Assembly: GCA_018402155.1 (NCBI GenBank) | Contig: JAGYJG010000001.1 | Span: 1,190,198 to 1,254,197, forward strand | Length of the DNA: 64,000 bases | Direction of reading: 5' to 3' | Source of the DNA: Bacteroidia bacterium | Lineage (GTDB): Bacteria; Bacteroidota; Bacteroidia; NS11-12g; UBA9320 | Part shown: positions 1 to 64,000 of the stretch, in pieces | Numbering within the stretch: position 1 is the first letter of the stretch | Layout of the letters: each line of letters starts with the position of its first letter | Program-made: the position numbers and the translations under genes | The notes under the pieces: model-generated | Databases searched by the model: none | The model's input: only the letters and a program-made list of their open reading frames with translations | Told to the model about the DNA's origin: nothing

Positions 1-107
1 TGATGAAAGAAATAGGTTTTACGATACAAGATACCTTTGGCGACTACATGCTTCACCCTTTTAATATAAACACCTCCCAGCGACTTATTTTAGTCTTAAA
101 AAAATGA
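1..107 (+). CDS. C-terminal end of an upstream protein, possibly a methyltransferase (partial)
   Basis: A reading frame enters from the left edge and stays open for 34 codons from position 3 to a TGA at 105-107. The tail ends in RLILVLKK, a strand-rich ending that resembles the last beta strand of class I SAM-dependent methyltransferases; with so little sequence this is only a guess. The stop overlaps the ATG of the next gene in the ATGA arrangement, which suggests an operon with translational coupling to the PAP2 phosphatase. Confidence 0.55.
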   Translation, partial: MKEIGFTIQDTFGDYMLHPFNINTSQRLILVLKK

Positions 108-685
108 TAGACACTCTTTTACACCTAGACCAGCAGATTTTTGTAGCCATACACCAAGGTATGGCCAATTCGTTTTTTGACTGGCTAATGCCAGTACTTA
201 GAGAAGCTAAAACATGGATACCCTTGTACTTGGTTTTTGTATTTTTTACTATACGCAAATATAAATTACAAGGGCTCTACATCGTGCTAGCTACAGTTTT
301 AGTAGTGGTAATTTGCGACCGTTCTTCCGCTGGTTTTATGAAACCATTTTTTGAGCGACTACGCCCATGCCACGAGCCCAGTCTTGCAGGCCACATCAGG
401 CATCTCACAAACTGCGGTGGGCAGTATGGGTTTATATCTAGCCACGCCACCAATCATTTTGGCCTAGCCGTTATGTTTGCGTGGATATTTAAAAAAATAA
501 GTGCCCTGAAATATACCCAAGCTATATTTTATTCTTGGGCAGGGCTCATATCCTTTGCTCAAATATACGTGGGAAAACACTTTTTTGGAGATGTACTAGT
601 AGGTGCATTATTTGGTATAGCCATCGGTAAAATAATTTTGAGTATCTTTACCAAAATGACAGTGATAAATAAATTATCGGACTAG
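104..685 (+). CDS. PAP2-family membrane phosphatase
   Basis: A 193-residue polytopic membrane protein of the type 2 phosphatidic acid phosphatase family, which removes phosphate from lipid phosphates such as undecaprenyl pyrophosphate or phosphatidylglycerophosphate on the periplasmic face. Motif 1 is K80-x6-RP (residues 80-88). Motif 2 is a degenerate SSHA around 112-115, with the catalytic His114. Motif 3 keeps His159 and Asp163 in YVGKHFFGD, but the usual Ser-Arg pair is Ala-Gln (152-153). Hydrophobic segments lie at about 25-50, 57-72, 118-130, 138-155 and 162-182. It overlaps the preceding gene by four bases. The substrate cannot be told from sequence. Confidence 0.85.
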   Translation: MIDTLLHLDQQIFVAIHQGMANSFFDWLMPVLREAKTWIPLYLVFVFFTIRKYKLQGLYIVLATVLVVVICDRSSAGFMKPFFERLRPCHEPSLAGHIRHLTNCGGQYGFISSHATNHFGLAVMFAWIFKKISALKYTQAIFYSWAGLISFAQIYVGKHFFGDVLVGALFGIAIGKIILSIFTKMTVINKLSD

Positions 686-804
686 CAAATATGTGTAAAA
701 TACGCATTAGTTTAAACGAGAAAAATCAATAATTCAGTAAGGCCAAAAAATATAAAACTGGTAGCTTGCCACAGCAATAAAAACCAATAATAATTAAAAT
801 AGAG

Positions 805-2511
805 ATGTTTCAAGAAAAAGTCCTAGCCATACTTAAAGCAGGAAAAAATGTATTCCTAACGGGTAGTGCAGGAACCGGAAAAACCTACACTCTAAACCAA
901 TACATCACCTGGCTAAAAGACCACAAAGTACCGGTGGCAGTGACTGCCAGCACCGGTATAGCTGCCACCCATATGAATGGTACTACCATACACTCTTGGA
1001 GTGGTATTGGCATTAAAAACCACTTAAGCCACGATAACCTAAAGTCGCTAGCCACAAAGCAATACCTCACTAAAAATCTGAGAAACACACACATACTAAT
1101 TATAGACGAAATATCTATGCTGCACCGCGCTCAGCTAGATATGGTAGACCAAGTGCTGAAGTACATACGCAACTCTGCTAAGCCTTTTGGTGGTATGCAA
1201 GTAGTGTTTGCAGGAGACTTTTTTCAGCTACCACCGGTGAGTAGAGAGCCAGAACCAAGTCGAGATAAGTTTGCTTTTATGAGTAATGCTTGGGTACAAG
1301 CCGCACCTACAGTGTGTTACCTTACCGAGCAATTTAGACAAACTAAAAACGAACTAAATACCATACTCAACCAGATACGCAGCAATGAGGTAGATGAAAG
1401 TGCAGTGCAGCTCCTTCAAGAAACCCGCTTCAATGAGCACAGCATAGAACCCACAAAACTCTACTCTCACAATGCCGATGTAGACAGTATGAATGAGCAA
1501 GAACTAAACGCTCTAGAAGCCGAGGAAGAAGTGTTTTTTGCCAAGAAAAAAGGAAATGATAAAATGCTGGAAGGTTTTGTAAAATCACTGATAGTCCAAG
1601 AAAAACTCGTACTAAAAAAAGGGGCAAAAGTGATGTTTCTAAAAAACGACCACGAGCGCGGAATCATGAATGGTACACTGGGAATAGTGGTAGATTTCCA
1701 AAAAGATGCAGATGAAAATGGCCCGTTTCCTCTAGTGCAGCTCATGGATAAAAGAAAGATATTGGCTACACCTGAAACTTGGTCTATAGACAACGAAAAA
1801 GGTACACCACTTGTTAGTTTTGAGCAAGTACCTCTAAGGCTAGCTTGGGCAATAACCGTGCACAAAAGCCAAGGAATGACCCTAGAGGCTGCAGAAGTCG
1901 ACCTCTCCAAAGCATTTGAACCAGGACAAGGCTATGTAGCACTGTCACGTTTGAAAGAACTTGATGGACTTCGCCTTTTGGGTATCAATAGAACAGCTAT
2001 AGAAGTAGACCCATTAGCGTTCAAGGCAGACCAACGTTTTCAGGAGTTAAGTGTCGAAATAGACCAAAACCCAGAGGATCATTTTAAGGCTGAATGGGAA
2101 AATCACATACTGGCAAGTGGCGGAACTACCGACAAAAAAGAACTAAAAAAACATCGCACCCAAAAAGAAGCCAAGGCCAACAAGCAAAATACCTTTGAAG
2201 TAACCAAAGAAATGATAACCGAAGGAAAAACCCTGAAAGCCATAGCCGAAGAGCGTGGCATGGCTCTAAGCACCATACAAGGACACATCATGAAAATAGC
2301 AGAAAAATGGCCAAACACCGATATATCAGCCTACCGGCCAGAGGATGTATTGATGACACGAATAGCTAAAGCTTACAAAAAGCACGATACCGGAGAGGAA
2401 GATAAATACAGTGCGGATGGTCGATTAAAGTCTGTTTACATTTTCAACGAACTAAAACAAAAAGTAGACTACGGCACGATCAAACTGGCCTATGCATTTT
2501 TGCGCAACTGA
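805..2511 (+). CDS. PIF1-like superfamily 1B DNA helicase with C-terminal HTH domain
   Basis: A 568-residue ATP-dependent helicase, probably 5'-3', acting in DNA repair or replication. Walker A is GSAGTGKT (20-27), Walker B DE at 101-102 followed by ISML, motif III GDFFQLPPV (137-145), motif IV EQFRQ near 175. The UvrD-like C-terminal part holds TVHKSQGMT (351-359) and YVALSR (377-382), which define the PIF1/RRM3 group. Residues about 464-530 (TLKAIAEERGMALSTIQGH) form a helix-turn-helix of the kind found at the C-terminus of RecQ proteins. This layout is common in Bacteroidota. It stands alone with no close partner genes. Confidence 0.9.
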   Translation: MFQEKVLAILKAGKNVFLTGSAGTGKTYTLNQYITWLKDHKVPVAVTASTGIAATHMNGTTIHSWSGIGIKNHLSHDNLKSLATKQYLTKNLRNTHILIIDEISMLHRAQLDMVDQVLKYIRNSAKPFGGMQVVFAGDFFQLPPVSREPEPSRDKFAFMSNAWVQAAPTVCYLTEQFRQTKNELNTILNQIRSNEVDESAVQLLQETRFNEHSIEPTKLYSHNADVDSMNEQELNALEAEEEVFFAKKKGNDKMLEGFVKSLIVQEKLVLKKGAKVMFLKNDHERGIMNGTLGIVVDFQKDADENGPFPLVQLMDKRKILATPETWSIDNEKGTPLVSFEQVPLRLAWAITVHKSQGMTLEAAEVDLSKAFEPGQGYVALSRLKELDGLRLLGINRTAIEVDPLAFKADQRFQELSVEIDQNPEDHFKAEWENHILASGGTTDKKELKKHRTQKEAKANKQNTFEVTKEMITEGKTLKAIAEERGMALSTIQGHIMKIAEKWPNTDISAYRPEDVLMTRIAKAYKKHDTGEEDKYSADGRLKSVYIFNELKQKVDYGTIKLAYAFLRN

Positions 2512-2796
2512 ATATAACCCATCTGACTATTTTCTTTAGTCTCCTACTCTGTAAAATGCGAGTGTAGCTCGCTTAGTTTATATTTTATCAGATGTAATAT
2601 AGCTAACTTTTCGATTCTTGCCTATTTTTTTTGCGTAAGCTAGCCTTTGGCGGCATTCTCGCTTGTGGTGTGTCCCAGCTAGATAATCTAAAAAATGCGG
2701 GTCTGTAAAAAAAATAGAATAACCCCATTGTCGATAGGTATTGTAATTCGTACGATGATAAAGTGTCTGCTTTCCTTATTTTTGGTGCCTCAATAA

Positions 2797-4035
2797 ATGA
2801 TGGATAAAATAAAATGCCCCAATTGCGCACACAAATTTGACGTAGAAGAAGCGCTAAGTGGAAAACTAGAGGCTCAATTTAAGGCAGAATATGAACGTAA
2901 AGTTTCAGAACAAGCTGCAAAATTCAATGCCGAACGCCAAGCCTTTGCTAAAGAAACAGAAGCTTTTGAACAGAAAAAAGAAAAAGAGAACGAGCTTTTC
3001 CAAGAGCGCCTAGCCAAGCACATAGAAAAGGAAAAAGAGGTCATCCAAAAATCTACGCAAGAGTTTTTTGAGCAGCAGCTAAAAGCCCTGACAGAAGAAA
3101 ACGAAAAAAAGAAAACGGAAAACAGGGAGCTAAAAGCAGCTGAAATCAGTCTTCTAAAACGGGAAAACGAACTCAAAGAAAAAGCAGAAGAAATGCAACT
3201 GTACTTAGACAAAAAAATGCTAGAACAACAAACAGTACTAGAGGAAAAAGGAAGAGCCAAAGAACGAGAATTGAATGTTCTGAGAGAAAAAGAATATCAA
3301 AAAAAACTAGACGACCAAAAAAAATTAATAGACGAAATGAAACGCAAAGCAGAGCAGGGAAGTATGCAAATGCAAGGCGAGATACAAGAGCTAGCACTAG
3401 AAGATCTACTAACTACCTCCTACCCCTTTGACGATATAGCCGAAGTAGGCAAGGGTACACGCGGGGCAGACTGCGTACAAACAGTACGCAACGCCATGCA
3501 ACAACCCTGCGGAAAAATAGTGTACGAAAGTAAACGTACCAAAAATTTTGCCGGTGACTGGATAGACAAACTTAAGCAAGACCAAATAACGGCAAAAGCA
3601 GACATAGCAGTACTAGTAACCGAGACTATGCCAAGCGATATGGAACGGTTTGGTGAAAAAGATGGTGTTTGGATTTGTGGTTTTCACGAGGTTAAAAGCC
3701 TGAGTTTTGTGCTGCGCGAGATGATTTTGAAAACACACTCCGTAAAAAGTAGCCAAGAGAACAAAGGAGATAAAATGGAACTTCTCTATTCTTACCTTAC
3801 AAGCAATGAATTTGTACAAAACATACAACGAATAGTAGAAAACTATGACGGAATGATAAACCAACTGAATAGCGAGAAAAAAGCGATGCTTAAAATATGG
3901 GCACAACGTGAAAAATCTATTTGGGTGGTGCAAGAAAACATCAGTTCTCTTTTTGGCAGTATAAAAGGTATAGCTGGTAATGCACTCAGCACTAGCAATG
4001 TACTAGAACTACCCGATACTCGTGTAGATGAGTAA
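2797..4035 (+). CDS. DUF2130 family coiled-coil protein
   Basis: A 412-residue soluble protein. The N-terminus has a single CPNC knuckle (Cys7, Cys10), a possible half zinc ribbon. Residues about 20-215 are charged heptad-like sequence rich in Glu, Lys and Gln, almost certainly a long coiled coil. The C-terminal block from about 200 matches the DUF2130 family: GADCVQTV, then IVYESKRTKNF (241-251) and WIDKLKQDQ. Asp225 followed by Glu244-x-Lys246 resembles a PD-(D/E)XK nuclease core, which is my inference. The function is unknown. The start could be either of two consecutive ATG codons, 2797 or 2800. The 285-base gap upstream has no recognisable gene. Confidence 0.8.
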   Translation: MMDKIKCPNCAHKFDVEEALSGKLEAQFKAEYERKVSEQAAKFNAERQAFAKETEAFEQKKEKENELFQERLAKHIEKEKEVIQKSTQEFFEQQLKALTEENEKKKTENRELKAAEISLLKRENELKEKAEEMQLYLDKKMLEQQTVLEEKGRAKERELNVLREKEYQKKLDDQKKLIDEMKRKAEQGSMQMQGEIQELALEDLLTTSYPFDDIAEVGKGTRGADCVQTVRNAMQQPCGKIVYESKRTKNFAGDWIDKLKQDQITAKADIAVLVTETMPSDMERFGEKDGVWICGFHEVKSLSFVLREMILKTHSVKSSQENKGDKMELLYSYLTSNEFVQNIQRIVENYDGMINQLNSEKKAMLKIWAQREKSIWVVQENISSLFGSIKGIAGNALSTSNVLELPDTRVDE

Positions 4036-4073
4036 CTGCGTATTTCCTCTTAGTATTTATCAAAACATCTGTT

Positions 4074-4514
4074 ATGTATTTTTTTTCACTTGTCGCCTAT
4101 ATAGTAAGCACCATATGGGCAGTACAAACTGCAGAAACTGACAAAATAACCGGCAAATGGATATCTCCAAAAAAGGATTTCATAGTAGAGTGCTACAAAG
4201 CCGGCAATGGAAAATACCACGGCAAGCTGGTGTGGTTTCAAAAATTAGATGGCAAAAAACGCTACGATTGCGATATTCCTGAAAATGAATGGATAGGAAA
4301 AGATATCCTATGGGATTTTCACTTCGCGGAAAATGAATGGAAAGGTGGCAAGATAAAAGACCTCAAAAAATGTAATACCTATGATGCCTATATTGCTATT
4401 AATGCCAGTGGACAACTCACCGCTACGGGATTTATCGCATTTCGATGGCTTGGCGAAACCATGGTTTTTAACAAATATACCCAGAAGCTGCCTATGTTTA
4501 ACCCTATACAGTAG
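4074..4514 (+). CDS. DUF2147 family secreted protein
   Basis: A 146-residue protein with a hydrophobic N-terminal segment (residues 2-17) that looks like a signal peptide. The rest matches the DUF2147 pattern: GKWISP near the mature N-terminus, a short beta unit GNGKYHGKLVWF, and a C-terminal beta-rich half ending in RWLGETMVFNKY. Family members are small periplasmic or surface proteins with a lipocalin-like all-beta fold and no settled function. It follows the DUF2130 gene by 38 bases on the same strand and may be co-transcribed, although nothing shows a functional link. Confidence 0.75.
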   Translation: MYFFSLVAYIVSTIWAVQTAETDKITGKWISPKKDFIVECYKAGNGKYHGKLVWFQKLDGKKRYDCDIPENEWIGKDILWDFHFAENEWKGGKIKDLKKCNTYDAYIAINASGQLTATGFIAFRWLGETMVFNKYTQKLPMFNPIQ

Positions 4515-4736
4515 TGTGCTAGTTTGGTTCGCTATTTTACAGGCAAAAGTTGTCTGCGTGATGGACACATTGTAAAATCCTAGACTTTACGCACAAGTAG
4601 TAGGACAAAAAAACTGCACAAAACTGTTCTCACAGTTTCACACCTAAAAAGCTAGCTTTACGTTTATTTTATTCCTGCCAATGCGGGCGCTATTGTTTTT
4701 TGTAGACTTTTTGTAAACCCGCTACTTCGTTTTAGT

Positions 4737-4744
4737 TATCTTTG
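4737..4744 (+). promoter_or_regulatory. -7 promoter element of the ZIP transporter gene
   Basis: TATCTTTG fits the Bacteroidota -7 consensus TAnnTTTG exactly and is followed by CAGG. It ends five bases before the ATG at 4750, so the 5' leader must be extremely short. A TTG at 4711-4713 could be the -33 element, at a slightly long spacing. Confidence 0.6.
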
Positions 4745-4749
4745 CAGGT

Positions 4750-5466
4750 ATGCATTTTTGGTGGTTGTTTTTATTGTTTTTCTTCCCTTTTGTGGGTGGG
4801 GTTTTTGGCCTACTGATACAGTCAGAAAAAACACGCCAACTCAAACTTTTTCTCGCTTTTAGTGGCGCTTTTCTCATTAGCATCACCATACTAAACCTGA
4901 TACCCGAGGTATATGAAAAAGTAGGACACGCAGCGGGATACTACATTCTAGCAGGATTTTTTTTGCAAATTGTACTGGATTTTTTTACCAAAGGCATAGA
5001 ACACGGCCATTTGCACTTTCACGAGTTTAAAAAAGGTTTTCCCTACTCCGTGTTTATAGCGCTAAGCTTACACGCATTTGTAGAAGGACTAGGTCTAGGT
5101 GGTGGCGCTTTTAGCAAGGAAATAGAGAATAACATGGTTTTTGCCATTGGCCTACACGAGCTACCGGCAGCGTTTGCCTTGGCTATTGTACTCAAAAGTG
5201 TTTTCAAACAAGGCTCTGGCAATTACCTATGGATTGCCATTTACGCAGCTATGGTACCTCTAGGCATGGTGGTAGGCTCTTCGTTGATAGGCTACGAGGA
5301 CGTGCTTACAGGTCTTATCGGGGTGGTTATTGGCGTGTTTTTGCACATTAGCACGACTATACTTTTTGAAAATAACGAAAGTCACACCTACGGCAGATAC
5401 AAACTAGTAGCCATTGTCATAGGTCTGGGAGTTGCCTTATTGGCCGTTAATTTTCACGTGCATTGA
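4750..5466 (+). CDS. ZIP-family metal (zinc) transporter
   Basis: A 238-residue inner-membrane protein with about eight hydrophobic segments, typical of ZIP permeases that import Zn2+ or other divalent metals. A His-rich cytoplasmic loop (GHLHFHEF, about 86-92) separates TM3 from TM4. TM4 holds LHAFVEG (His108, Glu112) and TM5 holds GLHELPAA (His136, Glu137), which are the metal-pathway residues of the family. Length is normal. The stop codon overlaps the TTG start of the next gene by four bases, so the two are probably translated from one transcript. Confidence 0.88.
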   Translation: MHFWWLFLLFFFPFVGGVFGLLIQSEKTRQLKLFLAFSGAFLISITILNLIPEVYEKVGHAAGYYILAGFFLQIVLDFFTKGIEHGHLHFHEFKKGFPYSVFIALSLHAFVEGLGLGGGAFSKEIENNMVFAIGLHELPAAFALAIVLKSVFKQGSGNYLWIAIYAAMVPLGMVVGSSLIGYEDVLTGLIGVVIGVFLHISTTILFENNESHTYGRYKLVAIVIGLGVALLAVNFHVH

Positions 5467-6098
5467 ACCAACGTTTTGCAACCCGTATTTTGCTATATGT
5501 AGCGATGCTTGCTATGGCCTCGTATCTGGTATATATGCTAAGTCCCAAAGCCAAGCAAACCTCAATACCACCCACGCATATACCCGTGCAGGTGTCGTAT
5601 GACAAAACTTCATCCATTATTAATGAAGCACTCACCTATTGCGATAGTTTGGGTTTTAGGACTGATTTTGCTGTATTGATTGATCTAGCTTCACACTCCG
5701 GAAACATAAGGCTGTTTGGATTTAACCTAGATACTAAAGAGACCTTGATAAAAGGTTTGGTGGCACACGGACACTGCAAAAGTACCGACAATCGCTACGC
5801 ACAGTTTAGCAACGCCATTAGCAGCAATTGCTCTTCCCTCGGGCGATATAAAATAGGCCAAAAATACGAGGGAAAGTTTGGGACTAGCTACAAACTGAAC
5901 GGTCTAGATTCTACCAATAGTAATGCACTAAACCGCTACATTGTGCTCCACAGCCATGCGTGCGTACCGTTGAAATCACAAGATGACGATATCTGTCTGA
6001 GTGAAGGCTGCCCTACAGTAAATCCTGCAATTTTCGCCGAATTAAGCGCTTATATGGACCAATCAGATCAGCCCATTTTATTGTGGATTTATAACTGA
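5463..6098 (+). CDS. murein L,D-transpeptidase catalytic domain protein (YkuD-2 type)
   Basis: A 211-residue protein with one N-terminal membrane segment or uncleaved signal (about 8-26), placing the rest in the periplasm. Conserved features are VAHGHC (100-105), VLHSHACVP (161-169) and SEGCP (180-184), where Cys183 is the expected nucleophile of this YkuD-related peptidoglycan cross-linking family. The start is a TTG within the stop of the ZIP gene (TTGA overlap); the first in-frame ATG, at 5505, would cut into the membrane segment, so TTG is preferred. Coupling to a metal transporter is probably positional rather than functional. Confidence 0.78.
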   Translation: MNQRFATRILLYVAMLAMASYLVYMLSPKAKQTSIPPTHIPVQVSYDKTSSIINEALTYCDSLGFRTDFAVLIDLASHSGNIRLFGFNLDTKETLIKGLVAHGHCKSTDNRYAQFSNAISSNCSSLGRYKIGQKYEGKFGTSYKLNGLDSTNSNALNRYIVLHSHACVPLKSQDDDICLSEGCPTVNPAIFAELSAYMDQSDQPILLWIYN

Positions 6099-6128
6099 AA
6101 ATTGAAAAAAAACATTTTATTGTCTTCT

Positions 6129-7853
6129 TTATAATCCAATTTTTAATAGTCTTGTTTTCTTCAAACGCTTTGCCACAAGCACTATTTCGTTATCTTCAGT
6201 AATAATTCGTTTTGTAATAATAAACTTTTTCCTGCCTGTCATTCTATTTATCAATTTTAGGTCTATCTCACCCAATCTTATCTCTAAATCATGGTCCAAC
6301 AAAAGCAAGTGATCTTGGGTAATGATCAACATATCGTTGTTAGAGTTAATTGTTGCATTTAAGCTTTCGGGAAGTTTAAAATTTACGCTAACAAAATTTT
6401 TCTTATAGTAGTTTTGAAGTACCGTGTCCTCGAGAAATTTACAAAAGATTAAGTCATTGTAATGATAGTAATAATTAGTAGTGGTATTAGCCGTACCGTC
6501 TGGATTTCTAGTTGTAGTAGTGACTACTTTCAAATATTGTTCCTCCAGCACCAATTGTGCATTTCCCTTTTCATCTATTCCTACATATTCTATGGTACTT
6601 ACATTAAGGGCTGCTCGCTTGGCTAGATCAGAATATTCCTTCTGCTGAGCTGTCATTTTATTTTCCTTCCTTTCCTTTTTTCTATCATATTTTTTCTTTT
6701 CTCTACCCACTACTCTTTCCTCAAATTCTTGTATCGGATTCACGTTAGAAAGTACTTCCGGGGTAAACTCATCTGTTGATAAAGACAGCTCGTTCAATTC
6801 AGCATCGAGTGTTATTCTGGCAACGCCAGTAGCTAGTAGTCCATCAAAATATGGCTCTCCGCTAAGTCCTATAAGTTGAATATTGTCTTCTTTGTCAAAG
6901 AGCATTTTCATATCCAAGTAAAGCATGTCATCAGGGGTCACATATTGTGTTTGACTTCCGTCTGGTGCTATTTTTTGTACAACAAATGCAGATTTTTTGT
7001 ACTCAGCCCAAGCTTCAATTTTTTTCATCCGTTGCTCGTTTTTTGATAATTCATCTAAAAGTTCATTTTTACCAAGTATAAAAACATTGCCTTGCTTATC
7101 TATTTTAAACTCATGCACATAAAATTTATCTGCTGAATTTTGAATCTCTATTGATAATTTTTCTTGATAATTGACCGTTTTCATTTTATTGTCAAAAACC
7201 CAATAGGTAAAATTAAATTTACGATTGCCAACACTAGAAGATTTTAACTCTGCAGCACGACTAGCAAATAAACTGGAGAAAAAACCTATCCTCCCACTAC
7301 TTTTTACTTTTTGGGCATCTTCCGCATAGACGATTATATGGTCTTTATTATCTGAAACAGTAAGCGTAAATGAAGGAAAAGTATATCCTTTACCCCTGTA
7401 TTTTGCTTCTGAAATTTTAATGATGTCTCCATCTATATTCAAAAGTAGGGGATTGAATAAAACATAATACAAGAACAATTTACCTTTTTCTCTATCCAAG
7501 GAAGTAAGAAAGGCATAATAATCTTGCCCCACTTTATGAACCCTAAAAAGTTCTAAACATTTACCTCCATATCTCAAACTGAGTTTTTTATTTTTTACAA
7601 GATTCAGACCTATGTCATAGCTTTGTGCGTATTGTACTCCACCAATACCAGTCAAAGACCAATATCCGCCGCCTGAAGAGGGAAAAATATTCTCTATCAA
7701 CGCATTTTTTTTTAGCTTAAAAACTTCACCTATCTCTAATTTGGTTTTTACCTGACCTACTACATTGCTTTCCTCATTTCTTTTTGGTCGCTGAGCAGTA
7801 ACGTCCGAAAAAATAGCTAGTGTAAACACCAAAACCCATGTTCTAATATTCAT
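6129..7853 (-). CDS. uncharacterised secreted protein, probable beta-propeller
   Basis: A 574-residue protein with a clear Sec signal peptide ending near TAQ (about residue 20). I do not recognise a named family. It is beta-rich, with repeated short units of the form GNVFILGK and DNIQLIGLSG that suggest a WD40-like propeller. A lysine-rich charged stretch at about 370-400 is followed by a segment with TTTTRNPDGTANTTTNYYY and YNDLIFCKF, a pattern I associate with a large group of secreted Bacteroidota proteins. It is convergent with the transpeptidase gene and has no operon partner; the S1/P1 nuclease gene lies 57 bases upstream on the same strand. Confidence 0.7.
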   Translation of the reverse strand: MNIRTWVLVFTLAIFSDVTAQRPKRNEESNVVGQVKTKLEIGEVFKLKKNALIENIFPSSGGGYWSLTGIGGVQYAQSYDIGLNLVKNKKLSLRYGGKCLELFRVHKVGQDYYAFLTSLDREKGKLFLYYVLFNPLLLNIDGDIIKISEAKYRGKGYTFPSFTLTVSDNKDHIIVYAEDAQKVKSSGRIGFFSSLFASRAAELKSSSVGNRKFNFTYWVFDNKMKTVNYQEKLSIEIQNSADKFYVHEFKIDKQGNVFILGKNELLDELSKNEQRMKKIEAWAEYKKSAFVVQKIAPDGSQTQYVTPDDMLYLDMKMLFDKEDNIQLIGLSGEPYFDGLLATGVARITLDAELNELSLSTDEFTPEVLSNVNPIQEFEERVVGREKKKYDRKKERKENKMTAQQKEYSDLAKRAALNVSTIEYVGIDEKGNAQLVLEEQYLKVVTTTTRNPDGTANTTTNYYYHYNDLIFCKFLEDTVLQNYYKKNFVSVNFKLPESLNATINSNNDMLIITQDHLLLLDHDLEIRLGEIDLKLINRMTGRKKFIITKRIITEDNEIVLVAKRLKKTRLLKIGL

Positions 7854-7910
7854 TTTTTAAAATAGTTTTTAGAGTCCAATACTGGTCATTATCGCACCGA
7901 TCAAAAATCT

Positions 7911-8687
7911 TTAACCATAAAGCTCGTTAAGTATACCTGCTAATCTCACGCCTGCTTGCTCTAGCCTCTTTTCTACAGTACCCATATGTCTATAAATGTA
8001 TTCGTATTTCAAATTAGTACTATTGCCAAAATCGTAGCATTGGGTGCGCAACTGCTGGCTCTCAGCTGCCCAATCCCGAACTGTTGTACTTTGCCACTCC
8101 AAAACTTGCAGCCTATCCACTCCTCTATTGATGTGGCCACCCCATTCTGTGTAGCTAAGTCCTTGATGCTCTATGAGATCACTGTCCCACACACGATGCA
8201 AGTTTGTCTTATCCCCAAAAAATTCTACTTTTATACTATTACCTCCTTTATCTTCGGGTAGCCCAACGTGCAAAGGCTGGTGCAAATCTCCTACAAAATG
8301 CACCAAAGCCATCACCGCAAACTCCTCACTAGGTACTATCTTAAATTTCTTTGTTTTCAATTCTTCTATCAATGTTTCTATTGCCCATATGACATCTCCT
8401 TTAGGATTTTTGGTAATATCTTCATACGTTTTACCATCCGGTATGCTCACATAATGCCATGCCCCCATGTGCTTGTAGTTGGTGTCGGCTTTTATAAAAT
8501 CCATATAGTTACCACTCATTTCTAATGAATACCCATTCAATAGTTTATCAATATTTTTATGAGCCTTTTTACTGATATGCTGCTGAGCTACATAGCCAAC
8601 TACCCGGTGGCCAGTTTTACCCCAAGCAAACAGCTGCATACTACATACCAAAGCTATACTTACAAGTACGAGATTTTTTCTTTCCAT
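7911..8687 (-). CDS. S1/P1-type secreted nuclease
   Basis: A 258-residue zinc-dependent nuclease that degrades single-stranded nucleic acid, or acts as a 3'-nucleotidase, outside the cytoplasm. The signal peptide ends ...LFA before Trp22, so Trp22 becomes the mature N-terminus and a zinc ligand, as in the family. The remaining ligands all appear present: His27, Asp63, His78 (AWHYV), His130 and Asp134 (VHFVGDLHQPLH), His140, His164 and Asp168 (NLHRVWD). Length is usual for the bacterial members. It may share a transcript with the downstream secreted protein. Confidence 0.93.
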   Translation of the reverse strand: MERKNLVLVSIALVCSMQLFAWGKTGHRVVGYVAQQHISKKAHKNIDKLLNGYSLEMSGNYMDFIKADTNYKHMGAWHYVSIPDGKTYEDITKNPKGDVIWAIETLIEELKTKKFKIVPSEEFAVMALVHFVGDLHQPLHVGLPEDKGGNSIKVEFFGDKTNLHRVWDSDLIEHQGLSYTEWGGHINRGVDRLQVLEWQSTTVRDWAAESQQLRTQCYDFGNSTNLKYEYIYRHMGTVEKRLEQAGVRLAGILNELYG

Positions 8688-8730
8688 ATGTGCAATGTTA
8701 AGACTTCTATACTAACTCATTGTTAAAAAA

Positions 8731-8761
8731 TTGGTCGCCAAAAGTTTTTAAACTAATTTTG
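8731..8761 (+). promoter_or_regulatory. promoter upstream of a 60-residue membrane protein
   Basis: TTG at 8731-8733 and TAATTTTG at 8754-8761 are separated by 20 bases, matching the Bacteroidota -33/-7 promoter pattern. The -7 element ends four bases before a GTG codon, so a transcript from here would be leaderless or nearly so. Confidence 0.6.
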
Positions 8762-8765
8762 TTTT

Positions 8766-8948
8766 GTGAAATGGTCATTGTTAAATGTTCTTCAAGTGGC
8801 CATTATGGCTATGTGGCTTTTTGCCATGTACGCTATACAAACAGATGGCAATTTCAGCAGTTTTAAACCAAAGGCTCTACTAATCGTAATCGGATCTTTG
8901 GTCTTCCCCTTGATTTTAATATGGATTTTGTCCAAAAAAAAATCTTAA
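8766..8948 (+). CDS. small two-helix membrane protein, hypothetical
   Basis: A 60-residue reading frame starting at GTG, with two hydrophobic helices (about 5-24 and 36-55) and a basic tail ending in KKKS, consistent with a small inner-membrane protein. No family is recognised. Support comes from the well-matched promoter just upstream and the sensible membrane topology. Against it, the start is GTG with no leader and there is no homology to judge by. If it is not coding, the promoter would drive an RNA running towards the ChaN-like gene. Confidence 0.45.
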   Translation: MKWSLLNVLQVAIMAMWLFAMYAIQTDGNFSSFKPKALLIVIGSLVFPLILIWILSKKKS

Positions 8949-9061
8949 AAACCTGCTATGTTATCTATCAACATGTAAGCAGCATCGAGAGTTTACAGAG
9001 TTCTGATTGAACCAATTCGATAATTTTCACAACTGCCAAGCGCAAAATAAAAAGTAGGCAT

Positions 9062-9069
9062 TAGCTTTG
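9062..9069 (+). promoter_or_regulatory. -7 element of the ChaN-like gene
   Basis: TAGCTTTG matches TAnnTTTG and ends five bases before the ATG at 9075. The expected transcription start is close to the start codon. Confidence 0.55.
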
Positions 9070-9074
9070 TAACC

Positions 9075-9926
9075 ATGAAGTTTAAGGTTATTTTCCTACT
9101 TGTATGCTTGACGAATTTTAGTTTGGCTCAAAATCCGCAAGCCTACAATATATATACTACCAAAGGGAAAAAAGTGCGTTATAAAAAAATGGTAAAACAC
9201 CTAGCCAAAAAAGATATTGTGCTTTTTGGTGAGCAACATAACTCTGCCATTGCGCATTGGTTACAATTGCGCATTACCAAAGAATTAGCTGCCAAGCGTT
9301 CACTACAATTGGGTGCTGAAATGATTGAAGCCGATAACCAAAGTGCTTTAAATCTCTACCTAACAGACGCTCTAGACCAACGAGGATTAGACACCATGGC
9401 ACGTTTGTGGCCAAACTATCAAACTGACTACGCACCGTTAGTAGATTTTGCTAAATCGAATAAATTGAGCTTTACAGCAACTAATATTCCTAGAAAATAC
9501 GCACGTATGGTATACCGTAGCGGTTTTAAAACATTGGACACCCTCTCCGCTACTGAAAAAATGTGGATAGCACCACTACCAATAGATTTTGACCCAGAAT
9601 TACCCACTTACAGAAGTATTTTGGAAATGATGGGATCACACGGTTCTCCAAAACTAGTAATGGCTCAAGCCATAAAAGACGCCACTATGGCTCATTTTAT
9701 TTTATCAAGTTACGTACCCGGAAACCTCTTTGTACACTACAATGGAGCCTTTCATTCTGACTACTATGAGGGCATTCTTTGGTATCTCAAGCGAAAATCT
9801 CCTAACTTAAACTATGCTACACTTTCTACGGTAACTCAAACCAATGTGCACAAGCTGAGCGCAGAGCACAGAGGCAAAGCAGATTTTATATTAGTGGTAG
9901 ACGAAGACGTTACCACAACGTACTGA
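9075..9926 (+). CDS. ChaN-family haem-regulated (lipo)protein-like
   Basis: A 283-residue exported protein with a Sec signal peptide (MKFKVIFLLVCLTNFSLAQ), but no lipobox cysteine, unlike lipoprotein ChaN of Campylobacter. The domain (DUF399/ChaN) begins with VLFGEQHNS (about 49-57), GAEMIEAD (about 80-87) and ends with a His-rich HYNGAFHSD segment near 228. Family members bind haem or are thought to act in iron metabolism; biochemical evidence is limited. It stands alone, with its own promoter element directly before the start. Confidence 0.78.
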   Translation: MKFKVIFLLVCLTNFSLAQNPQAYNIYTTKGKKVRYKKMVKHLAKKDIVLFGEQHNSAIAHWLQLRITKELAAKRSLQLGAEMIEADNQSALNLYLTDALDQRGLDTMARLWPNYQTDYAPLVDFAKSNKLSFTATNIPRKYARMVYRSGFKTLDTLSATEKMWIAPLPIDFDPELPTYRSILEMMGSHGSPKLVMAQAIKDATMAHFILSSYVPGNLFVHYNGAFHSDYYEGILWYLKRKSPNLNYATLSTVTQTNVHKLSAEHRGKADFILVVDEDVTTTY

Positions 9927-10028
9927 TTTTTATAAAAAACACGTAATTGCCAATCACCAAATGCATTTTTTAAAACTACTTTAATCAATATTTGAGAGTT
10001 GAATTTACCTAAGATTTTCGATGCAATG

Positions 10029-10133
10029 GCGGTAGCTTTCTAAAAAAATTAAAAAAGTATATTAATTTAAAAAATATATAGTATTTTTACCTTAAATATT
10101 TTGCATGAATTAACTGAAAAAATAGACTACCGC
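10029..10133. repeat. spaced inverted repeat upstream of the DUF1800 gene
   Basis: GCGGTAG at 10029-10035 is mirrored by CTACCGC at 10127-10133, enclosing a very AT-rich stretch that contains a promoter-like TATTTTG near 10097. The arms are short and far apart, so this may be chance; an operator pair around a promoter is the alternative. Confidence 0.3.
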
Positions 10134-10180
10134 TCTTAAAATCAGTACTGCTTTTTTGCAAGAAAAAAATAGTAAAACGC

Positions 10181-11779
10181 ATGTCAACAACATCAAAAAA
10201 CAGAATAGATTCCGGCTTAGAACCATTTAGCGGAATATGGGACAGGGCAGCAGTTCAGCATCTACTACGTCGCGTTCATTTTGGAATAACAAAGGAAGAT
10301 GTTGCATATTTCCTTACCAAAACAGCTAGCCAAGCTGTAGATGATGTACTAAATGTAGATTACACTCCGGTGGCTCCTCCTATAAATAATTACAACGATA
10401 GAAATCCCGACCCGCGAGTACCTGCAGGTGAAAGCTGGGTCAATGATTATAACGGGTTGTTCAATAACCAACGAAGACAGTCTTTCAAAGCTTGGTGGTC
10501 TGGCCAAATTATAAATCACGATAGAAGTATACGAGAGCAAATGGTACTTTTTTGGCACAATCATTTTAGCACACAATCGAACATATACAATTGGGCCAAT
10601 TTTGCCTATCAAAATAATACTTTGATACGATCTAGCTGTCTTAAAAATTTCAAAACTTTGGTAAAAGATATGACTCTAGACCCTGCTATGCTTATTTACT
10701 TGAATGGAGAGCGAAATACTAAAGAGGCCCCTGATGAGAACTATAGCAGAGAGCTACAAGAGCTTTTTACTTTAGGCAAAGGCACTGAGAGCCAATTTAC
10801 CGAGCACGATGTGAGAGAGGGTGCAAGAATTTTGACCGGTTGGAGGATAAACAAACAAACCGGCCATGTTTACTTTCAACAGAACAGACATGATACAGAT
10901 GATAAACAGTTTTCAAGTTTTTACAAAAATAAGACCATACCGGGTAGAACAGGTGCTACAGGCGGAGAACAAGAACTAGATGATATGCTTACCATGATTT
11001 TTGACCACAACGAGGTTTCAAAATATATGGTAAGAAAGCTATATAAATGGTTTGTATACTACGAAATCGATGAAAATACAGAAGCTTCAGTAATAGAACC
11101 ACTGGCAACCATTTTTAGAAACAATGAATACGAGGTGAAACCTGTGCTTGAGGCTTTACTAAAAAGTGCGCACTTTTTTGATATAGCAAATAGAGGTGCT
11201 ATGATAAAGAGTCCTGTGGTGTTTAGTCACGGTTTGGTGCGCATGTTTGACCTACCGATGCCAAATGATACCGACTATATTTCATTGTATAATCATTGGA
11301 GCCGTATAACTGCTACTTCTGCAACTCAGCAACAGTCTCTAGGAGATCCACCGAGTGTGGCTGGATGGCCTGCTTACTACCAAGTGCCTATGTACTATGA
11401 ACTATGGATAAATAGCGACACCCTGCAAAACCGCAATAAAATGACGGATATTTTGACCACTAATGGGTACAATATTAATGGGGTGAATCTTCAAATAAAT
11501 CATAGTGGATTCGCTTCAAAATTCAACTCGGTAGCAAATCCAGAACAATTTATAGATGATCTGATTAATTTTTTTTACACGCTGCCTGTAGATCAAAAGC
11601 AAAAGGCGTTTATGAAGAGTATATTGCTCTCCGGACAATTAGCAGACAGTTATTGGACAACAGCTTGGAACGACTTTATAGAAGACCAAAACAATGCACA
11701 GAAAAAGCAATTAATAGTGCAGCGACTTTCCTTTTTGTATAAATATATGATGAACCTAAGTGAGTTTCAATTGGCCTAG
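10181..11779 (+). CDS. DUF1800 domain protein
   Basis: A 532-residue protein of the DUF1800 family, function unknown. Typical features are the early LLRRVHFGI, then HNHFSTQ, YLNGERNTKEAPDENYSRELQELFTLG, LTGWR and GDPPSVAGWP. There is no signal peptide; the protein starts MSTTSKNRID and runs straight into the domain. It lies 17 bases upstream of a DUF1501 gene, and the two families are habitually paired, so they probably form a complex or act on the same substrate. The leader is about 80 bases long and A-rich, with no Shine-Dalgarno sequence. Confidence 0.88.
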   Translation: MSTTSKNRIDSGLEPFSGIWDRAAVQHLLRRVHFGITKEDVAYFLTKTASQAVDDVLNVDYTPVAPPINNYNDRNPDPRVPAGESWVNDYNGLFNNQRRQSFKAWWSGQIINHDRSIREQMVLFWHNHFSTQSNIYNWANFAYQNNTLIRSSCLKNFKTLVKDMTLDPAMLIYLNGERNTKEAPDENYSRELQELFTLGKGTESQFTEHDVREGARILTGWRINKQTGHVYFQQNRHDTDDKQFSSFYKNKTIPGRTGATGGEQELDDMLTMIFDHNEVSKYMVRKLYKWFVYYEIDENTEASVIEPLATIFRNNEYEVKPVLEALLKSAHFFDIANRGAMIKSPVVFSHGLVRMFDLPMPNDTDYISLYNHWSRITATSATQQQSLGDPPSVAGWPAYYQVPMYYELWINSDTLQNRNKMTDILTTNGYNINGVNLQINHSGFASKFNSVANPEQFIDDLINFFYTLPVDQKQKAFMKSILLSGQLADSYWTTAWNDFIEDQNNAQKKQLIVQRLSFLYKYMMNLSEFQLA

Positions 11780-11796
11780 ATAAAAAACATAAACAG

Positions 11797-13380
11797 ATGA
11801 AAAGAAGAGATTTTTTAAAACAAGTAGCTCCAATGTCTTTACTGCCATTTGCCTTGCACGGACAGCCAATCCGTGCGTATGGAAAACTACTAGGAACTGA
11901 AAATAATGATTTCACAGCTACAGATAATGTACTTGTATTGGTACAATTAAATGGTGGGAATGATGGGCTAAACACAGTAATACCGCTGGACCAATATAGG
12001 AATCTAACTACCGCTAGGCCCGATGTTATTTTGCCAGAAAATAAGGTTTTAAAGCTTGAAGGATACGCCAATACTGGTCTGCACCCTAGTATGCATAAAA
12101 TGAACGAAATGTTTACCGAAGGCAAGGTCAAAATAATACAAAACGTAGGATACCCCAATCAAAACTTTTCTCACTTTAGGAGTACCGATATATGGATGAC
12201 TGGCTCCGAGGCTGACGAGGTATTAGAGAGTGGTTGGGTAGGTAGATATCTATCTGAAGAATGGCCCAACTATCCCAATGGATTTCCCAATGAAGAAATG
12301 GAAGATCCACTAGCTATACAAATAGGAAGCGTAGTATCACAAGTATGCCAAGGAGTGGCCGTAAATATGGGATTTGCCATTACCAATCCATCTGCTTACT
12401 ACCAACTATTATCTGGTGAGTATCCTGATGCGCCAGATACTTATGCCGGTAAAGAACTAGATTATGTGCGTACTGTAGCTAGACAAACAAATGACTATAG
12501 CGCAAAAATAAAAGCGACTGCTGAAAAAGTAACCAACCTATCTACCTTGTATCCAGAGGGGAATAGCCTTGCTAATCAGCTAAAAATTGTTGCACAACTA
12601 ATAGCAGGCGGCCTAAAAACAAGAGTATACGTTGTAAGTTTGGGCGGGTTTGATACACATGCTAATCAAGTAGACCCTGTAGATGGAAACGAAACTGGAT
12701 CTCACGCATTTTTACTGAAAACTGTTTCGGATGCTATTTACGCCTTTCAAGATGATATTGAAAAATTAAAAATAGATCACCGCGTTCTAGGAATGACTTT
12801 TAGCGAGTTTGGAAGACGCATCATAAGCAATGCAAGTACAGGTACAGACCATGGCAGCTCTGCACCTCTTTTTATGTTTGGCAGCAAAGTAAAACCTGGT
12901 ATAGTAGGAAGCAATCCCATAATACCGGCAAACGCCACAGCCCAAGACAACTTGGCTATGCAAACAGACTTTAGATCTATATACTCTACCATACTGCAAG
13001 ATTGGTTTTGTCTCGATAAAAATACCTCTGATAATGTTTTGCTACACAGCTTCGATAAGCTAGACATACTTTATGGAGCATGCAGCACAGCGTCTGCCCA
13101 AAGGCAACAAAACAAGCAGTCTGGTGAGGCTTATGTCATCAACTATCCCAACCCCTTTACCACAGGTACTACACTAAAGTACTACTCAGATGGAAGCACC
13201 ATAAGTTTAGGAGTATTTGATACCCAAGGCAGATTAATAAAGCAAGTTGTTTATGGACCAATACCCCGTGGAGAACACGAAATATACTTTGATAGCAGTA
13301 TGCTACCCACTGGCACATACTACTGTCGCTACCAAAGTGAAACTGCTTACCAAACTCGTAGTTTGTTGAAGATAAGGTAG
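11797..13380 (+). CDS. DUF1501 domain protein with T9SS C-terminal sorting domain
   Basis: A 527-residue exported protein. The N-terminus MKRRDFLKQ carries a twin-arginine-like motif followed by a short hydrophobic run. The DUF1501 domain (sulfatase-like alkaline phosphatase fold) includes LVQLNGGNDGLNT, GGFDTHANQ and SEFGRR with DHGSSAP. From about residue 445 a type A T9SS sorting domain follows: NYPNPF, TLKYYSDG, LGVFDTQGR, LPTGTYYCRY, ending in KIR. So the protein should end up secreted or on the cell surface through the type IX system. It forms an operon with DUF1800. Confidence 0.9.
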   Translation: MKRRDFLKQVAPMSLLPFALHGQPIRAYGKLLGTENNDFTATDNVLVLVQLNGGNDGLNTVIPLDQYRNLTTARPDVILPENKVLKLEGYANTGLHPSMHKMNEMFTEGKVKIIQNVGYPNQNFSHFRSTDIWMTGSEADEVLESGWVGRYLSEEWPNYPNGFPNEEMEDPLAIQIGSVVSQVCQGVAVNMGFAITNPSAYYQLLSGEYPDAPDTYAGKELDYVRTVARQTNDYSAKIKATAEKVTNLSTLYPEGNSLANQLKIVAQLIAGGLKTRVYVVSLGGFDTHANQVDPVDGNETGSHAFLLKTVSDAIYAFQDDIEKLKIDHRVLGMTFSEFGRRIISNASTGTDHGSSAPLFMFGSKVKPGIVGSNPIIPANATAQDNLAMQTDFRSIYSTILQDWFCLDKNTSDNVLLHSFDKLDILYGACSTASAQRQQNKQSGEAYVINYPNPFTTGTTLKYYSDGSTISLGVFDTQGRLIKQVVYGPIPRGEHEIYFDSSMLPTGTYYCRYQSETAYQTRSLLKIR

Positions 13381-13444
13381 GTTCTTCTACAAAAAGAATT
13401 TAATAAAAAACAAAAGAGCCAATATCAAACCCGATAGCGAAAAA

Positions 13445-13987
13445 CTAGAAGGGTGATTCAAACTCAGAAAAAAGCGGAGCCTCTATATCTTTTGCTGACA
13501 GTATGGGACTTGTAATACCCCAATCTATGTTGAGCTCTGGTGAGTTCCACCTCACTGAACCCTCTGACTCTTTGTGGTAATAATTGGTACACTTATATAA
13601 GAATAATGTGCTGTCTTCCATGGTGACAAAACCGTGGGCAAACCCGGGAGGCACGTAGAGCATACGTTTATTTTCTTCATCTAAACGCGTGCTGAAATGC
13701 TGACCATAAGTCTTTGAGTTTTTACGAATATCCACCGCTACATCCAAAACTGCGCCTTTAATGACACGAACGAGTTTTCCTTGAGCATGCGGATATTTTT
13801 GAAAATGAAGGCCTCTTAATATGCCTTTATTGCTAAAAGACTGATTATCTTGAACAAAAAGTAGATCAACTCCCGCATGTTGCATCACGTCTGCGCGAAA
13901 ACTTTCATAAAAGTATCCTCTTTGATCGCCAAAAACCGTAGGTTCTAAAAGAAGTAAGCCCTCTAAATTTGTATTTAAAATCTGCAT
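13445..13987 (-). CDS. rfbC: dTDP-4-dehydrorhamnose 3,5-epimerase
   Basis: Third enzyme of dTDP-L-rhamnose synthesis: it epimerises C3 and C5 of dTDP-4-keto-6-deoxyglucose in the cytoplasm. The cupin fold is visible as FGDQRGYFYESF, ILRGLHFQ with the catalytic His, VRVIKGAVLDVAVDIRK, and VPPGFAHGF. An upstream TTG at 13999 would add four residues, but the ATG at 13987 gives a normal 180-residue protein beginning MQILNTNLEG and is preferred. No other rml gene is nearby, so the pathway must be scattered. It lies tail-to-tail with the DUF1501 gene. Confidence 0.93.
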   Translation of the reverse strand: MQILNTNLEGLLLLEPTVFGDQRGYFYESFRADVMQHAGVDLLFVQDNQSFSNKGILRGLHFQKYPHAQGKLVRVIKGAVLDVAVDIRKNSKTYGQHFSTRLDEENKRMLYVPPGFAHGFVTMEDSTLFLYKCTNYYHKESEGSVRWNSPELNIDWGITSPILSAKDIEAPLFSEFESPF

Positions 13988-14106
13988 AAAGTGATGCAAG
14001 GATATAAAAACTTACTAAAATGTGAAAAAGTCTTTATAAACAGTACTATGCTTCGCGTCTAATTATGCGACCTTTGCTTTATCGATAAATTGAGCAAAAT
14101 AATACG

Positions 14107-16383
14107 ATGAGCGATGCACCATACTTAGATGCCCTAAACCCAGAACAAAAGGCTGCGGTGCTTCAAACCACAGGCCCCGTAATGATCATTGCAGGTGCGG
14201 GTTCTGGCAAAACACGTGTACTGACTTACCGCATAGCCCACTTAATAGCTACAGGAGTTGACGGTTTTAATATATTATCACTAACCTTTACTAACAAGGC
14301 TGCAAAAGAAATGCGAAACCGTATTGAATCTGTAGTAGGGACCGAGGCTAGAAACATTTGGATGGGTACATTCCACTCTGTTTTTGCACGTATACTCCGA
14401 ATAGAAGCTGAAAAGATAGGGTATCCAAAAAACTTTACCATCTATGACACAGACGATAGTAAAACACTGTTGAAAGCTATAGTTAAAGAAATGAACCTAG
14501 ATGATAAGGTATACAAACCAAATTATATACTATCTAGAATAAGCAATGCAAAAAACAACCTAATACAAGCACATGTATACCTCAAACAAAGTGACCTCAT
14601 AGCCTACGACGAAACAACGGGAAGAGGCAAAATACACCTCATCTACGCTGAGTATGCAAAGCGTTGTTTTAAGGCTGGTGCTATGGATTTTGACGATTTA
14701 CTGCTCAATACATTCAAGCTTCTTAATAATTTTCCGGATGTATTGCACAAGTATCAACACAAATTTAAATATGTGATGGTAGATGAGTACCAAGATACCA
14801 ACCACTGCCAGTACATGATTGTAAAAAAACTAGCAAGCGTGTTTGAAAATATTTGTGTGGTAGGCGACGATGCTCAAAGTATTTACTCGTTTAGAGGTGC
14901 AACCATCAAAAATATTTTAAATTTCGAGAAAGATTATCCTGACCTTAAGGTATATAAATTAGAGCAAAATTACCGTTCTAGTGATACCATAGTGAACGCT
15001 GCAAATAGTGTGATAGCCAAAAATAAAGACCAGCTTGAAAAAAATGTTTGGACAGATAATAAAGAAGGTAATAAAATAAATGTTTTACGTGCTGTCACAG
15101 ACAATGAAGAAGGCAGGCTCATAGCTCAAAACATTTTTGAAACCAAGATGACGGAACAAAAGATGAATAGCGATTATGCTATTTTGTACCGTACAAATAG
15201 CCAATCCCGCAGTTTGGAGGAAGCATTGCGAAAACTGAATATATCCTACAGAATATATGGTGGTACGAGTTTTTATCAGCGAAAAGAAATAAAAGATATA
15301 ATCTCTTACCTTAGGTTGGTCATTAATCAAAATGATGAACAGGCACTTATGCGTATAATTAATTACCCTGGCAGAGGAATAGGAAAAACATCACTCGAGC
15401 GAGCAGTAGTACTAGCAGCCAAAGAAGATAAAACTCTATGGGAAGTAATAAGTAGTGCCCATCGCTACGCAGAGCTAAAAAGTGCCATACCAAAATTTAG
15501 AGATTTTGTAACTATGATAGAAAGTTTTAGGGTGATGAACAATACTCACACGGCCTATGATTTGGCGATGCACGTAGCACGCTCTACCAAGCTATTGAAA
15601 CTTTTGAATGAAGATAAAACCATAGAGGGTATTAGTAAATATGAAAACGTTGTAGAATTGCTTAACGGTATAAAAGAATTTACCGAAGATGATACAAATG
15701 AAGCAGAAAAAACCTTGGGAAACTACTTACAAGACATAGCATTATTGACAGATGCCGACAAACAAGATGACGATACGGACAAGGTCTCCCTAATGACTAT
15801 ACACCAAAGTAAAGGATTGGAATTTAAAAACGTATTTGTAGCTGGATTAGAGGAAAATCTATTCCCTTCTCAAATGTCACTTGGTAGCCGAAGTGATTTG
15901 GAAGAAGAACGACGATTATTTTATGTAGCCATCACCCGTGCAGAAGAAGAATTGACACTCTCATTTGCTACTTCACGATTTAGATTTGGGAGCCTTCTAC
16001 CTTGCGAACCGAGCAGATTTATAGACGAGATAGATAATAAATACGTACAAATGGAGCGTCGATCTCTAACTGCACAAAGGCAGACAATTGGCAATTACAA
16101 GCGTGAATCGGCAGCCCCAAAAGAGAGTGACAGTTTGCGTAGAACCATACATAAACAAAATAGACCCATCTTAAATAGGCCCCCTGCTATATCAGACTTT
16201 GTAGCAGAACCTATGGATGATATAGAAGTAGGGATGCGTATCGAACATCAACGCTTTGGTAAGGGTACAGTATCAAAAATAGATGGAGACATTGCCAATC
16301 ATAAAGCAACTATAAACTTTGATGAATATGGAGAAAAAACGCTGGTTCTGAAATTCTCGAAATTAAGAAAAATAGATTTGTAG
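14107..16383 (+). CDS. UvrD/PcrA-type ATP-dependent DNA helicase
   Basis: A 758-residue superfamily 1A helicase, moving 3'-5' on DNA in excision repair, mismatch repair or removal of recombinase filaments. Motifs in order: Walker A GAGSGKT (30-36), TFTNKAA, DEYQDTN (Walker B), GDDAQSIYSFRGA, EQNYRSS, TIHQSKGLEF and YVAITRA. The C-terminus has a Tudor-like PcrA tail, VGMRIEHQRFGKGTVSKI (about 706-723), which in PcrA contacts RNA polymerase. Either uvrD or pcrA would be a reasonable symbol. A weak promoter element, GACCTTTG, lies at 14069-14076. Confidence 0.93.
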   Translation: MSDAPYLDALNPEQKAAVLQTTGPVMIIAGAGSGKTRVLTYRIAHLIATGVDGFNILSLTFTNKAAKEMRNRIESVVGTEARNIWMGTFHSVFARILRIEAEKIGYPKNFTIYDTDDSKTLLKAIVKEMNLDDKVYKPNYILSRISNAKNNLIQAHVYLKQSDLIAYDETTGRGKIHLIYAEYAKRCFKAGAMDFDDLLLNTFKLLNNFPDVLHKYQHKFKYVMVDEYQDTNHCQYMIVKKLASVFENICVVGDDAQSIYSFRGATIKNILNFEKDYPDLKVYKLEQNYRSSDTIVNAANSVIAKNKDQLEKNVWTDNKEGNKINVLRAVTDNEEGRLIAQNIFETKMTEQKMNSDYAILYRTNSQSRSLEEALRKLNISYRIYGGTSFYQRKEIKDIISYLRLVINQNDEQALMRIINYPGRGIGKTSLERAVVLAAKEDKTLWEVISSAHRYAELKSAIPKFRDFVTMIESFRVMNNTHTAYDLAMHVARSTKLLKLLNEDKTIEGISKYENVVELLNGIKEFTEDDTNEAEKTLGNYLQDIALLTDADKQDDDTDKVSLMTIHQSKGLEFKNVFVAGLEENLFPSQMSLGSRSDLEEERRLFYVAITRAEEELTLSFATSRFRFGSLLPCEPSRFIDEIDNKYVQMERRSLTAQRQTIGNYKRESAAPKESDSLRRTIHKQNRPILNRPPAISDFVAEPMDDIEVGMRIEHQRFGKGTVSKIDGDIANHKATINFDEYGEKTLVLKFSKLRKIDL

Positions 16384-16437
16384 TGTTAAAAAGACCAAAT
16401 GAAAATGAAAAAAATAAATACATCACTTCCAAAATGT

Positions 16438-16445
16438 TATTTTTG
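16438..16445 (+). promoter_or_regulatory. -7 element of the sugar-nucleotide dehydratase gene
   Basis: TATTTTTG matches TAnnTTTG exactly and lies 16 bases before the ATG at 16462, in a short A-rich leader. Confidence 0.5.
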
Positions 16446-16461
16446 TTAAAAATCTAAGTAA

Positions 16462-18375
16462 ATGGTAGATCAAATAAAACGAATCTCACAAACCAATACC
16501 CCGCGTTGGGTAGTATTGGTTATAGATATAGGATTGTCAGCAATTTCGTTTGCATTTGCATCACTTATTAGTGATATTTTAACATCTTATGATTTTAATA
16601 TGAGGCAATTTGTGATCCCGCTTCTAATTGTACTGTCATTTCGGATTCTCGCATTCTTGCTCACCAAATCATATACAGGAATTATACGTTATACAAGTAC
16701 TCAAGATGCTGTTCGTATTTTTTCTGCTGTCGCAGCTAGCTCACTACTCATCTTTACCCTAGAAGGTATTTACAATTATTTCTATGATGCATCCTTAATC
16801 AAATCGGCAGTTATTATTATAGATGCTTTTATTTTAGTTTTTCTACTTTCAGCGTTTCGTATAGCTTTCAAATTAATTTATAACCTTTATGCGAAAAACA
16901 AAATAGAAACATCAAAAAAAGAGGTGATCATTTATGGTGCAGGAGAAGCTGGAATCATTGTTAAGAGAAGTTTTGAGCAGAATACAAAATTTGGAAGAAA
17001 AATCATAGCATTTTTAGACGATAATCCAAAACTGCACGGTAAATCTATGGAGGGTATACGAATTTATCCTGTGGACACTGATTGGGATAAATTAGTTTCT
17101 GAAAAAAGAAATGTAGAATTAGTAATAGCCATAAATAAACTCTCAAATATTAGAAAAAAGAGCATCATTGAAAATTGTTTACAGAAAAATGTTAGAGTAA
17201 AGACAATACCACCCGTAAGTGCTTGGATTAATGGTGAGTTTAGCGCTCAAAGTATAAAAAATGTAAAAATTCAGGACTTATTGGAACGTGAGCCTATACA
17301 TTTAAGTACTAAGCTTATTGACAAAGAACTCAAAAATCAAACAATCTTAATAACAGGAGCCGCAGGTTCCATAGGTAGTGAAATAGCTCGTCAATGTCTT
17401 AAATTTTCGCCCAAACTGGTGGTGCTTTTGGACCAAGCAGAAACACCACTATACGAATTAGAAAATGAGTTGCATTTTAATAATAATATTGAAGTGGTCA
17501 TTGCAAACGTATGTAATACAGCAAGAATAGAAAAAGTATTTACACATTTTAAACCGTCTTATGTTTTTCATGCAGCAGCATACAAACACGTGCCGATGAT
17601 GGAAGACAATCCGTATGAAGCGATAAGTACCAATGTATTTGGCACCCAAAATGTATCTACTTTGGCAGTAAAATATAAAACCAAAAAATTTGTATTCATA
17701 AGTACAGACAAGGCGGTAAATCCCACCAACATAATGGGTGCTAGTAAACGAATAGCAGAGATATTTGTGCAATCACTAAATGCTAAGCTCAAATTAGAAA
17801 CAGATGTGCATACGCTATTTGTCACCACACGTTTTGGAAATGTTCTCGGTAGCAACGGATCTGTTATCCCTATATTTAGAAGACAAATAGATGACGGTGG
17901 ACCAATTACAGTAACACACCCAGAAATAACTCGCTATTTTATGACTATTCCCGAGGCTTGCCAATTGGTTTTAGAAGCTGGTGTCATGGGTCAAGGTGGT
18001 GAAATATATATTTTTGACATGGGCGAAAGTGTTAAAATTGTTGACCTAGCACGAAAAATGATACGATTATCTGGTTTGGAAGAAGGCAAAGACATCGAAA
18101 TAACATTTACAGGTTTGAGACCTGGAGAAAAACTAAAAGAAGAGTTACTAAACGACAAAGAAAATACTATAGGAACTCACAATTCTAAAATAATGATAGC
18201 ACAGGTTCCCGAATATAATTACCTAGAAGTAAACAATTTAATTGACAGCTTGTACATCCAAAAAGATACGTTAACAAATAGACATTTGGTAGAGGCAATG
18301 AAAAAAATAGTACCTGAATACAAAAGCAAAAACTCTATATACGAAGAACTGGACAAAAAATTAATCTCTACTTAA
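16462..18375 (+). CDS. membrane-bound nucleotide-sugar 4,6-dehydratase, WbpM/CapD-like
   Basis: A 637-residue enzyme with about four N-terminal membrane helices (17-40, 48-68, 84-108, 116-140), a first Rossmann-like domain (VIIYGAGEAG, near 153) and a catalytic short-chain dehydrogenase domain with ITGAAGSIGSE (near 295). The catalytic triad is of the Ser-Met-Lys type: ISTDKAVNPTNIMGASKR has Met where most SDR enzymes have Tyr, the hallmark of WbpM/FlaA1-like UDP-GlcNAc 4,6-dehydratases. It should supply a 6-deoxy-4-keto amino sugar for O-antigen or capsule, though no other polysaccharide gene is adjacent apart from rfbC 2.5 kb away. Confidence 0.9.
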   Translation: MVDQIKRISQTNTPRWVVLVIDIGLSAISFAFASLISDILTSYDFNMRQFVIPLLIVLSFRILAFLLTKSYTGIIRYTSTQDAVRIFSAVAASSLLIFTLEGIYNYFYDASLIKSAVIIIDAFILVFLLSAFRIAFKLIYNLYAKNKIETSKKEVIIYGAGEAGIIVKRSFEQNTKFGRKIIAFLDDNPKLHGKSMEGIRIYPVDTDWDKLVSEKRNVELVIAINKLSNIRKKSIIENCLQKNVRVKTIPPVSAWINGEFSAQSIKNVKIQDLLEREPIHLSTKLIDKELKNQTILITGAAGSIGSEIARQCLKFSPKLVVLLDQAETPLYELENELHFNNNIEVVIANVCNTARIEKVFTHFKPSYVFHAAAYKHVPMMEDNPYEAISTNVFGTQNVSTLAVKYKTKKFVFISTDKAVNPTNIMGASKRIAEIFVQSLNAKLKLETDVHTLFVTTRFGNVLGSNGSVIPIFRRQIDDGGPITVTHPEITRYFMTIPEACQLVLEAGVMGQGGEIYIFDMGESVKIVDLARKMIRLSGLEEGKDIEITFTGLRPGEKLKEELLNDKENTIGTHNSKIMIAQVPEYNYLEVNNLIDSLYIQKDTLTNRHLVEAMKKIVPEYKSKNSIYEELDKKLIST

Positions 18376-18581
18376 AGCATGCTATCTAGCTATTAAAAAG
18401 TTCTGATACGCTATATCTATCCTTATCTCTTCTTAAATACCTTGTCAATAAGGTCATTTTCAAAATGCACAATCCAACTAAAACATTGACTTAAACACGT
18501 TTATATAATGGCATTAATAGTTCAACAGGCTTTGACTTCCATTTATTAATTACAAAAAAAGATATCAGCTGCGATGTTTCA

Positions 18582-19055
18582 TCATTTCTTTGGTTTCCAC
18601 TCAGCCGATAGTCTGTATTCGTTAAGCCTACTAGCTAAATGAACAAGATCTTTTGGTGCTAAATTATTTTCAAAGGTAATAGTAAATGTATCTAGTGGAT
18701 GTACAGAGTATCGGAGAATGGTACTTGGCAAATCAGTGTATCCACTTATGTATTCAGTATCATACTCTTTCCAATCAACATTAGAGGTGAGTTTTTTGAG
18801 ATCATTATACGTGGTGTCTGAAATGGTACTAGTATACTTACCTATTGGCGTTACAAAACGTTTTCCGTCAAAGTGAGAAATTCCTAGGCTATTCACACTA
18901 AGCAGATATATAGGACACTTACCAAAACAAGGTGTTTGCTCTATACTAAGAAACCAGTGAATCGTAGCATCTTTGGATAATTTAACATTTTTTGAGGATC
19001 TACATCCAATAAAAAACGCTGCATAGAGCAGCGTTAAGATTATTTTAGTTTTCAT
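18582..19055 (-). CDS. DUF6438 lipoprotein
   Basis: A 157-residue protein with a lipoprotein signal ending in FIGC, so it is probably anchored in the periplasm or outer membrane. The body matches the DUF6438 pattern: IEQTPCFGKCPIYLLSV near the mature N-terminus, with two cysteines (CFGKC) that may form a disulfide, then a glycine-containing turn and FVTPIGKY. The function is unknown. It is five bases downstream of lolA and is the last gene of the ftsK-lolA operon, suggesting a part in envelope or lipoprotein handling, which is inference only. Confidence 0.75.
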   Translation of the reverse strand: MKTKIILTLLYAAFFIGCRSSKNVKLSKDATIHWFLSIEQTPCFGKCPIYLLSVNSLGISHFDGKRFVTPIGKYTSTISDTTYNDLKKLTSNVDWKEYDTEYISGYTDLPSTILRYSVHPLDTFTITFENNLAPKDLVHLASRLNEYRLSAEWKPKK

Positions 19056-19060
19056 ACTAC

Positions 19061-19717
19061 TTATCTTAAGTCTATTTCAATAACTCCTGGCTTGTCCTTA
19101 CTATTGAATTTGAAATACGTTTCATTGATATTTATGTTTGGTTCAAAACTAGTAATGGTATAGGTTGTAATTAAACCGTTTTTACCATATACAGCCATTT
19201 CTTTTACTTTATTGGCTAGTTTATCTATACTTAATTTCACTTTAAAATAACCTTTATTCTTATCTGTGGGTGTAAGTTCTATTACATCTAATGGTCTTGC
19301 ACCATTTGTGACCTGTCCAACATATTTATGCATAAAACCTTTCTCATATATCGTAAATATTTCAGAGGGATTTATATCCATTGTCTTAGTATCAAATTTT
19401 GATATCTGCACTTCATTGGCATCTTCCAAATATGTCCAAATAGTTTTTCCATCGCACAAAATCTCTTGGCCCGACATGTTGACTCTAAATTTCTTTCCTT
19501 TCTGATATAATGTTCCAGACTGCTTTACACTATTATCGGTTTGCTTATTTTTAATAGTAATAGAAAACTGAGCTTTAACAGATTTATATGTTTTGTAGGT
19601 TTTGCTTAGTTTATTTAATAAGGCGGTACTTTTTTGATCTTCAGATTCTGATACTGATGCAGTAGGTGCCAATAAAAAAAGACCTAATATGCTAATTAAA
19701 AAGATTATTTTTTTCAT
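19061..19717 (-). CDS. LolA-like outer-membrane lipoprotein carrier protein
   Basis: A 218-residue periplasmic protein with a signal peptide (about 1-19). It matches the LolA/LolB-like half-barrel family, which ferries lipoproteins from the inner to the outer membrane: LNKLSKTYKTYKSVKAQFSI at the start, GTLYQKGKKFRV, CDGKTIWTYLEDANEVQI, and a C-terminal TSFEPNININETYFKF. Sequence conservation in this family is low, so the assignment rests on the overall pattern and on its position directly after ftsK (16-base gap), a pairing common in Bacteroidota. Confidence 0.82.
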   Translation of the reverse strand: MKKIIFLISILGLFLLAPTASVSESEDQKSTALLNKLSKTYKTYKSVKAQFSITIKNKQTDNSVKQSGTLYQKGKKFRVNMSGQEILCDGKTIWTYLEDANEVQISKFDTKTMDINPSEIFTIYEKGFMHKYVGQVTNGARPLDVIELTPTDKNKGYFKVKLSIDKLANKVKEMAVYGKNGLITTYTITSFEPNININETYFKFNSKDKPGVIEIDLR

Positions 19718-19733
19718 TCTATGTTTTTGTAAT

Positions 19734-22172
19734 CTAATGCAGGTTGTTCAAGAACTGTTCCAAAGCGTATTCATCTGGAATTAAAACTTGTCTGGCCTTG
19801 CTACCTTCAAAAGGTCCTACAATGTTAGAGGATTCCAATTGATCTATCAAGCGACCAGCTCTATTATACCCAACTTTCAGTCTACGTTGTATCAAGCTGG
19901 TGCTACCTTGCTGATGTTGCACTACTATTCTTGCAGCATCTTCAAATAGGTCATCCTTATCTGTAGGGTCAAATTGGTTAGCCTCTCCGTCATTTTCTTC
20001 GCGTACTTCTGGAAGTAGATGTGCATCCGGATACCCTCTTTGATTCCCAATAAACGCAGTAATAGTGTCTACTTCTGGTGTGTCTACAAATGGACATTGA
20101 AGTCTTATCATATCGCTACCCGTAGAGTATAGCATATCACCTTTACCTATGAGTTGGTCTGCGCCATTGCCATCTAGTATAGTTCTACTGTCTATTTTAC
20201 TACTTACTCTAAAAGCAATACGCGCTGGGAAATTAGCTTTAATAGTACCGGTAATGATGTTTACTGAAGGGCGCTGTGTAGCCAAAATAAGGTGAATACC
20301 AATGGCTCGAGCAAGCTGGGCAATTCTACCTATTGGGTGTTCTACTTCTTTGCCAGCGGTCATTATTAAATCTGCTACTTCATCTATGATTACAACAATA
20401 TATGGCAGATATTTGTGTCCATCATCTGGATTTAACTTTCGCTTTATAAACTTAGCATTATACTCTTTTATATTTCTAACAAGCGCATCTTGGAGCAAAG
20501 CATATCGCTGGTCCATTTCTACACAAAGTGAATTTAAAGTGGTAATAACTTGTTTATTATCTGTTATGATAGCTTCCCCCTCACCTGGCAATTTTGCTAG
20601 ATAATGACGTTCGATAGTTTGGTACAAAGTAAGTTCCACTTTTTTGGGGTCTACCATTACAAACTTGAGCTCTGCTGGGTGTTTTCGGTAAAGCAACGAG
20701 ATGATAATAGCATTCAGTCCTACTGATTTTCCTTGCCCAGTAGCTCCAGCCATCAGCAGATGTGGCATTTTAGCAAGATCTGCTACAAATACTTCATTTG
20801 ATATTGTTTTTCCTAAGCACACCGGAAGAGCAGCATCTGAATTTCTAAATTTAGCACTATTTATAGCCGAGTACATACTTACTATTTCAGGCTTTTTATT
20901 TGGTACTTCTATCCCTATCGTTCCTTTACCAGGTATCGGAGCTATGATGCGTATGCCGAGCGCTGCAAGACTAAGAGCTATATCGTCCTCTAAGTTTTTA
21001 ATTTTAGATATACGCACACCTGCTTCAGGCACAATTTCGAAAAGTGTAACCGTGGGGCCGATGGTAGCTTTTATACTCGCTATTCCTATCTTGTAGTTGT
21101 TCAAAGTTTGAACAATCATAGTTTTACTTTTTTCTAGGTCTTCTTTACTCACCTCTGCCTTATCACCATCTCCATACTGATTCAAAAAATCTATTTTAGG
21201 GAATTGATAATCCCTTAGGTCTAGCCGTGGATCAAAAGGTTCATTTATGCCGTAGTGCTCTTTATGCTTAGCCTTGTCTACCTTCTCTTCTTTGGGGAGC
21301 TCCTCTATTTCTAACTCCAAGTCATTAGTCTCATCAGTCCCTAGGTTTGGGTTCCTTTCATCGTTTTCTAGATGCTTATCTATGTCTGTATCTTCTACAA
21401 TTGAAGGTTCTATTGTCAATTGAAATCCATCCTCGCTTACATCCTCCTCATCATCTTTTGGCAGGGTTACAGCTATTTCATCTTTTGCAAAAAGTGACTC
21501 CTCAGGGTCTAATTCTCGTTCTTCTTCATCACTCGAATTTAGGTTTGATTTTGTGTTTCCCATCTTTAGCACTCGTCTATTTTTAATACTCTGCAGCACA
21601 TCAATACCAAAAGCTACATATAAGAAAAACACAGACACTAAACCCAAAACAAGCACCATCCCTAGTGTACCCACCAGAGATTTTGAAAACATAAAAACCC
21701 CATAACCAAGCAAACCACTAAGTAGTGGCGAAATTTTTGCAAAAAGAAGAGCGCAAACTAGAGAAATCCAAATTGCTGATACCAATAACTTACTTACGGT
21801 TCTTGGGCGTACCTGTAACACTCCATTGAAGTACATATTGAATCCTAAAATAAAAAATATTGGATACAGTAAAAATGCTCCGATTCCAAAACCGTTATAA
21901 ATGAAAAAATGAGCAAAAAACGCACCTAGTTTCCCCATAAAATTGGCCGGTATATTGCTTTTGAAATCAAACAAAAACTCAGAAACTCCAGTATTTAGTA
22001 TACTCTGATCTGCTCGCCAGGAGAATAGATAACTTATTGAAGCTAAAAAAATAAAGACTGAAAACAACAACACAATACCCCCAGCAAGTTTGTAAAAAAG
22101 TGTCATGCCTTTCTTTGAAGTAGAATCTTCAGTTGCTTTGTCTTCAGTTTTTTTTCGCTTTAGTAATGCCAT
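19734..22172 (-). CDS. ftsK: DNA translocase FtsK/SpoIIIE
   Basis: An 812-residue septal DNA pump that clears and aligns chromosome termini during division. Four N-terminal membrane helices lie at about 25-50, 80-105, 125-150 and 160-190, followed by an acidic linker (about 205-305). The motor has Walker A AGATGQGKS (about 474-482), Walker B VVIIDEVADLI and ATQRPSVNIITG. The C-terminal gamma winged helix (about 745-805, YNRAGRLIDQLE) reads KOPS-type DNA signals. It heads an operon with lolA and the DUF6438 lipoprotein gene. Confidence 0.95.
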   Translation of the reverse strand: MALLKRKKTEDKATEDSTSKKGMTLFYKLAGGIVLLFSVFIFLASISYLFSWRADQSILNTGVSEFLFDFKSNIPANFMGKLGAFFAHFFIYNGFGIGAFLLYPIFFILGFNMYFNGVLQVRPRTVSKLLVSAIWISLVCALLFAKISPLLSGLLGYGVFMFSKSLVGTLGMVLVLGLVSVFFLYVAFGIDVLQSIKNRRVLKMGNTKSNLNSSDEEERELDPEESLFAKDEIAVTLPKDDEEDVSEDGFQLTIEPSIVEDTDIDKHLENDERNPNLGTDETNDLELEIEELPKEEKVDKAKHKEHYGINEPFDPRLDLRDYQFPKIDFLNQYGDGDKAEVSKEDLEKSKTMIVQTLNNYKIGIASIKATIGPTVTLFEIVPEAGVRISKIKNLEDDIALSLAALGIRIIAPIPGKGTIGIEVPNKKPEIVSMYSAINSAKFRNSDAALPVCLGKTISNEVFVADLAKMPHLLMAGATGQGKSVGLNAIIISLLYRKHPAELKFVMVDPKKVELTLYQTIERHYLAKLPGEGEAIITDNKQVITTLNSLCVEMDQRYALLQDALVRNIKEYNAKFIKRKLNPDDGHKYLPYIVVIIDEVADLIMTAGKEVEHPIGRIAQLARAIGIHLILATQRPSVNIITGTIKANFPARIAFRVSSKIDSRTILDGNGADQLIGKGDMLYSTGSDMIRLQCPFVDTPEVDTITAFIGNQRGYPDAHLLPEVREENDGEANQFDPTDKDDLFEDAARIVVQHQQGSTSLIQRRLKVGYNRAGRLIDQLESSNIVGPFEGSKARQVLIPDEYALEQFLNNLH

Positions 22173-22632
22173 ATTGAAAGTACTACGAAGGTATATTTTA
22201 CACCAGGACTTCTAGTTTATTATTTTTTCACACCTTTGAGCTAGTGTAGTAAAAAATGGTAAAGTACACCTTTGTTAGCGAATAAGATCTACCACTACCC
22301 CTGTGATTTTATCCCATTTCTGGCAATTATACCTACATTATAAACTATAAAAATAAGTTCCAAAAGGTGCATTTGTTCCTTTATTAAAATATAGGTTCCG
22401 TCCCACCCTATGCTTGGTTCTGTAATGCTAAACATAAGTTCTACATGACGGCTATATATGAATAAATCGAATTTTACAGAGATGTCAAATAGAAAAAAGA
22501 AAATATCATGGTTACAAACTTCATTAGGCGATGAAATACTTTTTGTTTATGCTTGTAACTCTATGATTAGTAATAAACAAAAGGCTGCAAAAAATTCTGC
22601 AATCTTCATGCTTTTTTTGCTAGCTTTTTTCC
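22173..22632. other. 460-base gap between eno and ftsK
   Basis: This gap must contain the ftsK promoter and the end of the eno transcript, both on the minus strand. A TACTTTC-containing segment lies just before the ftsK ATG. No strong terminator hairpin follows eno. A 62-codon open frame on the plus strand (22458-22646) runs into the end of eno and is not convincing. No tRNA or other RNA gene is recognisable. Confidence 0.5.
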
Positions 22633-23940
<1,308 letters not shown>

Positions 23941-23982
23941 TTAATTTCTATTTTTTCAATGTATCAGTTTGGCTGCAATACC

Positions 23983-25071
23983 TCAATCCATCATCGCGAC
24001 AAAATCATCAAAAAGGTAACGACTATCGTGTGGACCTGGGCTGGCTTCTGGGTGGTATTGCACAGCAAAAGCGTTTTTATTTTTCACACGAATACCTTCT
24101 ACGGTGTTATCATTTAAGTTGATGTGAGTTATTTCTGCCGCGCCGTTATTGCTGTCTGGGTCAATGGCAAATCCGTGATTTTGGGACGTTATTTCACTTT
24201 TGCCAGTTTGTAGGTTTTGCACCGGGTGATTTTGTCCTCTATGTCCCTTTTTCAATTTGAAGGTTTTCATACCTACCGCTTGCGCAAGAAGTTGACTACC
24301 TAGGCATATCCCAAATAATTTTTCGTCGGCATTTAATATATCTTGCAATGTTTTTACAGCATACGGCATTGCTGCTGGGTCGCCGGGGCCGTTGCTTATC
24401 ATATATCCATCTGGATTCCATGATTTCATAGTAGCGTAGCTAGTGTCTCCCGGAAAAACCTTCACGTGACAACCACGATCAGTTAGGCAATTGATGATAT
24501 TTTTCTTAGACCCAAGGTCTAGCAAAGCTACTTTCTTTTCACCTTTAGTATTTACCTCGTAGCTTTCTTTACACCATACTTTAGAACTCAATTCCAAGCC
24601 TTCCATACTAGGCACTTCTTTCACCATTTTTTTCAGCACTTCTACGTCTAGTATTTCAGAGCTAATAATAGCGTTCATAGCGCCCACATCGCGTATATGT
24701 TTTACTATTTGGCGGGTATCAACATTACTTATCCCAGAGAAACCGTGCTCTATAAAATAATCATTTAAGCTACTATCTGCCATAGTTCTGCTGTGCATGG
24801 GTGAGTAATTTTTACATACAAGACCGGCTATTTTTATAGAATCGGATTCAGCATCTTGAGAAGCGGCGCCATAGTTGCCTATGTGATCCATGGTCATCAC
24901 TACAATTTGACCGTAGTAAGACGGGTCTGTAAAAACCTCTTGGTATCCAGTCATTCCGGTATTGAAAGCTATTTCGCCCGTCGTAGTACCTATTTTTCCT
25001 ATCGCTTTCCCTTCGAAAACGCTACCGTCTGCCAGCACCAAAAATGCTGTTTGTGAATGTATTATTGACAC
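23983..25071 (-). CDS. carA: carbamoyl-phosphate synthase small subunit
   Basis: A 362-residue glutamine amidotransferase subunit that releases ammonia from glutamine for carbamoyl phosphate, feeding arginine and pyrimidine synthesis. The N-terminal domain has GKAIGKIGTTTGEIAFNTGMTGYQ; the class I amidotransferase domain has GPGDPAAMP, the nucleophile elbow GICLGSQLL and the His-Glu end VQYHPEASPGPHDS. The start is GTG, with a TATATTTG promoter element 18 bases upstream. The large subunit carB is not in this window. Its aspartate-transcarbamylase partner pyrB is 5.4 kb away. Confidence 0.95.
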   Translation of the reverse strand: MSIIHSQTAFLVLADGSVFEGKAIGKIGTTTGEIAFNTGMTGYQEVFTDPSYYGQIVVMTMDHIGNYGAASQDAESDSIKIAGLVCKNYSPMHSRTMADSSLNDYFIEHGFSGISNVDTRQIVKHIRDVGAMNAIISSEILDVEVLKKMVKEVPSMEGLELSSKVWCKESYEVNTKGEKKVALLDLGSKKNIINCLTDRGCHVKVFPGDTSYATMKSWNPDGYMISNGPGDPAAMPYAVKTLQDILNADEKLFGICLGSQLLAQAVGMKTFKLKKGHRGQNHPVQNLQTGKSEITSQNHGFAIDPDSNNGAAEITHINLNDNTVEGIRVKNKNAFAVQYHPEASPGPHDSRYLFDDFVAMMD

Positions 25072-25088
25072 GTCTTTTTAGATTTTGG

Positions 25089-25096
25089 CAAATATA
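25089..25096 (-). promoter_or_regulatory. -7 element of carA
   Basis: On the minus strand TATATTTG matches TAnnTTTG exactly, followed by CC, 18 bases before the GTG start of carA. It probably drives carA and eno together. Confidence 0.6.
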
Positions 25097-25278
25097 AGAG
25101 AGATGTTTGATGGAGCTGGCACCTTACTAAATAATTATAGTAAAAGTAATCAACGCTAACAGAAAATATTTGTGGATTGAAAAATACGAAAGGAATAATC
25201 TTAAGAAGTAGAAAATTGAATAATCTTTAAAAATAGTACTACCTCAACAAGAAATTAATAACAAGAGAATTAATCCCT

Positions 25279-27021
25279 TTAGCGCAGCCACGCATCGTAC
25301 AATGTATTATTTTGGTCTACTCTTCTTATAGTATAGCTAACCTTTGGGCTCTGTTTATAAATCAGTTTAGTAGTGTATATTTTCCCATCTCTAGCGTAGG
25401 TAATTGTTACTACATCATTTGGCTGGTATATGTTATCATGTCTCTCTAGCACAGTCTCCATGCGCCAACCATCTACAGCCAATATCTCGTCATTTACGCT
25501 TAGTCCTGCCGATACAGCAGGACTCTCGCTATAAATCGTCGTTATAATAATTTTTCCTTCTTCTTGCTTGCTTATTACTCCGCTCCACACTTCTTCTTTT
25601 ATCGCATTTTCATCTTGTATTTCTAAGCCAAACTTCCCGAGAATTGTTGCATAATCTAATGCTTTAGTACTAAAAATAGTATGATCAAAGAACGACTGTA
25701 AATCTCTACCAGCTACTTGGCTACACACTGCTATAAACTCTTCATGCGTAAAACCGCGATCTTTTTCTTTAAAGTAAGTGGCGTATAGCGCAGTCATTAC
25801 ATCATCTAGGCTGTTACTCGAATTGGATCTTATTTCTAAATCTAGCAACAATGCGGCTATCATTCCTTTGTTATAGTAGCTGACTGTTTGATTCACACTT
25901 TCCTCGTTGGGCAGGTATCCTTTTATCCATGCCAGTATGCTGCTATGCGCTAAACTCATCACTTTTTTACCTGGAGTGTTTTCTAGTCTATTTATCTGAC
26001 TACTAAGTACATTAAGGTACTCACCTTCGCTCATCTTGCCTATTCGTAACAGCGTAAGGTCGTCATAATACGAAGTAATCCCCTCTGCTATCCAAAGCAT
26101 ATCAGTATAAACTTCCTTATCATACTCAAATGGGCCAAGTCCCATCGGCCGTATGCGTTTTATATTCCACAAGTGAAAATATTCGTGAGCCACAAGACCT
26201 AAAAAGCTGCGATATTGAATTGCATTGGTGTAAGCCCATCTTTGCATTACGCTAGTTTGGCTATTGAGATGCTCTAGTCCGCCACCACCGCTGCCTACGT
26301 TATATATAAAATGTGTATAGCGTTCAGATGGATGCTCTCCCATCATAGCAATTTGAGAATCGCTTATTTTTTTGAAATCGGCACGAATCACCTCCAAATC
26401 GTAGTTTCCGTGACCTACCATCACCACGGTGTGAGGCACGCCTCCACTATTATATTTTACAGTATCAAAAGAACCTAAGGCTACGGGTGAATCTGCAAGT
26501 AAATCATAGTTTTGGCAACTAAAAACGTGTCCAGGCGCTTTAGTTTGTGGCAAAGCTATTTCAACATTTTTCCAATTGGAATGTGGAATTAAGGTGAGTA
26601 TTATTCTTTCGTTTTCATACCCTTCAAGATATCCAAAAGCTGAAACACTGTGCAAGAAGGCATAATTTTCGTCGGCATAACTTTCGCGTGCGCTTATTTC
26701 AAAACAATAAACCTCATAGGTTAGGGAGAGTTGTTTAGCTCCATTGGTAGCAATCTGCCATGTATTTTTATTGCTACGGGTCACTGTTGCTCCAGCTACT
26801 TGCACATTTTCATAACCCTTGCTAAATTCTCTTACTTTATAAGAGCCCGGCGTCCATACCGGCACTTTAAAATTTATATAATCCTTTCCCTTCGTATCAA
26901 AATCTATCGCTACAGAAACGTAGTGCGATTTCACTTTTTCGAAACTTACCGTATAATTGAGTGCCCTAGATGTCATAGTAAAAAGTAGAAGTAAAATAGA
27001 TGTACTAATTTTTTGATACAT
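25279..27021 (-). CDS. M61-family (glycyl aminopeptidase-like) metallopeptidase with PDZ domain
   Basis: A 580-residue exported zinc peptidase. The frame could open at a TTG at 27072, but the ATG at 27021 begins a clean signal peptide (MYQKISTSILLLLFTM...) and has a -7 element immediately before it, so it is preferred. The catalytic motif is HEYFH (about 278-282) in GLVAHEYFHLWNIKRIRP; the aromatic-rich YTDMLWIAEGITSYYDDL that follows supplies the third ligand Glu. A C-terminal PDZ domain (about 470-560, SAGLSVNDEILAVDG) suggests substrate or partner binding. M61 peptidases of Bacteroidota are usually envelope-associated. It stands alone. Confidence 0.9.
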   Translation of the reverse strand: MYQKISTSILLLLFTMTSRALNYTVSFEKVKSHYVSVAIDFDTKGKDYINFKVPVWTPGSYKVREFSKGYENVQVAGATVTRSNKNTWQIATNGAKQLSLTYEVYCFEISARESYADENYAFLHSVSAFGYLEGYENERIILTLIPHSNWKNVEIALPQTKAPGHVFSCQNYDLLADSPVALGSFDTVKYNSGGVPHTVVMVGHGNYDLEVIRADFKKISDSQIAMMGEHPSERYTHFIYNVGSGGGGLEHLNSQTSVMQRWAYTNAIQYRSFLGLVAHEYFHLWNIKRIRPMGLGPFEYDKEVYTDMLWIAEGITSYYDDLTLLRIGKMSEGEYLNVLSSQINRLENTPGKKVMSLAHSSILAWIKGYLPNEESVNQTVSYYNKGMIAALLLDLEIRSNSSNSLDDVMTALYATYFKEKDRGFTHEEFIAVCSQVAGRDLQSFFDHTIFSTKALDYATILGKFGLEIQDENAIKEEVWSGVISKQEEGKIIITTIYSESPAVSAGLSVNDEILAVDGWRMETVLERHDNIYQPNDVVTITYARDGKIYTTKLIYKQSPKVSYTIRRVDQNNTLYDAWLR

Positions 27022-27025
27022 AGGG

Positions 27026-27033
27026 CAAATGTG
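27026..27033 (-). promoter_or_regulatory. -7 element of the M61 peptidase gene
   Basis: CACATTTG on the minus strand matches TAnnTTTG with one mismatch and is followed by CCCT and then the ATG at 27021. The transcript would have almost no leader, which supports the downstream start. Confidence 0.45.
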
Positions 27034-27173
27034 TGACTTTTTTTGGAAAAACAATACTAAGAGAGAAAGCAATAAATCAAAAATATAGTCTGATTAGGCT
27101 TGTAAATATTAGAATAACAGTCAATAAGAATGGTGCATTGACTCGAGTGTTTCAATTTTTTGGTTATAATATA

Positions 27174-27202
27174 TTGTTTTGAGAATTAGAATGATACTTT
27201 TG
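27174..27202 (+). promoter_or_regulatory. rpsA promoter
   Basis: TACTTTTG at 27195-27202 matches TAnnTTTG exactly, with TTG at 27174-27176 as a possible -33 element 18 bases earlier. It is followed by CAGCC, the same extension found at the rpsF promoter. The expected leader is about 30 bases and contains the Shine-Dalgarno sequence. Confidence 0.65.
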
Positions 27203-27218
27203 CAGCCATTTTTTTCGT

Positions 27219-27226
27219 AAAGGAGG
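27219..27226 (+). promoter_or_regulatory. perfect Shine-Dalgarno sequence of rpsA
   Basis: AAAGGAGG is fully complementary to the 3' end of 16S rRNA and is the only such sequence I see directly before a start codon in this window. It lies 10 bases before the TTG start of rpsA. An ATG at 27229, two bases after it, opens a three-codon frame (ATG ATA CAT TGA) whose stop overlaps the TTG as TTGA. Confidence 0.75.
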
Positions 27227-27236
27227 ACATGATACA

Positions 27237-29360
27237 TTGATAAATAACACAAACGAAAATCAAGAATCAATCTTGAATGACGCTGCTGAAGCCAAGGATG
27301 CTACAGTTGAAGCGACGACAAACGATGCTCAAGTAGAAGCTACTCAATCTACTAACCACACTACAGTTTCAGAAACACCGATTCACAATCCTGATGCCTT
27401 TGATTGGTCTCAAGACAAAGCTGGGTTTGGTGCGTATGATGCTTCTCAAAACGAGGACATGAAAGACATGTACGCCAACACCATTAAACAAGTAGAAGCA
27501 AAAACACTTGTAATGGGTAAGGTAGTAAGTATTTCGACAGATGATGCACTTATAGACATTGGATTTAAATCTGACGGTCTTGTATCACTTACCGAATTTA
27601 GAGATATGCCCGAGCTCGCAATAGGAGACGAAGTACAGGTTTATGTGGACGAAACAGAAAATGCTTTAGGACAGCTAGTTTTGAGTCGTAAAAAAGCCAT
27701 TCAAGAAGGTGCTTGGGAACGTGTTCAAGCAATCATGGAGAGTGGAGAAATCGTTAAAGGTTACATTCAATCTCGTACCAAAGGTGGTCTTGTAGTTGAT
27801 GTTATGGGAATGGATGCATTCCTACCTGGCTCGCAGATAGATGTGAAACCAGTAAGAGATTACGACCAGTATGTTGGCAAGACTATGGAATTTAAGGTAG
27901 TCAAAATCAATGAGGTTTACAAAAACGTAGTCATATCACACAAAGCGATAATAGAAGATGACATTGAAGCCCAAAAAGCCGAAATGATATCTAAGTTAGA
28001 AGTAGGTCAAGTACTAGAAGGAACTGTAAAAAATATGACTTCATTTGGTGTATTCGTAGATCTTGGTGGTTTAGATGGACTGCTTCATATTACAGACATA
28101 TCGTGGGGCCGTATCAACCATCCCGAAGATATTCTTGAATTAGACCAAAAAATACAAGTTGCTGTGCTTGAGTTCGATAACGAAAAGAAACGTATATCAC
28201 TTGGCATGAAGCAACTTACCTCTCATCCGTGGGATAGTATGGCCGAGCTTAAAGAGGGAGAAAAAGTAAAAGGAAAGGTAGTAACTGTAGCAGATTATGG
28301 CGCATTTGTAGAGATAGAGGTTGGTGTAGAAGGCCTAATTCATGTTTCTGAAATGTCTTGGTCTCAACACCTACGCAATCCGTCAGACTTTATAAAAGTA
28401 GGCGATGAGGTAGAGGCAATAGTAATAGATATAGACAAAGAGGAACACAAGCTTTCACTGGGCCTAAAACAACTTACTAATGACCCTTGGGAAAATATTG
28501 AAGAAAAGTATCCAATGGACAGTAAGCATACAGGCATCGTACGCAACTTAACAAACTACGGCTTATTTGTAGAACTAGAAGAAGGTGTAGATGGCCTAGT
28601 GCACGTTTCAGATTTATCTTGGTCAAAGAAAATAAAGCATCCAGCAGAATTCACCAAAAAAGGAGAAGAACTAGAAGTGGTAGTCTTAGAAATAGATAGA
28701 GACAACAGACGACTAAGCCTTGGACACAAACAAATAGACGAAAATCCTTGGGATACCTTTGCAAGTGTCTTCACAATAGGTTCTGATCACGACGGTGTAG
28801 TTTCTGAAATAAATGACAGAGGTATAATCTTAACACTTCCCTACGGTGTAGAAGGATTTGCTCCGAAAAAGCACATCAAGAAAGAAGATGGTAGTGAAGT
28901 CAAAATGGACGAAACGCTCAACGTTCGAGTGATTGAATTCAACAAAGACGCCAAGCGAATCTTAGTTTCACATACTGATATCTGGAAAGAAGTAGAAAGA
29001 GCTCAAAAAACTGAGCAGCAAGCAGATACAAGAAGAAAATCTGCTAATACTAATAAGTATGTAGAAAATATGAATAAGTCTACCGAGCGATCCACATTGG
29101 GAGAACTTGATGTACTTGCCAATCTAAAAGCTAAAATGGAGGCTGCACCATCGGAATCCAAAAAAGCAGAATCGAAAAAGGCAATAGTAAAAAAGGCTGT
29201 ATCAAAAAAAGACGAATCTAAGGTAGAAAACACAGTAGAACCGTCCAACGAATTGGATGGCATGACTGTAGCACAACTTAAAGCACTAGCAAAAGAAAGT
29301 GGAATCACTGGATATACCACTCTTAAAAAAGCAGAGCTTATAGAAGCATTAAGCAAATAA
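27237..29360 (+). CDS. rpsA: 30S ribosomal protein S1 with C-terminal Rho_N/SAP-like domain
   Basis: A 707-residue S1 protein that holds mRNA on the small subunit. After an acidic N-terminal stretch (1-85) come six S1 OB-fold repeats at about 88-152, 170-237, 255-326, 342-411, 428-498 and 513-581; repeats 3-5 have the strong RNA-binding consensus (SFGVFVDL, DYGAFVEI, NYGLFVEL). A Lys/Ser/Glu-rich linker (600-672) leads to MTVAQLKALAKESGITGY...KKAELIEAL (676-705), which matches the Rho_N motif. Only TTG at 27237 can start this frame, because an in-frame stop lies at 27192 and no ATG or GTG lies between. A strong terminator follows. Confidence 0.95.
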   Translation: MINNTNENQESILNDAAEAKDATVEATTNDAQVEATQSTNHTTVSETPIHNPDAFDWSQDKAGFGAYDASQNEDMKDMYANTIKQVEAKTLVMGKVVSISTDDALIDIGFKSDGLVSLTEFRDMPELAIGDEVQVYVDETENALGQLVLSRKKAIQEGAWERVQAIMESGEIVKGYIQSRTKGGLVVDVMGMDAFLPGSQIDVKPVRDYDQYVGKTMEFKVVKINEVYKNVVISHKAIIEDDIEAQKAEMISKLEVGQVLEGTVKNMTSFGVFVDLGGLDGLLHITDISWGRINHPEDILELDQKIQVAVLEFDNEKKRISLGMKQLTSHPWDSMAELKEGEKVKGKVVTVADYGAFVEIEVGVEGLIHVSEMSWSQHLRNPSDFIKVGDEVEAIVIDIDKEEHKLSLGLKQLTNDPWENIEEKYPMDSKHTGIVRNLTNYGLFVELEEGVDGLVHVSDLSWSKKIKHPAEFTKKGEELEVVVLEIDRDNRRLSLGHKQIDENPWDTFASVFTIGSDHDGVVSEINDRGIILTLPYGVEGFAPKKHIKKEDGSEVKMDETLNVRVIEFNKDAKRILVSHTDIWKEVERAQKTEQQADTRRKSANTNKYVENMNKSTERSTLGELDVLANLKAKMEAAPSESKKAESKKAIVKKAVSKKDESKVENTVEPSNELDGMTVAQLKALAKESGITGYTTLKKAELIEALSK

Positions 29361-29374
29361 GCTTCATATTTGTC

Positions 29375-29414
29375 AAAAAAAAAGTCCTGGTCATTTGATC
29401 AGGACTTTTTTTTT
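29375..29414 (+). terminator. rpsA terminator
   Basis: AAAAAAAAAGTCCTG (29375-29389) pairs with CAGGACTTTTTTTTT (29400-29414); the stem can extend inward through GTC/GAT to an ATTT loop. A nine-T tract follows the GC part. It is symmetrical enough to work on both strands. Confidence 0.9.
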
Positions 29415-29484
29415 ACTCATTTTTTGTTCTTTTGTTCAAGTTAAGGTTGGGTAGTAAACCGAAAAGTTAGATATTTGAACCAAG

Positions 29485-29898
29485 ATGCAATACTGGCTCA
29501 TAAAATCTGAACCTTACAAATATAGTTGGGAACAAATGTTGGCAGATAAAACGACCTATTGGGATGGAGTAAGAAGCTATCCTGCACGTATACAAATGAG
29601 AGCAATGCGACTAGGTGATATCTGTTTTTTTTACCATAGTAATGAGGGGAAAGAAATAGTGGGACTTTGCAGAGTTATTAAAGAAGCATATCAAGACCCA
29701 ACCACAGAAGATGAAAAATGGGTAGCTGTAGATGTAGAAGCTATAAAATCACTGAAAAAACCTGTTAGCCTAGCACAAATAAAGAACAATGAAATGCTAG
29801 CTAGAATGGCTTTAGTAAAACTTGGTCGCTTATCTGTAGGGCCTGTTCTGGATTTTGAATTTGAAGAAATAATGAAAATGGCACATACTGAACTATAA
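29485..29898 (+). CDS. EVE domain protein
   Basis: A 137-residue protein consisting of one EVE (PUA-like) domain: YWLIKSEPYKYSWEQ at the start, WDGVRSYPARIQMRAMRLGD in the middle and EIVGLCRVIKEAYQDPT later. EVE domains recognise modified bases in RNA or DNA; in stand-alone form the target is unknown. Its stop overlaps the ATG of the next gene as TAATG, so it is coupled to pyrR-pyrB-ansA. A promoter with TTG (29447) and GATATTTG (29470-29477), 20 bases apart, lies just upstream and may drive the whole operon. Confidence 0.88.
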   Translation: MQYWLIKSEPYKYSWEQMLADKTTYWDGVRSYPARIQMRAMRLGDICFFYHSNEGKEIVGLCRVIKEAYQDPTTEDEKWVAVDVEAIKSLKKPVSLAQIKNNEMLARMALVKLGRLSVGPVLDFEFEEIMKMAHTEL

Positions 29899-30428
29899 TG
29901 AAACGAATAATTCTAAACTACGAGCAAGTAGATCTGATTATCACACGCTTGTGCCATCAACTAGTAGAAAATCACGAGGATTTCAGTAATACCGCACTGT
30001 TAGCACTTCAACCACGAGGCATTCTTTTTGGGCGAGCAATACAGCAAAAGCTTAAGGCTTTGTTCAGCATAGATGCCACCTACGGAGAATTAGACACCAC
30101 TTTTCATAGAGATGATTTCAGAAGAACAGATAAGCCTCTTATCCCCAACAAGATAAACATCGACTTTAATATTGAAAAAAAGAGGATTATAATAATAGAC
30201 GATGTGCTGTATACTGGCAGAAGCATACGCGCAGCACTAGATGCTATAAATGACTATGGCCGACCAAACAGCGTAGAACTTGCGACTCTTATAAATAGGA
30301 AATACCGCAGAGAAGTGCCCATACAACCTGACTATGTAGGCGAACAGATAGATTCTAGAGCAGACGATTATGTAAAAGTAGAATGGGAAAATTCACAATG
30401 TAAAGTATGGATAATCACCGATAAGTAG
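29898..30428 (+). CDS. pyrR: PyrR-like phosphoribosyltransferase
   Basis: A 176-residue type I phosphoribosyltransferase. The PRPP-binding loop is RIIIIDDVLYTGRSIRAA (about 95-112), and PRGILFGRAI and GELDTTFHRDDFRR match PyrR. PyrR either attenuates pyr mRNA or works as a uracil phosphoribosyltransferase. No pyr attenuator hairpin is visible in front of the operon, so enzymatic function or regulation elsewhere seems more likely. It begins inside the stop of the EVE gene and is followed by pyrB after five bases, consistent with pyrimidine metabolism. Confidence 0.87.
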   Translation: MKRIILNYEQVDLIITRLCHQLVENHEDFSNTALLALQPRGILFGRAIQQKLKALFSIDATYGELDTTFHRDDFRRTDKPLIPNKINIDFNIEKKRIIIIDDVLYTGRSIRAALDAINDYGRPNSVELATLINRKYRREVPIQPDYVGEQIDSRADDYVKVEWENSQCKVWIITDK

Positions 30429-30433
30429 AATAT

Positions 30434-31357
30434 ATGTCACAACTATCATCAAAACACCTGCTGGGCATCAAAGACATCACATTAGCTGATATAAAACTCA
30501 TATTTCAAACAGCCGATAATTTCAAGGAAGTACTCAACAGACCTATAAAAAAAGTTCCATCACTTAGAGACGTGACAGTAGCCAATGTTTTTTTTGAAAA
30601 TAGTACACGCACCAAAATATCATTTGAACTAGCTGAAAAACGGCTATCAGCAGATGTTGTAAATTTTAGCAGTGCTAGCTCATCGGTAAAAAAAGGAGAG
30701 ACACTTATAGATACAGTCAATAACATTTTAGCCATGAAAGTTGATATGGTTGTTATGAGGCACCCTGCCCCTGGAGCTCACCAGTTTCTATCAAGACATA
30801 TAAATGCCAATATAATAAATGCAGGTGACGGTACACACGAACATCCAACACAAGCCTTATTAGACGCTTTTTCACTTCGCGAAAAAATGGGTGATTTGAA
30901 TGGTAAAAAAATAGTAATAGTTGGAGATATACTTCACTCGCGAGTAGCACTTAGCAATATTTACTGTCTACAAAAGCTAGGTGCCAGAGTACGGGTTTGT
31001 GGCCCCCCAACCTTACTACCAAAGCATATAGAAAGTCTTGGTGTAGAGGTGAGCCACAATTTGAAAGACAGCTTGCAATGGTGCGATGCTGCCAACATGC
31101 TGCGAATACAACTAGAACGACAAGAGGATAAATTTTTTCCGAGTTTACGAGAATATTCACTTCAATACGGAGTGTCACTACCCCTATTACAAAGCCTTCA
31201 AAATGAAATTGTTCTAATGCATCCTGGCCCTATAAATAGAGGCGTGGAAATAACTAGTGAAGTAGCAGATTCTAAACAAAGTATAATCCTAGACCAAGTA
31301 GAAAATGGAGTAGCTATACGTATGGCCGTACTCTATCTGCTCGCAGCACGCACATAA
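30434..31357 (+). CDS. pyrB: aspartate carbamoyltransferase catalytic subunit
   Basis: A 307-residue enzyme joining carbamoyl phosphate and aspartate, the committed step of pyrimidine synthesis. The carbamoyl-phosphate site is FENSTRTKISFE (about 55-66), followed by the flexible SASSSVKKGET loop, the second-site HPAPGAHQ, and GDGTHEHPTQALLD. The aspartate-binding end includes LRIQLERQ and MHPGPINRGVEI. No regulatory subunit pyrI is adjacent. It sits in an EVE-pyrR-pyrB-ansA operon; the last gene can make aspartate, its substrate. Confidence 0.95.
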   Translation: MSQLSSKHLLGIKDITLADIKLIFQTADNFKEVLNRPIKKVPSLRDVTVANVFFENSTRTKISFELAEKRLSADVVNFSSASSSVKKGETLIDTVNNILAMKVDMVVMRHPAPGAHQFLSRHINANIINAGDGTHEHPTQALLDAFSLREKMGDLNGKKIVIVGDILHSRVALSNIYCLQKLGARVRVCGPPTLLPKHIESLGVEVSHNLKDSLQWCDAANMLRIQLERQEDKFFPSLREYSLQYGVSLPLLQSLQNEIVLMHPGPINRGVEITSEVADSKQSIILDQVENGVAIRMAVLYLLAART

Positions 31358-31360
31358 AGC

Positions 31361-32392
31361 ATGCAAAGTAATGTATACATACTGTACACAGGTGGTACCT
31401 TTGGCATGAAATCGACCACAAGTGGACTTCAACCAAGCACATGGGAAGAAATAATAACGTACCTGCCAGCCATCAAAAATCAAACCTATTTTCATTACTT
31501 CGCTGAAATAGATTTCACTTTTGACACTCTCGAGCCTGTAGTAGATAGCAGTGATATAACGCCAGCAACTTGGGAACGAATAGCCCGACGAATCGAAAAA
31601 AATTATTCTACTCATGATGGCTTTATTATTTTGCACGGTACAGATACACTAGCATATACCTCGTCAGCGCTAAGCTTTATGCTACAAAATCTAAGTAAAC
31701 CAGTAGTGCTTACAGGAGCTCAGCTACCTATTTTTCATCCGCGAACAGATGGTATTATAAACTTGAGCAACGCTATATACATCGCAGGATATAAAAGTTT
31801 TGGTATAAATTGTATACCGGAAGTTTGCATTTGTTTCAATGATGATGTGCTGCGCGGAAATCGAGCGGTAAAGACTAGTACCAATGATTTTGAAGGATTT
31901 AGTTCCCCAAATTTTGACAACTTAGCACACCTCGAGCAAAATATTACAGTGTCTACTCACTTGATTTACAAACCCAATGATAAAGACCTAAGACTTCTAA
32001 CTAGATTCAGCGAGCGAGTAGTAAACGTAACTGTTTTTCCAGGATACAACGCTACGGTTCTGTTAGAATTGGTACAAAAAAACAAACTGGATGGTATTGT
32101 GCTTAGAACTTTTGGTGCCGGAAATCTACCTCAGGATGCACAATGGCAGACGTTAATCAACGCTTGTGAAAAACATAAAACAATAATTTTAGCGACTACA
32201 CAGTGTCCAAACGGGCAGATAGAATTGGGACAATATGCCAGTAGCAATGTACTAAAAAGTACAAGTGTAGTAGACGGTAAAGATATTACGCCAGAGGCTG
32301 CCCTCACCAAATTGATGTGGGTAATAGGAAATTTTGAGGAGAGTGATCGCCGCAGAATGTTATCTAAAAATCTTCGTGGTGAAATTTCATAA
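31361..32392 (+). CDS. ansA: type I (cytoplasmic) L-asparaginase
   Basis: A 343-residue enzyme hydrolysing asparagine to aspartate and ammonia. The first threonine motif is YTGGTFGM (about 9-16) and the second, with the catalytic Thr-Asp, is ILHGTDTLAYTSSAL (about 89-103). No signal peptide is present, which fits the cytoplasmic type I class. It starts three bases after pyrB. Making aspartate next to aspartate transcarbamylase, with ammonia usable by carbamoyl-phosphate synthase, gives the operon a metabolic logic, though this is inference. Confidence 0.9.
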   Translation: MQSNVYILYTGGTFGMKSTTSGLQPSTWEEIITYLPAIKNQTYFHYFAEIDFTFDTLEPVVDSSDITPATWERIARRIEKNYSTHDGFIILHGTDTLAYTSSALSFMLQNLSKPVVLTGAQLPIFHPRTDGIINLSNAIYIAGYKSFGINCIPEVCICFNDDVLRGNRAVKTSTNDFEGFSSPNFDNLAHLEQNITVSTHLIYKPNDKDLRLLTRFSERVVNVTVFPGYNATVLLELVQKNKLDGIVLRTFGAGNLPQDAQWQTLINACEKHKTIILATTQCPNGQIELGQYASSNVLKSTSVVDGKDITPEAALTKLMWVIGNFEESDRRRMLSKNLRGEIS

Positions 32393-32510
32393 CTCAAGAA
32401 GCTGACAGCCAAACATTTATACTATTTTAGGTGTGTATTCTTTGTGGATATTCGAAAAAAGAAACACCCCAAAAAATTCCTGAAAAAGGAGTACTTTCAC
32501 ACTTTAATAA

Positions 32511-34466
<1,956 letters not shown>

Positions 34467-34479
34467 CAATGTGCAGTAA

Positions 34480-34523
34480 AAACAAAAAAGTCTGATTTCA
34501 AATGAAATCAGACTTTTTTGTTT
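34480..34523. terminator. bidirectional terminator between gyrB and pfkA
   Basis: A perfect 20-bp stem (34480-34499 with 34504-34523) encloses an AAAT loop, with a GC core AGTCTGATTTC and A6/T6 flanks on both sides. It lies between the convergent gyrB and pfkA genes and should end both transcripts. Confidence 0.93.
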
Positions 34524-34542
34524 AATATTTATAGAAATATAA

Positions 34543-35523
34543 CTAAATGGCTAGTATTTCTGCTAGCTCAATTAATGCCGGATCTACGGACTTTTTACCA
34601 TTAATAGCTAAATCAAAAGGAGTATAAACTACCTCATCACTTATAATTCCTACTGTAATAGTTGTCTGCCCAGCTATAAGAGCTTTTACTGCTTCTGAAC
34701 CCAAACGAGATGCCAATATGCGGTCTCGGGCACTCGGACTACCTCCCCGCTGCACATGACCCAGTATAGTACTTCGTATCTTCAAATCTGGATATAGTTC
34801 TGTCAGTTTTTTTTCAAGCACCAGCGCACCGCCTTGCTCATCACCCTCTGCCACTACTATTATGCTAAATGATTTTTTACGTCTACCAGGCCTGTTAAAG
34901 TGATTTAATACTTTGTCCCAATCAGATATATCCTCTGGAATCAGTGCCCCCTCTGCCCCACCTGCTATAGCTACATCCAACGCTATAAAACCGCTATCTC
35001 TACCCATCACCTCTACGATAAACACGCGCTCATGGCTGTGAGCAGTATCGCGAATCCTATCGATAGAGTCAAGTGCCGTATTAATAGCCGTATCGTAGCC
35101 TATGGTGTAATCTGTGCCAAATAAATCATTATCTATAGTTCCTGGTAGTCCTACACAAGGTACTCCAAATTCTTGGTTAAATATATTGGCCCCAGTGTAA
35201 GAGCCATTACCCCCTATACAAACCAAGGCATCAATGTTATTTCTTTTAAGATTATCGTACGCTTGTTGACGGCCCGATTTGGTCATAAAGGCTTCGCTTC
35301 TAGCAGTTTTCAAAAAGGTACCGCCTCGTTGTATAATATTGGCCACAGACTGACGATCCAAATTAATAATTTCATTATGAATCATCCCCTCATACCCTCG
35401 ACGTATCCCTTTCACCTTAAGTCCGTGATATATAGCTGTACGAACTACCGCTCGCACCGCTGCATTCATACCGGGAGCATCTCCTCCACTAGTATAAACG
35501 CCAATAGTTTTTATCTCACTCAT
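34543..35523 (-). CDS. pfkA: ATP-dependent 6-phosphofructokinase
   Basis: A 326-residue glycolytic kinase making fructose 1,6-bisphosphate. Signatures are TSGGDAPGMNAAVRAVVR at the start, the RRGYEG loop, the catalytic PGTIDND (about 123-129), GRDSGFIA and GHVQRGGSPSARDR. The GGDxPG motif indicates an ATP- rather than PPi-dependent enzyme. Length is that of the short bacterial allosteric form. It faces gyrB across a shared terminator and is separated from the lipoprotein gene behind it by another terminator, so it has its own promoter. Confidence 0.96.
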   Translation of the reverse strand: MSEIKTIGVYTSGGDAPGMNAAVRAVVRTAIYHGLKVKGIRRGYEGMIHNEIINLDRQSVANIIQRGGTFLKTARSEAFMTKSGRQQAYDNLKRNNIDALVCIGGNGSYTGANIFNQEFGVPCVGLPGTIDNDLFGTDYTIGYDTAINTALDSIDRIRDTAHSHERVFIVEVMGRDSGFIALDVAIAGGAEGALIPEDISDWDKVLNHFNRPGRRKKSFSIIVVAEGDEQGGALVLEKKLTELYPDLKIRSTILGHVQRGGSPSARDRILASRLGSEAVKALIAGQTTITVGIISDEVVYTPFDLAINGKKSVDPALIELAEILAI

Positions 35524-35549
35524 TTATCTCTGAATTTGTATGCAAATAA

Positions 35550-35580
35550 AAAAAGGTGGATGCAATGCATCCACCTTTTT
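35550..35580 (-). terminator. terminator of the lipoprotein gene
   Basis: AAAAAGGTGGATGC (35550-35563) pairs with GCATCCACCTTTTT (35567-35580) around a three-base loop. On the minus strand the stem ends in a run of Ts. It isolates pfkA from the gene upstream of it. Confidence 0.88.
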
Positions 35581-35606
35581 ATGATTTTTTAGTACACAAG
35601 TTACGC

Positions 35607-36470
35607 TTAAAGTACTTGTACTTTATATTCAAATTGGACATATTCACTGTTTTTCACACTTCTATCTACGGCTGTTACCCTCACTAGCGCATAGTTATCA
35701 GCACCAGCTAGGTTGAGAATATACACATCACCATTAGTTACAGATACAAAAGACTGAGGAGTACCATTCTTTGCCCAAGCAGCTCTTATGGTCGCATCAT
35801 TAGTGATTGTGTTCCAATCTCCACTTGTTAATTTCTTGAAAGTTGTGCCATTTCTAGAAGTCCATCTTGCAGGCCAATCGGTTTCTGAGTTTGCAATAGA
35901 ATCTTGGATGTCTTTCTCGCGATTGTCGTCAGCAGAGAATAAGTTTGTTCCAACCAAGATACCATAAGCACCAGCTTTCGGGCCTCTAAAGTTCCATACC
36001 TTAAAAAAGTCTCTATTGTTATCTTTATCTTCAAACCTTAAATTCTTACCAGGATCACCTACATTAGTCAGTGTAATTGATTTTGTGGTTGATGAACCAT
36101 TTTTATCAGCCACAGTAAACGAGTATATTTCTGTACCTGCTTTTGCACCTGTAGTTCCACTAAAAATGTACTCCGAAATAATTTTGGTCTTAATATCCAG
36201 AGAATCGAAAAGTTCAACATCTGTACTTCCGTCTAGTGATTGTATAATTTTGAAAGAGGTAATATTGTCTGTGTGAGATGCTGTGATCGCTATTTTGAAC
36301 GGTGTATTTGCCGCAAGCTCTTGGCCATCAGAAGAAAGGTATTCTTCCCCGGCTAAAAAGTTTAATACTGGTTTTGGAGCAGGAGTTTCTTCAGTACCTC
36401 CACAACTTGAAAAGAATAAGGCTCCTACTCCTAGTAGGACACCCATTGATAATAATTTGATGTTCTTCAT
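35607..36470 (-). CDS. hypothetical lipoprotein with Ig-like beta domain
   Basis: A 287-residue protein with a lipoprotein signal peptide (lipobox FFSSC, Cys about 23) followed by a Gly/Thr/Glu/Pro spacer. The body begins with a beta-sandwich-like segment (FKIAITASHTDNITSFKI, IYSFTVADKNGSSTTKSITLTN) and ends with a second beta-rich part (YILNLAGADNYALVRVTAV). I do not recognise a named family, but such two-domain surface lipoproteins are frequent in Bacteroidota. It is a single-gene unit with its own terminator. Confidence 0.72.
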   Translation of the reverse strand: MKNIKLLSMGVLLGVGALFFSSCGGTEETPAPKPVLNFLAGEEYLSSDGQELAANTPFKIAITASHTDNITSFKIIQSLDGSTDVELFDSLDIKTKIISEYIFSGTTGAKAGTEIYSFTVADKNGSSTTKSITLTNVGDPGKNLRFEDKDNNRDFFKVWNFRGPKAGAYGILVGTNLFSADDNREKDIQDSIANSETDWPARWTSRNGTTFKKLTSGDWNTITNDATIRAAWAKNGTPQSFVSVTNGDVYILNLAGADNYALVRVTAVDRSVKNSEYVQFEYKVQVL

Positions 36471-36643
36471 TTCGTTTTTCTATAATAATTGTGCGAAAAT
36501 ACAAAAACATTCTCCGCTTTATTAAATTATTGTTAATCTTATGTCATTTTAGAATGCAATACAATGCGAATAAGCATGGCACAACTCTTGTTTATACTAT
36601 GTGCCCTGCCCAAAAAGAGAAGTGCAGGTGACAATTTGACAAA

Positions 36644-39097
36644 ATGACATTTGATAATAAATTTACACTAGGTGGCAACTTTTTCGACAGCGAAGACGGC
36701 TCTGAGGTGATTTCTGTAATAGCAGATAGTGACTTTGAGGATGACAACACGAGCGAGTATCCTTCCAATCTGCCAATATTACCACTGCGAAATACCGTAT
36801 TGTTTCCTGGTGTTGTCTTTCCTATCACCGTAGGCAGAGATAAAAGCATAAAATTGATAGAGGACGCCTACAAAACTGACAAAATAATTGGAGTAGTGGC
36901 CCAAAAAAATCAAGAAATAGAAGACCCTCAAGGGTCTGACTTGTATACTATAGGTACGCTTGGACGCATATTAAAAACACTAAAAATGCCCGATGGCAAT
37001 ATTACCGTGATTATTCAAGGTAAACGTAAATTTGAACTGACCGAAATAACTCAGCATGAGCCTTATTTTAGAGGTACTACCAAAGCCATTACCGATAGTA
37101 AAGCGGCAAAAGGAAGAGAAACCAATGCGACAATAGATAGCATAAGAGAACTTGCTAGCCAAATTGTTGAAATTAGCCCAAACATACCTTCGGAAGCAAA
37201 CTTTGCCTTGAAAAACATCAACTCTCCAAATTTTCTAATCAATTTTATTTCATCTAATCTGAATGTGAGTGTAGACGACAAACAAGAAATATTAGAGTTG
37301 ACGACATTTAAGAAAAAAGCACACCGTGTTCTTGGTCATCTAGACAAAGAGATACAAATACTAGAGCTTAAAAACAAAATTCAAAGTAAAGTAAAAGTCG
37401 ATTTAGACCAACAACAAAAAGAATATTTCTTACAGCAGCAAATACGAGCAATACAAGAAGAACTGGGACACGACAGTCCAGACCAAGAAGTAGAGAGCCT
37501 GCGAATGAGAGGGCAAAAAAAGAAATGGGATAAAAAAGTAGCCAAATCATTTAACAAAGAATTGGATCGGCTGATGCGTATGAATCCTAGTACGCCAGAC
37601 TACTCGGTGAGTTTAAACTACGCTGAACTATTGCTCGAGCTTCCTTGGGATGAGCTGAGCAAAGATAATTTTGACCTAAAAAGAGCTAAAAAAGTGCTAG
37701 ATGCTGATCATTTTGGTCTTGAAAAAGTAAAAGAACGCATACTAGAATACCTAGCAGTACTAAAGCTAAAAGGAGATATGAAAAGTCCTATACTCTGCTT
37801 ATACGGCCCTCCTGGTGTTGGAAAAACATCGCTGGGTAGATCTATAGCCAAAGCTATGGGAAGAGAATATGTGCGCATGAGTTTGGGAGGTTTACACGAT
37901 GAAGGTGAGCTCCGTGGACACCGAAAAACATATATAGGTGCTATGCCAGGTCGCATAATCCAGAGTCTTAAAAAAGCAGGTAAAAGTAATCCCGTTTTTG
38001 TGCTAGATGAAATAGATAAACTAGGCTCTGACCACCGCGGTGATCCATCTTCTGCACTTCTCGAAATTTTAGATCCGGAACAAAACAATGCTTTTCACGA
38101 TAACTATGTAGACCTAGACTATGACTTAAGTAAAGTACTTTTTGTAGCTACTGCCAATAGGCTAGATACCATACAGCCCGCTCTGCGCGACCGTATGGAA
38201 ATAATAGATATATCTGGATACACACTAGAAGAAAAGATAGGCATAGCCAAAAAGCATCTTCTGCCAAAGCAAAAGAAAGAACACGGGCTAAAAGCGAACC
38301 AAGTAACCCTTGCAGACAAAACCGTTGAAAAAGTAATAGACCAATATACACGTGAAAGTGGTGTGCGCACGCTAGACAAACGACTGGCCAAAATATGCCG
38401 CTATCAAGCTAAAGAAGTGGTATATGAAAACAAACCTAAAGCTACTATAACTGCCTCACAAGTAGAAGAAATACTTGGTAAAGACAAGATAGAAAAAGAC
38501 CTCTACGAAACAAACGATATAGCTGGAGTGGTTACCGGCCTAGCATGGACCAGCGTGGGCGGCGATATTCTTTTTGTAGAAAGTTCTCTGACCAAAGGCA
38601 AAGGCAAAGTAATACTTACCGGGCAACTAGGCAGTGTGATGAAAGAAAGCGCTACCAACGCCACCACTTGGCTAAAAGCCAATGCCGAAAGCTATGGTAT
38701 AAATCCAGTGGTATTCGATTTGTATGACTTGCATATACATTTTCCTGCTGGCGCAGTGCCCAAAGATGGACCAAGTGCTGGAATCACTATCCTAACAGCC
38801 ATCACCTCACTCATAACCCAGCAAAAGGTAAAAAATAGACTGGCTATGACTGGTGAAATAACCCTGCGTGGCAAGGTGCTTCCGGTTGGTGGTATCAAAG
38901 AAAAAATACTTGCAGCTAAGCGAGCAGGAATAAAAGAAATTATAATGTGTAAGGCCAATAAGAAGGATGTGGATGACATTAAACCTAGCTACATTGCAGA
39001 TCTTAGCTTTCACTTTGTGGAGCATATGAGCGAGGTACTAAAACACGCACTACTACCGCAAAAAGTAACTGCTGCAAAAGTGTGGTCCCTCAAGTAG
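36644..39097 (+). CDS. lon: ATP-dependent protease Lon
   Basis: An 817-residue AAA+ serine protease that degrades damaged and regulatory proteins. The N-terminal substrate-binding domain starts at LPILPLRNTVLFPGV (about 45) after an acidic extension. Walker A is GPPGVGKTS (about 387-395), Walker B VLDEIDKLG; the proteolytic domain has the catalytic Ser in PKDGPSAG (about 711) and Lys in AAKRAG (about 757). The order and length are those of LonA. It is a stand-alone gene; the start is chosen as the ATG before FDNKFTLGG, with no Shine-Dalgarno sequence. Confidence 0.95.
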   Translation: MTFDNKFTLGGNFFDSEDGSEVISVIADSDFEDDNTSEYPSNLPILPLRNTVLFPGVVFPITVGRDKSIKLIEDAYKTDKIIGVVAQKNQEIEDPQGSDLYTIGTLGRILKTLKMPDGNITVIIQGKRKFELTEITQHEPYFRGTTKAITDSKAAKGRETNATIDSIRELASQIVEISPNIPSEANFALKNINSPNFLINFISSNLNVSVDDKQEILELTTFKKKAHRVLGHLDKEIQILELKNKIQSKVKVDLDQQQKEYFLQQQIRAIQEELGHDSPDQEVESLRMRGQKKKWDKKVAKSFNKELDRLMRMNPSTPDYSVSLNYAELLLELPWDELSKDNFDLKRAKKVLDADHFGLEKVKERILEYLAVLKLKGDMKSPILCLYGPPGVGKTSLGRSIAKAMGREYVRMSLGGLHDEGELRGHRKTYIGAMPGRIIQSLKKAGKSNPVFVLDEIDKLGSDHRGDPSSALLEILDPEQNNAFHDNYVDLDYDLSKVLFVATANRLDTIQPALRDRMEIIDISGYTLEEKIGIAKKHLLPKQKKEHGLKANQVTLADKTVEKVIDQYTRESGVRTLDKRLAKICRYQAKEVVYENKPKATITASQVEEILGKDKIEKDLYETNDIAGVVTGLAWTSVGGDILFVESSLTKGKGKVILTGQLGSVMKESATNATTWLKANAESYGINPVVFDLYDLHIHFPAGAVPKDGPSAGITILTAITSLITQQKVKNRLAMTGEITLRGKVLPVGGIKEKILAAKRAGIKEIIMCKANKKDVDDIKPSYIADLSFHFVEHMSEVLKHALLPQKVTAAKVWSLK

Positions 39098-39638
39098 AGC
39101 TTTCTGAGTTGACTTTGGGCTATTATTTATACCCCCCTCAAAAAAAATTAAAACCCGAGGATAATGCTTGACATACATTTTGGATTCAAATCGTATTCTG
39201 CTCTTAGTTTAGGTCTTATTTCCAAAATATTGGGCTTGTACAGCTAGTGCGCGAATTATTGCTACAAGTATTTTAAGTATTTTCATCGTTAAGGTTCGGC
39301 TATTTATTTTCCATTTACCTCAATGGGACCGCATAATTTGTTTTCTGCTAATTTACAATTATATTTTTACACCGTATTTAGTGCTTGAATTGTCCGTTTT
39401 TAAAGTTAAAAAAAGTCGGCATACTGCATCATGTAAACCAGCAAATACGTCATCACCACTACTCATGAAATAACCGGACACACTCGGCTTTCAAATCTTC
39501 ATCGGCATTGATATAGCGAAACTTAATCCGTACTACGTACTTACCTAGAATTTTGACATACGGCCGTAAATAGCACGTCAGGCAGTCTATTGGTAGAAAA
39601 AGCCATCACGACAAAACAACTTCAAAACCAATCAGAAA
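39098..39638. other. 541-base gap holding a possible transposase remnant
   Basis: No intact gene fits here. The left part holds no recognisable feature apart from a TACCCCCCTC run. The right part contains an IS110-like fragment described separately. Lon has no clear terminator hairpin. Confidence 0.5.
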
Positions 39639-39640
39639 TC
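39489..39640 (+). pseudogene. possible decayed N-terminus of an IS110-type transposase
   Basis: From 39489 the plus strand reads FQIFIGIDIAKLNPYYVLT and then stops. FIGIDIAK is typical of the first DEDD-catalytic strand of IS110-family transposases. In another frame, further on, AVNSTSGSLLVEKA resembles the next conserved block (NTxxG...L). A stop and a frame change separate the two, so at most this is a vestige, cut off by the following hydrolase gene. It is short and the match is by eye. Confidence 0.3.
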
Positions 39641-40931
39641 ACAACTCATTTACCCACATTGCTATTTCGTTAATAACTTCTTCATCTACATTACTAGGTA
39701 TAAAATAGTCTTGGGGACTGCCAATTTGGGCATCTGTAGGGGTAAATAAGTGAGTCAATCCTTCAAAACTTTTCATCTTTATGTTTGGCTTATTTCCTAC
39801 TGCATTTTCCCACATAGCAAAATCTTCCATCGTTATTTGGTAATCTTTTTCTCCCTGCAAAATAAGAAATGGAGTAGTATCATTTTTTAGAACTGTTGCC
39901 ACCGGGTTGTAATCCGCTATTCCTTTCCAAAACTTACCTGGCCAGTAGGCTAAAAGTACATCTGCTGCAGTACTGTCTGAGTAGTTTCCTTGGCGAATAT
40001 TGCGTGCACGAGCTGTATTTTCTATGATCATCTGCTCCTCATCATCCGTTATCAAAGCGTCAAAACCAGTGAGGTATTTCATTTGGTACTCTATTAGGTC
40101 TTCTAAACGGCGTGCATTTGCTGAAAAAAGGATGGCCCCATCAAGCCGACGCCTAAGTGAATCTGCTATGAGTGGCATACTGTATGCACCCAAGCTGTGG
40201 CCTAGCATAGCATACGTACCAAATGTGAGTGATGTGTCGTTTTGCACGGCGAGCAAAGCAGCTATAGCATCATTTATAGTTTCATCGTACAAATCAAACT
40301 GCTTGCTCATAAGTTCGGGGTAGGTATGAAAACGTTTGTCATACCTGAAGGTTGCTACTCCCTTACTTGCTAAACCCAAAGCAAGGTCATAAAAAATCTT
40401 ATTGGGACCAATGGTTTCATCTTTATCACCTGGTCCGCTGCCGTGAACTAGCACTACCAGAGCACAGTTATTGCAGCCTACCGGCACCATTAGTTCTCCA
40501 GTCAGTTCTAGGCTATCGCTGCTAAAGTTTATACGCTTTTTGCCTGTACCCAGTCCTTTGGTATAGCTGGCGGGTTGGTATCCCAAGTGCGTTACCAGTA
40601 AGCCACTTATTTTCTTATCGTTCCCTTGAGCAAGTCTTATTTTAAAAGTGATTTTTTCGAACTTTAGTAGGCCCGTTTGTATAATTCCATCTTCTTTCTT
40701 CTTAGTTTCTACATTCTCTACACTTTTTAGCTTGCCGCCCATTTGCACTATGTTTTGCCACACGGCTACTAGCTGCTTTTTGCTAATAGCGTCTTGCATA
40801 GTAGCGTCAAAACAGCGGTGTACTTTCCTGTACTTGCCCTTGTTTAGTTGAGCTACTACATCTTGTAAGGGGGTTTGTGCGGCGGCAGTCCACATCAATA
40901 AACTCAAAAATACTAGATGCATAAATCTCAC
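39639..40931 (-). CDS. secreted alpha/beta hydrolase with N-terminal DUF3887-like domain
   Basis: A 430-residue exported protein (signal peptide about 1-18, ending TAAAQ). Residues about 20-110 resemble DUF3887, a small NTF2-like domain (VVAQLNKGKYRKVHRCFD). The rest is an alpha/beta hydrolase: oxyanion region VLVHGSGPGDKDE, nucleophile elbow GHSLGA, acid in LQGEKDYQIT and a His in EGLTHLFTP. This looks like a complete Ser-Asp-His esterase or peptidase; the substrate is unknown. It stands alone between the transposase remnant and the RluA-hisS operon. Confidence 0.85.
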   Translation of the reverse strand: MRFMHLVFLSLLMWTAAAQTPLQDVVAQLNKGKYRKVHRCFDATMQDAISKKQLVAVWQNIVQMGGKLKSVENVETKKKEDGIIQTGLLKFEKITFKIRLAQGNDKKISGLLVTHLGYQPASYTKGLGTGKKRINFSSDSLELTGELMVPVGCNNCALVVLVHGSGPGDKDETIGPNKIFYDLALGLASKGVATFRYDKRFHTYPELMSKQFDLYDETINDAIAALLAVQNDTSLTFGTYAMLGHSLGAYSMPLIADSLRRRLDGAILFSANARRLEDLIEYQMKYLTGFDALITDDEEQMIIENTARARNIRQGNYSDSTAADVLLAYWPGKFWKGIADYNPVATVLKNDTTPFLILQGEKDYQITMEDFAMWENAVGNKPNIKMKSFEGLTHLFTPTDAQIGSPQDYFIPSNVDEEVINEIAMWVNEL

Positions 40932-41058
40932 CTAGCAAAGGTAGTAAAGGGAACTATAGAACGAACAAAAAAAGTAAAGGCTAACCCATTTTTAAACGGA
41001 TATTTTATTTAAACAAATGATTTACCCCCAATATAATTTTTAATAAAACAAATATATG

Positions 41059-41790
41059 CTAGCTCCTATTTGCCTTATCATATTTGCGCAGCAGCTTAAC
41101 AAAAACTCCAAAATCGTTGGGATAATCTGCCACTATTTTCATAGGTGCTCCATCCATGTCATTGAGTTCCAGTGAATACGCATGCAGTGCAAAACGCTCA
41201 ATCATCGGCCGTTCTTCTTCTCGCTTATTTGCTGTAAAACTCCGCTTGAATCTAGACAAAAAAGGGATTTTCCCCCCATAAATTTCATCGGCAGTTATGG
41301 GAGCATTTTGAGAGGCCAGATGGATGCGTATTTGATGTTGTCTGCCGCTTTCTGGCCTGCACTCCAAAAGAGTAAAATGACAAAAGTTTTCGATACTATT
41401 GACTGTTGTTTTGCTGGGCTTTCCCTTTTGTCTATTTATGGCGCTGCGTCCGCTTCGCGTGGTTATCAATGGCAAGTCTATCAGTAGGTCTTTAACGCTG
41501 TGTACCCCATCACTAATGGCGTGATACACTTTTTTCACCTTTCGTTTTTCAAAAGAAACTGCCGCGTGTGAATAGGCTTTTGGATGTTTAGAAAGCAGAA
41601 GTACCCCGCTGGTTTCTTTATCTAGACGGTGGCACAGTTGGAGGTTTTCATTATACTTTTTAGCTTGCTCTATTACCGAATTGGCCAAGCCTATGCGCTC
41701 GTGTAGGCTACTTACTCCTGCAGGCTTGCTTATAGCCAGGTAGTTGGTATTTTCAAAAATTATTTGTTCCTTGAATTTGAAATTTTTCAC
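41059..41790 (-). CDS. RluA-family RNA pseudouridine synthase
   Basis: A 243-residue enzyme that isomerises uridine to pseudouridine in rRNA or tRNA. The catalytic aspartate lies in CHRLDKETSGVLLLSK (about 53-68), preceded by AISKPAGVSS; further motifs are PESGRQHQIRIHLA and ITADEIYGG. There is no N-terminal S4 domain, so it is a short RluA type. Which site it modifies cannot be told. Its ATG overlaps the stop of hisS by four bases, so it is coupled to a tRNA-synthetase gene. Confidence 0.9.
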   Translation of the reverse strand: MKNFKFKEQIIFENTNYLAISKPAGVSSLHERIGLANSVIEQAKKYNENLQLCHRLDKETSGVLLLSKHPKAYSHAAVSFEKRKVKKVYHAISDGVHSVKDLLIDLPLITTRSGRSAINRQKGKPSKTTVNSIENFCHFTLLECRPESGRQHQIRIHLASQNAPITADEIYGGKIPFLSRFKRSFTANKREEERPMIERFALHAYSLELNDMDGAPMKIVADYPNDFGVFVKLLRKYDKANRS

Positions 41791-43160
41791 GTAGCTAGGT
41801 ATACTTTTAATTGTGTTACTTCTAGACTTACTTGTTCTCCTTTATTCAAATTTTTCACGGTTAGCATACCGGTTTCCATTTCTGATTCGCCTATCACTAT
41901 AGCATATTTTACGCCAATTTTATTGGCAAAATCAAACTGTTTATTAATTCGCTTTTGGTCGGGATACACAAGAGTGGCTATTCCCATATTTCTTAGTTTT
42001 CTGGCTACTTGTGTGGCATAGCGCTGGGTTTTTTCATCAAAATGACACAAAAGCACACTTTTATTTTCGTGTAAATCTTTGGGCCACAAATCTTGCACTT
42101 GCAGTATTTCATATAGACGATCGATGCCAAAACTAATCCCTACACCACTGATATCATTTAGGCCAAAAACACCGGTGAGATCGTCATACCGCCCACCACC
42201 AGACACACTTCCGATTTCACTGTTTGGCACTATCGCTTCAAAAATACACCCGGTGTAATAGTCTAGCCCGCGAGCCAAGCTCAAGTCTAGTTCAACCCGT
42301 ATTTGCAAATTACTGCCTTCCAAAAAAGTTAGCAAATGACTCAAATCATCTATTGCTTGCAGAGCTATAGCATTGTTATTGAATGCTTTAGCATATGTTT
42401 CTAAATTTTGAGTAGTAAGAGCTGCGTGTCCTATAATAGCAAAAATTTGGTTACATTTAGATTCGAGTATTCCGTAGCTCATCAATTCTTTGGTCACGCC
42501 CTCCACCCCTATTTTATCCAGTTTGTCAAGTGTGGATGTAAATTTTGCTACAGGAAATTCAAGTTGCAGCTCATTGACTAACGCTTCTAAAAACTTTCGA
42601 TGGTTTACTTTCAATACTGCATTTGGAAGTCCTAAGTTCACAAAAACTTCATTGTATATTTGAATAAGTTCTGCCTCGTTAAGTAGTGAAGTGCTTCCTA
42701 TACTATCCGCATCGCATTGGGTAAATTCTCTAAACCTACCTTTGGCTGGTCTATCTCCTCGCCATACTTGCTGTATTTGATAGCGGCGAAATGGAAACGT
42801 GATGTCGTTTCGATGCTGAACCACAAAACGTGCAAACGGGATGGTCAAGTCATATCTTAAACCTAATTTAGAGTTTCCAGGTATCCATCTATTTGGTAAA
42901 AGAGTTTTAATTTCTTCGGCAATTTCGGGAGATACTTCATTAAATAATTCCTTATTGCTTCGTATTTTATACAGCAGTTTATTGCCTTCTTCGCCGTATT
43001 TCCCTTCTAGAGTATCTAAGAGCTCTAATGCTGGAGTCTCAAGTGGTTCAAAGCCATATTTTTTGAAGACCGTGCGAATAATTGAGAGTATAAACTCCCG
43101 TTTTCTCATTACTTGCGGCCCAAAGTCTCTTGTCCCTTGCGGATTAGCTGGTTTTGACAT
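41787..43160 (-). CDS. hisS: histidyl-tRNA synthetase
   Basis: A 457-residue class II synthetase charging tRNA-His. Motif 1 is ETPALELLDTLEGKYGEE, motif 2 FRRYQIQQVWRGDRPAKGRFREFTQCDAD, and the His-specific segments LARGLDYYTG and GGGRYDDL with motif 3 GVGISFGIDRLYEIL follow. A C-terminal anticodon-binding domain occupies about 360-457. Length is slightly above that of E. coli. A TACATTTG promoter element lies five bases before the ATG. The downstream RluA-family gene overlaps by four bases. Confidence 0.96.
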   Translation of the reverse strand: MSKPANPQGTRDFGPQVMRKREFILSIIRTVFKKYGFEPLETPALELLDTLEGKYGEEGNKLLYKIRSNKELFNEVSPEIAEEIKTLLPNRWIPGNSKLGLRYDLTIPFARFVVQHRNDITFPFRRYQIQQVWRGDRPAKGRFREFTQCDADSIGSTSLLNEAELIQIYNEVFVNLGLPNAVLKVNHRKFLEALVNELQLEFPVAKFTSTLDKLDKIGVEGVTKELMSYGILESKCNQIFAIIGHAALTTQNLETYAKAFNNNAIALQAIDDLSHLLTFLEGSNLQIRVELDLSLARGLDYYTGCIFEAIVPNSEIGSVSGGGRYDDLTGVFGLNDISGVGISFGIDRLYEILQVQDLWPKDLHENKSVLLCHFDEKTQRYATQVARKLRNMGIATLVYPDQKRINKQFDFANKIGVKYAIVIGESEMETGMLTVKNLNKGEQVSLEVTQLKVYLAT

Positions 43161-43165
43161 GATTG

Positions 43166-43173
43166 CAAATGTA
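43166..43173 (-). promoter_or_regulatory. -7 element of hisS
   Basis: TACATTTG on the minus strand matches TAnnTTTG exactly and ends five bases before the hisS ATG, again implying an almost leaderless transcript. A TTG on the same strand lies 23 bases upstream (43197-43199). Confidence 0.55.
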
Positions 43174-43244
43174 CATCACGGCAGGTCGTTATATTTCAAA
43201 GTACTCCTATTTTTTCTTAACTCAAAGTGCATTTTTTTTCAAAT

Positions 43245-45086
43245 CTAGTTTTCAAAAAAATCGTTATTCAACAAACGGTAGTCGAACTTCTGCTTGAAAA
43301 TCCTCAATTGATGCATCATTAGTGCTACTATTTTAGGATACTGATCACCAACATTATACTGATGTGCATAGTCATTTTTGTAAGCAAATAGTGAGGGCTG
43401 ACTAATTCCATTCCAAACCAATGAGAAAGAATCTGAAGTACATGTGTACAAATTTCCATCGAAATGAAATACGAAACGTGCTGCTGTATCATACAATGGT
43501 TTAGAAAAACTTACCGTTTGTGGTACACCCGCCCAACTTTTTAAGGTTGGGAATAAATCAATGTGTTGTATCAGAGAAGTGTCAACTTTTGGAGTTTGAT
43601 TAGGTTTATATACAATTAAAGGAATAGCGTATTTCCCTCTGTCGTTAGAATAAGAAGGAGTCTCATTAATAGACGTGTGGTCTGCCGTGATAACAAAAAC
43701 AGTATTAAAATACCAATCTTGCTTAGCGACTATAGAAAAAAAAGAACGAAGAGCCTCATCGGTATAGCCTACAGTTTGATGTATAGGTGCCGTTCCTTTT
43801 GGAAGATAGCTGTATTGGGATGGCACGGTGTATGGATGATGGCTGCTCAAAGTAAACACACCACTAAACCAAGGCTGTTTTTGTAGGTTTATTCTTTGAG
43901 CAAAATACTGCAGAAAAGGCTCATCAAATATGCCCCAAGTTCCGTCGTAGTCTTGCTGTACAGGATATTGTTGTCTGCCTATATATTCGTCCAAACCTTG
44001 CGATATCAAAAAAGGTTTAAAACCCATAGATAGTTCGTCGGCCCCGTGATAAAATGAGGTAAAATACCCTTGTTTTTTTAACTCAAGTGGTAAGCTAGCA
44101 ATCGAACTAGTGGTGTATAGAGAGCCTATGAACGGCATTTTCATAAAGGATGGTATACCACAATAAATAGATGCTACTGCATCCATAGAGCGCAAACCAT
44201 TGGCATAGGCATTGGTATAGTTGGTAGATACATTCATGAGGCTATCTAGGAAAGGAGTATAACTTTTCCTGCCCGACACATTCAAAACAGTATATTCTTT
44301 GCCAAAACTTTCAAGTAAAATTATACATATATTCGGTTTAGAAATGTATTCGGATTTAAGCTGAATGTTATCTTTTTTCAATTCTTGCATTAGCTCGTCC
44401 TCAGGAATATATTCTTCGTATGTGATGGTATTTTTTCCGATAGACTCTAAGAGTACATAAGTAGGTGTGACCGCCGAAATTGCCTCATTATTAGGCAATG
44501 CAGAATAAGCGTCTAACAAGTTTAAAGGTTTAAGAGCTGTACCACCTCTCGCAAAAAAAATAATAACCAGAAGCAAAATACTACTCAATAAAAGTGAATG
44601 CCTCGTCGTAGTTTCTATATCCGTTTTTCTTTCGAGCTTTAAGATAAGCCACAAAAAGATTAAGGCTAAAAAAATAGCCCACCAATAATCTACAACGTAA
44701 CTAAAAATTATCGAAAAACTTTGACCTTTCAACAGTTGAAAAAGCTCAAAACCCACTATGGTCTTACTTATTTCAAAATAAAAAACATTAATAAGGCTAA
44801 AAACTAATGCTGCTAAATACAGTAATGTAAAGGTACCAGTACATAGTATTCTCCACCACGTTGCTTTATAAAATAATCCTACAAAAAGAAGCAAAAACAA
44901 CGGTGAATACCATATAGTCAATGATTTAAGATCAAACCTTAAGGCATACCATAAATACTCAAAATGCATATCCACAGCTAAGTTTGGGTGCAGAGTCCAA
45001 AGCACAAAACGACTTATCCAATACGGGGTGAGCATTAAAAGTACGAATGCAATAATTTTACAACTATTTTTTATCTTATTTTCCAC
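43245..45086 (-). CDS. LTA-synthase-like membrane sulfatase family protein
   Basis: A protein of about 613 residues with five N-terminal membrane helices and a large periplasmic alkaline-phosphatase-fold domain, as in lipoteichoic acid synthase. Metal and nucleophile regions are ILLESFGKEY, NGLRSMDAVAS (the Ser standing where LtaS has its catalytic Thr), FYHGADE and ITADHTSIN. Gram-negative members transfer phosphoglycerol or phosphoethanolamine to envelope glycans or lipids; the acceptor is unknown here. The frame opens at a TTG (45101) that lies within an AT-rich promoter-like sequence; the GTG at 45086, giving VENKIKNSCKIIAFV, is a better start. Confidence 0.85.
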   Translation of the reverse strand: MENKIKNSCKIIAFVLLMLTPYWISRFVLWTLHPNLAVDMHFEYLWYALRFDLKSLTIWYSPLFLLLFVGLFYKATWWRILCTGTFTLLYLAALVFSLINVFYFEISKTIVGFELFQLLKGQSFSIIFSYVVDYWWAIFLALIFLWLILKLERKTDIETTTRHSLLLSSILLLVIIFFARGGTALKPLNLLDAYSALPNNEAISAVTPTYVLLESIGKNTITYEEYIPEDELMQELKKDNIQLKSEYISKPNICIILLESFGKEYTVLNVSGRKSYTPFLDSLMNVSTNYTNAYANGLRSMDAVASIYCGIPSFMKMPFIGSLYTTSSIASLPLELKKQGYFTSFYHGADELSMGFKPFLISQGLDEYIGRQQYPVQQDYDGTWGIFDEPFLQYFAQRINLQKQPWFSGVFTLSSHHPYTVPSQYSYLPKGTAPIHQTVGYTDEALRSFFSIVAKQDWYFNTVFVITADHTSINETPSYSNDRGKYAIPLIVYKPNQTPKVDTSLIQHIDLFPTLKSWAGVPQTVSFSKPLYDTAARFVFHFDGNLYTCTSDSFSLVWNGISQPSLFAYKNDYAHQYNVGDQYPKIVALMMHQLRIFKQKFDYRLLNNDFFEN

Positions 45087-45108
45087 TTGAATAAAATGCA
45101 AATTATGT

Positions 45109-45116
45109 TAATTTTG
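45109..45116 (+). promoter_or_regulatory. -7 element of rpmE2
   Basis: TAATTTTG matches TAnnTTTG and is followed by CAGTCC, close to the TTTGCAGCCC extension of other ribosomal genes in this window. It lies about 80 bases before the rpmE2 ATG, leaving an AT-rich leader. Confidence 0.5.
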
Positions 45117-45198
45117 CAGTCCTATAAAAGTAAAGGTAATAATAGTTTAATATATAGTTGCCGTTAAGTACATAAATAATAAAGAATTTTATACCATC

Positions 45199-45450
45199 AT
45201 GAAGAACGATATACATCCAAAAAACTACCGATTAGTCGTGTTCAAAGACATGTCTAACGACTTTCAGTTTTTAACAAAATCTTGTGTAGAAACAAAAGAA
45301 ACCACCACCTATGAGGATGGCAACGAGTATCCAATATACAAATTAGAAATCTCTAGTGCATCACATCCGTTTTATACGGGTAAAATGAATTTTGTAGATA
45401 CTGCAGGTAGAATAGACAAGTTCAACAAGCGATACGCCAAAAAGAAATAA
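45199..45450 (+). CDS. rpmE2: 50S ribosomal protein L31, type B
   Basis: An 83-residue L31 that bridges the two ribosomal subunits. It begins [17 protein letters not shown] and ends FNKRYAKKK, with the type B insertion [32 protein letters not shown] split here across residues 32-65. It lacks the paired cysteines of the zinc-binding A type, so it does not need zinc. It has its own promoter and a terminator that immediately precedes the next gene. Confidence 0.95.
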
Positions 45451-45471
45451 TAAGTTTATCTTTTAAAATAC

Positions 45472-45505
45472 AAAAGGCTCTCTATATTTGGAGAGCCTTT
45501 TTTTT
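45472..45505 (+). terminator. rpmE2 terminator
   Basis: AAAAGGCTCTC (45472-45482) pairs with GAGAGCCTTTT (45491-45501), loop TATATTTG, followed by further Ts to 45505. The next start codon is the very next base. The loop itself is a promoter element (see separate entry). Confidence 0.9.
45483..45490 (+). promoter_or_regulatory. -7 element inside the terminator loop
   Basis: TATATTTG, an exact match to TAnnTTTG, forms the whole loop of the rpmE2 terminator and lies 15 bases before the ATG at 45506. A transcript starting here would begin within the 3' arm of the hairpin and escape termination. Confidence 0.5.
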
Positions 45506-46705
45506 ATGAATATACTACTATTTGACGATGACAAGCGCAGTGACCTATTGCCCCTTGTCTATACACGGCCTTGTGCAGAATTACGCATAGGAATTCTCAC
45601 TTTGGCCGAAAAATGGCAAAAGAGATTGCCATGTAAGGTTAGCTATATTACCCAAAAATACTTGTCTGCTAAATTTTCTGCACATTTTAGCTCAGATAAT
45701 CTATATATTAACGGAAGATTATTGGCTACAGAGAATCTTTGCCAAACGATACTGACATTAAAAAACAATTCATCACTATGGGAAGGAGATAAGATTTTGG
45801 CGCTAAGAAGTGAAAAAATACTCTGCTCGTATGAGGAGATACAGCGAGAATGTAACAATAAAATTCAAACGGAAGGCACAGTATTTCTGAATTTCACTTA
45901 TGATATTTTCAGTAAAAATGGTCAGGAAATTGCTGCTGATTTTCATCTGATTACAGCAGGACGTACATCCGCAAAACTATCTGATACTAATACACTAATA
46001 GGAAATAACATTTTCATAGAAGACGGAGTTAGTATAGAAGCGGCAGTCCTCAACGCATCAAATGGCCCGATATACATAGGTAAAAATGCAGTAATCATGG
46101 AAGGTTCAACTGTAAGAGGACCATTGGCCTTGTGCGAAGACTCAACTATAAAAATGGGCGCTAAGATATATGGTGACACAACCATAGGGCCCTCTTGTAA
46201 AGTAGGCGGAGAGGTAAGTAATACCGTATTCTATGCAAATAGTAATAAAGGTCATGATGGATTTTTAGGAAATTCGGTGATAGGAGAATGGTGCAACCTA
46301 GGAGCGGATACCAATAGCTCAAATCTTAAAAACAACTACGCGTACGTTAAGTTGTGGAATTATACAGCTAAGCGATTTAGTCCTACGGGACTACAATTTT
46401 GTGGACTAATAATGGGGGACCACAGCAAATGTGGTATCAATACAATGTTTAACACTGGCACAGTAGTCGGTGTATCTGCGAACATATTTGGGGCAAGCTT
46501 TCCAAGAAACTTCATCCCTTCATTTACCTGGGGCGGAGCATCAGGCTTTGCCACATACGCAATCCCTAAAGCTTTTGAAACAGCAAGAGTAGTGATGCAA
46601 AGACGCAACAAGGAACTAAACGATATAGAAAAAGATCTTTTAGAAAATGTTTTTGCTCAATCGGCAGAACATAGATTTTGGGAGAATAAACCAATAAACA
46701 CATGA
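45506..46705 (+). CDS. GlmU-like putative sugar nucleotidyltransferase
   Basis: A 399-residue protein with a divergent N-terminal nucleotidyltransferase half (NILLFDDDKRSDLLPLVYTRPCAELRIG) and a C-terminal left-handed beta-helix of hexapeptide repeats (IYIGKNAVIMEGSTVRGP, IKMGAKIYGDTTIGPSCKVGGEV). This is the GlmU-like group common in Bacteroidota, whose substrate is not established. A TTG inside the terminator (45488) would add six residues; the ATG at 45506 after the T-tract is the better start. It overlaps tpiA by four bases, linking it to central sugar metabolism. Confidence 0.85.
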   Translation: MNILLFDDDKRSDLLPLVYTRPCAELRIGILTLAEKWQKRLPCKVSYITQKYLSAKFSAHFSSDNLYINGRLLATENLCQTILTLKNNSSLWEGDKILALRSEKILCSYEEIQRECNNKIQTEGTVFLNFTYDIFSKNGQEIAADFHLITAGRTSAKLSDTNTLIGNNIFIEDGVSIEAAVLNASNGPIYIGKNAVIMEGSTVRGPLALCEDSTIKMGAKIYGDTTIGPSCKVGGEVSNTVFYANSNKGHDGFLGNSVIGEWCNLGADTNSSNLKNNYAYVKLWNYTAKRFSPTGLQFCGLIMGDHSKCGINTMFNTGTVVGVSANIFGASFPRNFIPSFTWGGASGFATYAIPKAFETARVVMQRRNKELNDIEKDLLENVFAQSAEHRFWENKPINT

Positions 46706-47451
46706 GACAAAACATAATAGCAGGAAATTGGAAAATGAATCTAGATTTTAACCAAGCCACAGAATTGGTCAAAGAAATCTTAGATAAGCAAAAAGAATCG
46801 GATGTTTTAACAATAATTGCACCACCGTATACACATCTCAAGAGCATCAAAGACATGCTAGGCCAAACTGATATTCGACTAGCTGCACAAAACTGTCATC
46901 ATCAAGAATCTGGAGCTTATACCGGAGAAATTTCAGTAAAAATGCTAAAAAGCGTAGGAGTGGATTATGTGATTTTAGGACATAGTGAACGACGCGAGTT
47001 TTTCAATGAAGATAGTCTTGCAATAAGCTACAAAGTGAGTAAAGTGTTAGAAAATGGACTGATACCCATATACTGTTGTGGAGAAACATTAGAAGAAAGA
47101 AATGAAGCACAACATTTTCACATAATAGAAAAACAAATTAAACAAGGGCTTTTCCAATTAAATGAGCTGGAACTTAATGACTGCCTCATAGCCTATGAAC
47201 CCGTTTGGGCTATAGGTACAGGAGAAACAGCTTCACCTGATCAAGCGCAAGAAATGCATGCTTTTATCCGAAAGACTATTGCTAACGAGTACAACGAAAT
47301 AATCGCAAACAACATTTCAATTTTATATGGAGGAAGCGTGAAACCGTCTAATGCAGTAGAGTTATTTAATTGTCCAGATATAGACGGAGGACTGATAGGC
47401 GGAGCCTCTTTACAAGTCGACCAATTTATTGAATTAACGCAAAGTTTCTAA
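46702..47451 (+). CDS. tpiA: triosephosphate isomerase
   Basis: A 249-residue TIM-barrel enzyme interconverting dihydroxyacetone phosphate and glyceraldehyde 3-phosphate. Asn and Lys of the active site are in GNWKMN (about 7-12), the catalytic His in LGHSERR (about 92-98), the catalytic Glu in AYEPVWAIGTG (about 163-173) with the flexible loop, and the phosphate site in YGGSVKPSN and GGLIGGASL. The ATG overlaps the upstream stop by four bases. No convincing terminator follows; the next gene is convergent. Confidence 0.97.
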   Translation: MRQNIIAGNWKMNLDFNQATELVKEILDKQKESDVLTIIAPPYTHLKSIKDMLGQTDIRLAAQNCHHQESGAYTGEISVKMLKSVGVDYVILGHSERREFFNEDSLAISYKVSKVLENGLIPIYCCGETLEERNEAQHFHIIEKQIKQGLFQLNELELNDCLIAYEPVWAIGTGETASPDQAQEMHAFIRKTIANEYNEIIANNISILYGGSVKPSNAVELFNCPDIDGGLIGGASLQVDQFIELTQSF

Positions 47452-47586
47452 AAAGTTTTAAAATAACCCAAGGACATTTCATAAACTCAGTAGATCCTTT
47501 TTCATTTTGAGGTTTGTTTTTACACTGGTTCGTTTTCAATAAATTGATGCTGTAAAAACTAAGAAAAGTAGACTTATTGAATTCCA

Positions 47587-48162
47587 TTAAAATAAATAAC
47601 CTAAACCTACAGCCATATGATCTACAAGCGAAAAGGTATAGCGTTGATCTGCATTGTTCCCTTTGGCATTATAGTCTTGTAAATTCACATTAAGATTAGT
47701 ACGTGACTCAATAGAAAAACGTATATTACTAAACGGTTCATACGAAACACCTAGAGTAGGCCTTAAGCCAAAATTCCAAAAATACCCATAATAATCACTA
47801 CTAGCTGATTGTCTAAAATCAGAATTCCAATAACCATCCAGAGCAGCATACCCTTTAATCTTTTTAAGTCCAACTATTCGTAGATCACGCTGAAATCCCG
47901 CAGACAAGTCATACTGCACGGTACCTGTATTAGTTGAAATGGTATCTGCACGAGTTTCCTTATCAGTATCAATTAGTAGTCTTAACCCTACCCTCAGTTT
48001 CCAATTTTCCTTGGGCAAAGACCTCCGATACAAAAGTTGATAACTAGACTCATCATCGAACTTTAAAGGTGCTATAACTAGGGCTATTTCATTACTTTGC
48101 TGGGCATTTACTGCCATAGTAAAACAAAACGTAAAGGTCAAATAAACTACTATTTTTTTCAT
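47587..48162 (-). CDS. outer-membrane beta-barrel-like protein
   Basis: A 191-residue exported protein, beginning at the ATG of MKKIVVYLTFTFCFTMAVNAQQ, a clear signal peptide; the frame extends ten codons further upstream to 48192 but that would bury the signal and run into the neighbouring terminator. The mature part has alternating hydrophobic strands with aromatic ends (YQLLYRRSL, WKLRVGLRLLID, YFWNFGLRPTLGVSYEP, HMAVGLGYLF) and ends in Phe, as expected for a small outer-membrane barrel. No named family is recognised. It is downstream of an OmpA gene but separated from it by a terminator. Confidence 0.7.
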   Translation of the reverse strand: MKKIVVYLTFTFCFTMAVNAQQSNEIALVIAPLKFDDESSYQLLYRRSLPKENWKLRVGLRLLIDTDKETRADTISTNTGTVQYDLSAGFQRDLRIVGLKKIKGYAALDGYWNSDFRQSASSDYYGYFWNFGLRPTLGVSYEPFSNIRFSIESRTNLNVNLQDYNAKGNNADQRYTFSLVDHMAVGLGYLF

Positions 48163-48190
48163 AATTAAATCGTGTAGAATACAATGATAC

Positions 48191-48219
48191 AAAAAAAGCT
48201 CCGATAAAATCGGAGCTTT
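48191..48219 (-). terminator. terminator of the OmpA-family gene
   Basis: AAAGCTCCGAT (48195-48205) pairs with ATCGGAGCTTT (48209-48219) around a three-base loop; on the minus strand the stem runs into seven Ts. It ends the transcript of the OmpA gene. Confidence 0.88.
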
Positions 48220-48245
48220 AAAAATTTATTCAAAAGTGGTGAGAT

Positions 48246-49778
48246 TTATTTTCTTGATTCTAACAAATCTTTTGCCTGAATGATATCTATACGTCTTGTA
48301 CCGTAATCTACTCCCTTATCATTACTGTAAACTGTTGACAATCTACTTCTTTCTATGCCGTAGTTTGCTTCTAGATGATCAATAATAGCATTTGATCTTT
48401 TCCAAGCTAGTTGCTCTCCAGATTTACTCGCAGTATAACCGGTTGCGTTTACACTAAGGCTAGGGCATTGTTTTAATTTCTCAGCTATGGTGTAAAGAAC
48501 ACCAAAAGAAGAAGGAGCGATTTTTGAGCTGTTGTTATCAAAAATAATAGTTGGAAGAGTAACGTTATCGCAATCGCAGCAAGCTCCACCCATTTTCACT
48601 TCATTACCTCTAGCATCTACCAAAACCCCTGCTGGTGTATTATTATCTTCGTCAAATGCATCTGGAACTCCGTCACCATCTGTGTCGAGTGCACGTCCAT
48701 TCTCATCTACCAGAGTAGTTATCGAGAATGGCTCAACATCATCGCAATCGTTTATTCCATCGTTGTCGCTATCCATAGGTTTGCCATTAGGATATACTTT
48801 ATCACAATCTGTGTTCGTATTGTCTTTATCATAGAAATTTGAAACACCGTCTCCGTCATCATCTATAGCTAGTTGTTTAAGATCCTCAGTTATTTTTTTC
48901 ATCTCCTCCAAATCAGCATATATGGTCTCCATAGGATTTAACCAATCGTAATGTTCTTTTTCTCCTTTTTTTCCTAATTTGATGGAAGCTTGTAACCCTA
49001 AAGTAGAATAAAAATCTCTACTCATATTTCTTGAAATGTCAAAGTTAAAAGCGTCTAAATCGTCTGAACGAGTCCAACGAGTTTTCCACTCCAAACCTAA
49101 ATCAAGCCATTCTCCAAAATTTCTCTTAATACCAAAACCAAAAGGAATAACTAGATTTCGTCCCTTATAAGTTGTTTCTGCAGTTACCACATCAGCACTC
49201 TCAGTGGTTACCACACCGTTTACATCATATCCGGTAAGAAATAGTTCCCCAAATTCCGCATAATATCCTCTAGCATCCACTTCATCTGTGAATTCACCTC
49301 TAGCATTACTCCAGATAGCACCAAGACCTAAAAAAGTAAATAATTGAACTTTTCTAAGGGGGCGTAAAAAGGAAATATTACCTAAAGTAAAGACAGTAGT
49401 TACGTCCAAATCCCTAAAGTTATTCGTCATTTCATACGAATCCTTACTAGGAGTCATATCTGTAGGATTCCTAGGAGTGGTACTTTGGTCTCTACCACCG
49501 GAGATGCGTGGGTTGGCACGTCCACCGTTCAGCTGTCCCATATTACCACTAATTTTTAGGCCGAAGGTTTGCGATACTGAATACTTTGCATGCACACCTC
49601 CAGACAAACCGAGCGCAAAATCACTCACATCACCGTGCAAAGCTGTTGGGCTAACTTGCAAACCTACAGACCATTTTTTCGATGGTCTAAATTTAGAGAA
49701 ATAACCCCCAACCTGCGCTTCAGATGCTGTAAAGCATCCAACTGTAAGAAGAACTAAAATTATTTTGAATTGTTTCAT
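48246..49778 (-). CDS. OmpA-family outer-membrane protein with thrombospondin type 3 repeats
   Basis: A 510-residue envelope protein. Signal peptide about 1-21 (ending SEAQ), an N-terminal beta-barrel (about 22-275), calcium-binding type 3 repeats (about 300-385: DDDGDGVSNFYDKDN, DSDNDGINDCDD, DTDGDGVPDAFDEDN), a CCDCD cysteine cluster, and a C-terminal OmpA domain (about 405-505) with LPTIIFDNNSSKIAP and the peptidoglycan-binding GTRRIDII. It probably anchors the outer membrane to the wall. It is a single-gene unit with its own terminator. Confidence 0.9.
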   Translation of the reverse strand: MKQFKIILVLLTVGCFTASEAQVGGYFSKFRPSKKWSVGLQVSPTALHGDVSDFALGLSGGVHAKYSVSQTFGLKISGNMGQLNGGRANPRISGGRDQSTTPRNPTDMTPSKDSYEMTNNFRDLDVTTVFTLGNISFLRPLRKVQLFTFLGLGAIWSNARGEFTDEVDARGYYAEFGELFLTGYDVNGVVTTESADVVTAETTYKGRNLVIPFGFGIKRNFGEWLDLGLEWKTRWTRSDDLDAFNFDISRNMSRDFYSTLGLQASIKLGKKGEKEHYDWLNPMETIYADLEEMKKITEDLKQLAIDDDGDGVSNFYDKDNTNTDCDKVYPNGKPMDSDNDGINDCDDVEPFSITTLVDENGRALDTDGDGVPDAFDEDNNTPAGVLVDARGNEVKMGGACCDCDNVTLPTIIFDNNSSKIAPSSFGVLYTIAEKLKQCPSLSVNATGYTASKSGEQLAWKRSNAIIDHLEANYGIERSRLSTVYSNDKGVDYGTRRIDIIQAKDLLESRK

Positions 49779-49863
49779 AAATTATTATTTTTTCTGAACC
49801 TTGATATTGTTAACTCGATAATTGTAATACAAAAGTAATTGATTTTTAATGGTAGCCAAATAT

Positions 49864-51405
49864 TTAATAAAAAAACAGACCAACTTTATCCTGTTTTTTC
49901 ATTCCAAAGTTTGAGCATATTGTCGCCTCTGTAAGATGAGCTATAGAAATGTGATTTATAAGGTGGATGTTGCGCTCTTGAACCTCATTTTTATTAAAGT
50001 ATAGCGCCTTTACTTTTAACATCTTACTCAACTCAATATTCTCTTTGCTTTTCTTAATTAACTGCTCTTTTGCTAGTGAATTTAGCTCATTTAATTTCGG
50101 CACTATTTTACTAATTTTACCCGACAAATTAAATCCCGGAAATGTATCAGCAGCCAATCGCTCATAACCATTTAATTTATCAATTAAAGCATTGTGGAGA
50201 CTCTCAAAATCTTCGCTAAGATTTGCTATTTTGACATCATAGTGTGCTGCCACGGTCTCATCAGTGGCAAAAAAAAGTTCAAAATCCAAAATATCATAGT
50301 TTTCCGCTATTTTCTTTGGCATAACAATATTAGATGTTCTCAGATGTAGAATTGGCATTGGCATAGCATAGTTATCAAACAAGCCTTTTAGTTGCAGCCA
50401 ATATTTAAGCTCACTAGGCCCCGCCACGTATAGGACATTCGGCAAAACCCACTCCTGATATAGTGGTCTTAGCGCAGCATTCGGGCTTAGGTCATACGTA
50501 TTGTAACTTGAGGAAGCTACTGTTTGCTCATTTAATTCAACTTTTTCTCTTTCATTGGTTGTCATTGCAAAAAGATTGCAAGAACGAATATGCAACTGCC
50601 TTTGGTGACCTGCCAACTCTAACTGCTCACTAAATGCGGTCAATGCCGTGTAATTTTTTCCTTGAAGTTCATCTGACAGTACCTCCCTAAAACTGTGCTT
50701 CATTTCTGAATTATCAGCATCTAAGATAACCAAACCTGTATGACCCAAATATGAATGTAATAATCGTCTAAAAGCAACACTCAAATTAGGTGAGGAAGCA
50801 TACACCGAAATACATGTGTCCAAAAACTCATTCTGCTGCTCAGAAAAATTGTACGCACCCTTAATGTATATAAATAATTCTGCCACACCTTCTGGCTTCA
50901 TCCTACCTACTGCACCTTTTTGATTGGTATCCCACTGTAGCTTATTTCCGAAAATATTAATTTCTGCTATCTCCTCTAAGTCATGGTCTTCGGTTGCCAT
51001 CCAAAACACAGGCACAAAATTAAAATCCGTATATTTTTTTTTTAGCTCTTGAGCTATAGCAATAGTATCATACGCCTTATAAAAGACGTATAGAGGACCT
51101 AATCCCAAGTGAATTTGTTGCCCAGTGGTGACAGTGTATGTATCACTTGAATAAAGGTTTTCAAGATTTTTTTTTAGTTTTCCTTCTATCTCCAAACTAG
51201 CCTCCTGGTACTGTTTTTTAAGAACAGAAACAAGTGTTTCGCGTTGATGTGCACTAAAGTTCTTTTTCCCATTTAGTGCTTTGCTTATTGCATCTATATT
51301 TGGTTTGTATGTACGAAGATGATCTAACTTAGAAGAGTGATAATAGTCTTCTAAGAATTCATTATTGAAAAAAGTAGATCGTCTGTCCAATACTCTATGT
51401 TCCAT
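49864..51405 (-). CDS. bshC: bacillithiol biosynthesis cysteine-adding enzyme BshC
   Basis: A 513-residue enzyme thought to add cysteine to glucosaminyl-malate, the last step of bacillithiol synthesis. Diagnostic stretches are TVTTGQQIHLGLGPLYVFYKA (split across residues 95-115), VPVFWMATEDHDLEEI, and the central AGPSELKYWLQL near 335. Its single-base overlap with rimO indicates coupling. No bshA or bshB is in the window, so the rest of the pathway is elsewhere. Presence of BshC suggests the organism uses bacillithiol as its thiol. Confidence 0.92.
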   Translation of the reverse strand: MEHRVLDRRSTFFNNEFLEDYYHSSKLDHLRTYKPNIDAISKALNGKKNFSAHQRETLVSVLKKQYQEASLEIEGKLKKNLENLYSSDTYTVTTGQQIHLGLGPLYVFYKAYDTIAIAQELKKKYTDFNFVPVFWMATEDHDLEEIAEINIFGNKLQWDTNQKGAVGRMKPEGVAELFIYIKGAYNFSEQQNEFLDTCISVYASSPNLSVAFRRLLHSYLGHTGLVILDADNSEMKHSFREVLSDELQGKNYTALTAFSEQLELAGHQRQLHIRSCNLFAMTTNEREKVELNEQTVASSSYNTYDLSPNAALRPLYQEWVLPNVLYVAGPSELKYWLQLKGLFDNYAMPMPILHLRTSNIVMPKKIAENYDILDFELFFATDETVAAHYDVKIANLSEDFESLHNALIDKLNGYERLAADTFPGFNLSGKISKIVPKLNELNSLAKEQLIKKSKENIELSKMLKVKALYFNKNEVQERNIHLINHISIAHLTEATICSNFGMKKQDKVGLFFY

Positions 51406-52715
51406 TACCTATCTAATTTCGCCATTAAATCAAATGCTTCTGCGCCAGTAATCAAGGTATCCACAAAATCTCCAGTGCGCACATATCCCTCGCTTATTGG
51501 CAATATTACTTCATTATCTACTTCGGGGGAATCGTACTGCGTTCTTCCTATATAGCTATCTCCTTCTATTCTATCTATAAGCACACGTTGCCTTGTACCT
51601 ACAAGCTGCCTGTTATTTTCAACAGATATGTCGTGCTGTATATTCATTATTTCTTCAGCTCGAGCGGCCTTAGTTTCTTCTGCCACGTGATTTTCTAAAG
51701 TGCCAGCGTGCGTTCCTTCCTCATGTGAATAGGTAAATACTCCAAGCCTATTGAACTTATAATGTTGCACAAAATTCACAATATCCTGAAAATCTTCTTC
51801 ATACTCTCCTGGATGTCCAAGCAATAAGGTTGTTCTGAGTGCTATGCCGCTAACTTCGGATTTTATTCTATCTAATACTTCTTCGGTTCTTCGTTTGGTG
51901 ATGCCTCTACGCATCGTTTTGAGCACATTGTCTGATATGTGTTGTATAGGAATATCAAGGTACTTGCATATATTGGGCTTGCTATTCATTATAGGTAATA
52001 CTTCAAAAGGAAACTTTGATGGGTAAGCATAGTGCAGTCTAATCCATTCTAGGCCCTCTATATCACTTAACCTATCCATCAATTCATGGAGCCTGCGCTC
52101 GCCGTACAAGTCTATACCATAGTAGGTAGAATCCTGGGCAATAAGCATAATCTCTTTTACTCCGTTTCGTACCAGTTTTTTTGCTTCGATTACTAAATCG
52201 TCTATTGGCTTACTAACGTGTCCTCCACGCATAAGCGGTATGGCACAGAAAGAGCAAGGTCGATCGCATCCTTCCGAAATTTTCATATAAGCATAATGCT
52301 TGGCCACTGATGATATGCGTTCACCCAAAAGTTCTTTTCTATAGTCAACACCTACTTGATTTAATAGCTGAGGAAGTTCAAAGGTACCGTACCACTTGTC
52401 CACTTCAGGTATTTCTGGCGACAAGTCTTCTTTGTATCGTTCAGACAAACAACCGGTTACAATAAGATGCTCAATTCTCCCTGCTTTTTTTTCTTCGGCA
52501 TACGCCAAAATAGTATCTATACTTTCTTGTTTGGCGTTATCGATAAACCCGCACGTATTGATAATAATGGTATCAGCATCTTTTGAATCTTCGTGCACGG
52601 TGTGCACATTTCCAGCCTCTAGTTGCGCTTGGAGCACTTCACTATCAACGGTATTTTTGGAACACCCAAGTGTTACGATAGAAACTTTATTGGGTTTATA
52701 ACTTTTCGTTTTCAT
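51405..52715 (-). CDS. rimO: ribosomal protein S12 methylthiotransferase RimO
   Basis: A 436-residue radical-SAM enzyme that methylthiolates an aspartate of ribosomal protein S12. The N-terminal cluster domain has TLGCSKNTVDSE and further Cys in INTCGF and VTGCLSERY; the radical-SAM motif is EGCDRPCSFCAIP (about 147-159, CxxxCxxC); a C-terminal TRAM domain follows (RVLIDRIEGDSYIGRT). It starts six bases after ftsY and overlaps bshC by one base. The ftsY-rimO pairing is conserved in Bacteroidota. Confidence 0.95.
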   Translation of the reverse strand: MKTKSYKPNKVSIVTLGCSKNTVDSEVLQAQLEAGNVHTVHEDSKDADTIIINTCGFIDNAKQESIDTILAYAEEKKAGRIEHLIVTGCLSERYKEDLSPEIPEVDKWYGTFELPQLLNQVGVDYRKELLGERISSVAKHYAYMKISEGCDRPCSFCAIPLMRGGHVSKPIDDLVIEAKKLVRNGVKEIMLIAQDSTYYGIDLYGERRLHELMDRLSDIEGLEWIRLHYAYPSKFPFEVLPIMNSKPNICKYLDIPIQHISDNVLKTMRRGITKRRTEEVLDRIKSEVSGIALRTTLLLGHPGEYEEDFQDIVNFVQHYKFNRLGVFTYSHEEGTHAGTLENHVAEETKAARAEEIMNIQHDISVENNRQLVGTRQRVLIDRIEGDSYIGRTQYDSPEVDNEVILPISEGYVRTGDFVDTLITGAEAFDLMAKLDR

Positions 52716-52721
52716 TGTATT

Positions 52722-53672
52722 CTATTTCACAAAAAGGGAATTAACAAAACGAGTAGCATCAAAAATTTGCAAATCATTTATTTGCTCACCCACCCCTATG
52801 TATTTAACCGGAATATTAAACTGATCACTAATACCAATGACAACTCCTCCCTTTGCAGTGCCATCTAGTTTGGTGAGAGCAAGAGCAGTGACATCTGTAG
52901 CTGCAGTAAACTGTTTTGCTTGTTCAAAAGCATTTTGACCTGTACTTGCGTCTAGCACTAGAAGTACTTCATGAGGTGCCCCGGCTACTTGCTTATCCAT
53001 CACTCTCTTTATTTTAGACAACTCATTCATCAGATTCACTTTATTATGAAGTCGTCCTGCAGTATCTATTATTACGACATCAGCATCTATTTCACTGCCA
53101 TATTTTACTGCCTCAAAGGCAACTGCAGCGGGGTCTGTATTCATCCCTTTTGAAACTACTTGCACCCCTACTCGGTCACCCCAAATTTTTATTTGATCTA
53201 CAGCCGCAGCTCTAAATGTATCTGCTGCTCCGAGTACAACTTTCAATCCTTGTTCTTTAAACATATTTGAAAGCTTACCTATAGTGGTAGTTTTACCTAC
53301 GCCATTAACGCCTACTACCATTATCACATACGGTTTGGAGCTACGATCGATAGCAACAATTTCCTTTTCACTTACAAGATGCGCTATCTCTGCCTTCAGC
53401 ATTTCATTTAGCTCGCCCTCTCCTAAATATTTATCTTTAGATACACGAGCTTCGATACGCTCAATTATTTTTACTGTAGTTGCTACACCAACATCCGAAG
53501 ATATGAGTACTTCCTCCAATTCATCCAAAAAATCATTATCAATATAACTTTTACCAGCAACAGCTCTAGAAATTTTTCCAAATAAAGAACTCCGGGTTCT
53601 TTCCAAACCTTGGTCTAGCTTATCGTTTTGCTCTGCTGTCGGTTTCTTATTAAAGAAATCTAATAGTCCCAT
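52722..53672 (-). CDS. ftsY: signal recognition particle receptor FtsY
   Basis: A 316-residue SRP GTPase that docks ribosomes at the inner membrane. The N-domain occupies about 20-95; the G-domain has GVNGVGKTTTIGKL (about 119-132), DTFRAAAVDQ, DTAGRLHN and TKLDGTAKGG. The acidic A domain of proteobacterial FtsY is reduced to a short N-terminus. It lies downstream of the L28-L33-bL38 genes but behind a terminator hairpin, and is followed closely by rimO and bshC. Confidence 0.95.
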   Translation of the reverse strand: MGLLDFFNKKPTAEQNDKLDQGLERTRSSLFGKISRAVAGKSYIDNDFLDELEEVLISSDVGVATTVKIIERIEARVSKDKYLGEGELNEMLKAEIAHLVSEKEIVAIDRSSKPYVIMVVGVNGVGKTTTIGKLSNMFKEQGLKVVLGAADTFRAAAVDQIKIWGDRVGVQVVSKGMNTDPAAVAFEAVKYGSEIDADVVIIDTAGRLHNKVNLMNELSKIKRVMDKQVAGAPHEVLLVLDASTGQNAFEQAKQFTAATDVTALALTKLDGTAKGGVVIGISDQFNIPVKYIGVGEQINDLQIFDATRFVNSLFVK

Positions 53673-53686
53673 GGTATGATATAAAC

Positions 53687-53715
53687 AAAAAAGCTTCCTC
53701 TAGAAGAAGGAAGCT
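53687..53715 (-). terminator. terminator between bL38 and ftsY
   Basis: On the minus strand AGCTTCC (53715-53709) pairs with GGAAGCT (53698-53692) and is followed by a T run (to 53687). It lies 15 bases before the ftsY start, so ftsY must rely on read-through or on a promoter overlapping the hairpin. Confidence 0.75.
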
Positions 53716-53748
53716 AAATCTTTTTTAAATTATATTTGAAAAAACGAA

Positions 53749-53904
53749 TTACTTAGCCAACGCTTCTTGAACAGATTCGGTAGGCATCATTTCTTCCCTA
53801 AACGAGTAGGCGCCCGTTTTAGGTGATTTGACACATCGTATAACTTTAGCCCAATCTCTTCCCGAGCCTGCTTTCTTTAAGGTTGCTACTACTTTCTTTG
53901 CCAT
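53749..53904 (-). CDS. DUF4295 ribosomal protein bL38
   Basis: A 51-residue basic protein starting MAKKVVATLKKAG and continuing RDWAKVIRCVKSPKTGAYSFREEMM, a clear DUF4295 member. To my knowledge this Bacteroidota-specific family was identified as a large-subunit ribosomal protein, bL38, in the Flavobacterium johnsoniae ribosome structure. It sits one base after rpmG in the conserved rpmB-rpmG-DUF4295-ftsY order. The protein is usually missed by length filters. Confidence 0.92.
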   Translation of the reverse strand: MAKKVVATLKKAGSGRDWAKVIRCVKSPKTGAYSFREEMMPTESVQEALAK

Positions 53905-53905
53905 A

Positions 53906-54088
53906 TTATTTAATCTCTTTGTGTACTGTTACTTTTTTCATGAACTTATTGTATTTCTTTAGTTCAATTCGTTCCGTTGTATTTCTCTTATTTTTTGTCG
54001 TGATATATCTAGACATACCTGGAACACCCGAGCCTTTTTGCTCAGTACATTCCAAAATAACTTGTACTCTGTTTCCTTTTTTTGCCAT
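53906..54088 (-). CDS. rpmG: 50S ribosomal protein L33
   Basis: A 60-residue L33 near the ribosomal E site. It begins [21 protein letters not shown] and has [20 protein letters not shown], the family core. Only one Cys (Cys14) is present, so it is the zinc-free form. It is seven bases after rpmB and one base before the bL38 gene. Confidence 0.95.
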
Positions 54089-54095
54089 TGCTTAC

Positions 54096-54329
54096 TTATA
54101 TTTTACCGTTCTTCAACAAACTATTGAGGCAAGCGCTTATTCCTTTTTTGTTGATTGTTTTCAACGCAGAAGTACTTACCTTTAATGTAATCCACTCATC
54201 TTGTTCAGGAAGATAAAACTTTTTGGTTTGAAGATTTGGATAAAATCTTCTCTTAGTTCTTCTCTTAGAGTGAGAAACATTATTTCCACTCATCGCTTTC
54301 TTACCTGTTAAATCACAAACTCTAGACAT
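54096..54329 (-). CDS. rpmB: 50S ribosomal protein L28
   Basis: A 77-residue L28: MSRVCDLTGKKAMSGNNVSHSKRRTKRRF with KFYLPEQDEWITLKVSTSALKTINKKG. The N-terminal Cys of the zinc form is present singly and the second pair is absent. It is the first gene of the ribosomal trio and has the TTTGCAGCCC promoter extension upstream. Confidence 0.95.
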   Translation of the reverse strand: MSRVCDLTGKKAMSGNNVSHSKRRTKRRFYPNLQTKKFYLPEQDEWITLKVSTSALKTINKKGISACLNSLLKNGKI

Positions 54330-54337
54330 TCCTCTCT

Positions 54338-54357
54338 TTTTTAGGGCTGCAAATATG
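54338..54357 (-). promoter_or_regulatory. promoter of rpmB-rpmG-bL38
   Basis: CATATTTG (54350-54357, one mismatch to TAnnTTTG) runs into CAGCCCTAAAAA. The 16 bases TTTGCAGCCCTAAAAA (54338-54353) are identical to those at the rpsF promoter, and the leader to the ATG is about 14 bases. Confidence 0.6.
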
Positions 54358-54525
54358 TATCTATTATTTTATCTTTCCAACTCTTAATGGCAATTATTAT
54401 AAAAATAATACGCTTATCGGTATTCTGACATAACTAAGTTCTATGCAACTACCTCAGTGAACAAAATTGTGTGATATCGCCTTGCGAAGGGATTCACTAC
54501 CTTGATGACTATTATACTTGCCTAA

Positions 54526-55749
54526 TTAAGGATACAATAAGTACTTGTGTCTCATCTTTTTGTACGCTTCCAATTCCGCTTTCCAGCTATCTCGAATTTC
54601 ACTCTCAGTTAATCTATTTTCTATTTGATCTCTCAGGTTTTTATTCCCCGCTAATTTATAAAAAAACGGCTTAAAAAACGGGCCGTCAGATGTTGAATTG
54701 GACATATAAAACAGTAATAGCCAATCCAACTTTAGTCTAGGGTTAGCAAATAATTCCCCACTCTTTACATCCTGTACACGAACGCCTGTGCAAACTTTAT
54801 TCTCGTGTTTTGGCTCATCTGATATACCTGGAATACTGACTGGTTTGAAACTAAAATCACTCTCAAATCCTGGCCTACCTAATACTTGAAATGGCTCTTG
54901 TGTCCCTCTGCCTACACTAACATTTGTACCCTCAAACATTCCCAGGTAAGGATATAAATAAACTGCATTCATATTGGGTAAATTGGGACTAGGTTTTATG
55001 GGTAATTGATACAAACTGTCATGAGTATAGTTAACACAAGGTATCACGCTTATATCGCATTTTATTTTATCGGCCAACCATTTCTCACCATTAATCATAC
55101 CAGCAAGCTCTCCTACAGTAAGCCCGTGTACTATTGGAATAGGATGCATACCGATAAATGATTTATAATCAGATTGTAAAATGGGTCCATCTATATAAAA
55201 TCCGTTGGGATTTGGACGGTCCAAAACAATTACTTTTTTACCCTGCTCAGCGCATGCCTCCATAACATAATGCATAGTTGATATATAGGTATAAAAACGG
55301 ACACCCACATCTTGTATATCAAAAACTACAACATCAATATCTATGAGCATATCCGTTGTAGGTTTCTTGTTTTTCCCATACAATGACACCACAGACAGTC
55401 CTGTTTTAAGATCTTTACCATTACTTATAATAGCACCAGCACTATGGTCACCTCTAAACCCGTGCTCAGGAGCAAAAACTTTCACAATATTGATACCCAA
55501 AGCTCGAAGTGTGTCTACTAAATGTACATTTGCTATGGCTGATGTTTGATTTACTACAGTAGCCACTCTTTTATTTTTTAGCAGGTCAAGATAAAGTTCA
55601 AAACGTGCGGCGCCCACTACAATCGGACTATCTGTTTTGGCAGCTGTTTGGCTAATCTGGAAATTTTGATTGCTAGTAAATCCGTAATCTGCCGATTTAC
55701 AGGCAACGAAAATTGACATCAAAAGCATAATAAATACGGATTTCTTCAT
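54526..55749 (-). CDS. DUF1343 (NamZ-like) exo-beta-N-acetylmuramidase, lipoprotein
   Basis: A 407-residue lipoprotein (signal MKKSVFIMLLMSIFVAC) of the DUF1343 family. Members such as NamZ/YbbC are exo-acting N-acetylmuramidases (GH171) that recycle peptidoglycan; this function is taken from the family. Visible features are VVNQTSAI, FAPEHGFRGD, SLYGKNKKPT, DIDVVVFDIQDVGVRFYTYI, VLDRPNPNGFY and FEGTNVSVGRGTQEPF. The frame opens twelve codons earlier, but the ATG at 55749 starts a perfect lipoprotein signal. It is divergent from the ABC permease gene, with overlapping promoters. Confidence 0.88.
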   Translation of the reverse strand: MKKSVFIMLLMSIFVACKSADYGFTSNQNFQISQTAAKTDSPIVVGAARFELYLDLLKNKRVATVVNQTSAIANVHLVDTLRALGINIVKVFAPEHGFRGDHSAGAIISNGKDLKTGLSVVSLYGKNKKPTTDMLIDIDVVVFDIQDVGVRFYTYISTMHYVMEACAEQGKKVIVLDRPNPNGFYIDGPILQSDYKSFIGMHPIPIVHGLTVGELAGMINGEKWLADKIKCDISVIPCVNYTHDSLYQLPIKPSPNLPNMNAVYLYPYLGMFEGTNVSVGRGTQEPFQVLGRPGFESDFSFKPVSIPGISDEPKHENKVCTGVRVQDVKSGELFANPRLKLDWLLLFYMSNSTSDGPFFKPFFYKLAGNKNLRDQIENRLTESEIRDSWKAELEAYKKMRHKYLLYP

Positions 55750-55758
55750 ATAAGTTTT

Positions 55759-55780
55759 TAATCTTGCAACTTCAAAAGTA
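55759..55780. promoter_or_regulatory. overlapping divergent promoters
   Basis: TACTTTTG on the minus strand (55773-55780, exact match) serves the DUF1343 gene; TAATCTTG on the plus strand (55759-55766, one mismatch) serves the permease gene, whose ATG begins at 55780. The two -7 elements are six bases apart, so polymerases should compete. Confidence 0.55.
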
Positions 55781-57012
55781 TGCAATTAGGCTATTACATA
55801 GCAAAGAAACTCAGCCTTAGTAAGCAACAATCCTTTACTAAAACGATCACTGTACTAGCCATATCTGCTGTGAGTATCAGTGTTTGCGTGGTCATTTTAG
55901 CGTTGGGTATTTTACTAGGTTTCAAAAAAGAAATACGTTCTAAAGTACGAGGATACGCCGGCGACATTAGCGTTTCAAGTTACCAATTGGCAGAGGGAAG
56001 TGAGTCCAATTTATTTACTATTAACCCAGGTTTTACGCAAAAAGCTAAAGACCTAAATGAAGTAGAGTCTATTTTCCCATTCATACATAAAGCGGGCATA
56101 CTAAAATCTGATTCTACACTAGAAGGCATTATTTTTAAAGCCTTACCAGATGATTATGACTTTACATTTTTTAAAAAACACCTGAAACGAGGGGTAATTC
56201 CTGTTTACACGGATAGTAGCGATAGCTACGATATTTTACTTTCTGAATACACTGCTACAATAATGAAGGTAGATACCGGTGAAAGGCTAAATCTTTATTT
56301 CATAGACCAAAACGATGTTAGGCGGCGCAAGCCAAAGGTAGTAGGTATATTTAATACTGGTTTGCAGGAATTTGACAAACAATTTGCAATAGCTCATTTG
56401 CGCAGCATTCAGCGGCTTTCGAGCTCAGACTATACCACCGCATACACCAAAGCATCCGGATACGAAATACGTATTGTAGACCCGACAAACACATTCAAAA
56501 CACAACAAAAAATCAGCCTTTTGTTAGATTATAACTATGCCATAAATACCATTGAAGAACTCTATCCCGTTATGTTTCAATGGCTTAATATCGTTGACAA
56601 TAATGTCATTGTAATCATTGTTCTTATGTTTATTGTGGCTATTATTAATATCATTACGGTTTTGCTAATTTTGATTATTGACCGAATACCAATGATAGGA
56701 TTACTTAAGGCTATGGGCGCTTCCTCAAGTAAAGTGATGGGAATATTTCGTTGGCAGGGCCTTTTTATTCTTACAGGTGGTTTGCTACTTGGAAATGTAG
56801 TAGCTTTAATAGCAGCGTATTTGCAAATCCACTATCATATTATACGTTTAGATGCTGACACATATTACATGGACGCTGTACCTTTCTCACTACCTTTGGC
56901 ACATTGGTTTTTAATCAATTTGGGCGCTTTATTGGTGTGTTTCATTTTTACCCATATACCTGTTAAGTTGGTCAGTAGTGTTAAGCCGTCAGAAAGTATA
57001 AAATTTCGCTAA
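55780..57012 (+). CDS. ABC transporter permease, LolC/LolE-like
   Basis: A 410-residue inner-membrane protein of the FtsX/MacB permease superfamily: one N-terminal helix (about 22-45), a periplasmic domain of about 220 residues, and three C-terminal helices (about 275-300, 318-345, 375-398). The architecture and GLLKAMGASSSKVMGIFRWQG resemble the lipoprotein-releasing LolC/LolE subunits, which extract lipoproteins for LolA. No ATPase gene is adjacent. Given the LolA homologue in this window, a Lol role is reasonable but not proved. Confidence 0.8.
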   Translation: MQLGYYIAKKLSLSKQQSFTKTITVLAISAVSISVCVVILALGILLGFKKEIRSKVRGYAGDISVSSYQLAEGSESNLFTINPGFTQKAKDLNEVESIFPFIHKAGILKSDSTLEGIIFKALPDDYDFTFFKKHLKRGVIPVYTDSSDSYDILLSEYTATIMKVDTGERLNLYFIDQNDVRRRKPKVVGIFNTGLQEFDKQFAIAHLRSIQRLSSSDYTTAYTKASGYEIRIVDPTNTFKTQQKISLLLDYNYAINTIEELYPVMFQWLNIVDNNVIVIIVLMFIVAIINIITVLLILIIDRIPMIGLLKAMGASSSKVMGIFRWQGLFILTGGLLLGNVVALIAAYLQIHYHIIRLDADTYYMDAVPFSLPLAHWFLINLGALLVCFIFTHIPVKLVSSVKPSESIKFR

Positions 57013-57018
57013 AATTTC

Positions 57019-57180
57019 TCATCGTCTGTGTTCCGGAACATTTCTGTGCTCATATGGACAGTTTTTACATTTGTTTCCGCAGCACGTCCCCCGTTTTAGG
57101 TGATAAGCCGCTGTAAAAACTACAAATCCATCCTCGTTCAAGTAATAGTCTCCAACCTCATCCTTCGATTTATCCGCCAT
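57019..57180 (-). CDS. small DUF5522 zinc-knuckle-like protein
   Basis: A 53-residue protein: starts MADKSKDEVGDYYLNEDG, then FVVFTAAYHLKRGTCCGNKCKNCPYEH. The pattern YHLKRGxCCGNxCxxCPY is the DUF5522 signature, with four cysteines (33, 34, 38, 41) likely to bind a metal. The function is unknown; such genes are found across Bacteroidota, often beside unrelated neighbours. It is short enough to be skipped by ordinary gene length cut-offs. It lies tail-to-tail with the permease gene (six-base gap). Confidence 0.85.
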   Translation of the reverse strand: MADKSKDEVGDYYLNEDGFVVFTAAYHLKRGTCCGNKCKNCPYEHRNVPEHRR

Positions 57181-57728
57181 GGTTTACATTAATTTCCTAA
57201 GGTCTTAGTTTATAGATAGACGTCTTGTTAACAATCAATACGCTCATTAGTTTGTGCTGCTTCTACGCTAATTAGTGGCTATAAGAACTCCTGCTTTAAA
57301 TATCTATAGACATTTCATGTGATGAATAGATGAAAAAATTTCTCGCCTTTCGCTGCTAAAACTAAATGAACTACACTGAGTAATTCGATAATTTCAACAC
57401 TAATCCTGATAGTCACCTTCTTAAAAAAATAAAAAACATACACGTTGCACGATCTAAAAATTGCACAAAATCATAGGCAAGGAACTAAATATGCCTAAAT
57501 AAGTGGTTATTGACTTATCTAAACCAAACAAACCATAAATGCCCGCCATTATCTCCGTTTTACAGTATTGTCGAGTTAATGGCCGTCATAGCATAAAATA
57601 TATACGTGTAAAAGGTATCTGAACAAATAACTACTAATCAACCATTAAAGAAACAAGAGATTAGAACAGTTTTTTAAAATTTATCAAAAGCTAAAAGTAA
57701 GATAGGTATACGTTGATAAATCAGGCAC
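57181..57728. other. 548-base gap without a recognisable gene
   Basis: This is AT-rich sequence with stops in all frames. It must contain the promoter of the DUF5522 gene and the end of rnhB, both on the minus strand. I see no hairpin terminator, tRNA or riboswitch, and no clear pseudogene. Confidence 0.5.
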
Positions 57729-58310
57729 TCAAAGCTTTTTTATACTGAAAGTCATTCGATGACAGTCTAAATAACCAAAATCGTCAATAGCCTGAATATG
57801 TTGGGGAGTGCCATAACCTTTGTGTTTTTCAAATCCGTACCGAGGGTATTTGAGTGCTATACTTTCCATGTATTCATCTCGGTGTGTCTTTGCCAAAATA
57901 CTAGCAGCAGCTATACTTTTATATTTTGCATCTCCTTTGATTATTGTGGTGTGTGGTATAAAGTCATAGTTTTTAAATCGATTACCATCTATCAATAAAT
58001 GTTCCGGTCGGACTTTTAATTTTGCAATTGCACGTTGCATGGCAAGTATGCTACAATTTAGTATGTTATATTGCTCTATTTCTCGTTCAGTGCACCATGC
58101 AACAGACCAAGCTACAGCCTTATTCTCTATTTGTAAGCGCAGCAGATTTCGCGTAGTTTCTTTTAGCTTTTTAGAATCATCTAAAAGTGGTAATCTCGAT
58201 CTAGGTGGAAGTATTACAGCTGCAGCATATACTCGGCCAGCCAAACAACCACGACCAGCTTCATCGCACCCAGCTTCTATGAGTCCTTTTTGCAAATAGC
58301 TTTTGAGCAT
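57729..58310 (-). CDS. rnhB: ribonuclease HII
   Basis: A 193-residue enzyme that cuts the RNA strand of RNA-DNA hybrids and removes single ribonucleotides from DNA. The acidic active site appears as GCDEAGRGCLAG (Asp15, Glu16 region), the third aspartate in LLIDGN and the fourth in KTHRDEYM. KSIAAASILAKTHRDE and GYGTPQHIQAI are typical. Length is standard. The methyltransferase gene is divergent, and its -33 promoter element lies inside the rnhB start region. Confidence 0.95.
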   Translation of the reverse strand: MLKSYLQKGLIEAGCDEAGRGCLAGRVYAAAVILPPRSRLPLLDDSKKLKETTRNLLRLQIENKAVAWSVAWCTEREIEQYNILNCSILAMQRAIAKLKVRPEHLLIDGNRFKNYDFIPHTTIIKGDAKYKSIAAASILAKTHRDEYMESIALKYPRYGFEKHKGYGTPQHIQAIDDFGYLDCHRMTFSIKKL

Positions 58311-58333
58311 AGAACAAAAATAACATAAATTTG
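58303..58333 (+). promoter_or_regulatory. promoter of the methyltransferase gene
   Basis: TTG at 58303-58305 and TAAATTTG at 58326-58333, 20 bases apart, match the -33/-7 pattern. A TTG codon that could open the frame (58331) lies inside the -7 element, so translation should begin at the ATG at 58343. Confidence 0.65.
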
Positions 58334-58342
58334 CACTACGAT

Positions 58343-59068
58343 ATGCTCCAATACAGAGACGCCATTTATAATAATTACTTTAGTAACCAGGTAAATAAGC
58401 TAAATCGCGACTATGCAGGTATGCTAGCTGAGCAGGCATCTCACAATGCTGCGGAGCTCATAAACCTACTGCCTACAAACAAAAATGCTAAAATAGTAGA
58501 TTTGGGATGCGGTTTTGGCACATTTGTAAAACCGGCGCTAGATGCTGGCTATACCGATGTGACAGGTTACGATATTAGTGAGGAGCAAGTAGCCATTGCT
58601 CATCAATTGGGTTTAAAATCCGTACAGCATAGCAGTATTTCTGATTATTTTGCCAAAGGTGAAAAAGTGGACGTTATAATCGGGTTAGATATTATAGAAC
58701 ACTTTACAAAGGATGAACTCTTAGCCTTTTTGAAAGCAGTAAAAAATAGCTTAAATCCTGGGGGAAAAGCAATTTTCAGAACACCCAATATGGATGCTCC
58801 TCAGACCAGTGTATATTCCTACGGAGATATTAGCCACGAGGTATTTTTGAATAAAAGTTCGGCACTGCAAGTAATGAGTGCATCAGGATACCGCAAGACT
58901 GAAGTATTTGGAGGTTTACTTCGAAATAGACATCCACTCAAAGAAATAATCCGAAAGTTTATTTGGTGGCAATACAAAATGCTAAAAAAAGTCGTGCTTT
59001 TCTGTACTGCTAGAACATGGCATAATGTTATATTTGAACCTAATTTATTGATTGTTTCTGAGGTCTGA
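58343..59068 (+). CDS. class I SAM-dependent methyltransferase
   Basis: A 241-residue Rossmann-fold methyltransferase: motif I IVDLGCGFGTFVKPA (about 52-66), motif post-I VTGYDISEEQV, the acidic VDVIIGLDIIEHF, and a short C-terminal extension GGLLRNRHPLKEIIRKFIWW that may be a membrane-associated helix. The pattern is like the methyltransferases of polysaccharide or lipid modification (methyltransf_11/23 type), but the substrate is unknown. It is a single-gene unit divergent from rnhB. Confidence 0.82.
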   Translation: MLQYRDAIYNNYFSNQVNKLNRDYAGMLAEQASHNAAELINLLPTNKNAKIVDLGCGFGTFVKPALDAGYTDVTGYDISEEQVAIAHQLGLKSVQHSSISDYFAKGEKVDVIIGLDIIEHFTKDELLAFLKAVKNSLNPGGKAIFRTPNMDAPQTSVYSYGDISHEVFLNKSSALQVMSASGYRKTEVFGGLLRNRHPLKEIIRKFIWWQYKMLKKVVLFCTARTWHNVIFEPNLLIVSEV

Positions 59069-59149
59069 TAATCCTGAATTTTTCGGTGGCAACAGATATG
59101 GAATTAAAAAGAAAATGCCCCCTTTTTCATAATTTCGTATACTTTAATA

Positions 59150-59752
59150 TTATCCGATTTCTAAATTGAATCGCGATGCGAAGTCTTGAAGTATAGGGAT
59201 ATCTTTAACCATAGCCTCAAATTGTTGCTTCGGTGTAAATACCTTATATTCATTAACTGTTTTTGCATTTACTATGCAATAGATGCTCCCTAAATGATAC
59301 CCATTATCCGCAAAAAAGCTCACCACTTTCTGTTGTTCAGCCATAATCTCATTTTCTACTATTTTGGAACCAACAGTTATAGTGATTTGGTTCTCATTTA
59401 AAGCTATAATAGGGTCTGCAAAGAATGCAGCTAAACTTCCGCGTTTATCATCTTCAAGCTTTTGAGAATATTGTCTTAGTAAATTTATTACTCTTTCTTT
59501 GCTTAATTGAGCCAATGAGACTCCTACTTCTTCTACTTCTTTTTCAGCTGGGTCTTCTACCGGTATTTCCATATGCTTTTGGACTGAAGTGCGCAAACCA
59601 CCTAGTTTTACCGTAGCTAGAGGTTTATCATCCTCACCTCTGGTTTTTATTTGGACATTTGTCTTTGAGGAGCCTAAGGAGTCCACTTCTTTTGCCGAGG
59701 AAAATAAATAGGCATAGAAACCTGAGTCAACAAGTTTAGTTAGTCTAGGCTT
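59150..59752 (-). CDS. dnaX: tau-specific C-terminal part of DnaX, in the -1 frame
   Basis: About 200 codons in the -1 frame directly after the A10 run in dnaX. Reading AAG (59752-59750) and continuing PRLTKLVDSGFY, the frame has no stop until 59150. It includes the acidic linker EDPAEKEVEEVG and SKERVINLLRQYSQKLEDDKRGSLAAFFADP, similar to the C-terminal domain of flavobacterial DnaX that should contact the polymerase and helicase. A GTG at 59686 could start it independently, but there is no start signal, and frame shifting explains it better. Joined, the full protein has 559 residues. Confidence 0.85.
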   Translation of the reverse strand, partial: KPRLTKLVDSGFYAYLFSSAKEVDSLGSSKTNVQIKTRGEDDKPLATVKLGGLRTSVQKHMEIPVEDPAEKEVEEVGVSLAQLSKERVINLLRQYSQKLEDDKRGSLAAFFADPIIALNENQITITVGSKIVENEIMAEQQKVVSFFADNGYHLGSIYCIVNAKTVNEYKVFTPKQQFEAMVKDIPILQDFASRFNLEIG

Positions 59753-60828
59753 TTTTTTTTAGTAACATCAATAGCGTGCTGCAGGGATGCCAGTTTGATT
59801 AAACAAAGCTCTACATGCAACCGTTGATTTCGGCTGGTTTTATAATTGATGTCTGCTTCCCCTAAAATATTTATGGCATTTATACTAAAACTTGCAGATA
59901 CCGCTTGGCCTTGTTTATGATACTTGCTTGCAATCTCATGTGATTTTTCTATCAACTGTTGGCTGCTAGCATTTTGAGAAACCAACAAATCTCTAAAATG
60001 ATTAGCCAAGCCGTTAATAAACAATTGCCCATCAAAGCCGTTGCGTTGAATTTCATCAAAAAGTACAAGTGCACCGCTAATATCTCCTTCTATAAAGAAG
60101 TCTACCACTTTAAAATAATAGTCGTAGTCCAATATATTTAGATTATCAATGACTTCTTGATATGTTATTTTACCCTCTGAACCAAAACTAGCCATTTGAT
60201 CAAAAATAGATAGTGCGTCCCTCATAGCACCATCAGCTTTCTGAGCGATGATGTGTAAGGCCTCTTCTTCAGCTTCTATATGCTGATCAATAGCAATTGT
60301 TTTGAGATGTTTAATAATATTTGGAATTTGTATTCTATCAAAGTTAAAAACTTGACACCGAGACAATATAGTCGGCAGAATCTTATGTTTTTCTGTAGTG
60401 GCTAATATGAAGATAGCATATGCGGGTGGTTCTTCTAGGGTTTTTAAAAATGCATTGAATGCAGCTTGTGAAAGCATATGCACCTCGTCAATTATGTATA
60501 CTTTATAATCACCGGTTTGAGGTGGTATACGAACTTGTTCATTCAGAGCACGAATATCGTCTACAGAGTTATTTGAAGCGGCATCTAATTCGAAGATATT
60601 GAATGAAAAATCATAGCCTGAAGGAACAGTATTTTTGTTAATTTCTTTGGCCAATATACGAGCACAAGTCGTTTTGCCAACACCACGGGGACCACAAAAT
60701 AAGAATGCCTGTGCGAGTCTATTGGAATTTATCTCATTGAGCAACGTCTCTGTTATGTGCTCTTGGCCTACAACTGTATCAAAGGTTTCTGGTCTATATT
60801 TTCTTGCGCTTACTACGTAACTTCCCAT
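59740..60828 (-). CDS. dnaX: DNA polymerase III subunit gamma (zero-frame dnaX product)
   Basis: A 362-residue clamp-loader ATPase. Walker A is CGPRGVGKTT (about 44-53), Walker B IIDEVHMLS, with the sensor region LATTEKHKILPTILSRC and arginine-finger SRC. Flavobacterial features are the loss of the zinc-binding cysteines (NTVPSGYDFSFNIFELDAASNNSVDDI). The frame ends KKKSLD right after an A10 run, at TAA, just where gamma would end; the tau part continues in the -1 frame. This resembles the programmed gamma/tau split of other bacteria with the frames swapped. Confidence 0.93.
   Translation of the reverse strand: MGSYVVSARKYRPETFDTVVGQEHITETLLNEINSNRLAQAFLFCGPRGVGKTTCARILAKEINKNTVPSGYDFSFNIFELDAASNNSVDDIRALNEQVRIPPQTGDYKVYIIDEVHMLSQAAFNAFLKTLEEPPAYAIFILATTEKHKILPTILSRCQVFNFDRIQIPNIIKHLKTIAIDQHIEAEEEALHIIAQKADGAMRDALSIFDQMASFGSEGKITYQEVIDNLNILDYDYYFKVVDFFIEGDISGALVLFDEIQRNGFDGQLFINGLANHFRDLLVSQNASSQQLIEKSHEIASKYHKQGQAVSASFSINAINILGEADINYKTSRNQRLHVELCLIKLASLQHAIDVTKKKSLD
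59751..59760 (-). promoter_or_regulatory. A10 slippery run in dnaX
   Basis: Ten consecutive As on the minus strand, read in frame as AAA AAA AAA A. An A-AAA-AAA slip by -1 (or transcriptional insertion of one A) joins the 362-residue and the tau frames. There is no clear Shine-Dalgarno-like stimulator upstream, and only a weak hairpin (CCTaGA / TCAGG) can be drawn downstream. A sequencing miscount of this run would look the same. Confidence 0.7.
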
Positions 60829-61310
60829 TGAAGTGCAAAATACATTGACACAAAGGGGATAAACAAGAAGTGTTGAAAAGTAGGTGCAATATATTTAGGT
60901 TGCAAACTATCAAAGCATCAAAGTAACAATTTATACAAACAAGGCGCATCAAAAAATAGACTTGTATGGAATCGCAATATTCAATACGAAAGGCTATAAC
61001 AATCAAAAGGACTATCGGATAAGCACTAGGGTTATGCTAAAGATTGATCCGAGATTACTTGGGATCAGTTGAGCGAAAAAAGATATCACACATCTGCCGA
61101 GAGAAATATTGAGAATACGAGCCACACTGCATAGTATTTGGAGTGCATCCAATATCAAAATATAAAAGCTTCGAAAAAAAGAATTGGTTGACTCAAAAAA
61201 GAAAACCTGCATAAATGTTATGTTAGCATAAATTTTGTGGTTAATAAGGTATGAATTACAAAAAATAATTCTACTTTTGCAGCCCTAAAAATTTTTAGAT
61301 AAATAAAATA
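60829..61310. other. 482-base gap between dnaX and rpsF
   Basis: This is a divergent gap holding the promoters of dnaX and rpsF. On the minus strand TATTTTG (60837-60843) precedes the dnaX ATG at very short distance; on the plus strand the rpsF promoter lies at the right edge. The middle 350 bases hold only AT-rich sequence, with open frames that look like noise. Confidence 0.5.
61272..61279 (+). promoter_or_regulatory. -7 element of the rpsF-rpsR-rplI operon
   Basis: TACTTTTG matches TAnnTTTG exactly and continues CAGCCCTAAAAA. The 13 bases TACTTTTGCAGCC are shared with the rpsA promoter, and TTTGCAGCCCTAAAAA with that of rpmB. Confidence 0.7.
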
Positions 61311-61760
61311 ATGGCAAAAACAAATTACGAGTCTGTGGTTGTACTTACACCCGTGCTTAGCGAAAAGATGTTACAGGAAGCTGTTTCGTCTTACGAAAAG
61401 CTGATCACAGAAAACGGTGGAGAGCTCATCCACAAGGAGAACTGGGGCCTAACGAAAATGGCGTACCCAATTCAGAAGAAAACAACAGGTTTCTATCAAA
61501 TTTTCGAATTTGCAGCTGAACCAGATGCTGAGATTGTAGATAAGCTAGAATTAGCTTACAGAAGAGATGAACAAGTGCTTCGATACTTGTGCATCAAACT
61601 TGACAAGCATGCTGTGAAGTACAACGAAAGACGAAGAAACGGAGAATTTAACAAGCCTAGAGAACTAGCTGCTCCTGATGTAGTTAAAACAGCGCCGAGA
61701 CATATTTCTCAGGTAGCAGAGGCAAAAGTGGAACTACTAGCTAGCGAAGAGGAAGAATAA
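61311..61760 (+). CDS. rpsF: 30S ribosomal protein S6
   Basis: A 149-residue S6. The ferredoxin-like core is VVVLTPVLSEKMLQEAVSSYEKLI, GGELIHKENWGLTKMAYPIQKKTTGFYQIFEF and DEQVLRYLCIKLDKHAVKYNERRR, followed by a charged tail of about 40 residues. S6 binds S18 on the platform; in Flavobacterium johnsoniae S6, S18 and S21 form the pocket that hides the anti-Shine-Dalgarno end of 16S rRNA. It is the first gene of the operon, three bases before rpsR. Confidence 0.95.
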   Translation: MAKTNYESVVVLTPVLSEKMLQEAVSSYEKLITENGGELIHKENWGLTKMAYPIQKKTTGFYQIFEFAAEPDAEIVDKLELAYRRDEQVLRYLCIKLDKHAVKYNERRRNGEFNKPRELAAPDVVKTAPRHISQVAEAKVELLASEEEE

Positions 61761-61763
61761 GTT

Positions 61764-62018
61764 ATGGCTAAAAGAAAAAGATATACAAGAACCCCAGTAA
61801 TTCGTCCAAAGAAATACTGTAGATTTAAGAAAAGTGGTATCAAGTACATTGATTATAAAAACCCTGATTTCTTAATGCCTTTTATCAATGAGCAAGGAAA
61901 GCTTCTTCCAAGAAGAATCACCGGAACATCATTAAAGTATCAAAGAAAAGTGGCCGTTGCGGTAAAAAGATGTAGACACATTGCTTTACTTCCTTACGTA
62001 GCAGATCAAATGAAATAA
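61764..62018 (+). CDS. rpsR: 30S ribosomal protein S18
   Basis: An 84-residue S18: [22 protein letters not shown] with the core [38 protein letters not shown]. It partners S6 on the platform of the small subunit. It is three bases after rpsF and 26 bases before rplI, the usual operon order. Confidence 0.96.
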
Positions 62019-62044
62019 ATCTAACCCAATAATTTTAAAACTAT

Positions 62045-62485
62045 ATGAAAGTAATATTAAAAGATTTTGTTAAAGGGTTTGGTGAGAAAAATGACATCGT
62101 AGAAGTTAAAAACGGATACGGTAGAAACTACCTCATACCTCAAGGCCTAGCTACCATTGCCACTTCTTCTGCCGTTAAAATGGCCCAAGAAAACGTAAGA
62201 CAAGCAGCTCACAAACAAGAGAAAATAAAAGCTGATGCACAAGCAATGGCTGATAAACTAGAAGGACTAAAACTTATTGTACCTACAAAAGCAGGAAGCA
62301 ACGGTAAAATATTTGGTTCTGTTACTACTATTCAGTTAGCTCAAAGCTTAGCTGATAGAGGCTTCGACATTGATAAAAGAAAAATCAGTGCTCCAGAGAT
62401 GAAAAATCTTGGAGAATACAAGGCCTCTGTAGGTTTGCACAGGGATGTGACAGTTGAGATAGACGTAGAAGTGACTCAAGAGTAA
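62045..62485 (+). CDS. rplI: 50S ribosomal protein L9
   Basis: A 146-residue L9: N-terminal domain MKVILKDFVKGFGEKNDIVEVKNGYGRNYLIPQGLA split here across residues 1-36, then a long helix (about 45-75) and a C-terminal RNA-binding domain with GSNGKIFGSVTTIQLA. It stabilises 23S rRNA near L1. It is the last gene of the operon and is followed by a strong terminator. Confidence 0.95.
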   Translation: MKVILKDFVKGFGEKNDIVEVKNGYGRNYLIPQGLATIATSSAVKMAQENVRQAAHKQEKIKADAQAMADKLEGLKLIVPTKAGSNGKIFGSVTTIQLAQSLADRGFDIDKRKISAPEMKNLGEYKASVGLHRDVTVEIDVEVTQE

Positions 62486-62515
62486 AATTCCTATTCTTTC
62501 GAAGGGATAAATGTG

Positions 62516-62547
62516 AATCCCGACACCTTGTGTCGGGATTTTTTTTT
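62516..62547 (+). terminator. terminator of the rpsF operon
   Basis: AATCCCGACAC (62516-62526) pairs with GTGTCGGGATT (62530-62540) around a CTT loop, followed by Ts to 62547. A textbook intrinsic terminator. Confidence 0.93.
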
Positions 62548-62733
62548 GCAATATTTAACTAGAAATATTGATTTCATTTACTGTGAGGCACTACCTTATT
62601 ATAGCCTTGTAATAATGCCACAAACTACTCGTGGCTCATTTAATTGTTCTAACAGATTATTGCTTTCGACCTTCAAAAATTGGCTAAACTCCACTTAAAT
62701 AATGAGCAGACTCATAAAATATATACAGTAAGA

Positions 62734-63966
62734 TTAGCCCTCATGACGAAGTGCTTCAATAGGATTTATTTTGGATGCCTTGTAAGCTGGCCAAATACCA
62801 GCACCTAGACCAACCACTGTGCAAACTATACCAGCAAGCAACATCCAATTCCAAGGTACTATAAAACTACCACCAATAAATTTACTTGTAATATTGCCTA
62901 TAATTAATCCTAATACTATACCACCAAAACCTCCTATTTGACATATGGTAATAGCCTCTATGACGAATTGATTTAGAACGGTTGAACTTTTAGCACCTAT
63001 AGCTTTGCGGGTACCAATCTCTTTGGTACGCTCGGTTACCGAAACGAGCATAATATTCATCAAAGCTATGGCTGCACCGACTAACGTAATGGCGGCAATA
63101 AATATCGCTCCCAACAATATAATCTGTAAGTTTTCCATAAGTGCAGCAGAGATACTATCAGATTTTATAATGCTAAAATTGGTCTCTTCTTTGACCCTAA
63201 GTTTGCGAACCTGACGAAACAAATTTTCAGAATATCCCACGGCAGACTCCATTTGTTTAACATCCAAGACACTCACACCGATGTTATAACTTTGGTTGTC
63301 TTTTGGAAACTGTGCACGAGCCAAAGAAACAGGCACCAACACAATTCGATCGCCACCAAAATCGAAGGCCCCGCCCTTAGCTGCAACCAATCCTACGACT
63401 CGAAGTTTAACACCACCTACTTTTATAAATTTATTTAGACAACTCTCTTCACCAAAAAGTGTTTGTTTTACCTCTTGTCCTATTACGGCGATGTTGGTAT
63501 TGCGCTCCACATCTCCTGCTGTTAGATTTCTTCCTTCATCCAAATCATACCCCGAAACAGATAGATATCCTTCGTCTCCCCCAATAATATTAGTATTTGG
63601 ATTTGTCTTTGCCGAACCTCGTTTTACTATTGCACTCCAAGAATTATTGCTATTTATAGAAACAACTGCTGGATAGTCAAACCTTGTCTTAAATTCCTGT
63701 GCTTCTTTATATGAAATAGTTTCATAATACACTCTTTTGGTATTTCTGCTTAGGCTAAAACCAGAACTTCTATTCTGAATATTAAATGAATTAGCACCCA
63801 TAAAACTAAAATTCTTTACTAGAGAAGACTCAACACCATCTATAGCCGTAAGTATACCTACCAGCGCCATAATACCAAATGAAATAATCAGGCAAGTAAT
63901 AACCGTGCGTGTAATATTGCCTCGTATAGAAGTTAGTGCCTCTCTTATATTTTGAAATACGGTCAT
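62734..63966 (-). CDS. MacB/FtsX-type ABC transporter permease
   Basis: A 410-residue inner-membrane protein with an N-terminal helix (about 18-45), a periplasmic MacB-like domain (about 46-275) and three C-terminal helices (about 280-305, 330-355, 370-395). The segment VTERTKEIGTRKAIGAKSSTVLNQFVIEA is the conserved coupling helix that meets the ATPase, and the ending IWPAYKASKINPIEALRHE is typical of MacB permeases that export lipids, peptides or drugs. No ATPase or membrane-fusion gene lies in the window, but its upstream neighbour is cut off. A TACTTTG element (63973-63979) precedes the start. Confidence 0.88.
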   Translation of the reverse strand: MTVFQNIREALTSIRGNITRTVITCLIISFGIMALVGILTAIDGVESSLVKNFSFMGANSFNIQNRSSGFSLSRNTKRVYYETISYKEAQEFKTRFDYPAVVSINSNNSWSAIVKRGSAKTNPNTNIIGGDEGYLSVSGYDLDEGRNLTAGDVERNTNIAVIGQEVKQTLFGEESCLNKFIKVGGVKLRVVGLVAAKGGAFDFGGDRIVLVPVSLARAQFPKDNQSYNIGVSVLDVKQMESAVGYSENLFRQVRKLRVKEETNFSIIKSDSISAALMENLQIILLGAIFIAAITLVGAAIALMNIMLVSVTERTKEIGTRKAIGAKSSTVLNQFVIEAITICQIGGFGGIVLGLIIGNITSKFIGGSFIVPWNWMLLAGIVCTVVGLGAGIWPAYKASKINPIEALRHEG

Positions 63967-64000
63967 ACCCTACAAAGTAAGTGCTAAAAAACTGTTGATC

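Follow-up and report, generated by a model that had tools for sequence, protein, structure and literature searches.

A putative glmU-tpiA promoter nested in the rpmE2 terminator of a Bacteroidota genus

Can the intrinsic terminator of one gene hold the promoter of the next? The junction of rpmE2 with glmU and tpiA raises this question in the window, a stretch of 64,000 nucleotides (G000:C1:1190198-1254197) from a Bacteroidia genome of 2.49 Mb in 10 contigs, the source genome. Downstream of rpmE2, the 5' arm AAAAGGCTCTC, the loop TATATTTG and the 3' arm GAGAGCCTTTT precede the ATG of glmU (Table 1). The original prediction took the eight-base loop for an exact match to TAnnTTTG, the -7 box of Bacteroidota primary-sigma promoters, and the match was confirmed. 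Eight bases is the loop length in the DNA layout; in RNA the outer UA and UG can pair, which leaves a folded loop of 4 nt. The prediction also had glmU start one base after the T-tract; the tract runs to 45505 and the ATG follows at 45506 with no base between.

Table 1. Features of the rpmE2-glmU-tpiA junction, in window coordinates.
Feature	Position	Strand	Basis or remark
rpmE2 promoter, likely -7 box TAATTTTG	45109..45116	+	TTG 19 nt upstream; kept in 14 of 15 species of the genus
rpmE2, type B ribosomal protein L31	45199..45450	+	NF002462, PF01197
rpmE2 intrinsic terminator stem-loop	45472..45501	+	arms 45472-45482 and 45491-45501, 11-bp stem
Loop TATATTTG, putative -7 box for glmU-tpiA transcription	45483..45490	+	exact TAnnTTTG; conservation
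Predicted glmU-tpiA transcription start	45495	+	box placed at -12 to -5, following the F. psychrophilum map
Terminator T-tract (T8), also most of the predicted 11-nt glmU leader	45498..45505	+	sequence; 7-9 T in the genus
Alternative bacterial glmU (alt_bact_glmU; sugar nucleotidyltransferase/hexapeptide)	45506..46705	+	TIGR03991, 445 bits (cut-off 225)
tpiA	46702..47451	+	PF00121, TIGR00419; 4-nt overlap with the end of glmU

The 3' end of rpmE2 has the stable stem-loop and following U-tract of an intrinsic terminator. The predicted fold of RNA 45440-45515 contains 13 pairs at -20.6 kcal/mol (z -4.75), and none of 200 shuffles was as stable. A search of the source genome allowing 3 mismatches recovered a single copy of the hairpin, by which a repeated element was rejected. 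The element shares with Rho-independent terminators a G+C-containing stem and then a U-tract, right after rpmE2, but differs in that its loop is invariant in the genus and its U-tract ends on the next start codon. In a sample of the source genome made with a simple ORF caller, 207 genes have an intergenic space of 50 nt or more upstream; T7 stands directly before the ATG in two of these, one being glmU.

The same 207 genes were used to assess the promoter box. In 43 of them TAnnTTTG is found 0-30 nt upstream of the ATG (5.7 in shuffles, maximum 13) and in 14 it is found 3-7 nt upstream (0.9 in shuffles, maximum 4); by these statistics the motif is a promoter signal in the source genome. Because of those 14, genes with no leader or almost none may be common there; the 15-nt gap between box and ATG at glmU is within the genome's usual range. 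An excerpt of the Flavobacterium psychrophilum map (PMC9723704) puts TAnnTTTG at -12 to -5. A promoter with a 4-nt gap would by this rule start on the A of the ATG, and the loop box would start transcription at 45495, in the 3' arm and inside the interval 45494-45504 given by the original prediction.

Unlike the B. fragilis and B. thetaiotaomicron promoters, which combine the -7 box with a -33 TTTG/TTG box, the loop box has no TTG at spacers 12-27 upstream in any of the 17 loci of its type described below. The relevant portion of one study reports that the -33 box was not found in F. johnsoniae (PMC7366714). In the source genome, TTG at spacers 18-21 accompanies 6 of 70 promoter-like sites, a background level (78 TTG counts at 787 sites of every kind). 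The -33 box seems not to be a defining feature there, and we filed the loop as a putative promoter with a -7 box only; as a disproof the missing -33 box was set aside on account of this background, and it remains a point against. The likely rpmE2 promoter (window 45080-45125) has TTG 18-19 nt above TAAATTTG or TAATTTTG in 14 of the 15 species of the genus, the exception being L003, with no promoter box in 130 nt. Since TTG is present at 14 of 15 rpmE2 promoters and at none of the 17 loop boxes, the loop promoter may be the weaker one. Around the rpmE2 promoter, conservation reaches beyond both boxes (GCAAATTAT..., GCAGTCC).

In a single genome the loop match is weak on its own, because TAnnTTTG occurs at 115 sites in the window against 85 expected, and because a script run over 464 kb of the source genome identified 65 terminator-like hairpins, one of which has the motif in or beside its loop. 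The latter count also led us to reject a genome-wide habit of loop boxes. In 419.5 kb of genome G016, 2 of 43 terminators have a loop box, both in a stretch chosen for holding glmU (L162), and the remaining 400 kb contain no terminator with TAnnTTTG in its loop. TAnnTTTG shows no general enrichment in hairpins: by a looser hairpin test, a stem surrounds 10 of 791 sites (1.3%), against 0.35-1.8% for seven permuted motifs. A scan of terminator loops over about 1.79 Mb, overlaps included and biased to the rpmE2-glmU locus, gave 22 matches, namely 17 of the rpmE2-glmU element, four at ftsY and one at L059, in its rpmE2 terminator; each of five permuted motifs matched 0-2 times in the same sequence. 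One match in 65 terminators is not unusual, as expected if the terminator simply leaked, glmU-tpiA being transcribed by read-through from rpmE2 and the TAnnTTTG in the loop being a chance match kept by common ancestry.

Comparison with relatives strengthens the match. The gene is present in 16 of 19 genomes of the same genus and the junction in 15 (in L015, from G018, the junction is cut). The loop TATATTTG is identical in all 15 species, which makes the match strong and a chance origin of the box, once relatives are compared, unlikely on this conservation. The arms AGGCT[C/T]TC and GAG[A/G]GC[C/T]T, a T-tract and an immediate ATG are likewise found in 15 of 15, with 7, 8 or 9 T by species (in L014, 6 or 7 after C-T); conservation between the rpmE2 stop and the stem is poor. 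In the 14 other species, GlmU is 62-72% identical to that of the window and 19-38% of glmU fourfold sites are identical. At 80% GlmU identity the 15 species, some of them close kin, form 8 lineages, and pairwise fourfold identity ranges from 0.19 to 0.82 with a median of 0.34 in a set that includes L018.

Three control terminators, each with a same-strand gene downstream, were chosen from 21 strict terminators and traced via orthologues of the upstream gene. Their loops differ in 10 of 15, 10 of 12 and 11 of 15 loci with a script-found hairpin, and their stems vary too, against one form of the rpmE2 loop in 15. Left out of these counts were 3 of 18 loci that ran off the contig for the first control, 4 of 16 without a script-found hairpin for the second (a distant second match in the source genome, L275, was also unused) and 1 of 16 that ran off the contig for the third, together with the partial matches L292 and L293. 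None of the three follows a ribosomal gene, whereas the ftsY terminator does; a terminator downstream of tpiA, wanted as a further control, was not seen in the stretches inspected. That the loop stayed the same across 8 lineages whose fourfold sites are saturated, when control loops changed, argues against the leaky terminator.

The box persists beyond the genus. In two sister genera (L018 from G019 and L182 from G028) the loop is TATCTTTG, with TAnnTTTG kept and one free base changed, possibly in a single event. This brings the loop-type loci to 17, in all of which the gap from the rpmE2 stop to the glmU ATG holds no TAnnTTTG other than the loop box. In L025 (G030) a similar hairpin has the loop TAATTTAG, one base off TAnnTTTG, as an intermediate or decayed loop promoter would. 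In three loci of genus g8 (L017, L020 and L021) the stem is similar, the loops are other and TAATTTTG stands 4 nt before the ATG.

For a phylum-wide survey, 199 loci were reduced to 186 by removing 3 without a usable start and 10 duplicates; rpmE2 lies just upstream in 139, of which 124 are outside the genus. These loci are not independent, and 80 of them are the best 80 of a longer list. Among the 124, TAnnTTTG stands 3-6 nt before the glmU ATG in 30 (shuffle mean 0.5, maximum 3) and within 30 nt in 45, L018 and L182 included (mean 3.7, maximum 10); among the 47 loci without rpmE2 it is within 30 nt in 16 (mean 1.6, maximum 7). Across Bacteroidota the distribution peaks sharply at 4-5 nt before the ATG. 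Among the 139 linked loci, the box falls inside the hairpin in 17, touches or overlaps the T-tract in 12 and lies beyond that tract in 26; another 5 have a box without a hairpin, and four of these (L121, L221, L228 and L229) resemble the T-tract kind by eye. Judging from these statistics and classes, glmU often has its own putative promoter in the rpmE2-glmU gap, packed onto the rpmE2 terminator in two ways. The remaining 79 loci lack a strict TAnnTTTG in the 30 nt before glmU, so a promoter in the gap is not universal; this, with the missing -33 element, counts in favour of the leaky terminator.

A script-found hairpin is present in 131 of the 139 loci and encloses TAnnTTTG in 18, the 17 loop-type loci and L059, on a Flaviramulus contig. 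The rpmE2 hairpins of other types thus enclose the box in 1 of 114 cases, which we took as a fair chance rate. In L059, TAATTTTG sits in the rpmE2 hairpin just after the rpmE2 stop and glmU begins 169 nt on; this is likely a chance case, and a loop box can exist with no promoter role for glmU.

In the T-tract type of rpmE2 terminator (12 loci by script and 4 by eye), terminator and glmU promoter likewise appear to share or adjoin bases, as with TATTTTTG on the T-tract in L079 (Pedobacter) and L060 (Adhaeribacter). Unlike in the loop type, the box comes after the hairpin and, except in L056, where it is further away, leaves 4-6 nt to the ATG (15 of 16 loci), so that a leaderless or nearly leaderless mRNA is implied. 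In L054, L060, L079, L087, L094, L117, L123, L125, L136, L223 and L230 the T-tract passes directly into TATTTTTG, which lies 4-5 nt from the ATG, another way of joining terminator and promoter. Of the 186 loci, 22 have a gap of exactly 4 nt between the end of TAnnTTTG and the glmU ATG, and 8 have a gap of 5 nt; loci with such short gaps include L017, L020, L021, L060, L087, L094 and L117. By box position the glmU leader is about 0-2 nt in many other Bacteroidota, which suggests that glmU mRNA may be leaderless in many of them. Within the genus it is not, the gap of 13-16 nt giving a leader of about 9-12 nt.

The invariance of the loop, the variation of control loops and the phylum-wide TAnnTTTG upstream of glmU thus support the original proposal that the rpmE2 terminator doubles as the glmU-tpiA promoter. 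Quite probably a primary-sigma promoter of glmU-tpiA is nested in the intrinsic terminator of rpmE2, a single element being both. An rpmE2 transcript contains both arms; it would fold and end in the T-tract, directly ahead of the glmU ATG. From the exact box we infer recognition by the primary sigma factor: a polymerase using TATATTTG as -7 box would start near 45495, inside the 3' arm, and its RNA, lacking the 5' arm, would form no hairpin and have about 11 unpaired nt before the AUG. In the predicted fold of this RNA, GCCUUUUUUUU-AUG, leader and AUG are indeed unpaired; in that of read-through RNA the hairpin is 4 nt from the AUG. Excerpts of work on F. johnsoniae (PMC6847099) associate low structure around the start codon with high translation and report that A at -3 helps initiation. 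The glmU context is U-rich without A at -3, which 43% of the 207 genes have. Read-through rpmE2 RNA, with the hairpin right upstream of the AUG, would be poorly translated, a further argument against the leaky terminator, which on balance we consider unlikely. Given a start inside the 3' arm and such poor translation of read-through RNA, glmU would be insulated twice.

How the nested promoter might be coupled to rpmE2 can be imagined in two opposite ways. A passing polymerase could hide the loop box, or a polymerase that has just terminated could restart at it. The available excerpts of two studies describe E. coli polymerase that is left on the DNA after intrinsic termination and restarts at the nearest promoter in vitro (PMC6978380; PMC11347151). 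The likeness lies in the restart at a near promoter, with a distance of almost nil in the loop element; the difference is that the E. coli promoters were separate from the terminator and the polymerase was studied in vitro. A selected stop-and-restart device, in which the polymerase ending a ribosomal-protein RNA in the T-tract takes up sigma and restarts at the -7 box it has just passed, would tie glmU-tpiA (ftsY in relatives) to ribosomal-protein transcription without a shared RNA; we regard this as doubtful. Sigma binds the non-template -7 box in unpaired form, and the hairpin might aid by exposing that box as an unpaired loop.

The conserved stem counts against the nested promoter, as a promoter box alone does not require it. 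In the genus the rpmE2 stem has only changes of the G-U kind, and no position is altered on both sides. Conservation of stem and loop together would suit an RNA element, with the 3' end of rpmE2 as the partner of a protein or another RNA (L31 autoregulation, or a 3'-end small RNA) and without a promoter. The stem of the terminator before ftsY is likewise kept through much of the family while its loops vary, which is in keeping with an RNA element; by the same token, stem conservation does not by itself point to a promoter. Against an RNA element, the sole loop change (L018 and L182) hits a free base of TAnnTTTG, a weak point if it was one event, and other genera shift the box to or behind the T-tract, the loop then varying. 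We judge an RNA element without a promoter quite improbable. That the loop is coding, glmU beginning at the TTG (45488) that is in frame in the window, is refuted by T-tracts of 7, 8 or 9 T that shift the frame between species, and we give it practically no credence.

The element would then combine a known promoter-box type with a known terminator type in an unusual nested form. With Bacteroidota primary-sigma promoters (B. fragilis, B. thetaiotaomicron, Flavobacterium) it shares the exact -7 box and, for the source genome, the usual distance to the ATG; it differs in lacking the -33 box and in having its box inside the terminator loop of the preceding gene. No description of a promoter in a terminator loop was found in titles and abstracts of the open-licence literature among the matches listed. 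The conservation indicates that a piece of about 34 bp has probably been kept by selection in two roles, to stop transcription of one gene and to start that of the next. Its geometry would give clean insulation, as RNA begun inside the element escapes the hairpin and RNA entering from upstream does not. It offers a natural test bed for polymerase restarting where it has just stopped, and it would be missed by annotation in which a terminator and a promoter are always distinct things.

A second case of the arrangement came from the scan, at the terminator before ftsY. FtsY and the gene before it, which is DUF4295-like and belongs to a ribosomal-protein operon, are putative identities based on sequence. 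The hairpin contains TACTTTTG (10 loci) or TATTTTTG (one locus) in 11 of 14 loci of the genus (L294-L304), 25-28 nt before the ATG; under the GlmU lineage grouping these represent 3 of 6 lineages, with L303 (G018) placed by eye. The loop box is absent in the source genome, L305 and L306. In the window the ftsY terminator (53715-53692, - strand) has the loop CTTCTA and no TAnnTTTG within 110 nt. The hairpin box is also absent in 16 of 16 loci of other genera, of which L310, L311 and L320 have no script-found hairpin. As a weaker case, ftsY supports the view that the loop-box trick recurs, and its distribution shows that a loop box can apparently be gained or lost. In one locus, L313, TATTTTTG overlaps the stem end and is 10 nt from the ftsY ATG.
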